Shown here: positions 1 to 27,533 of the stretch, one piece after another
How the letters are laid out: each line of letters opens with the position of its first letter
How positions within the stretch are numbered: the first letter of the stretch is position 1
DNA from: a virus
Direction: 5' to 3' (one strand)
DNA length: 27,533 nt
IMG/VR virus record: IMGVR_UViG_3300025769_015018
Span: 1-27,533 of that record
Made by a program: the position numbers and the translations under genes
The notes under the pieces: model-generated
The model's input: only the letters and a program-made list of their open reading frames with translations
The model's database searches: none
Told to the model about the DNA's origin: nothing

Positions 1-69
1 ATCAATCTTGGCAAGTAGCCAAGCGTCAGATTTGTATCTAAGTAGGGGTTTTAATTGTCCAGCCGCCAT
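1..69 (-). CDS. Start of an unidentified phage gene downstream of terL (partial)
   Basis: An open frame starts with ATG at 69, 21 bases after the terminase stop, and runs off the window at base 1, giving 23 residues beginning MAAGQLKPLL and ending LLAKID. The position after the large terminase is where small head-joining (gpW-like) or portal genes usually lie, but the visible residues do not identify a family. No strong ribosome binding site is seen. A competing ATG at 73 stops after 11 codons. Seen: the open frame. Inferred: that it is a real gene. Confidence 0.45.
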   Translation of the reverse strand, partial: MAAGQLKPLLRYKSDAWLLAKID

Positions 70-90
70 TCATAGGACTGGCGATCAAGA

Positions 91-1839
91 CTAAACCTCG
101 CCAGAGCCAAAGCACCCCATGACAATGGCCGCAGCCACCTGCATACATTCGCAATCAAGAGCGTGATTTTCGCGAAACTTTTTCCACATCAAGACGGTGT
201 TTCCGTGTCGATCAATCGATTCTGTCTTCCGCTCTCCGTTGACTTGCTTCTGATAGGCTTCCGTCTGTTCGCCGACATCACAAGCAAGCCACTCAGCGCC
301 CTTGCCCTCTTTCAGGGTTGCCAGAATGTCTTTAACCGTGGGGTTCGACCACCGAAAGAGTAGAACAATCGGAGAGTTGCGAGAGATCGAAACCTTGACC
401 TTGTTTGATACTGGCCGACGCCTCTTGAGCTTCCGCTTGCCTTTGGTCTCACTGATTAGATAGTCTGAGGTGTCCTCCCCTTGCATCATCGTCCAGCCAT
501 ACTTGGAGCAAGCCGCCGCTACTTCGTCTGGCTTGTACATGCGATCCACAAACACTAATCCGCTTTTAACTCCGCTCTGCTCACGTATCTCTTCGACCTC
601 TTCGAAGCTTTTCGGCCTCTCGTATCGAACCAACCTAGACCTGCCGTCTCTGGACCATTGGCGAACGCAAACCCAAAAGTCAGCCAAGTATTGCTGACAA
701 TCTACAGTTATAAAGGTGAACGCTTGGTCATCCCACTCGACGCTTGGATCGTAATCATCAAGAGCCAAATCCTTGATTTTAACATAGCGCTCCTCAACCC
801 AAGGTTGACCAAGCTGAAGGTTAACGAACTCTTGCAATGGTGTAGTATAGCCTGTCTTTGCCTGCTGGCTGGCTCGAATGAACTCCTCAACCAAGTCTTC
901 CCAAGAGCAAACCGAAGGCGGAAGGCAGAGAGCCGTAAAACGAAAAGACCGGTTCCTCTCGTTGGCTCCTGGATTCTTTGCGACGTACCGCCCCCCGTTG
1001 TTCATTCGCCTCGACGTGCCAGCAGTGTGCTTGTGAGCATGACCGCATTCAGGACATTCTAGTCTGACAGTCTTCCGAACCTCCTTGAAGTTCCATTTTC
1101 CGTCTGGCCTAGTGGTCTCGTTTTCGTCCCATTTGATAATCTCCGAGAAATCAGGCTCGATCATTCCTCCACACCCCAAGCATTCAAAGTTCCACTCCTC
1201 TTGGCTCCCTTGCTCCCACTCCGCGCAAAAGTCATCGCCAGCAAGCTTTGGCGTTGACTCATAGACCCTCTTCCGATCTGACCAACGAGTTGTTCTCTTC
1301 TTGGATCTTTGGACATTGCCAGGACTCCAGGCCGAAACCTCAGTGCCAAAGATATAGCGGATCGAGTGAGACCGCAGGAACGAATCGTTGGCTGGACCCA
1401 TCATCACAGTTGCTTGCGGGAATTTGATCTTCAGCTTTTTCTTGCCGTTTCGATTGTCCGGCATCACTCGAGCCAATGCGGGGCACGACTCAAGAACGGG
1501 GTTGATTTTGTTCTCTGCCAAGTTCTCGAGCGAGTCGCCAGCGTCAGAAATCACCATCGTTGGCCCTGGATCTTCCGCTAATGCCCAAGCAACCCCGCCC
1601 TGAATCACGGTAGTCTTGCCCAACTGAGCGCCAGACATAATCGTTAACTGCATGATTGCCGGATCCGTAATGCAACTCAAAGGCTCCCGAAGCCAAGGAG
1701 TCTCAGAGATCACGAACTTGCCGCCATAGGGTGAATCCTTCAGCGTGATATTGTCGTGCATCCAATCCCACAATGGAGCCTCATCAGGCAAGCGGAAGCG
1801 GCTTGCAACTTCCTTCTCGAACAGCTCAACAGCTTTCAT
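91..1839 (-). CDS. terL: Terminase large subunit, lambda gpA family
   Basis: The DNA-packaging motor: an N-terminal ATPase drives DNA into the procapsid and a C-terminal RNase H-like nuclease cuts concatemers. Of 582 residues, a Walker A motif SGAQLGKTT lies at 69-77, and the Walker B position reads YIFGTEVSAW (162-171) with E167 but Thr where Asp is usual. YESTP (193-197) fits motif C. Two CxxC pairs (C220/C223 and C262/C265) form a zinc knuckle seen in gpA-type terminases. Candidate nuclease acids are D380 (FITVDCQ), D432 (VFVDRMY) and D562 (NHALDCE). The start ATG overlaps the terS stop as ATGA, so the two are translationally coupled. The length is close to lambda gpA (641). Very confident in the family. 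Confidence 0.95.
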   Translation of the reverse strand: MKAVELFEKEVASRFRLPDEAPLWDWMHDNITLKDSPYGGKFVISETPWLREPLSCITDPAIMQLTIMSGAQLGKTTVIQGGVAWALAEDPGPTMVISDAGDSLENLAENKINPVLESCPALARVMPDNRNGKKKLKIKFPQATVMMGPANDSFLRSHSIRYIFGTEVSAWSPGNVQRSKKRTTRWSDRKRVYESTPKLAGDDFCAEWEQGSQEEWNFECLGCGGMIEPDFSEIIKWDENETTRPDGKWNFKEVRKTVRLECPECGHAHKHTAGTSRRMNNGGRYVAKNPGANERNRSFRFTALCLPPSVCSWEDLVEEFIRASQQAKTGYTTPLQEFVNLQLGQPWVEERYVKIKDLALDDYDPSVEWDDQAFTFITVDCQQYLADFWVCVRQWSRDGRSRLVRYERPKSFEEVEEIREQSGVKSGLVFVDRMYKPDEVAAACSKYGWTMMQGEDTSDYLISETKGKRKLKRRRPVSNKVKVSISRNSPIVLLFRWSNPTVKDILATLKEGKGAEWLACDVGEQTEAYQKQVNGERKTESIDRHGNTVLMWKKFRENHALDCECMQVAAAIVMGCFGSGEV

Positions 1840-2309
1840 TCAAACTTAGTTTCCTGCAATCCGTTCAGGCACAAGTAAACCTGCTCCTTAAGTATCCTCT
1901 GAATCTCATGCGGTGGTTGACCTTCTAGCAATGGAGCCATCTTCTTAGGCATTGCCAGCAAGTGAGACCTAACAGATTCAGCCAGCGTCGCCATGCACTT
2001 CAACACGTCGCTAACTGGAAGTAGGTTTCGCACCTGGATATCAGTCTCGTTCTTGAGCTTGAGGATTTGCAATTCAAGTTTCTGCTCTTCAAGCTCCTGC
2101 TGCCTGGTCGTCCTGCCCACCCTTGCAATCTTTAAGTCCGAGACCTTCTTGACCTCATCTCGATCAAACAGATTAGCGTTGCCGATCTTGCCAACTGGCT
2201 CAAGTTGAGAGCACCAACCGCGCATTGATTGGATAGGCTTCCCGAACTCCTTCGCCAGCTCTGAAACTGTCTTGCCTGGTGGCTTCTTAGTTGCTTTCTT
2301 CTTTTTCAT
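1836..2309 (-). CDS. terS: Terminase small subunit, Nu1-like
   Basis: The probable DNA-recognition subunit of the terminase, which binds the packaging site and hands DNA to TerL. A Lys-rich N-terminus is followed by a winged-helix/MerR-like segment at about residues 12-60 (VSELAKEFGKPIQSMRGWC, then GNANLFDRDEV). A charged helical coiled coil follows at about 65-95 (QQELEEQKLELQILKLKNE), then a helical C-terminus for oligomerisation or TerL contact. The length of 157 residues is near lambda Nu1 (181). ATG at 2309 was chosen because GGAG sits 10 bases upstream; a TTG at 2315 is possible. It ends in an ATGA overlap with terL. The identification rests on the domain pattern and on adjacency. Confidence 0.85.
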   Translation of the reverse strand: MKKKKATKKPPGKTVSELAKEFGKPIQSMRGWCSQLEPVGKIGNANLFDRDEVKKVSDLKIARVGRTTRQQELEEQKLELQILKLKNETDIQVRNLLPVSDVLKCMATLAESVRSHLLAMPKKMAPLLEGQPPHEIQRILKEQVYLCLNGLQETKFE

Positions 2310-2325
2310 TTCCAATTATCTCCAT

Positions 2326-2676
2326 TCAATTTACTCCAAGCCCTGACCGCGTTATACGCTCCTCAATTTTTTTGCCGCAGTGTGGGCAATACTCATATGA
2401 GCCCAGAAATGTTGCGTCAGGCGCACACCCAGGCTTCCAGTAGTCGTTGCAAAAAAAATCGTTGGGTAAAAGCACCCTTCTCCACCGACACTTCTCCCCG
2501 CGTGGGATGCTGTTGTGCAGGCGGACGGCTTCTGTTGCTTGCTTGTGCTTCAGCTTATACAGGCATGCCGACCTACCGCAGAACACTGTGCTGACATGCC
2601 CTGCACCCCACGGCTTACGGACTACTTTACACGCGCCCCCACAGATAGGGCACGGTTTCAATTCTTGATTGCTCAT
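2326..2676 (-). CDS. Small zinc-ribbon protein, Lar-like N-terminus
   Basis: A 116-residue Cys-rich protein. Residues 7-14 read KPCPICGG, the signature opening of Lar-type (restriction alleviation) zinc ribbons, with further CxxxxC at about residues 33-38. A second knuckle near the C-terminus (YCPHCGKK) makes two likely zinc sites. Lar of the Rac prophage reduces type I restriction, but most Lar-like phage proteins are uncharacterised, so function is not claimed. Its first nine residues, MSNQELKPC, and the DNA around the start are repeated exactly in the gene immediately upstream. Confidence 0.7.
   Translation of the reverse strand: MSNQELKPCPICGGACKVVRKPWGAGHVSTVFCGRSACLYKLKHKQATEAVRLHNSIPRGEKCRWRRVLLPNDFFCNDYWKPGCAPDATFLGSYEYCPHCGKKIEERITRSGLGVN
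2651..2676 (-). repeat. 26-base direct repeat, copy at start of the zinc-ribbon gene
   Basis: Bases 2651-2676 are identical to 2916-2941. Each copy ends exactly at the start codon of its gene and encodes MSNQELKP plus the first base of the next codon region. The repeat suggests duplication or recombination at gene starts within this array. Confidence 0.9.
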
Positions 2677-2677
2677 T

Positions 2678-2941
2678 CTAAAATCCTTCGAACTCTGAAA
2701 GCTGCTCGTAAACTTCCTTATGCATCACATCCTTCGTAACGGTCTCCCCGCCGTCTAAGTCCTCGCCCAAAACAGGCTCTTGGTCGGTGACGTAGCCTTG
2801 GCCGTCGTATTCGACTCTCCACACCGAAATCAGAGAATCGTCGTAGTGCTCGCATCGTTCATGGTGGTTGGTCAGGTATTCAAGGTTGACCGTCCGGCAC
2901 CAGTTCCGGCATAGACACGGTTTCAATTCTTGATTGCTCAT
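2678..2941 (-). CDS. Small hypothetical protein with duplicated MSNQELKPC start
   Basis: An 87-residue acidic protein of unknown function. The start is shared with the next gene (MSNQELKPC), but after that it diverges: it keeps a Cys/His-rich patch (CLCRNWC, then HHERCEH) and ends in an acidic tail. This looks like an unrelated body fitted with a Lar-like start. The ATG at 2941 overlaps the preceding stop by ATGA. No family recognised. Confidence 0.6.
   Translation of the reverse strand: MSNQELKPCLCRNWCRTVNLEYLTNHHERCEHYDDSLISVWRVEYDGQGYVTDQEPVLGEDLDGGETVTKDVMHKEVYEQLSEFEGF
2916..2941 (-). repeat. 26-base direct repeat, upstream copy
   Basis: Identical to 2651-2676 and also ending at a start codon. 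A shorter match, GATTGCTCAT, also ends at the start of the gene at 4338, so three genes of this array share their opening bases. Confidence 0.9.
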
Positions 2942-3195
2942 AAAACCCTCCGCATTATCTCAGAATAGGCCCATCGCAGAGCTACTATTGAGGGTTTCCC
3001 GGTCTTCTTACTCACCATGCCAAGCTCTTCGACAATACGAGTAATAGTGCTGCCATTGCCGTAGTCGCAAACTAGCCTGAAAATGGCGGAGGCCACTAGC
3101 TTTCGCTGCCCTTCGATAGACTCGCTCGTCGGTCCAAAATTAGTCCCATTGAAAGCTTCTTGAATCTCCTCGTCTGTGGGGTCAGTTGTTCTCAT
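2938..3195 (-). CDS. Small hypothetical protein, helical
   Basis: An 85-residue protein starting MRTTDPTDEEI. It is mostly helical with a possible helix-turn-helix-like stretch (STITRIVEELGMVSKKTGK, about residues 49-67) that could bind DNA, but the match is weak. ATG at 3195 is preferred over the ATG two codons upstream because it gives the ATGA overlap typical of this operon. Confidence 0.6.
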   Translation of the reverse strand: MRTTDPTDEEIQEAFNGTNFGPTSESIEGQRKLVASAIFRLVCDYGNGSTITRIVEELGMVSKKTGKPSIVALRWAYSEIMRRVL

Positions 3196-3356
3196 TCCCA
3201 AATCCCTTGTTCTAAATCGAAGTCACAGCAGTCCTGGCTGCAGTAATCCTCGTTGCTCCCAAGCATTCCCGCCCAAAACCATCTCCCACACACTAAGCAC
3301 GGTTGAATTGGCATTCTTACCAGGTAGCGCCTCCATAAGTAATGGTTTCTTCTCAT
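3192..3356 (-). CDS. Very small Cys-rich putative zinc-finger protein
   Basis: 54 residues starting MRRNHYLWRR. Two Cys pairs, CLVC and CSQDCC, separated by about 16 residues form a plausible treble-clef or zinc-knuckle site, and the remainder is basic at the N-terminus and acidic at the end. ATG at 3356 overlaps the upstream stop as ATGA; a longer frame reaching 3401 would overlap the upstream gene by 49 bases and is less likely. Unknown function. Confidence 0.6.
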   Translation of the reverse strand: MRRNHYLWRRYLVRMPIQPCLVCGRWFWAGMLGSNEDYCSQDCCDFDLEQGIWE

Positions 3357-3835
3357 TCGATTTGCTCCTTGGCTTTGAATCTGGTGGTGATTGCCTTCCA
3401 CACGTCCTGCGCGTTAATGTCCTCATTCTTAGCGTCAACTAGGAGCCATTTAAACCATGAGCTATCGGCCGTATCTAACAACATAGGCACGCTCACCGTG
3501 TCAGGTTTGTCGCAATCGGGTTGAAGCTCCACGGCAGAACCGCAAGACTCATGTGTTTCTTCGTATGTCACCTCAACATCATCAACCTTTTGCCGGCAAT
3601 GCAGGCACCACCAGTGGTAGGTCTCAGCATCGGGTTGCTCGGCGGGTGGGCTTGGAATCATGTAGTGAGTGACGTTGTCGGTATAGACTAGCTGCCCGTT
3701 GCAATGGTTCCGAAACTGACCGCCCCTGAAAAACGCCTGACACCAAAACCCCTCATCAAACATGATCAGAACGTCGTCCTGAGTCCCGGGCCACGTCTCC
3801 GGCTTGTCTGCGTCGAATTTAATCCAGTTACTCAT
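3353..3835 (-). CDS. Hypothetical protein with DUF551-like N-terminus
   Basis: 160 residues. The opening (SNWIKFDADKPETWPGTQDDVLIMFDEGFW, residues 2-31 in outline) resembles DUF551, short phage proteins that begin W-I-x-x-x-x-x-x-P and carry V-L-V; known members have no assigned role. A CLHC motif near residue 78 and a later single Cys pair may bind metal. It overlaps both neighbours by ATGA. The family call is moderate and there is no functional claim. Confidence 0.6.
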   Translation of the reverse strand: MSNWIKFDADKPETWPGTQDDVLIMFDEGFWCQAFFRGGQFRNHCNGQLVYTDNVTHYMIPSPPAEQPDAETYHWWCLHCRQKVDDVEVTYEETHESCGSAVELQPDCDKPDTVSVPMLLDTADSSWFKWLLVDAKNEDINAQDVWKAITTRFKAKEQIE

Positions 3836-4338
3836 GCCTCGTAGCCTCTCATTCCGCTTAAATCCTTGTTAGCTTCCGCTAGCTGCCCTGTCAGTGCCTC
3901 AACCTGGCTCTCAAGGTCAAGAATACGCTCGTTCTTCAACAAGTCGGGATACAGCTCACAGAGCTTTTGGCGAAGAGTTATAGCGCCTGGTTGGTGCATC
4001 TTTCCGTGGATGATTTCCGACCACGGCCTGCCAGCGTCATGCCACAATTCGCCCACCCTCCTTGAATCGTCACCGGCTTCGAACAGTGATTTTGCCGCTT
4101 CCTCATCCCCGTCAAGGACAGCAGTTAACAGCCTCTTGGCTCTGGCGGTGGATTCTTCCGCGAGGCTGATAGGGGCATTTTCCTCCAACCAGTAATGGTG
4201 TTGGTCAAATACATCTGACATTAATGAGTCTAGTTGTTTCTTGAACTGATCCTTGTTGCCCTGGACAAACTTGGTGATAAGCTCGTCCCGCTCTTCGTCC
4301 GCTTCGTATTCGCCTAGTGCTTGTGATAGATTGCTCAT
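3832..4338 (-). CDS. Hypothetical acidic helical protein with C-terminal coiled coil
   Basis: 168 residues from ATG 4338 (MSNLSQALGEYEADEERDEL). Almost entirely helical by composition. The last 30 residues (LESQVEALTGQLAEANKDL) form a leucine-zipper-like coiled coil, suggesting a dimer. No family recognised. The start was set by the ATGA overlap with the small basic gene upstream; a longer in-frame extension to 4392 would overlap that gene by 58 bases. Confidence 0.6.
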   Translation of the reverse strand: MSNLSQALGEYEADEERDELITKFVQGNKDQFKKQLDSLMSDVFDQHHYWLEENAPISLAEESTARAKRLLTAVLDGDEEAAKSLFEAGDDSRRVGELWHDAGRPWSEIIHGKMHQPGAITLRQKLCELYPDLLKNERILDLESQVEALTGQLAEANKDLSGMRGYEA

Positions 4339-4451
4339 CTCGCATTTTCCTTTCGAATCTTCCGCATTTTGTAGTCCCAAACCTTTCGCCATTTGGCTCT
4401 ACGCTTCTCCCCTTCGTCGTATGTCTCCCCCTCTCGGTTAGGCTTTGGCAT
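4335..4451 (-). CDS. Small basic protein (38 aa)
   Basis: A short frame starting MPKPNREGETYDEGEKRR and ending RKIRKENAR. It is strongly basic, with many Lys/Arg and three Trp/Tyr, suggesting nucleic-acid binding or an unstructured peptide. It ends with an ATGA overlap onto the next gene, the same arrangement as real genes around it. The upstream frame stays open to 4510 without another ATG. It fills what would otherwise be a gap in a tightly packed operon. Confidence 0.5.
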   Translation of the reverse strand: MPKPNREGETYDEGEKRRAKWRKVWDYKMRKIRKENAR

Positions 4452-4456
4452 AATCT

Positions 4457-4513
4457 TCAGGTAAGTGATTCTCTGTTTCCACCAACGCCCGCGAATAAAT
4501 GAAGCTCATTCAT
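4457..4513 (-). pseudogene. Remnant of a DNA cytosine-5 methyltransferase N-terminus
   Basis: An 18-codon frame begins at ATG 4513, overlapping the upstream stop by ATGA, and reads MNELHLFAGVGGNRESLT then stop. MNELHLFAG-GG is the N-terminus and SAM-binding motif I of many phage C5 cytosine methyltransferases. After the second Gly pair the similarity ends and a stop follows, so only about 12 family residues survive. The likely history is deletion of most of the gene. A competing frame from ATG 4509, spaced 8 bases from an AGG, would give 23 residues ending DYAKA at 4438, so what is translated here is unsure. Confidence 0.5.
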
Positions 4514-4764
4514 TTCGCCTTTCCTGTTGAGAATACCACAGGGTCAGTCATGTCGAGAATTTCGCGGGCTAGCTCATCGAGTAGGCGGGCGTAAGTATAC
4601 TCCTTTATTACCGCTTCAGGGGCTCGATCAAATTCACTGTCACTAATTGCGATGCTAACATTCAAAGAAAGGTTTAGCTGGAAGTTTGTTTTGTTCTCCT
4701 TGACATCTAACCACTCTTTTTTGCTTACCATCCCTGCAAGCTTTTTACGGTTTACTTTTCTCAT
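4510..4764 (-). CDS. Small hypothetical protein
   Basis: 84 residues. A basic N-terminus (MRKVNRKKLAGMVSKKEW) is followed by a segment of alternating hydrophobic residues (FQLNLSLNVSIAIS, about 28-41) that looks like beta strand, then a helical acidic end. No family recognised. It overlaps the gene upstream by ATGA and leads by ATGA into the methyltransferase scrap. Confidence 0.55.
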   Translation of the reverse strand: MRKVNRKKLAGMVSKKEWLDVKENKTNFQLNLSLNVSIAISDSEFDRAPEAVIKEYTYARLLDELAREILDMTDPVVFSTGKAK

Positions 4765-5144
4765 AAGTAGCCCTTTCCTTCCATTATTCGCATCTTAACA
4801 ACTGACCGCTCTTTTGGTAATGACGCAACCAGCCCTGGGTAAATTATGTCACACGTAACCGTCACCGACTTAACTTTGACATGGTATCGTTTCTTGACCC
4901 AGCCAGGAGCCCAACGCTCTTTGACTGCTTCAATCCACCCGTCAGGGTAGGTGAAAACCTTTTCAGGCTTTTGCTCTGTCCAGACGTTTCTTGTGAGAGT
5001 AATAACCATTGCTTCTGTCTGACTGGTTACCTCCTCGTGAACTGAACCCGTTATTATTTGAGGGGCCATCCTATCAATAACAGTGTCGACTGCGTAGGTG
5101 ATCCGCCTCAATAATACTTCTTTATATGTTTCGTATTCCTGCAT
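4761..5144 (-). CDS. Hypothetical protein
   Basis: 127 residues with no recognised family. The N-terminal 40 residues are helical and the rest has a mixed alpha/beta look with an aromatic segment (VFTYPDGWIEAVKERWAPGW, about 63-82). AAGGAAC lies upstream of the ATG at 5144, so this gene has its own ribosome binding site rather than relying on coupling. Confidence 0.6.
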   Translation of the reverse strand: MQEYETYKEVLLRRITYAVDTVIDRMAPQIITGSVHEEVTSQTEAMVITLTRNVWTEQKPEKVFTYPDGWIEAVKERWAPGWVKKRYHVKVKSVTVTCDIIYPGLVASLPKERSVVKMRIMEGKGYL

Positions 5145-5158
5145 TCTAGCCGTTCCTT

Positions 5159-5662
5159 TTAAAGTTTCGTGAATCCTGTTTTATAACCAACGTACAAAGG
5201 GTGGTAAAACTCCCCTGTTTTGGTTGCTTTGAGATAGTAGGTTTTGTCACGCATGTTCCTGGTGAGCAGCTTGACGATTTCGCTTCGATTTTTAAACTTC
5301 CCATGGTTCCCCCAGGCGTAAACGACCTTTCCCGCCCTCAATGCGTTTGCGTATATAATCCGGTCGTTCCAGCGCCCCACGGGGTCTGCCTGTTTTTTCA
5401 TATCCCTTGGGTCAGTTGCTCTGAAGGCAAAGATGTTGAGCATTGTAAAAGATGACGCGCCTATGCTGTTGCAGCGATTAATGCACCGAGTGACCGTCGG
5501 GTCTGGCTTGTCGTGGTCGGCCGTCGATGGATTTAAGCAGATAAAAACAACGTCTAGCCCCTCCCCCTCAAGATCAACCCGTAAGGCATACCGGTATTTC
5601 ATGCAACCCGAATAAATAGCCTCAGCAAAGTCTCCCTTTTTTTGCACAAGATCAAGGCTCAC
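5159..5662 (-). CDS. DUF1643 domain protein
   Basis: 167 residues matching DUF1643 over nearly the whole length: the N-terminal YRYALR and VVFICLNPSTAD, then DPTVTRC, SSFTMLNIFAFRATDP and VYAWGNHGKF, followed by a C-terminal GEFYHPLYV segment. The family is common in phages and bacterial accessory regions and its biochemical role is not established; the conserved N-P-S-T-A and W-G motifs suggest a binding or catalytic pocket. The ATG overlaps the HNH stop as ATGA. Confidence 0.85.
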   Translation of the reverse strand: MSLDLVQKKGDFAEAIYSGCMKYRYALRVDLEGEGLDVVFICLNPSTADHDKPDPTVTRCINRCNSIGASSFTMLNIFAFRATDPRDMKKQADPVGRWNDRIIYANALRAGKVVYAWGNHGKFKNRSEIVKLLTRNMRDKTYYLKATKTGEFYHPLYVGYKTGFTKL

Positions 5663-6006
5663 TTTCTTGCCTCCCTTGTTTCAACTTGCAATTGACGTCG
5701 GCATTTTTCTGAGCATGTCAACCTGCCCGCCCTTGAGTATTCAAAGAGCATAGAGCAGACCTCGCAATGCTTGATTTTTTTATGCTCTCGCCACCTGTAG
5801 TTGGCGTCCTTCCTCCCGTGGCAAGCACGGCAAAGGATTTGAATGTTAGACGGGTCGTTGTTGTCTGGATTGTGGTCCTTATGGTCCCTTGTCAGGTCGT
5901 TTTTTTCTCCGCACTCTGAACACTTCCTCCCGGCCACCGAATACCGCTTGCGGCACTTCCTGTGTCCTGGGGTCTGCGCGTTTCCTTTTGCCCTGTCTCT
6001 TTTCAT
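5659..6006 (-). CDS. HNH endonuclease-type protein
   Basis: 115 residues from ATG 6006 (MKRDRAKGNAQ). An HNH metal-finger nuclease core runs from about 30 to 70: CSECG, then TRDHKDHNPDNNDPSNIQILC and RACHGRKDANYR, giving paired Cys knuckles, DH and N-x-x-x-L-C-x-x-C-H. A second pair of Cys pairs follows (CEVC and CSEKC), so two zinc sites are likely. HNH proteins near phage terminases can assist packaging or act as homing or nicking nucleases; which applies here is not known. The start was chosen by ATGA overlap; the open frame reaches 6123. Confidence 0.8.
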   Translation of the reverse strand: MKRDRAKGNAQTPGHRKCRKRYSVAGRKCSECGEKNDLTRDHKDHNPDNNDPSNIQILCRACHGRKDANYRWREHKKIKHCEVCSMLFEYSRAGRLTCSEKCRRQLQVETREARK

Positions 6007-6341
6007 TCCTCGACATCCTCCATTAAGTGCATAGGCATCATTATTCCGGCTACATAACAAAGCTTTGTAACCGCCTTTCCCTCGGTTGCTCCGTAGGCCA
6101 TGAATCCGTTCTCTATTAGCCATTCCCCCTTTGTGGCTATCACGTCATAGGGAGCCCTGTTTTCATGGCCTGGTGGGCTCCTGTAAGCTATCCATGGCTG
6201 CTTAATGTAGGCCGATTTCCAATAGGTGATCCCGGATTCCAGCGCGAACCTTTCCCTTGTCATTTCGCCCAAAGTGAATCGCTTTAAAGTAGGTCTTGGC
6301 GCAGGGGTTACCCCCCCAAATAAGTCAGCCTGCTCACTCAT
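6003..6341 (-). CDS. Hypothetical protein with N-terminal clamp-binding-like motif
   Basis: 112 residues of unknown family. The first nine residues, MSEQADLFG, contain QADLF, which fits the beta-sliding-clamp binding pentapeptide (QL[SD]LF type) used by polymerases, repair proteins and some phage factors. The rest is aromatic-rich (ITYWKSAYIKQPWIAYRSPP, about 38-57) with no known domain. It overlaps both neighbours by ATGA. The clamp role is a hypothesis from five residues. Confidence 0.6.
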   Translation of the reverse strand: MSEQADLFGGVTPAPRPTLKRFTLGEMTRERFALESGITYWKSAYIKQPWIAYRSPPGHENRAPYDVIATKGEWLIENGFMAYGATEGKAVTKLCYVAGIMMPMHLMEDVEE

Positions 6342-6901
6342 TGCTTATTTCTCCCTAATGCATCGCACATCGAATTCCAGGCCACAGAGGACTGGCGTGA
6401 GTCTTGATATGATGGACCAGACGCCCCGCACTCGGGACAGAGGGCCCTGTGCATCACTGGGGATTCCGCGCATGCTACTTTCATTTCGCATTCCATTTTC
6501 GCAAGGTTGTAGCAATGCGGGCACGGCTTAAGCTTGATTGATTTCCCGTTGTCGCTGGCTATTCCGTTTTCTAGGAAGAGAGATTCCAGTTGAACGACAC
6601 GCCTTTCGAGCTCTCCTATTAATACTGAGTCCCTGTCTTTGTTTATCTGTGCCAGGTTCCCTTTGTTGTAGATGTCGTTTATTCTTAAATACGCCCCATC
6701 TGCCTTGTCCATGGCTTCCCTGGCCTGGCTGCTGATGTGGTTCACGACCTTGACCATCTCTACGACCGCATGACCAAGACAATCTACGGCTGCCTCTGTG
6801 GATAGCTTTTCATCCAAGGGAGATAAGGCTAGCTGTGGGACTTTTTCACTCTCCCCTACGTCTCTTGTTACCAGCGTGACTGATTCGCTATTTTTCATCA
6901 T
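6338..6901 (-). CDS. Coiled-coil protein with C-terminal Lar-like zinc ribbon
   Basis: 187 residues from ATG 6901 (alternative ATG 6898). The N-terminal two thirds are helical with a coiled coil (LIGELERRVVQLESLFLEN, about 93-111). The C-terminal 65 residues match the Lar layout: KLKPCPHC, CPECGASGPSYQ and a closing VAWNSM. Restriction alleviation is known for the Rac Lar protein only, so this is a structural rather than functional match. It overlaps the previous gene by 14 bases. Confidence 0.7.
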   Translation of the reverse strand: MMKNSESVTLVTRDVGESEKVPQLALSPLDEKLSTEAAVDCLGHAVVEMVKVVNHISSQAREAMDKADGAYLRINDIYNKGNLAQINKDRDSVLIGELERRVVQLESLFLENGIASDNGKSIKLKPCPHCYNLAKMECEMKVACAESPVMHRALCPECGASGPSYQDSRQSSVAWNSMCDALGRNKQ

Positions 6902-7199
6902 CCACCCAGATAATAGTTTGACCGTTAGCGTTAACCCTGGGGACTGCATGCCCTTGAGGGGTTACTAAGTATTGAACCCCTGTTCCGTAGTCGGTCCAGA
7001 CTTTGAACCCGCTCCTCTGAAACCTGTTCTTGTCCGAGTTGTCAAGGTCTACTCCGACGAATGCACTCGCTGCTCCGAGTAAGCATAAAACAACAAGAAT
7101 CCCAATGACGGCCACGGCTATGAAGCTTAGCGCCCCTTCAGTTATGCACCTCCCATACTCCTTCAGCTCACCTCTTTGCTCTTTTGAATATCTTTGCAT
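6888..7199 (-). CDS. Single-pass membrane protein
   Basis: 103 residues. One strong membrane segment at about 24-47 (ALSFIAVAVIGILVVLCLLG), preceded by a charged cytoplasmic-type head and followed by a soluble tail of about 55 residues. The tail reads WTDYGTGVQYLVTP, which recalls the T-G-V-x-Y-L pattern of DUF6440; this is a weak match. AAAGG lies upstream of ATG 7199. The role is unknown; small early phage membrane proteins often act in host takeover or superinfection exclusion. Confidence 0.65.
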   Translation of the reverse strand: MQRYSKEQRGELKEYGRCITEGALSFIAVAVIGILVVLCLLGAASAFVGVDLDNSDKNRFQRSGFKVWTDYGTGVQYLVTPQGHAVPRVNANGQTIIWVDDEK

Positions 7200-7203
7200 G
7201 GTC

Positions 7204-8073
7204 TTACCTTTCAGTGATTCGAACCGCGTTTTGGTAAGGGGCTGAAACGTCTCTCACGCTTGCTTGGCTGATTATGATCTTAGCAACCCCACACTCGTCA
7301 ACGGGAACCTCCATATAAACCGAATGTTCGTGATCAATCACGTCTAACATGATAGTGCCGTCCCCATACTTGCAAGCGTAGTCTGCTGCCCTTCGTAGCT
7401 GCTCAGCGTTTAACACCACCCTCGTCCCTTGGATTCCCTCCCGCGATCTAATAACGCCAGAAATATTGGGTGCTGCTTTCACGTTCCCTGGTATCATCAT
7501 GACCTTTTTTGTTGTGTCACTATCCCTTATCAGTGTACGCCTGGTCACTGTCGCTGCTTCCCAGTCCTGAGATAGGTCGATTTCAACCTCCTCGTCCTTG
7601 GCTGGTTTCTTCATAGCCTCTTTTGCCTGGGTTAGATCGACCGAAACCACGCCCTCCTTTGTCCATTCTCTAACGTCTCCCCTTACGATCGGAACCTGAA
7701 TTGCCGCCATCCCGTTTGTCGCTGTGACTGTCGATTTAATGCAGTCGACCTGACTGAATTGGATAGGGTTACTTGTGTCCCCTGGCTTGATCGGTGCCTG
7801 CTGAAAATCCCCTGTGTAGTGACCAGGCTGAAGGGAGACTTCAGCTCTGACCGCCCCTTCATTTTCCATCGTTTTCTTAAACGACTTAACAGTCTTCGCC
7901 ATGTCGTCCTGCTTTAGCTTTTTTGCGGCCTCTTTGACCGTTTTGTGTTTGCCTGGAGTTTTACCACCCATCGAGACCTCGACGGCTACCCCGTCGTTTT
8001 CGTCGACAGGGCTGGTTTGAATTTCAGGGGCAGGAATCGCTCCGCTATATTTTTCTGTCTGTTTATCACTCAT
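7204..8073 (-). CDS. Hypothetical early protein (289 aa)
   Basis: 289 residues starting MSDKQTEKYSG. The first 90 residues are polar and basic, probably partly disordered (KTVKEAAKKLKQDDMAK), followed by beta-rich segments; the last 90 residues (GTRVVLNAEQLRRAADYAC, then DGTIMLDVIDHEHSVYMEV) look like a compact alpha/beta domain. No family recognised. ATG 8073 was chosen over GTG 8100 because AAGG precedes it and because a putative promoter -10 lies at 8092-8097, so the mRNA would start after the GTG. First gene of the early operon. Confidence 0.65.
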   Translation of the reverse strand: MSDKQTEKYSGAIPAPEIQTSPVDENDGVAVEVSMGGKTPGKHKTVKEAAKKLKQDDMAKTVKSFKKTMENEGAVRAEVSLQPGHYTGDFQQAPIKPGDTSNPIQFSQVDCIKSTVTATNGMAAIQVPIVRGDVREWTKEGVVSVDLTQAKEAMKKPAKDEEVEIDLSQDWEAATVTRRTLIRDSDTTKKVMMIPGNVKAAPNISGVIRSREGIQGTRVVLNAEQLRRAADYACKYGDGTIMLDVIDHEHSVYMEVPVDECGVAKIIISQASVRDVSAPYQNAVRITER

Positions 8074-8091
8074 GTTTAGCCTTGAGCAATC

Positions 8092-8135
8092 AATATGCAC
8101 TAAACCCGCTTATGGGTCAAGCGGCAATGTGGTAT
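8092..8135 (-). promoter_or_regulatory. Putative promoter with upstream TACCACAT box
   Basis: Reading on the minus strand: ATACCACAT at 8135-8127, TTGACC (-35) at 8120-8115, 17 bases, then CATATT (-10) at 8097-8092. It would drive the early gene array from 8073. The TACCACAT box is shared with two other promoters in the window. Confidence 0.5.
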
Positions 8136-8151
8136 TGTGCGGAGTGGTAAT

Positions 8152-8185
8152 AAGAAAGCTCCCCCTAGCCAAAGCCAGGAGGAGC
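8152..8185 (-). terminator. Rho-independent terminator after the tRNA
   Basis: On the minus strand GCTCC-T-CCTGGC, loop TTTG, GCTAGG-G-GGAGC (8185-8158) forms an 11-pair stem with one mismatch, followed by TTTCTTATT. It lies 41 bases past the tRNA 3' end and before the next promoter. Confidence 0.65.
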
Positions 8186-8226
8186 CATCCGTTACTTTAG
8201 GGCAGATGCGTATTTTTCTGCCTAAA

Positions 8227-8304
8227 TGGTGTCCCCGCCGGGAGTCGAACCCGGTCTGCCGACGTGAAAAGCCGGTTTGCTATCCGCAGTTACAACACAG
8301 GGAC
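8227..8304 (-). tRNA. tRNA-Glu (anticodon UUC)
   Basis: Manual folding gives a complete cloverleaf. The acceptor GTCCCTG pairs with CGGGGAC (one G-U); the D stem is TTGT/GCAA with an 11-base loop containing GG; the anticodon stem is CCGGC/GTCGG with loop TTTTCAC, so the anticodon is UUC. The variable loop is CAGA. The T stem CCGGG/CCCGG encloses TTCGACT. The discriminator A and CCA are encoded at the 3' end (8229-8227). Total length is 78 bases. The GTCCC opening is typical of bacterial tRNA-Glu. Phage tRNAs usually support late translation where host supply is poor. Confidence 0.93.
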
Positions 8305-8566
8305 AAAGTAAGGAGGGTTTCTCGCACTCTCCGGGCCATTCAAAAGCTTCCCCTGTTATAAAGGCCGGGGCAGCCATGCGTCTCTTTCCTGGGCCTGGAC
8401 CGAGGAGCTGGCGGACCGCTCGCCAAATTCTAAGTGAGCTCAAGCATCTTGCTGAAGCGGGACTCGGGTTGTCCCATGATGACTCCCTAACGGAAGAGGT
8501 CTTCGATCCTTGTTTTTTTAATCCCCGTGCTCACTTAGAATAGTTTTACCGCAAAGCCGCACCTTG
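8305..8566 (-). other. 262-base gene-free region upstream of the tRNA
   Basis: No convincing coding frame on either strand. The stretch holds the putative promoter at 8543-8570, a 13-base inverted repeat enclosing hairpins at 8427-8541, and two further GC-rich hairpins closer to the tRNA: GGCG/CGCC around 8410-8424 and GCTGCCCC/GGGGAAGC around 8347-8376 (one mismatch). Most of it is therefore predicted to be structured RNA that would be co-transcribed with the tRNA. Confidence 0.6.
8427..8541 (-). ncRNA. Candidate structured RNA closed by a 13-bp perfect inverted repeat
   Basis: ATTCTAAGTGAGC (minus strand 8541-8529) is perfectly complementary to GCTCACTTAGAAT (8439-8427), closing a domain with an 89-base interior. 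Inside lie a hairpin GGGAC/GTCCC (8475-8459) and a 9-position hairpin with one mismatch and an AGA loop (8458-8438, sharing two bases with the closing stem). A putative -10 at 8548-8543 would start transcription near 8536, within the left arm. It matches no RNA family I recognise. Seen: the pairing. Inferred: that it is a functional RNA. Confidence 0.45.
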
Positions 8567-8570
8567 TCAA
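8543..8570 (-). promoter_or_regulatory. Putative promoter of the RNA/tRNA island
   Basis: On the minus strand, a perfect TTGACA (8570-8565) contains the stop codon of the beta-helix gene, followed by 16 bases and TAAAAC (8548-8543, 4 of 6). It would start RNA at about 8536, giving the structured region and the tRNA their own transcript ending at the terminator at 8152-8185. Confidence 0.5.
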
Positions 8571-9706
8571 GTCCCTGCTACAGGATCACCAGGCTTCCAA
8601 ATACCCAGAGGTTCCTCGAACGCTGTCCCAACCGCTACACGTTGAGCCCTTTCTGCCTTGCCACAAACATCGAACTTCAAGTCCAGCCGCTCGTCCCTGT
8701 CGTCTCGGGATTGTGCCTTGTAAGCGTAGCCCACGTTGACGTTTTCAAACACGTGCAGCTTTACCGAAAGCGCCTTATTATAGTAACCTCCAAGGTCGCA
8801 GTTTGTCGCGAAATTTTCAGACGTTACACCGTGACAAGACGTGAAGATTTCGCCGACTTTGCTGTGGTAGTAACGGCATCCCCTAACATGGCCAAATTTC
8901 ACTGACGACAACCAAAGTCCTGCCTCTGGTTTTTCAATCTGTAGATTGTCCACAACGAGGTCATTGACGTGGCTTGTGTGGGTTCTGCCTCCGTGAACTT
9001 TCACGTCCCGATAAATCCCGTCTAGCGACTCGGGCGTCCAGTCACCCTGGACTGCTACGGACCCCAACCCGACCGTGGCCCTACCTTTCCCGTGTTGCAT
9101 GATATTGCAATCCCTGACCTGCTGATTCATCAAGTGGCCCGCAAGAATAATTCCCGAATTGTCGCGTCCTCCATAACCTGGAATAAACCGAATGTCCCTG
9201 ATGCCTGCGTTCACTCCTAATAATTTCGTTCCCATGATCGAGCAAGTGCCAAGAACCAGGAATGACGGGTCTCCGTAAGAACTCAAATGCCAAGGCGGCA
9301 ATTGTTCAGGTCTCTTTTGGTTGATCTGGTTTCCAGAGTAAATGAAAACCGTGTTAAGATATCCGTCTCCGTAAATTCCAGTCCTTGGCCAAAGCTGAGG
9401 AACACCATCCCACAAGTAATTACCTGCCGGGAAATAAATCATGACTCCCGTGGCCCCGGCAGTTCTTGCCCAAAACTCGCTAGGCGGATTGTCTGGCATC
9501 TTCACATCGCGGTAGGATGGCAAAACAATCTCCTCGTAAACGGACCGTTGTAGCTTGTGGTAAGCCAAGTCTACAGCCTCCCTTCCTGTGATTGCTTTCT
9601 CTGGGCTTTCAACAAAATCAAGGATATTAAAAGTAGTCTCTGCTTGAGTCCCAATTCTTGCTGTGCCTAATGCGTTTAGTGTTAGCTCTATTTTTCGTTT
9701 TCTCAT
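8567..9706 (-). CDS. Pectate-lyase-like right-handed beta-helix protein, possible tail spike
   Basis: 379 residues. The region at about 85-125 (TGVMIYFPAGNYLWDGVPQL, then GIYGDGYLNTVF) is the typical start of a Pectate_lyase_3-type beta-helix, and the following 200 residues show short repeating strands (GIRDIRF, NSGIILAG, QVRDCNI, NDLVVDNLQIE, FGHVRGCRYY, GVTSENFATN). Such folds form phage tail spikes that bind or cleave surface polysaccharide, or host-derived lyases; no catalytic residues can be named here. It overlaps the head-morphogenesis-like gene by ATGA. Odd: it lies between replication genes and the early array, far from the tail module. Confidence 0.75.
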   Translation of the reverse strand: MRKRKIELTLNALGTARIGTQAETTFNILDFVESPEKAITGREAVDLAYHKLQRSVYEEIVLPSYRDVKMPDNPPSEFWARTAGATGVMIYFPAGNYLWDGVPQLWPRTGIYGDGYLNTVFIYSGNQINQKRPEQLPPWHLSSYGDPSFLVLGTCSIMGTKLLGVNAGIRDIRFIPGYGGRDNSGIILAGHLMNQQVRDCNIMQHGKGRATVGLGSVAVQGDWTPESLDGIYRDVKVHGGRTHTSHVNDLVVDNLQIEKPEAGLWLSSVKFGHVRGCRYYHSKVGEIFTSCHGVTSENFATNCDLGGYYNKALSVKLHVFENVNVGYAYKAQSRDDRDERLDLKFDVCGKAERAQRVAVGTAFEEPLGIWKPGDPVAGT

Positions 9707-10554
9707 TTATGTTTCACCCTTATTTCACCGTCAACAATCTCCACCTTGTCTCCTAGTGCTTTTTTAAGTTTTCCAAGAATCTCTGGCTCCATGTTTTTAA
9801 TGGAGGCCCTAGTGGATTCGTTAAACCTTGGCCCCTTTACTGACACCTTGTCTCCTGCTTTAATAAGCCCCAGCTTGACAGCCTCAGACCTGGGGACTTC
9901 CTCAACGTCCATCTGAGAATTGAAGCCCCACGGACCGTATGGCACACCGAACCCTCCAAACTTTGGATTGTTTCTGGCCACCCAGAACTTTCGATCGCTT
10001 TTTAGTCTCACGGCTCCTTCATGCTTTTTGTGATCTGGCCTAGGCTCAGACACCGCCCCACCGCGAACGAATCGCCAAGCCGGATAAGCATCGATGAGCC
10101 TTGGATCTGTTGCTAGCTGCATCGACCCATAGCCCCAGGCCTTTCTTTGCTGAGTTTCGAATATCAGCCCCAGGCGTCGCTCGCTACCGAGGTCTTGGTT
10201 TTCTTTTATCACCCCTCGCCCGCCTCGAGGCATCCCTTTTGGGAGGGCGTCAGCCAGCCCGTTTTTTATCATCCATGGTTGCATTTTATCAACAAAGGCC
10301 TGCTTACTCCCGACAGTTAAAGCCTTCCCTCTTGGGGTTGCTTCGGTTGACTTTCTCAACGACGCCTTGAGTAGCCCTTGCAACTTCGACAGCACGTCAG
10401 CAGATTCAACGTGCGCTGTAAAAAATGCTGATTCTCTAATCTCTTCAGCGGTGTTCGCCCACTGCTCAGACGACAAGGCTATCGCTAGCGGTTTAAGTCC
10501 TGAGATTCGCTTGACCGCCTCTGTGAATTTTGCGGGCTTTGTTAAAACGCTCAT
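9703..10554 (-). CDS. Head-morphogenesis-like protein (Mu gpF/SPP1 gp7-related), tentative
   Basis: 283 residues. The N-terminal half is helical (SAFFTAHVESADVLSKLQGLL, about 42-62). The centre and C-terminal part read RRLGLIFETQQRKAWGYGS, AYPAWRFVRGG, EPRPDHKKHEGAV, FWVARNNPKFGGFGVPYGPW, GFNSQMDVEEV. That series (helix ending in a Tyr/Gly turn, W-R, R-P-x-H, F-W, P-P/F-N-S) follows the layout of Mu F-like minor head proteins and of prophage proteins I associate with Verrucomicrobia, but it lacks the NCRC motif of classic members. It could be a capsid or connector protein or an injected protein. Its placement in the replication region is unusual. Confidence 0.5.
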   Translation of the reverse strand: MSVLTKPAKFTEAVKRISGLKPLAIALSSEQWANTAEEIRESAFFTAHVESADVLSKLQGLLKASLRKSTEATPRGKALTVGSKQAFVDKMQPWMIKNGLADALPKGMPRGGRGVIKENQDLGSERRLGLIFETQQRKAWGYGSMQLATDPRLIDAYPAWRFVRGGAVSEPRPDHKKHEGAVRLKSDRKFWVARNNPKFGGFGVPYGPWGFNSQMDVEEVPRSEAVKLGLIKAGDKVSVKGPRFNESTRASIKNMEPEILGKLKKALGDKVEIVDGEIRVKHK

Positions 10555-10601
10555 GGCTGCCCCACGTTATCACCTTCTGGTAATCGGTAAATGACTTTCA
10601 T
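10551..10601 (-). CDS. Possible 16-residue coupling peptide
   Basis: ATG at 10601 opens MKVIYRLPEGDNVGQP and stops at 10551, overlapping the next start by ATGA. It begins 6 bases after the stop of the replication gene. It may only serve to carry ribosomes to the next gene. The ribosome binding site is weak. Confidence 0.3.
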   Translation of the reverse strand: MKVIYRLPEGDNVGQP

Positions 10602-10606
10602 TTTTC

Positions 10607-11665
10607 TCACTCTGGCACCTCTAGGCTTGCGAGCCTCCTGTTAATGTCGGTCACAGTGGCCTTTAGTTCTTTTATGTGCTTTCCGTATTCGGCTCGCTTC
10701 GCTCGGTCTCCATTGCTTGCAAGCGGTCCAGTAACAAGGCGCTCTCGCTTTCCTGTGACATCCTGTATCTCAGCTTTGACCCCTTCGAGTTTTTGTTTAA
10801 GAGAAAACGCGATAGATGCAGCCCCACGGCCTGAGCCTCCTGCTTTGGCTTTCCCCTTGTCGCCCATTCCCGAATTTGATCCTCTCTCATGGTTTCTATT
10901 CTGCCTAGCTGCCCATATTCCTGTAAAATACGATTTCCAATTCATAACTCTCCGGCCCTTCCAGTCGACCCACCCGACACTGCATGCCTCATGATAGGCC
11001 GACACGATCCATTCAGCGTCAGCGTGAAGGTTGTTAGCGTTCCACGCCTTCACCTCAGTCAAAGAGGGCTCCTCGGCAAAGCTAGCCCTGTTTCCGTCGA
11101 CCAAGGCCCTCGCCTCTCCTAGCGGTTTAAAGGGCTGGATAATGTTAGGATCACCCTCCCCGCGTGGGGGGGGTGTATTCTTATAGTCTGTTCTGTTCTG
11201 TTCTGATGTGTTACTTTTCGTGACATCCGTGACAGTCACGTTACATCCGTTACTTTCCGTGACATTCGATGTCGGTTTTTCTTCAAGCCCCAGCTCTAGG
11301 TTTTTTATCCTTTCCCTGCGCTTTCGCTGTCTAAGCCTGTTCTGCTCTCGGACGTCGAGTCGTGTCTTCATGTCTCGATATTCCCCTCCCTTAACAACAA
11401 GCCATCCACCTGAAACCCGCTCTAGTCGCGCCCCTGAGCCCTCTTCGTCCTCCGAGTCGGGGTCTGGTCCTTCTAGGTATTTGAGAGCAGACCTCGCCGA
11501 CATTTCGGTAACATTGGCACGCCTCGCCAGTGCTGCCGGTGAGCCCATTCTGACAAAACCGTCCTCGTCCATCATTAGGAGGAGGGTCAACCAAACTACT
11601 CGAGTGTCAGTGCTTTCTTGCCACACCGACGAGTCGAGTAAGCATTCGTAAACCTTCGTGTACAT
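10607..11665 (-). CDS. Phage replication initiator / replisome organiser with winged helix
   Basis: 352 residues. The first 85 (MYTKVYECLLDSSVWQEST, then VWLTLLLMMDEDGFVRMGS, AALARRANVTEMSARSALKYL and LERVSGGWLVVKGGEYRDM) match the N-terminal winged-helix domain of phage replisome organisers, which bind the origin and load the host helicase. A basic stretch (RLRQRKRRERIKNL, about 111-124) follows, then a low-complexity linker rich in N-V-T/S (about 133-162) encoded by repeated DNA that resembles origin iterons. The C-terminal half has an HADAEWIVSAYHEA segment and a terminal coiled coil. This is the layout of lambda O-type proteins, whose gene also contains the origin. Confidence 0.75.
   Translation of the reverse strand: MYTKVYECLLDSSVWQESTDTRVVWLTLLLMMDEDGFVRMGSPAALARRANVTEMSARSALKYLEGPDPDSEDEEGSGARLERVSGGWLVVKGGEYRDMKTRLDVREQNRLRQRKRRERIKNLELGLEEKPTSNVTESNGCNVTVTDVTKSNTSEQNRTDYKNTPPPRGEGDPNIIQPFKPLGEARALVDGNRASFAEEPSLTEVKAWNANNLHADAEWIVSAYHEACSVGWVDWKGRRVMNWKSYFTGIWAARQNRNHERGSNSGMGDKGKAKAGGSGRGAASIAFSLKQKLEGVKAEIQDVTGKRERLVTGPLASNGDRAKRAEYGKHIKELKATVTDINRRLASLEVPE
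11152..11265. other. Putative replication origin inside the initiator gene
   Basis: Bases 11208-11265 hold six close copies of a GTnAC(G) element, in order GTTAC, CGTGACA, the 13-base palindrome CGTGACAGTCACG (11228-11240), GTTAC, CGTTAC and CGTGACA. Next come about four TTCTG repeats (11187-11205), an AT-rich patch (11174-11190) and a GC-rich inverted repeat with a 10-pair stem (11152-11175). Iterons, AT-rich spacer and inverted repeat inside an initiator gene mirror the lambda origin. Inferred from arrangement only. Confidence 0.5.
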
Positions 11666-11682
11666 TTCCTTTTAGCCTTTTT

Positions 11683-11740
11683 GTTACACTCATGACATTA
11701 GTGACATGCGTGACAGTCACGTTACAATGTGACAGTCACG
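11683..11740. promoter_or_regulatory. Second cluster of GTGACAGTCAC repeats upstream of the initiator gene
   Basis: Between the ribbon-helix-helix gene and the initiator start lie GTTACA (11683), ATGACA (11692), GTGACA (11701), the palindrome CGTGACAGTCACG (11709-11721), GTTACA and a second palindrome GTGACAGTCAC (11729-11739). Bases 11701-11726 match 11220-11245 with one mismatch. The likely roles are operator for autoregulation or additional iterons. I see no clear sigma-70 promoter in it. Confidence 0.6.
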
Positions 11741-11743
11741 CAA

Positions 11744-11959
11744 TCAAGAATCGCTCATTACCCATGTCGAGGGGCATTCCCTGCTTTTTTTAAGCGTGGC
11801 AATAAGCGATCTATTAACGATCATCCAAACCGTTGTTTCTTCTTCCATCGCTAGCTTTTTAACAGCCAGCAATACGTCTGGGTGAACCCGAGTGTTTCGG
11901 CCCTCGGAGCTGTTGAGCGAAGTTAGGACGGCTTTTGTCTTTGCTTTTTTAGTTTTCAT
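11744..11959 (-). CDS. Small ribbon-helix-helix-like DNA-binding protein
   Basis: 71 residues with a basic head (KTKKAKTKAV) and a core that fits Arc/MetJ-type ribbon-helix-helix proteins: a short strand NTRVHP (about 22-27), helix DVLLAVKKLAMEEE, a turn, then helix VWMIVNRSLIATLKK. Such proteins bind short inverted repeats as dimers or tetramers and usually repress phage promoters. The palindromic GTGACAGTCAC cluster begins 4 bases past the stop codon, making it an obvious candidate target. The start has no Shine-Dalgarno; an AACCT-plus-A-rich leader precedes it instead. Confidence 0.6.
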   Translation of the reverse strand: MKTKKAKTKAVLTSLNSSEGRNTRVHPDVLLAVKKLAMEEETTVWMIVNRSLIATLKKSRECPSTWVMSDS

Positions 11960-11970
11960 TTTATTGATTT

Positions 11971-12447
11971 TTAAGGTTTTTCAAAAGGTCCATCAGTCCA
12001 AAGCCTGATGGTTACCCCTTCCAGTTCTGGGTCTTGAGTCCAGTAGGATTTTCTGCGGAAGTCCCACACCTGAATATCGTTCACGTAAACCCCTTTGGCT
12101 TGCAGCGCGTCCAGCACTGCCTTCTCGAGGTTGTCTCCGTCCCCGCATGCCTGAGCACCAGTCTGACCGAGTGAAACCCTGGCGTCCTTGAACTTATCGC
12201 GCAGGCACCCATCCGGCCCATAGTGTGACTTTGGACGAATAAACCTGAAGGTAGCGTCGACCGTGACCGGGCCCTCCTCGGCTCGCGGCATCATTCCCGC
12301 AGCGCATTTCAATGAAATTAAAGTCTTCCACGCATTGACTCTTTTAGAGTTGAAAACATGCCTTTGCTTGCCTGTTTTTTCGTTTTTAAAAGTATCATGT
12401 CGAGGCTGAGGCACTGGTCGACCTTGAACAACTATCGTATAGAGCAT
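11971..12447 (-). CDS. rusA: RusA-family Holliday junction resolvase
   Basis: 158 residues from ATG 12447. RusA dimers cut four-way junctions formed during phage recombination and replication. The signature segment runs from about 102 to 133: GDGDNLEKAVLDAL, then GVYVNDIQVWDFRRK, with the acidic residues D103, D105 and D124, the helix NLEKAVLDAL and basic R131/R132/K133. The usual DD pair reads ND here (N123-D124). The N-terminal VVQGRPVPQPR is also typical. ATG 12447 was chosen because the longer frame to 12540 would overlap the nuclease gene. The start sits directly after a terminator-like hairpin, suggesting regulated expression. Confidence 0.88.
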   Translation of the reverse strand: MLYTIVVQGRPVPQPRHDTFKNEKTGKQRHVFNSKRVNAWKTLISLKCAAGMMPRAEEGPVTVDATFRFIRPKSHYGPDGCLRDKFKDARVSLGQTGAQACGDGDNLEKAVLDALQAKGVYVNDIQVWDFRRKSYWTQDPELEGVTIRLWTDGPFEKP

Positions 12448-12479
12448 AAAAAAATCCCCACAAGGAAGGCCTTGCAGGG
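12447..12479 (-). terminator. Terminator or RBS-hiding hairpin immediately before rusA
   Basis: On the minus strand, CCCTGCAAGG, loop CCTT, CCTTGTGGGG (12479-12456) pairs at all ten positions with two G-U, followed at once by ATTTTTTT and the rusA ATG. This is a textbook intrinsic terminator shape, but the T-run touches the start codon and the right arm holds the only G-rich ribosome binding sequence. Confidence 0.7.
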
Positions 12480-12494
12480 TTGTTTGGTTTAGGT

Positions 12495-13553
12495 TTATTC
12501 CTTGACTAACCTCTCGGATGGCGCTCCTTCCTCTGAGCATCCGTCAAGAAGTCTTTCCATCTCTGCGTTTAACGCCTTTCCAGCGAGTCCCGTCTTTGTC
12601 TTGACGACCTGGCCTAGCCCTTTCTTTGTCACGGTTACCATTGTGCCAAGCATTTTCATTCCGTACCCGCTCTCGTGCATTCTATCGATTAATGGCTCAG
12701 CTTTAATTTTTTGACGGCCTTTAGTTTTTTGAACCTTCCACCCTGGAATATCCAATCCCTCCTCGACTATCAACTTTTTAGCAATTTCCCGGTGCTCCTT
12801 GTGCGCCGAAACTGCAAGGTCGCCAACGTCTAAGAGCCTAGAAAGATCTTGGGGGCTAGTTACTGCTGACGGTGAAGCCCATTCAACCTCTCCGATTAGC
12901 TCGTTTCTTTCGCTGCAAGATGCTCTTGCGGGGCAGTATCGGCAATGGTCCCCTGCATTGGCAGGGGCGTAAGGGTCGTGCGCTTTTTCAGCAATGGAAT
13001 CTATCGCAGTAGCAATCATGTCTAACCCCTGCCACCCGTACGAAGCTACCGTGTACTGTGGGGATTTCATCGGGGTTGCTAGTGCTACGTAAATCTTCCA
13101 CCCTTCCCCTAGGTTAAACTTCTGACTTACCAGCAATGCTTGCGTAGCCAGTTGGTAATTAACCTCAGCATCTTCCCCTCCCCTTGGGCCAGACTTGTAA
13201 TCGACCACAAGCGCAACTTTTGATTCTTTCCAAAGGCTGACATAGTCCCACTTTCCAGAGTATTTATAACTCGAAGCAAAAGACTGAACGCGCTCCTCTC
13301 TTGAAACTACACCTTCGTCATTCTTCAGTAATGACGGGGTGATTACTGCTTCTATTATTTCCAAAACTATGTCGTTGCACCGCTCGGCAACTGCTCCGTC
13401 CGAAGCATCCAGGGCCTCAAAGTTTTGATGCTCTAGCGCGTCGTGGATTTCGTTTCCTCTTTGAGCTGATGCCGATGTCGTGTCCGGCATCCACCGCCCC
13501 CTTAAAAAGGAGGCAGGGCACTTATAGTAACGCCCCATTGATGATGCGCTCAT
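12495..13553 (-). CDS. RecB/Cas4-like PD-(D/E)XK nuclease with probable iron-sulfur cluster
   Basis: Likely the exonuclease partner of RecT, making single-stranded ends for annealing. Numbering from MSASSMGRYYKC: an N-terminal Cys (C12) in KCPAS, H37 in NEIHDAL, D103 in GKWDYV, the core ALVVDYKSG with D118 and K120, and Q134 in YQLATQALL. A C-terminal HCRYCPARASC supplies three further Cys (204, 207, 213). Four Cys placed one plus three is the [4Fe-4S] pattern of Cas4/AddB nucleases. It also resembles DUF2800. The last 110 residues are an extension of unknown role. ATG 13553 has GAGGA upstream; ATG 13577 would lie at the predicted transcription start. Confidence 0.82.
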   Translation of the reverse strand: MSASSMGRYYKCPASFLRGRWMPDTTSASAQRGNEIHDALEHQNFEALDASDGAVAERCNDIVLEIIEAVITPSLLKNDEGVVSREERVQSFASSYKYSGKWDYVSLWKESKVALVVDYKSGPRGGEDAEVNYQLATQALLVSQKFNLGEGWKIYVALATPMKSPQYTVASYGWQGLDMIATAIDSIAEKAHDPYAPANAGDHCRYCPARASCSERNELIGEVEWASPSAVTSPQDLSRLLDVGDLAVSAHKEHREIAKKLIVEEGLDIPGWKVQKTKGRQKIKAEPLIDRMHESGYGMKMLGTMVTVTKKGLGQVVKTKTGLAGKALNAEMERLLDGCSEEGAPSERLVKE

Positions 13554-13583
13554 GTTCTGTCCTCGTTCGTTTTTCATTTTCAC

Positions 13584-13621
13584 CTTTTAGTTTTTAACCT
13601 TACCTTGTGTCAATGTGGTAA
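13584..13621 (-). promoter_or_regulatory. Putative promoter with overlapping TTACCACAT box
   Basis: On the minus strand, TTACCACAT (13621-13613) shares one base with a perfect TTGACA (13613-13608), followed by 18 bases and TAAAAG (13589-13584, 4 of 6). It would start RNA near 13577 for the nuclease gene. The box matches those at 14870-14878 and 8127-8134. Confidence 0.5.
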
Positions 13622-13633
13622 CACCTGGTCGCT

Positions 13634-14794
13634 TTATTGTCCAGACCGCAGCGTTTCAAGCTCCGCTAATAACGGGGCCGGGTTCTTGAGAATCGCCCGC
13701 GCAAACTGGTTAGGGAATCCATTTTTGGCTACATCGTAGTCTTGTTGGATATTCATAAAATAGTTAAAGTCGCTCATAGCAAAACCATTGTCGGTTAATA
13801 CTTTTTCCAACTGCTCCTGTTCGGTGGTAACACTCTGAGCGGTTGGAAGCACCTCGACATTTTCGGGCTCGTTCCCTGACTCCGTTTCTGGCGCTGCGGG
13901 CTGCTCTGGCGCTGCGGGCTGCTCTGGCTGCTCCGCCAGGCGTGCCTGCTCCATTTCTGCCTTGGTTCGCCGTTTCCTCTTCGGCTTTTGTGCCTCGCCC
14001 TCAAAGCCCGCGGCAGGCTGTTCTTCTGCGCTTCCCCCTTCTTTATCTTCTCCTATTTTCCCCATGGGGATTTCGTCGACCGTTACGTTGTCATCAAATC
14101 GAGGAGTCGAATCAATGCTGTCTTGAGTGCTCATGTCCCTTGAGACCGCTGTTTCAATATCAATAGACATAGGCCCCCAGTGTGTTAGCAGGGACTTGAG
14201 GACCGTCTTTTTGGCCATTGAATCAAAATCCGTCAGCCAGGGTGAATCTTTCTTTTTGGCTCGGTAAGCTTGAGAGAATCGCTCAGCGTGATCGATGATT
14301 TCTGATGTCTTCCAGTAAACCGTATGCTGGTAACCGTTTACTGTCTCGAGGAATGCTCCGTAACCGATCGGGTCTCCTGAGTCTTCGACGTCGTCATTAA
14401 ATTCGACCTGGCCTGTCTTCTTGCTCGTCTTAATTATTTGTCCTTCATATACCGCAAAAGTATTAAGGTGCTTGTACTGCCCGGACCTGATCGCCAACTG
14501 AACCAGACCTTTGTAACCGATCTGAAACTGTGCCTTTCCAGCGTAGGGAACAATGTAGGCTAACCCCAAAGTCTGATTGACTGGCAGATTGAGCGTTGCG
14601 GCAACCATCGCAGACGCCAGAACTGAATTAGGATCGCAATTCGCCAGGTGACGTTGCTGGCTGATAGCAATGATGGATGAGCAAAATTGTGGGGCTCTGT
14701 GTCCCAACACCTCAGTAAATCTTGATTTGACCGAATCCTTTTTAACTAGGGTTGATACGGTTTCTCTCTGTCGTTGTTGCAACTGATTATTCAT
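13634..14794 (-). CDS. recT: RecT single-strand annealing protein with long C-terminal extension
   Basis: 386 residues from ATG 14794. RecT coats single-stranded DNA and anneals it for phage recombination. The RecT core spans about residues 10-225: RHLANCDPNSVLASAMVAAT, LGLAYIVPY, FQIGYKGLVQLAIRSGQY, DPIGYGAFLETVNGYQHTVYW, and MAKKTVLKSLLTHWGPMS. E. coli RecT has 269 residues; the extra 120 comprise an acidic linker, a basic KPKRKRRTKAEM patch (270-281), a Pro/Gln/Ala repeat (289-303) and a final helical segment of about 60. The start lacks a Shine-Dalgarno and has an A-rich leader. It forms a recombination set with the nuclease and RusA downstream. Confidence 0.93.
   Translation of the reverse strand: MNNQLQQRQRETVSTLVKKDSVKSRFTEVLGHRAPQFCSSIIAISQQRHLANCDPNSVLASAMVAATLNLPVNQTLGLAYIVPYAGKAQFQIGYKGLVQLAIRSGQYKHLNTFAVYEGQIIKTSKKTGQVEFNDDVEDSGDPIGYGAFLETVNGYQHTVYWKTSEIIDHAERFSQAYRAKKKDSPWLTDFDSMAKKTVLKSLLTHWGPMSIDIETAVSRDMSTQDSIDSTPRFDDNVTVDEIPMGKIGEDKEGGSAEEQPAAGFEGEAQKPKRKRRTKAEMEQARLAEQPEQPAAPEQPAAPETESGNEPENVEVLPTAQSVTTEQEQLEKVLTDNGFAMSDFNYFMNIQQDYDVAKNGFPNQFARAILKNPAPLLAELETLRSGQ
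13888..13927 (-). repeat. 18-base tandem repeat inside recT
   Basis: An 18-base unit, CTGGCGCTGCGGGCTGCT on the plus strand, occurs 2.2 times and encodes EQPAAP repeats in the linker of the RecT extension. Copy number may vary between relatives. Confidence 0.85.
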
Positions 14795-14948
14795 TTTTTT
14801 ATTAGTTTGAGGTTGCCATCTTGGCAACGGGTTAGATCTTACCAACTAAGAAACGGGAGTCAATACCGCATGTGGTAACATATTAAGTGTTGACTGACTC
14901 TGGAATTTAAATAGGTTTGGAGTTTCTCAGAGTGTTTCGCTCTGCCTT
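14795..14948 (-). promoter_or_regulatory. Promoter region and 5' leader of recT
   Basis: On the minus strand: TTACCACAT box at 14878-14870, TTGACT (-35) at 14863-14858, 16 bases, TAAGAT (-10) at 14841-14836. The transcript would start near 14829 and open at once with a hairpin GTTGCC-AAGAT-GGCAAC (14828-14812), followed by AACCT and an A-rich stretch before the ATG at 14794. The remaining bases up to 14948 hold nothing else I can identify. This is the main promoter of the recombination and replication module. Confidence 0.55.
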
Positions 14949-15857
14949 TTAGCCCTCCCTCCCTCCCCGAGTGAATCCGGGGAGGGAGTTTAATATTAGC
15001 TCGACGTCTTCAAAAGTTGTTCCTTGGTGCATGACCTCTTTTATCTGCTTGAGTCCGCAATCATAAAACGAGGTCATGAAGTCGATCTCCTTTCGAATGA
15101 ACACGCAGGGCAGTCTTGGAATTGTTAACGCCAAGTGAAGCGGCCCAGAATCAATCCCAATGAATCCTGACGCCTGGTTTAGTATGTGCCACATAGGAAC
15201 GACTCCCAGGGGCCAACCTTTGGTAGATTTGCTGTCGTTGAGTCCGATCCACCAATAATCAGGGGATGAATCGAACCTGTAATTGAAATCGTAATTCAAC
15301 ACAATGAGACGAAACCCCATAGCCTCGACCACCTCTTGTATTTTGTGAGCCATCCAAAGCGGGCACGATTTCCGCCAGGGCGAGCTTGATGCCTGGCCAT
15401 GAAATACAATGTAAGGCCTTGAATCTCCTTGAATAACTTTCATCATTGTTGCCCAGGCGTCGCTTGTGTATTTGGTTGCCCACTTTAAAGGCAGAGGCTT
15501 CACTGGTTCGTCTGTAACAATTCCCAGCTCATGTTCCATGCATATCCTAGTTTTTGTCTTCGGCCCCCCTTTGCAAGGCCTATCCGAATCCTCTGGGTGG
15601 AATCTTATCTCGTAATAATTACGGTGATTGGCCCGAACTTCCATGGCTTTCACGTTTGGCAGATCCTCAAATAGATCGACGTAGCGACAGTCATACGGAA
15701 TGTTTAAAAGCACTTCCTTTTTTAAGTGTGACAGTGCTACACGGAACATTAGAGCGTCCCCTAGTCCGTGGTTGAACGATAGCCTAACCGCTCCGTCCTT
15801 TAATGTTCGCCTGCGCCGCTTTGGCGTCGTTATGATTTCTCTTTTTTCTCTCACCAT
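14949..15857 (-). CDS. GT9-like (heptosyltransferase-type) glycosyltransferase
   Basis: 302 residues. GT9 enzymes move heptose from ADP-heptose to the lipopolysaccharide core. A basic tail (TPKRRRRTLK) precedes the first strand VRLSFNHGLGDALMFRVALSHL, with the G-x-G-D motif near 31-34. In the C-terminal domain, PWRKSCPLWMAHKIQEVVEAM (160-180) and FIGIDSGPLHLALTI (232-246) match the conserved donor-binding region; D-S-G-P-x-H-x-A is diagnostic. It is slightly shorter than bacterial enzymes (about 320-350). It may modify host surface sugars to block superinfection or decorate a phage product. ATG 15857 has GAGGG upstream. It ends in a GC-rich hairpin. Confidence 0.75.
   Translation of the reverse strand: MVREKREIITTPKRRRRTLKDGAVRLSFNHGLGDALMFRVALSHLKKEVLLNIPYDCRYVDLFEDLPNVKAMEVRANHRNYYEIRFHPEDSDRPCKGGPKTKTRICMEHELGIVTDEPVKPLPLKWATKYTSDAWATMMKVIQGDSRPYIVFHGQASSSPWRKSCPLWMAHKIQEVVEAMGFRLIVLNYDFNYRFDSSPDYWWIGLNDSKSTKGWPLGVVPMWHILNQASGFIGIDSGPLHLALTIPRLPCVFIRKEIDFMTSFYDCGLKQIKEVMHQGTTFEDVELILNSLPGFTRGGREG
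14959..14988. other. Perfect 11-bp inverted repeat at the 3' end of the GT9-like gene
   Basis: CTCCCTCCCCG (14959-14969) and CGGGGAGGGAG (14978-14988) pair perfectly around an 8-base loop, inside the last codons of the gene. Neither side has a good T-run (TTTAATATT on the plus side), so it is more likely an mRNA 3' stabiliser or Rho-type stop than a classic terminator. Confidence 0.6.
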
Positions 15858-16096
15858 TTTCCCTCTATACATTTAGCAGCTGACAGTGTTACCTTGAATT
15901 TCATTGGGCACGTACATCGACGGCAAGACCAGTTGTCCCAATGCTCACACCCCTTGCATATGGCAAGGCGGTGCTCCTCTACTTCTTTTGACGCAATCGA
16001 AGGGTCCTTTATGAATCTAAAGCCAGTGGAGACAAGCTCCGAGACGAGCCTTGAAGTCTTAGCCCTTTGATTGCGCGACTTTGATCCTCTTTTCAA
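15851..16096 (-). CDS. Small Cys-rich protein, DUF6171-like
   Basis: 81 residues from a TTG start at 16096 that overlaps the upstream stop as TTGA; the only in-frame ATG, at 16141, would overlap the preceding gene by 49 bases. The N-terminus is basic. The C-terminal part reads RLAICKGCEHW, SCRRCTCPMKFK and AAKCIEGKW: the C-x-x-C ... C-x-x-C-x-C ... C ... W arrangement of DUF6171-type zinc-binding proteins, which have no known function. It sits between two glycosyltransferase-type genes. Confidence 0.6.
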   Translation of the reverse strand: MKRGSKSRNQRAKTSRLVSELVSTGFRFIKDPSIASKEVEEHRLAICKGCEHWDNWSCRRCTCPMKFKVTLSAAKCIEGKW

Positions 16097-17076
16097 ATAA
16101 CTACGGTTTCGTTTCCTGATGATGGGTGGAGGGCTTGGCACATTTCAAGGTCTAGCTGTCCGAATGTGCTTCGCCTGTCCCTTGGCGGAAACACCGAAAA
16201 GAGCCCGTCTTTTAGCATCTGCGGGAAAAGAACCTGAGCACAAAACACTTCGTCAAAGCCGTAACCTGATGGGGATCGGCCAAAGATTGGACAGCTCTTT
16301 TCTATGCCAGGGTGCCAGACTTCGTTTTGAACTAGCCCCATGCTTGCCGCCCAATAAAAAACTTTCATCTGTTCCGTGATAATGTCGTCTGAAACGACCC
16401 CGCCAATGCAGCCAAACTGAGAAGCCGTGATTGGGTGGTAGAACACAGAGCGATTATCAAAGCTGTTTAGCTCGTTTGCCCCGTTGTGTGCAGCTCTCCA
16501 CCATTTGGCTTTTGATCTAAGCCACTGGTCTATACCCGGCCTCTCAGTGTCCAGGGCGTCCGCGTCGACGATGAAAACGGGCATGTCTGAGTCGAGCCCC
16601 TTGAACCGCCACATTGCCCCAGGATTGTGCCGCACTGATGGGCTGCTCATCACATGGTAGGTGTGATTACCGTTTAACATTCCAGACTTTTCTAATTGGT
16701 GAAAAAGCCAGGGGCATGTGTAAACCTCAAGGTTTACGTAAGGGTCGTTGAACTGACAAATCGGACGAAGGTAAGTATCCCACCAGCTTCTTGATTTTTT
16801 AGACCATCCATTTTGTATTAAAAAAGCGTCAGTTTCATTTTTGCTGTGAAGAGGTAATGATGTGATCCCTAAAAGGTTCATTTCTGGGTCTGTTATATCG
16901 TGGTTTTCGATAAACAGTGAGGTTGAGTATTTCACCTTACCTGAAGATCGTCCCTTGATAGTATGCTGGACGTCAAAATCATCCATAACTATATTCGGAG
17001 AGAATTCTCTCATTTTCCTGGACAAGTCGCCCATGTCTGCCGGTCTGAAGTAATCGAAGTATGTTGGTTTTCTCAT
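16093..17076 (-). CDS. Putative glycosyltransferase with DxD motif
   Basis: 327 residues. After an N-terminal half of unclear fold (with SSPSVRHNPGAMWRFKGLDSD, about 144-164), the segment MPVFIVDADALDTERPGIDQWL (165-186) looks like the strand-DxD-helix of a GT-A glycosyltransferase, with D171 and D173 as metal ligands. CIGGVV (223-228) and GYGFDEVFCAQVLF (271-284) resemble the acceptor and Asp-Glu regions of such enzymes. No exact family is named. It lies in the same operon as the GT9-like gene, which supports a sugar-transfer role. The start has no Shine-Dalgarno. Confidence 0.5.
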   Translation of the reverse strand: MRKPTYFDYFRPADMGDLSRKMREFSPNIVMDDFDVQHTIKGRSSGKVKYSTSLFIENHDITDPEMNLLGITSLPLHSKNETDAFLIQNGWSKKSRSWWDTYLRPICQFNDPYVNLEVYTCPWLFHQLEKSGMLNGNHTYHVMSSPSVRHNPGAMWRFKGLDSDMPVFIVDADALDTERPGIDQWLRSKAKWWRAAHNGANELNSFDNRSVFYHPITASQFGCIGGVVSDDIITEQMKVFYWAASMGLVQNEVWHPGIEKSCPIFGRSPSGYGFDEVFCAQVLFPQMLKDGLFSVFPPRDRRSTFGQLDLEMCQALHPSSGNETVVI

Positions 17077-17096
17077 AGTGTTTTCGCTTTTTGGTT

Positions 17097-17300
17097 TTAA
17101 GTTAAAATGGATATGGCCTCGCCTAATAGCCTTCTGGTTTCAAATAACTGATATTCCGACACTGTTCCGTCAGGATCATCTCCTAGTAGGTCGATCAACT
17201 CTTGGATATTCGACGCTTGGTTGTAAATGGCCGACCGGTGAAGCGCGGATTTGTCCTTTGACGACGACCTGTCGTTGACTTTTGGTAATTTTCTAGCCAT
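17097..17300 (-). CDS. Small hypothetical protein (67 aa)
   Basis: 67 residues from ATG 17300, starting MARKLPKVNDRSSSKDKSAL, with a basic head and helical acidic remainder (NIQELIDLLGDDPDG, then YQLFETRRLLGEAISIL). A possible assembly or regulatory peptide; no family recognised. The start overlaps the last codons of the small membrane protein, so the two are coupled. Confidence 0.55.
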   Translation of the reverse strand: MARKLPKVNDRSSSKDKSALHRSAIYNQASNIQELIDLLGDDPDGTVSEYQLFETRRLLGEAISILT

Positions 17301-17433
17301 GGGTGAAAGGGTTCCTTTTTTGTTTGGGGTGCTTGTTTTTGGATACAACATTAAGACATTCAACGGCCCAGGCGGACACCGCAATAAGGTTGACGGCTAC
17401 GGTTACAAGCAAGCAAAACACTGCAAATTTCAT
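17293..17433 (-). CDS. Small membrane or secreted protein (46 aa)
   Basis: An overlooked short gene. ATG 17433 overlaps the upstream stop as TAATG and has an excellent GAGGAG site 6 bases upstream. The product starts MKFAVFCLLVTVAVNLIAVS and continues AWAVECLNVVSKNKHPKQKR: one hydrophobic segment at about residues 4-23, either a membrane anchor or a signal peptide (possible cleavage after AWA), then a basic tail. The strong ribosome site and tight packing support it as real. Function unknown. Confidence 0.65.
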   Translation of the reverse strand: MKFAVFCLLVTVAVNLIAVSAWAVECLNVVSKNKHPKQKRNPFTHG

Positions 17434-17753
17434 TAGAGCTCCTCTACGGTGAACTTGTCCCAGTCACACGCTTCTGATTCGTCTTCCGTCTCGTGGTTTT
17501 CGATCTCCCACCTGACCTTGTAAACGATAGGATCGCCATCGTCGTCGGTTTTTGATCTGCTATAAGCGTAAGCCATGTAATAGCACTCGGGGGGGGTTCC
17601 ATCTTGATTTATGAATGCGTCTTGAGCCAGGTCCATGAAGTGGCCCCCGTCTACGATTGTCCCAAGCCGGGAATAGTGACTGCTGCATATCGGATCAGAG
17701 CCTATCCTGTTTTTCGAGTCGTGCGGGTTGTTGTCGTCGAATATGATTTTCAT
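17433..17753 (-). CDS. Hypothetical acidic protein
   Basis: 106 residues, strongly acidic, starting MKIIFDDNNPHDSKNR and ending DWDKFTVEEL. GAAAGG lies 6 bases before ATG 17753. It carries a compact-looking aromatic region (ECYYMAYAYSRSKTDDDGD, about 56-74) followed by a strand VYKVRWEIE. No family recognised. First gene of the operon that includes the glycosyltransferases. Confidence 0.6.
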   Translation of the reverse strand: MKIIFDDNNPHDSKNRIGSDPICSSHYSRLGTIVDGGHFMDLAQDAFINQDGTPPECYYMAYAYSRSKTDDDGDPIVYKVRWEIENHETEDESEACDWDKFTVEEL

Positions 17754-17774
17754 TTAATGCCTTTCGTTGAGAAG

Positions 17775-17810
17775 ACATTACCGCTTTACCACAAGCACGT
17801 CAACAGGTAA
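17775..17810 (-). promoter_or_regulatory. Putative promoter of the glycosyltransferase operon
   Basis: On the minus strand: TTACCTG at 17810-17804, directly followed by TTGACG (-35, 17803-17798), 17 bases, and TAATGT (-10, 17780-17775). It lies in the only gap between the tail module and the operon, which makes it functionally plausible. Confidence 0.5.
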
Positions 17811-17826
17811 TCGACAAAGGAGGGAT

Positions 17827-20800
17827 TTATTTTACGTCAACGCGAATATAGGTCTCGCCGATAGACTCAACGCCCATGGACGCACGTGAGGAAGACTCGG
17901 CGTCCCCTGCGCTGCCGCCAGGGAGCCCGCTTCCGACTGACGACGTGACCAGATCGCCAGTCGGCGGGCTTTTAGGGGCAAGGACCCCTGACTGACCTAT
18001 AGCGCATCCTTCTGCGGGATCAGACACTATATCCAGCTCCGTGAAGTCTGTCAGGACGTCGCCTGGTTCAGGGTCTCTCAGCAGCACAGACCGAACAAGT
18101 GTCGCTGGCTTGTAAACGTAAGGCACACCGAGCCCTAAGCTATCTACGTAGCTCCTGAGCGTCTCCGGGACGGCTTCCAACACTTTCGGGTGGGGTCTCA
18201 TCCTCCAATGGACTTCGCTCCAATAGCAAAGCATTTTATCACCTGACCCGTCGTTGAAAATGGTCATGTAAGCCTCAGCGTTATCGGCAAACGGGATGTT
18301 GTCTTGATAGTAAGCAGTATCCGAGGTCCTTAGCGTTGTGGGCTTAATATAGCTTGCTCCTCTGGCTATCTTCCACCCGTTGATTGTCTCGATCGTGACA
18401 GGGTAGGTGTCCCAGTATGTAAGCCGCTTTGATTCGAGATAGACAGGGACTCCGAAGCGTGCGGACTTGAGCAAATTGATTGCCTGTCCCATCTCCCGCC
18501 ATGTGCCCGCATAACATTTAGTCTGGGGGAAAACGCCGTAGCCTTTGGTCTCTAGGTTATCTCGAATCGGCAACCTGTCCTGGCCTACCCCGTTAGCGTT
18601 AACGATCTCCATGAGCCGTTCCATGGTAAGGTCTCGGGAGCTCTGCCCGTCACAGTAGGAATGATAGAGAGCTGTCTTTGGGTGGTAAACCATTGTAGAC
18701 TCGACCTTGTCCTCGTCCAGAAACCCGCTAACGCTCGCCCGGATTATGAACTCAGCGTAGGCAGGCAGATCGTGAAAGCTTCGCCTGTCGCGCTCTGGCT
18801 GTATCAATGCGTCGCTGTCGTTGTAAACCTCGGGCATGAGTCGTTGCAGGAAGAATCGACAAACAAGCGAGCCATAGAAGGCTGTAGCGTCGTAGTCTGT
18901 CGAGGCATTGGGGGCGACATCGCCGATCCTATCTTGGTCAGGGGTCTGGCCGTCAACATACCAATTAAGAGCACCTACAACGGTATTCTCGTCGCTCCTC
19001 TCTCCCGTGTCTGTCGTTAGGTAGCTTGCGCGACTAGATGACGTATCAAGAACAGCGGTTGGGGCCGATGATGTCTTTCTGAGGCGTCCCTGAAGCTCTA
19101 TCTCGATAAGGTTTGTAGAAGCCCCCACCCTAACCTCTTTTATCAAATAGGGAGCCTTGTAGACCTGGCAGGATCGATAGTGGGCTGATATCCCGTTGCA
19201 ATCGCCCTCCCCAACAATGTCAACATCTCCGTCACCAAAGATTGAATCACGGCAATCACCTGAGCTTGCACCGTCCGCAGTATTAATGGGAGTGTAGACG
19301 TGCCGAGATGATCCGTAGTAAGGGACGTTGTCGCCTTCGTAGCGTTGCCCCGGGGCTATTTCCGTTCTAATTACGGTGTCAGAAGCTGCGGCGTTTCCCC
19401 GTCCGTATCGGTTGAGCTCTTTGCCTGCTGACGATCCGGTGTCCCCTTTCATGGACTCAGACAAAAGAGTGCATCGATCAAGCATTGTTCCGTATACGTC
19501 CCCCGCGTTGCTTGGCTTCCAGTCGCTGCCCGTCGTGTCTTTAAAAACCATTTGCCCCCCGATCGAAAGAATCCATTCGTTTGACTCTCCTTGGTCTGCG
19601 ATATCTTCAGGGGTGACGATAAAGAAGTCTTCTTTAACGACGAGATCTGTAGCGTTTGAAAACCCAATAACGCGGCTTTCGTTCCCCTTGAATTTCTGGC
19701 CAAGGGAATAATTGTTGCCATCGTAAGTAACGTAACCCGATGGGGTCCCGGCTGATTCGACCTTGTAATGAACGTCTGGCCTAGCCGAGGTTATAGCCGC
19801 CTCAGAAGGGGCGATGTCAAAAAAGATATCGGCGTCTGAATCCCCATTTCCTCGTCTCTCAAAAATGAGAACGGAATTGCCATCCCCGTTAACATGGTAA
19901 CCCTTGAGGTTTTTGTAGGTCACCACCCTTATCCACTTGAGTATAAAATCCCTCATGGATTGATAGTGTGGGTATTTACCTATCTTTGTTTCAACGGGAA
20001 CAGTCGCGTTGGTGGGATTGTAAACGCAACCATTAACGAAGTAGGCATCAGAGATCTCTTTGGCCGTGTCGACAATCTTGCCACGGTATATCGTGGGGCT
20101 GTTCGATCGGGCCGTAGACATCCGAATAAACAGATCGACGTCAAAAGGCTCGGGTTTATGGATGAGCAGCTCGGCCAGTTCAACGTAAATATCCTCCCCA
20201 GCCGTCAGTGTGTCCAGAAGCTTAGCTTTTATGGCTCCCGTCTTTGACACTGGCCACCAGACCATATTCGATTCGGCGTCTTGATTAACCGATAGCGTAG
20301 CGATTACAACCCCGTCCTCCTCCAGCTGGACACGCCTTTCAGACGCCCCGAGATTTTCCCCTACCACTATAGCGCCTGCGAACGTGAAATCAGATCTAGG
20401 TGAATGCGCCACGCTCCCGCCATCGTCACCGTATGTCCCCGCAGCGGCCAAGTCATCCCATTCAAAAATGGGATACTGAGCCTCGATCACTCCAAGCGAT
20501 CCGACCTCGACGCCGTAAGCAGGGGCTAAAAACCACTGGCTGCCAAAAATCGACTCATAGTCAACAGTCAAATCGACCGGCTGCCAACTTGAATCATCTG
20601 CTCGCTGATCTGCTGTTCCCCTGTATTCAGAGCAAAAACGAGACCGCATTTGATTGATTTGTTGACCCTTCTCTCTGTTCATGGCCTCGGTTGGCCCGTC
20701 AATCCTTCCTCCTGCGGTTTTGTGGAAAAGTGTCTTGTATCCAATCAACGAATTCCACGAGTCAACGCTTCTTGCTGCAAACATGGCAGGCGCGTCTGTA

Positions 20801-21291
20801 AAGTCGTCAAGATCGCTTGGAAGGACAACACCTCGCTGAGTCTTGCCGAGAGTCCAGTAATCAAGATCCGTAACAGGTAGAGCTCCGATAAGCGGGGGCT
20901 CCCGTAAGGGGACATCGTTGAGCCTCGAGTCCTCTGAAACTAGGCCGGGATCGATTCCAAAGAAGTAAGTATTCACCGGGCTGTTGACGTTCAAGCCTTC
21001 CGGGAATCCAGGGTCAGCAGCGGGCCAGTTTGTCTCCGTCTCTGGAAGCAGTCCGTAATAGGTCAGCCATTCATCCTCAGCGGGGTAATTTGTGAACCCT
21101 GAATCAGGATTTCTGAAGTTTCGGACGAACGAGTAAAAGGCGAAAATGCATCTCCAATGAACATCGCCCAGGCCTGACAAGATTCGAGCATTTATCGCTC
21201 GAGCCATTTCCCGTTGCTGCCCGCTTTCGAACCTGTCACCCTTGTCTACTGAATGGACAGCAGGAAAGTATCCTGGATATTCGCTTGGCAC
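17827..21291 (-). CDS. Very large virion protein of unknown family (1154 aa)
   Basis: The largest gene here, at the end of the tail module, where baseplate, fibre or receptor-binding genes normally sit. The sequence is rich in Trp, Tyr and Asp with low Lys, typical of virion surface proteins. Around residues 270-380 there is a beta-sandwich-like stretch (FTFAGAIVVGENLG, RRVQLEEDGVVIATLSV, AGEDIYVELAELLIHKP) that could be a carbohydrate-binding or jelly-roll module. The remainder has no recognised domain; the last 60 residues are Gly/Ser-rich and end FIRVDVK-like (ETYIRVDVK). The start is GTG 21291 without a strong ribosome site; ATG at residue 29 is an alternative. Virion role inferred from position. 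Confidence 0.6.
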   Translation of the reverse strand: MPSEYPGYFPAVHSVDKGDRFESGQQREMARAINARILSGLGDVHWRCIFAFYSFVRNFRNPDSGFTNYPAEDEWLTYYGLLPETETNWPAADPGFPEGLNVNSPVNTYFFGIDPGLVSEDSRLNDVPLREPPLIGALPVTDLDYWTLGKTQRGVVLPSDLDDFTDAPAMFAARSVDSWNSLIGYKTLFHKTAGGRIDGPTEAMNREKGQQINQMRSRFCSEYRGTADQRADDSSWQPVDLTVDYESIFGSQWFLAPAYGVEVGSLGVIEAQYPIFEWDDLAAAGTYGDDGGSVAHSPRSDFTFAGAIVVGENLGASERRVQLEEDGVVIATLSVNQDAESNMVWWPVSKTGAIKAKLLDTLTAGEDIYVELAELLIHKPEPFDVDLFIRMSTARSNSPTIYRGKIVDTAKEISDAYFVNGCVYNPTNATVPVETKIGKYPHYQSMRDFILKWIRVVTYKNLKGYHVNGDGNSVLIFERRGNGDSDADIFFDIAPSEAAITSARPDVHYKVESAGTPSGYVTYDGNNYSLGQKFKGNESRVIGFSNATDLVVKEDFFIVTPEDIADQGESNEWILSIGGQMVFKDTTGSDWKPSNAGDVYGTMLDRCTLLSESMKGDTGSSAGKELNRYGRGNAAASDTVIRTEIAPGQRYEGDNVPYYGSSRHVYTPINTADGASSGDCRDSIFGDGDVDIVGEGDCNGISAHYRSCQVYKAPYLIKEVRVGASTNLIEIELQGRLRKTSSAPTAVLDTSSSRASYLTTDTGERSDENTVVGALNWYVDGQTPDQDRIGDVAPNASTDYDATAFYGSLVCRFFLQRLMPEVYNDSDALIQPERDRRSFHDLPAYAEFIIRASVSGFLDEDKVESTMVYHPKTALYHSYCDGQSSRDLTMERLMEIVNANGVGQDRLPIRDNLETKGYGVFPQTKCYAGTWREMGQAINLLKSARFGVPVYLESKRLTYWDTYPVTIETINGWKIARGASYIKPTTLRTSDTAYYQDNIPFADNAEAYMTIFNDGSGDKMLCYWSEVHWRMRPHPKVLEAVPETLRSYVDSLGLGVPYVYKPATLVRSVLLRDPEPGDVLTDFTELDIVSDPAEGCAIGQSGVLAPKSPPTGDLVTSSVGSGLPGGSAGDAESSSRASMGVESIGETYIRVDVK

Positions 21292-21294
21292 AGA

Positions 21295-21516
21295 TTAGGC
21301 CCAATATGAAGCCTGAAGGACAGTCGATGGAACCGAGTTTCCACGCTGGACCGGCCTTTTGGACGATGTCAAAAACGTACCTGCAGTGGTGTGACTGGTA
21401 GCCCTACCCTTGCCTGGCCGAACGTGGTATTTCCGCATCTGCATTTGGAGCTCTTTAATCTGGTTTGATTTCCGGCCCTCTCCTGAAGGGACTCCTTGAT
21501 TCGATGCGATTGACAT
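21295..21516 (-). CDS. Small basic hypothetical protein
   Basis: 73 residues, Ser/Thr/Arg/Gln-rich and probably disordered (HVRPGKGRATSHTTAGTFL). AAAGG precedes ATG 21516 by about ten bases. No family recognised. It sits between two virion genes, so a structural accessory role is plausible. Confidence 0.5.
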   Translation of the reverse strand: MSIASNQGVPSGEGRKSNQIKELQMQMRKYHVRPGKGRATSHTTAGTFLTSSKRPVQRGNSVPSTVLQASYWA

Positions 21517-21522
21517 TAGCTC

Positions 21523-21918
21523 TTAGCCTTTAAAGGACGGGTTGATCGGTTTGGAACAGTGAATAGACAGGCCTGTCGCGCTCGCGTCAAAGACTATTTT
21601 TTGATCGTTCCCTGAGTCCTTGTAAGCGCCCATGTTGGCAAACTCATATTGCTTGTTAGCGGGAATGACGTAATCTTTGGTTGTAACAGACTTTCCGATT
21701 GCGCCCAAGCCTGAGTCAGTTGGGGTGGGAACAGTGATTTTGAGGGTCAGGTCTCCCCCAGTTGTATTCTTGACCTTGATAGCTCCTACGTCAGCGTGAG
21801 CCGCTTCGATTCCCGTCCCTGCCGTGATATCCTGGTAAGTCAAGTCAGCGAGCGTGATATTTAAACCTGCATAGCTGCTCGCGGTTGGGTCGTGTAGTGC
21901 TGTTAGTGTATCTGCCAT
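21523..21918 (-). CDS. Beta-sandwich virion protein
   Basis: 131 residues with low complexity of charge and high Thr/Gly/Ala. The strands VGAIKVKNTTGGDLTLKI, TTKDYVIPANKQYEF and NDQKIVFDASATGLSI give an all-beta fold with the N-T-T-G-G-D-L-T-L and V-I-P-A-N patterns common in small phage decoration or tail proteins. Likely a minor structural protein; capsid decoration cannot be separated from tail function on sequence alone. Confidence 0.5.
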   Translation of the reverse strand: MADTLTALHDPTASSYAGLNITLADLTYQDITAGTGIEAAHADVGAIKVKNTTGGDLTLKITVPTPTDSGLGAIGKSVTTKDYVIPANKQYEFANMGAYKDSGNDQKIVFDASATGLSIHCSKPINPSFKG

Positions 21919-21919
21919 T

Positions 21920-22756
21920 TTAGGTAACTTTCTCGTAAAGGTTCTGGTCGAAGTAGTCTATCCCCCACCACTCGCGGGTAACAATAAAAGTGTTGTCGGC
22001 TGTTTGCTGCTTTTGGTATGGCTGCTTGTGCCACCAATTCACCGTGGCCGGAATAATACCAGCCGGTATTACTTCCCCCGCCTGTATTGCCTCACCTGCC
22101 ATCCTGAAGGGTGAAAGCATCCTATTGACATTTGTATCAAGAACAGGGTAGTGCGAGTCATTGAAATCCGCAGACACGGTAATCGTGTTAGTGATTACAA
22201 ATCGAGGCTCGAAAAACACCTCGACCCCCCGAATGTAGGTTATGGCGTATTTAATCGCAAGGTTGTCTAACTCGGCTGCGCTATGTTCCGAAGTGTTCAG
22301 GACAGCCGCAGTGCTCCCGTCTATTTCAAACAGATTTGATGCCTTAACAGTGTCCGTGTCAAACCGGCTAGAAGAAAGCTGCGCTGTGTAGTGCTTGTCG
22401 ATTTCAATCTCGATAAATCTTGCCCACCCAGGAAATGCGAAATCCAAAGCTTGCCCCATCAATGACGCGACAAGGGGGACTTCGTGCTGTGACCCAAGCC
22501 TCCCCCAGATCGAAAAAAGGTCGATCCCATACTCTACAACGAGCCGATGGTAAGGCCCTGGGACCTTTTGGTGAACGACGTTGATATGCTTTGGAAAAGA
22601 GGTATCCCTTGCATTGTAATGATCCAGGGTGTCTCCCGGTGTGCCCTCGTAGACTACATGCCTCCTGGTGCCACGGTGGATATTAAAGTTGACCGTTTCC
22701 TCGACGAAAACAAGATTGCCAACTTGATATTGAGGCCTTGATACATAGCTGCCCAT
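21920..22756 (-). CDS. Tail-region virion protein, unassigned
   Basis: 278 residues with an all-beta look and high aromatic content, no signal or membrane segments. It follows the tape measure directly, the usual place of distal tail or tail-tip proteins. Distinct stretches include NLVFVEETVNFNIHRGTRRH (13-32) and a C-terminal NWWHKQPYQKQQTADNTF with a WWGIDYFDQNLY end. AGGAA lies 8 bases upstream of ATG 22756. Family not recognised. Confidence 0.55.
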   Translation of the reverse strand: MGSYVSRPQYQVGNLVFVEETVNFNIHRGTRRHVVYEGTPGDTLDHYNARDTSFPKHINVVHQKVPGPYHRLVVEYGIDLFSIWGRLGSQHEVPLVASLMGQALDFAFPGWARFIEIEIDKHYTAQLSSSRFDTDTVKASNLFEIDGSTAAVLNTSEHSAAELDNLAIKYAITYIRGVEVFFEPRFVITNTITVSADFNDSHYPVLDTNVNRMLSPFRMAGEAIQAGEVIPAGIIPATVNWWHKQPYQKQQTADNTFIVTREWWGIDYFDQNLYEKVT

Positions 22757-22760
22757 AACG

Positions 22761-23933
22761 TTAATTCCTGTTGACAGCTTCGGTTGTCTCTCTGGTGTTC
22801 TCGGCTATCCGTCGAAGCAAATGGACTTGCTTCTGCTGGGAAGTTTGGGCTATCGAAGCCCCTGGGGTCACACCGAGTCCTGCCCGAGCGAACCCGTCTA
22901 CCGCTTTCCTGTTCCCTCCTAGCTTGTCGGATAAATCATCAAACCGTTGAGCCTGTGCTAGTCTTTTTGCCAGATCGAGAGAAGACGTAGCCCCTTTGTC
23001 TGTGCGCGTCTTGTTTGAGACGTCCTGCTGCTCTATTAGGTCAGCGATCGCATTTGCTCCCAAGTTATCGACCGACCTGACTAATCCTCTGGCTAGCTTC
23101 CCGGTGTCTACACTCCCGCCTGGAAGCGTAAGGCCTAGACCTAGTTTTCCTGCCTCAAGTCCGACCCTCAGCGCACCCTTGGCTCCCACCGCCGCAAGAC
23201 TTGCCCCTTCGATTATCGGCGTCAGCATCTTGGCTGCCACCTCGAGGGCTGGTGTGAATGATCCTTTTATGGTGCCAACCAATCGGTCAAAAGACTGATC
23301 AAGCTTGGACAAGGACTCGTTCATGGGATCAAGAGCGCCTTCAGAGATCACCCGTCCGTCTTGTTTTGCCTGCTCCGCGAACAGCGAAAACCCGTTTGAC
23401 AGGGCTAAGAACACTTCCTCCCCTTTCGAGCCCATGGCCTGCACAGCGGCCCCTGTCTCGATCGCTGTCATCCCTCCCTCTTCAATCTTTTTGCGAACCA
23501 TCTCGAAGAGCTCCTCGGGCTGGGCTCTTCTCACCTCTTGCAGGTCTAGCCCCATCTTTCGAAAAACAGACGAGTCGGCCCCTTGCTCTCTGGCCAGGCT
23601 TAGTATTGCCTCGTTAATAGAGTCGATCGAAGTCTTCGATTGCTCGGCAGCAATCGCCCAGGCTTGGACCTTTTCAGAGGACACCTCGAATGCCTGCGAT
23701 ACCGTGTCAATAGCCTTGGCCTCGCTCAACAGCTTCTTTCCTAGTCCCACTGCCGCAATGGCTGTAGACACAGCAAGAAGCCTTCTACGCGCAAACACGA
23801 GAAGATTTGTGACCCCTACGGATTTATCGGAGGCCTTGTTGGTTTTGTCGAGCTCATCAGAAAGGGCTTTAGCGTCTCTGATAGCGTCGTCTCCCTCGCT
23901 CTGAAATTCGATCGTTACTGGAACGTCAGCCAC
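22761..23933 (-). CDS. Tail tape measure protein (short)
   Basis: Sets tail length and is ejected with the DNA. 390 residues with the familiar layout: a short beta head (PVTIEFQSEGDDA), a coiled coil (IRDAKALSDELDKTNKASDKS), a hydrophobic segment (LLAVSTAIAAVGLGKKLL, about 52-69), and the conserved FEVSSEKVQAWAIAAEQSKTSIDSI, then AVQAMGSKGEEVFLALSNG. A second hydrophobic stretch lies at about 235-255. Ala/Gly-rich throughout. Most siphovirus tape measures have 600-1500 residues, so the tail should be short, near 58 nm. It overlaps the preceding gene by 8 bases. Confidence 0.85.
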   Translation of the reverse strand: MADVPVTIEFQSEGDDAIRDAKALSDELDKTNKASDKSVGVTNLLVFARRRLLAVSTAIAAVGLGKKLLSEAKAIDTVSQAFEVSSEKVQAWAIAAEQSKTSIDSINEAILSLAREQGADSSVFRKMGLDLQEVRRAQPEELFEMVRKKIEEGGMTAIETGAAVQAMGSKGEEVFLALSNGFSLFAEQAKQDGRVISEGALDPMNESLSKLDQSFDRLVGTIKGSFTPALEVAAKMLTPIIEGASLAAVGAKGALRVGLEAGKLGLGLTLPGGSVDTGKLARGLVRSVDNLGANAIADLIEQQDVSNKTRTDKGATSSLDLAKRLAQAQRFDDLSDKLGGNRKAVDGFARAGLGVTPGASIAQTSQQKQVHLLRRIAENTRETTEAVNRN

Positions 23934-24522
23934 TATTGCCCCCTTGCTTTTCTGCCCTCTCCCGCCGTCTTTTATTCATGACATCGATCACTGCGTCATC
24001 GATCATTGCGGCCTCTGGATTTCTCATCGCGTTGTAAGCAGTCAGGGCCGCCAAAGCCCCCTTTAGTGGGTGGTCTAAGATCTCGTCACTTGTGAAACCG
24101 AGTTGCGACAGGACGAATTGAATAGAAAACAAAGCAGGAATAGACCCGCCTCCTTTGTCTTCCCCGTCTTTGTCCCAGCACATTAAGCCCTCAGTATGAT
24201 ATCTCCAATAATTGCAAAGGTGAAACAATTCCACAGAAAACGCTTCCTTGCTCGAGCTGTATCTGTGCGCGTCGTAGCTAATCCATGCCTTAGCAATCCA
24301 TGATCCTAGAGACTTCTTAGAGTCCCTCCAATCCCGAGAAAGCACCCATATGGCAGTCGCCAGTGACCCCTTTTTAAGATCCATGGGAGCCGATATAAGA
24401 GGGGAGCCCAGGCGACTAAGTAGGACAAAATGACCAACAGACGCCGCCTTCAGATTTAGAAACCCCGACGGCCCAGGCCCTGGGTCGCAAGAGATAGCGT
24501 ACTGTTGGTCGACCGGGATCAT
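23926..24522 (-). CDS. Protein in the tail assembly chaperone position
   Basis: 198 residues lying between a tube-like protein and the tape measure, the position of tail assembly chaperones. Helical, with a C-terminal AMRNPEAAMIDDAVIDVMNKR. Many siphoviruses express two chaperone forms by a -1 frameshift; a G-run occurs near the end (around 23940), but the -1 frame stops within a few codons, so I see no productive frameshift. It starts with TAATG on the previous stop. The function is inferred from position only. Confidence 0.5.
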   Translation of the reverse strand: MIPVDQQYAISCDPGPGPSGFLNLKAASVGHFVLLSRLGSPLISAPMDLKKGSLATAIWVLSRDWRDSKKSLGSWIAKAWISYDAHRYSSSKEAFSVELFHLCNYWRYHTEGLMCWDKDGEDKGGGSIPALFSIQFVLSQLGFTSDEILDHPLKGALAALTAYNAMRNPEAAMIDDAVIDVMNKRRRERAEKQGGNSG

Positions 24523-24977
24523 TAAGTCATTGCCGACAATGCGACAGCATTTGGGGCTGTGTGATCTGACCCACTTGCGGACCTTCTGGTAAGGGTCATG
24601 GACCCACTTCTGAATTCATTTGAACCCCACGTCCAAGACCCGCCAGGCTCAACATTCCAATCCCCGTTCACCTCATCGTTCGGGCCTCCTGAAATTGTCA
24701 CAACCTTCAGTGGTTGCGGCCAGTAGACGGCAGCTGCAAGGGCTTTCGTGTTTGCAGACAGAACTATGTCGACGGTAATCTGCCAGACACGCTCTGAAAA
24801 CCCTCGACCCTGTGTTAGTCCGTCACCCCCGATAGCGTCTTGGATTTCCGTGATATCTGTTAGGGTGCCTCTAACTATATCGATAGCGACGCCCGCTCCT
24901 GAGCCGCCAGGAAACGCGCTGGCGCCCATTGTGCCCCCTGACCCAAAGGTCATTCCCTTACGTCCGTATGTGCTCAT
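24522..24977 (-). CDS. Putative tail tube protein
   Basis: 151 residues, Gly/Ser/Thr-rich with an open N-terminal arm (TYGRKGMTFGSGGTMGAS). A beta-rich core follows: AIDIVRGTLTDITEIQDAIGG, RVWQITVDIVLSANTKAL, PLKVVTISGG and GSMTLTRRSAS. The T-R-G-x-L-T-D/I and strand pattern, its size and its position before the chaperone-like and tape-measure genes match major tail tube proteins. No close family is named. ATG 24977 overlaps the preceding stop by ATGA. Confidence 0.55.
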   Translation of the reverse strand: MSTYGRKGMTFGSGGTMGASAFPGGSGAGVAIDIVRGTLTDITEIQDAIGGDGLTQGRGFSERVWQITVDIVLSANTKALAAAVYWPQPLKVVTISGGPNDEVNGDWNVEPGGSWTWGSNEFRSGSMTLTRRSASGSDHTAPNAVALSAMT

Positions 24978-25450
24978 AATTCTCTAGTCCTTTCGTTAAC
25001 ATATGCCCTGACTTTAAATGAAATCAGGTAGCTTAAATTGTTGGTGCCTTCCTTGCTGTCGACTCGTAGGTCCTCGCAATGGCCAACCCACTCTGCGGGA
25101 CTCCAATTACGAATTCCCTCAATTACTGTCTCAGAGGCAGCTTCAGACGTCAGATTTGACCCTAGAGCCCCTCTGTTGAGGGCAGGGATTTCAACTATCT
25201 CAACAAAGAAAGGATATGTTTCAATTGGTGGATTAAGCGAGTAATTCCCCTTCTTGACCACAATCCCAATCCCTATCTGCTTAATCCTAAGCGAAACGCT
25301 CTGCTTCCAGTCACCTCGCGCCGCAGAGGTCACGGGAACGGTCAGTTTGGATAGGAAGTTAGAATCCTTGTTGGGCGGTGACTTAATAGGCGGGAGAGAC
25401 GACACCCTTTCAGTAATCGAATTCTGAAGGATTGAAAAACGAGTCTCCAT
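24974..25450 (-). CDS. Minor tail / tail completion-type protein
   Basis: 158 residues. A helical start (RFSILQNSITERVSSLPP) followed by strands (VSLRIKQIGIGIVVKKGN, FFVEIVEIPAL) and a C-terminal LSYLISFKVRAYVNERTREL. It sits between the gp36-like connector and the tube protein, where head-tail completion or tail terminator proteins are found. Family not recognised; role from position. Confidence 0.5.
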   Translation of the reverse strand: METRFSILQNSITERVSSLPPIKSPPNKDSNFLSKLTVPVTSAARGDWKQSVSLRIKQIGIGIVVKKGNYSLNPPIETYPFFVEIVEIPALNRGALGSNLTSEAASETVIEGIRNWSPAEWVGHCEDLRVDSKEGTNNLSYLISFKVRAYVNERTREL

Positions 25451-25451
25451 A

Positions 25452-25949
25452 TCAAAGGCTCAGTTTTTTTTCCGACTTAAACGACAGTCGCTGCCCTTGT
25501 GGCTCTGTCCCGGCTGCTTGTGGGAGTCCGTCATAGTCCCCCTTTCGAACGCTCCTTAGAACGTCTTCAGCTCGGTCGAGTAGCCTTTCTCTTGCCCCGT
25601 CTACGTCGAGCATTTGCCCTCCTAGTCTTCCCCACAGCTTGTAAGGAAGGATAGCAAGCCCGTGCCCTCTTAACACTTTAGGGATCTTGGGCGACTCGTC
25701 TAGGTTGTAACCGCCCGAGGCCATGTCGGCGCGAATCTCAAGAGCTATTTCCTCGACGACCTCCGTGACAATATCGACGACAGGGGGAGCCATCATAAAT
25801 TGTTGCCCGCCAGACGTGACAAGCTGCCCCTGGTCTGTGGTTAAATAGTCGCCTGCTTGCAGTTGCGTGTTTGCAAGTGTTTGTAACTCGTCAGCAGACA
25901 AGACTCGGTAGGCGTCGTCTGATGTTAGCTCTGTCCAGTCGGTAGCCAT
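25452..25949 (-). CDS. Head-tail connector, DUF1320/Mu gp36-like
   Basis: 165 residues. The N-terminal region (ELTSDDAYRVLSADELQTLAN, then QQFMMAPPVVDIVTEVVEEIALEIRADMASGGY) and the helical core (IPKVLRGHGLAILPYKLWGRL, ARERLLDRAEDVLRSVRKGDY) follow the helical connector family that includes Mu gp36 (DUF1320). An insert rich in Gly/Gln around residues 33-53 separates the first two helices. The polar tail (SFKSEKKLSL) is variable in the family. It marks the junction from head to tail genes. Confidence 0.75.
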   Translation of the reverse strand: MATDWTELTSDDAYRVLSADELQTLANTQLQAGDYLTTDQGQLVTSGGQQFMMAPPVVDIVTEVVEEIALEIRADMASGGYNLDESPKIPKVLRGHGLAILPYKLWGRLGGQMLDVDGARERLLDRAEDVLRSVRKGDYDGLPQAAGTEPQGQRLSFKSEKKLSL

Positions 25950-26396
25950 TTATATGCTCCTCAAAAAAATAACGTAAAAAACGCCCGCAATCGTAGCCAC
26001 AGACGCCACCTTGATCAGCAAGGGCGTTGCAGTGTCATACACGCCTAGTGACCTCAGTAGCGTCCCGTAAGATATGACGTGGAGCGCCCCGGAAACAATA
26101 TCCCCCGCTTGCCTGAATGGGACATTAAAAAACACCCCGATCCCTACCCAGTAAGAAAAGTATTCTGATTCGATATAACTTAAAGACCAAGGGATCATCC
26201 AGAAAAGAGAATCAAGAGACCCGCAAATAAACCCAAGCCACACCCCAATTATCAGCCAGTCCTCGTGCGTTTTTGAGTCCTTTAAAATAGCCTTAATCGC
26301 TGAAGGAGCCCAGATGATGGAAACCAAAACACCGATCGCAACGGAAGCAAACGTGCCCGCCAATGACACCTCTTGAAAAAGTTTATCCCAGCTCAT
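25950..26396 (-). CDS. Multi-pass membrane protein
   Basis: 148 residues with four hydrophobic segments: about 12-30 (AGTFASVAIGVLVSIIWAP), 47-67 (WLIIGVWLGFICGSLDSLF), 80-97 (FSYWVGIGVFFNVPF) and 128-147 (VASVATIAGVFYVIFLR). No family recognised; candidates are holin-type or superinfection-exclusion proteins. ATG 26396 has a G-rich stretch just upstream; TTG 26405 is possible. It overlaps the preceding gene by 14 bases. Confidence 0.6.
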   Translation of the reverse strand: MSWDKLFQEVSLAGTFASVAIGVLVSIIWAPSAIKAILKDSKTHEDWLIIGVWLGFICGSLDSLFWMIPWSLSYIESEYFSYWVGIGVFFNVPFRQAGDIVSGALHVISYGTLLRSLGVYDTATPLLIKVASVATIAGVFYVIFLRSI

Positions 26397-26721
26397 TCCC
26401 CTCAACTTTCCTTACTGCCATCAGCGCATCAGAGTGGAGCTTGTGCAGTGCAATTACCTGCCCTGACTGCTCATTTAAACGCCCTTCTAAAAGTCCCAGT
26501 GCTCTGCTCGTCTTGATGGCTTGGTCCGTCGCCTCTTTGTGCTTTTCCTCGCACTCGTCAAGCTTCTTTGTTAGCCGGATTTCTGTCGACTCGCTTTTTT
26601 TCCACAAAGCCTTGCCCAGCCAGGTAACCGCCCCCAAGCCCGCAGTAAAAACTCCAGCTAGAATTTTGATAGCCGTGTCTTGCTCTGATATTATTGTGGG
26701 GAGCGCCAACAGGATTTCCAT
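26383..26721 (-). CDS. Membrane-anchored coiled-coil protein, spanin-like topology
   Basis: 112 residues from ATG 26721 (GTG 26727 possible). One membrane segment at about 18-37 (IKILAGVFTAGLGAVTWLG) is followed by a basic patch and a long charged coiled coil (RLTKKLDECEEKHKEATDQA, about 50-100). The topology resembles inner-membrane spanins or hemolysin XhlA-type phage proteins, but no family match is claimed. A strong hairpin at 26735-26768 would cover its ribosome binding region. Confidence 0.55.
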   Translation of the reverse strand: MEILLALPTIISEQDTAIKILAGVFTAGLGAVTWLGKALWKKSESTEIRLTKKLDECEEKHKEATDQAIKTSRALGLLEGRLNEQSGQVIALHKLHSDALMAVRKVEGNELG

Positions 26722-26734
26722 TTTCACCAGAAAG

Positions 26735-26768
26735 GCCCCCTTTGGAAAAATGAAAAACCAAAGGGGGC
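26735..26768 (-). promoter_or_regulatory. Perfect 11-bp hairpin covering the ribosome site of the next gene
   Basis: GCCCCCTTTGG and CCAAAGGGGGC pair perfectly around a 12-base A/T loop. On the minus strand the right arm AAAGGGGGC is the only Shine-Dalgarno-like sequence before the start at 26727/26721, so folding would block translation. The T-run is in the loop rather than after the stem, which argues against a terminator. Confidence 0.6.
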
Positions 26769-26796
26769 AGTCTGGGTGGCGATGTGGCGATATGAT

Positions 26797-27357
26797 TTAT
26801 TCCAGAGCGGTAGGCTCTGGCTCCCCTGATGGCTGCGGGGCTCGTCGAGAATCAAGCTCTCTGAAATAACGGATTAGTGCCTCGTCGCGATCGCTCAACG
26901 TCAATCCGCCTGAGCCAGTCTCGATAGGCGGACTTGTCGATCTGCCGACACTTGATTCAATCAATCGCTCAAGTCGGTCTAGCCTCTCGCTTTGATCCGC
27001 GTTAGTTGGCGGTTGCATATTTCGATAGAGATAGCCAAGACTTTCGATCGATTTGAAAAGTTGAGTTTCGGGGGAACCCTCAAAGCTGGACGTCGAGAGG
27101 CCGCTTGCCAGCCCATTAGTTAGGCTGTAAGTCAAGGTCGAATCAAGGTCACTGAGGCTGACTTTGGTGTTAACCGCTCTTGATCGTCGCTCCACTTCGA
27201 CTTTTTCGCGGGAAATAACATCGCCCTCCGTGTTGAGCGTTTCCGTGGTTTGCGAGTAGGCAACTCCCGTGCCAGCAGTGCAGGCAACGCATGACAGGAG
27301 CGTGGCAATCGCAGATGTGCAAAACAACATAGATAAGATGTGTCTGTATTTGTTCAT
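26797..27357 (-). CDS. Putative lipoprotein
   Basis: 186 residues from ATG 27357. The start MNKYRHILSM is followed by a hydrophobic stretch and the lipobox-like LLSC (C23), with a second Cys at 26; the frame extends to a GTG at 27405, but the signal peptide fits the ATG. The mature part is polar with a predicted coiled coil (NADQSERLDRLERLIESS) and a Pro/Glu-rich end. It could be an outer-membrane lipoprotein in lysis (o-spanin-like) or superinfection exclusion. No Shine-Dalgarno; it has the AACCT-A-rich leader. Confidence 0.6.
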   Translation of the reverse strand: MNKYRHILSMLFCTSAIATLLSCVACTAGTGVAYSQTTETLNTEGDVISREKVEVERRSRAVNTKVSLSDLDSTLTYSLTNGLASGLSTSSFEGSPETQLFKSIESLGYLYRNMQPPTNADQSERLDRLERLIESSVGRSTSPPIETGSGGLTLSDRDEALIRYFRELDSRRAPQPSGEPEPTALE

Positions 27358-27404
27358 AGTGTTTTTTGTTTTAGGTTTCCTTCGAGATTCTTTCAGGCTT
27401 ATCA

Positions 27405-27533
27405 CTACGGATTGGGAGTCTCCGCAAGAACCTGGAATTCTTCGGCTGTTGGCACTGTAATCTGCCCAGCAAGGGCAACAAGACCAGCTTGCAAAGTCGC
27501 TAGGGATTCGGCAAGAGGGGCGATGCGATCCTC
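27405..27533 (-). CDS. C-terminal end of an unidentified phage gene (partial)
   Basis: The frame is open from the window edge to a TAG at 27405, giving 42 residues: helical with a heptad-like pattern (LAESLATLQAGLVALAGQ) and ending QVLAETPNP. Its position before the lipoprotein and connector genes suggests a head or accessory structural gene, but nothing identifies it. Confidence 0.6.
   Translation of the reverse strand, partial: EDRIAPLAESLATLQAGLVALAGQITVPTAEEFQVLAETPNP

Follow-up and report, generated by a model that had tools for sequence, protein, structure and literature searches.

A putative structured RNA with an exchangeable tRNA in two related phages

The locus and its gene neighborhood

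The window analyzed here is a virus record of 27,533 bases, in which nearly all long open reading frames (ORFs) lie on the minus strand, and the element described below is likewise read on the minus strand. The presence of a non-coding stretch on this strand, from 8152 to 8541, was confirmed between a gene that probably encodes a tail-spike, judging from its weak family resemblance, and the gene of a protein to which no family could be assigned (Table 1). The recombination and replication genes lie on one side of the element, and a block ending in the terminase genes lies on the other.

Several further features of the window are recorded here as separate observations. Downstream of the non-coding stretch, a weak match to a Lar-like restriction-alleviation domain, below the cut-off, was found at 6338-6949, together with a DUF1643 protein at 5159-5662. 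A 26-nt repeat is present in 2 identical copies (2651-2676 and 2916-2941) at the starts of the adjacent small ORFs 2326-2676 and 2678-2941, as a duplicated leader or N-terminus of the two. Furthermore, the palindrome CGTGACNGTCACG occurs at 3 sites (11228-11240, 11709-11721, and 11728-11740), compared to 0.3 expected matches; one copy lies within ORF 10607-11665 in an iteron-like run and two lie just upstream of this ORF. In a relative (L007), the palindrome is found at the start of and inside the orthologous gene (9902-9914 and 10347-10359). These sites resemble an origin of the lambda-O type, located within an initiator gene, combined with an autoregulatory operator.

Table 1. Features of the window and of the element between genes 8567-9706 and 7204-8100.
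Feature	Position	Strand	Remark
Tail length tape measure	22761-23933		Family search
RecT	13634-14845		Family search
Exonuclease	12495-13583		Family search
RusA	11971-12540		Family search
SPP1-gp7-like minor head protein	9703-10554		Family search
Upstream neighbor gene	8567-9706		Weakly pectate-lyase-like
TTGACA hexamer, possible -35	8565-8570	-	Kept in L002, partly forced by coding
P1, 5' arm ATTCTAAGTGAGC	8529-8541	-	Inverted repeat
A-rich one-sided bulge ACGGGGATTAAAAAAA	8513-8528	-	Kept in L002 as ACGGGrAU-nAAAAAAA
P2 (8512-8501 with 8457-8441) around hairpins P3 (8496-8483) and P4 (8475-8459)	8441-8512	-	
P1, 3' arm GCTCACTTAGAAT	8427-8439	-	Inverted repeat
P5 hairpin UGGCG-AGCGGUC-CGCCA, loop CGGUC conserved	8409-8425	-	C-G to U-A double change
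P6 hairpin CCU..AGG, then conserved AAGAGACG	8388-8405	-	Consensus fold
P7 GGC/GCC (L002: GCC/GGC), then conserved UUUAUArCAG (8362-8353)	8363-8375	-	Consensus fold
30-nt block GGAAGCTTTTGAATGGCCCGGAGAGTGCGA	8322-8351	-	Identical in both phages, unrelated sequence thereafter
tRNA-Glu (UUC), CCA encoded	8227-8304	-	ARAGORN; Rfam tRNA
Intrinsic terminator (13-bp stem, T-rich tail)	8157-8186	-	
Conserved AATACCACATTrCCGCTTGACCCAyAAGC, 3' of terminator	8108-8136	-	Kept in L002; single copy in window
Downstream neighbor gene, 298 aa, no family named	7204-8100		
HNH	5659-6123		Family search
Small terminase subunit	1836-2315		Family search
Large terminase subunit	91-1839		Family search

Promoter, tRNA, and terminator

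The initial annotation had described the stretch as a self-contained transcription unit with a perfect TTGACA promoter, a complete tRNA-Glu, and a terminator. The tRNA was borne out by ARAGORN (Glu, TTC) and by the Rfam tRNA covariance model (RF00005), which matches 8304-8230 with 48.1 bits against a cut-off of 29 bits, and the terminator was recovered as a 13-bp stem followed by a T-rich tail at 8186-8157. The hexamer exists as well (8570-8565), but it overlaps the upstream stop codon, its TTGA being supplied by ACT-TGA, the last codon and stop of gene 8567-9706, and a promoter scan revealed no -10 partner at normal spacing. Since this gene is 88% identical to its counterpart in the relative described below, the conservation of TTGACA says little. 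With regard to a sigma-70 unit (-35 and -10 elements 16-18 nt apart plus a terminator), the terminator is present and the -10 element was not found, and it should be noted that the host may use other promoters; given the missing -10 element, the promoter and start site are candidates only. Thus, the self-contained unit holds with respect to its terminator, which is present in both phages, but not with respect to its promoter, which comes down to a TTGACA dictated by a stop codon.

The conserved sequence past the terminator folds into a small stem-loop in the window (CCGCTT-GACCCAT-AAGCGG) and may act as promoter or operator for the genes that follow. Reading it as an alphaproteobacterial CTTGAC-N17-CTATAT promoter gives only a loose fit.

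A relative carries the element with a different tRNA

A scan with the upstream protein led to one relative with the element, the colinear phage contig IMGVR_UViG_3300010392_000074 (37,419 b; hereafter L002), in which it is located between the same two genes as in the window. The order of parts is shared: TTGACA, TG-GGTAAA, the 5' arm of P1, ACGGGrAU with at least 7 A, P2, P3, P4, the 3' arm of P1, P5, P6, AAGAGACG, P7, UUUAUArCAG, and the 30-nt block GGAAGCUUUUGAAUGGCCCGGAGAGUGCGA. A strong intrinsic terminator with a 14-bp stem occupies the place in L002 that matches the window terminator, and in both phages it is followed by the conserved CTTGAC-containing sequence. The two phages are 69% identical in the 5' part of the element, compared to 57% in the gene that follows and 49% in the spacer past the 30-nt block.

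The tRNAs, however, differ. In the window, UUUAUAGCAG directly adjoins the 30-nt block and tRNA-Glu comes after the block, whereas in L002 a segment of approximately 160 nt with a tRNA-Met(CAT) is located between UUUAUAGCAG and the block. That the tRNA of the relative is different in identity as well as in place argues that the RNA is not specific to tRNA-Glu.

Parts of the RNA and evidence for a conserved fold

The 13-bp inverted repeat (8427-8439/8529-8541, arms 89 nt apart) is perfect in the window and encloses two hairpins (8496-8483 and 8475-8459), just as initially annotated; inside it we found a third helix, P2 (8512-8501/8457-8441), which had been missed. P1 retains 11 bp in L002, with double changes in several pairs. 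Within the domain that it closes, P2 differs between the phages by two A-U to C-G double changes and one U-A to U-G change, P3 differs by two one-sided changes, and none of the pairs of P2 to P4 is broken in the consensus. The CGGG of the bulge may form a pseudoknot with the CCCG of a loop (8468-8465).

For the 3' half (P7 and the 30-nt block), no unique structure emerges. P7 may compete with a pairing of 8368-8363 with 8335-8329, and the 30-nt block could pair as CCGG-CC/GG-C-CCGG in the window and as CUC-GGGC/GCCC-GGAG in L002; if this pairing forms, the tRNA-Met of L002 would sit in a closed linker.

RNAalifold was applied to the two sequences, window and L002, in an alignment that keeps P1 free of internal gaps. 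Among the 44 consensus pairs, 30 are unchanged, 6 are changed on one side, 8 are changed on both sides, and none is broken. From the window to L002, the changes include CAAG/CUUG to CACG/CGUG and GAAG/CUUC to GCAG/CUGC in P2, GGCG/CGCC to GGUG/CACC in P5, as well as U-A to G-U and C-G to G-U in P1. The consensus energy (z -5.8) was not reached by any of 500 column shuffles, and in a control run of this test the RNA scored z -5.5, compared to a mean of -0.13 (SD 1.15, minimum -3.3) for 56 windows taken from ten orthologous neighboring genes of the same two phages. Sliding the partners by 1-3 columns lowered the pairing from 95% to 35-49%. The double-change count was reached by 27 of 500 column shuffles, and the observed covariation, using a hand-drawn fixed structure, by 16 of 500 shuffles of the 3' letters; as two sequences permit little variation, the covariation count represents modest support. 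Conserved or covarying structure in relatives, the absence of which would have spoken against the initial annotation by its own account, is present in L002, the sole element-bearing relative found.

When the window sequence was folded by itself, the region 8305-8541 was not better than shuffles (z -0.35), and the inverted-repeat domain alone folded better than shuffles (window z -4.0, L002 z -2.9). We therefore consider the comparison with L002, rather than single-sequence energy, to be the decisive evidence for the predicted fold. This comparison also assigns the strand: the consensus energy is -46.6 kcal/mol on the minus strand versus -27.8 kcal/mol on the plus strand, and 9 pairs that are G-U in one phage would turn into mismatches on the opposite strand. 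No codon-phase bias was detected in the substitutions between window and L002 (17/14/13), and every frame is broken by 1-nt indels and stops. Coding by the RNA region thus appears unlikely.

Searches for further family members

Searching Rfam with both phages up to E=10 returned the tRNA as the only meaningful match; neither the GOLLD and ROOL covariance models (to E=10) nor an HDV-family model matched either phage. The suggestion that this may be an undescribed phage RNA stands, the structure being conserved in L002 and Rfam being without such a family; the functions suggested along with it, a host-targeting decoy or a tRNA-processing element, found no support. Among 50,697 phage records, a blastn search with the RNA returned chance matches only (E about 10), and BLAST against 72,556 plasmid records gave no relative of the RNA. 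Scans of GTDB genomes, including one with an exact 21-nt pattern, gave no match. Scans of viral contigs with the 30-nt block and two patterns based on P1 yielded the L002 contig only, plus chance matches: one pattern match (L005) was rejected because it lies within a coding sequence, another (L014) reached 20 bits with the model and, having been preselected by pattern, was counted as a chance match, and the remaining matches were rejected as unlike the element.

Scans with the flanking proteins likewise returned L002 only. The 1154-aa protein led to three more distant contigs (48% identity), and neither RNA nor tRNA was found in the contig parts examined; in BLAST searches against phages and plasmids, neither this protein nor the tail-spike had a relative. 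The large terminase subunit of one of the three contigs is 87% identical. In IMGVR_UViG_3300005731_000032 (L021/L022/L023), with a large terminase of this identity, a 362-aa ORF (21731-22819) lies beside a sequence resembling a tRNA 3' end, which looks like an integrase with attP and suggests a temperate relative without the RNA.

Comparison with known phage RNAs

The arrangement may be likened to those of GOLLD, ROOL, and the stable RNAs of T4, a likeness that does not by itself establish membership in any of them. GOLLD is a phage and prophage RNA near tRNA islands that sometimes carries a tRNA in an RNA linker (PMC12286853). As in GOLLD, a phage-encoded structured RNA stands beside tRNAs here, and the tRNA-Met of L002 is likewise found in a linker; this is not true of the window, in which the tRNA comes after the RNA. 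GOLLD members, however, often exceed 800 nt and have a universally conserved 3' region, whereas the element described here comprises about 220 nt. ROOL is also encoded by phages and prophages, often near tRNA islands, and has no known protein partner (PMC12286853); at about 580-660 nt, with a characterized example of 659 nt forming a nanocage, it too is larger than our element of about 220 nt. Theta ribozymes, which are HDV-like, constitute a phage RNA motif adjoining tRNA (PMC10879173). They are minimal self-cleaving motifs tied to the tRNA, with a nested double pseudoknot and a catalytic C, whereas the RNA discussed here is larger, its multi-branched P1 domain lies well away from the tRNA, and no HDV-family Rfam model matched it. 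The stable RNAs of the T4 tRNA cluster (species 1/2, RNA C and D) are small, are made together with phage tRNAs, and have no known function; they would be a possible parallel.

Proposed explanation and its alternatives

We are highly confident that the two phages share a conserved structured RNA, which, given that no catalogued RNA family except tRNA matches, would be a structured phage RNA not described before, accompanied by a tRNA that can be exchanged. Beyond the structure itself, we infer its transcription, processing, stability, and action in trans as follows. From roughly 8541 to 8322 on the minus strand, the region would encode a non-coding, structured RNA about 220 nt long. This RNA would be co-transcribed with a phage tRNA, and the transcript would end at the intrinsic terminator at 8157. 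P1 would close a compact 5' domain comprising P2, P3, P4, and the conserved A-rich bulge, with P5 to P7 and the invariant 30-nt block coming next. The tRNA would be a passenger cut out by host RNase P and exonucleases, and the stable RNA left behind would act in trans, its partner belonging to the host or to the phage. Among the readings considered, this one, in which the structured RNA is stable and trans-acting and the tRNA a passenger, is the most likely, with a probability of approximately 0.5. More tentatively, the element may represent a new class of small trans-acting phage RNA, which binds, for example, the host ribosome, an RNase, or the polymerase, with an exchangeable tRNA in or beside it, and which would be a compact counterpart of GOLLD and ROOL.

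The chief rival of the trans-acting RNA is a cis-acting leader, a reading we regard as somewhat doubtful: the terminator at 8157 would stop the transcript unless an antiterminator (a Q-like protein or put-like RNA) allows read-through into the gene block that has the terminase genes at its end, an arrangement comparable to the lambda late operon. In lambda, the PR' leader ('6S') is a short terminated transcript ahead of the late gene block, and the put RNAs are structured nascent RNA. A comparable role would fit the terminator directly 3' of the element in both phages, the structure 5' of this terminator, and the location between the recombination/replication genes and the block that ends in the terminase genes. 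However, the next block has a conserved CTTGAC-containing element of its own past the terminator, head- and tail-spike-like genes are located immediately upstream, so that the element does not stand at the start of an operon, and, unlike in the lambda leader and put RNAs, a tRNA lies inside the supposed leader.

Two further readings are less likely, since the structure is kept while the tRNA changes in identity and place, and since the peptide is not conserved. The structure could serve the tRNA, either as a leader folding or protecting the precursor or as a recombination landing site for tRNA cassettes with the 30-nt block as junction. The different tRNAs in different positions around an identical 30-nt block with unrelated flanks speak for this reading. 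Against it, the covariation in P1 to P5 is found at least 80 nt from the tRNA and persists despite its changed identity and position, RNase P does not require such a leader on tRNA precursors, and compensatory changes would be needless for a DNA recombination site; this reading is considered unlikely. Even less probable is that the 30-nt block, which reads as a Shine-Dalgarno sequence followed by ATG and MARRVR, is the translation start of a short peptide (GGAAG, then ATG GCC CGG AGA GTG CGA) controlled by the upstream structure. The spacing is good, identity is 100%, and frames of 19 and 39 aa are open, but the peptides diverge completely after six residues, the window frame enters the tRNA, and no coding signal is present in the upstream RNA. 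A protein-coding gene was rejected for lack of a coding signal, and a retron-like or terminal-inverted-repeat element, in which the 13-bp repeat would serve as a1/a2 arm of an msr-msd or would delimit a small mobile element, was likewise rejected despite a perfect inverted repeat that surrounds hairpins and ends in AGC, given that no reverse transcriptase or transposase was found among the window proteins scanned with Pfam and PADLOC (part of the ORFs, including both RNA-flanking genes), that the arms covary within one orthologous position instead of moving, and that the invariant 30-nt block has no second copy.

Significance

Structured RNAs near phage tRNAs have largely unknown functions, and the best studied ones are very large. 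An RNA of 220 nt would be a tractable case, in which mutants can be designed from the proposed secondary structure and the compensatory changes, and, if the class of small trans-acting RNAs proposed here is true, its members would be small enough for study by mutation. Furthermore, that the tRNA is swapped in identity and position while the RNA stays as it is bears on the question of why such RNAs accompany phage tRNAs.
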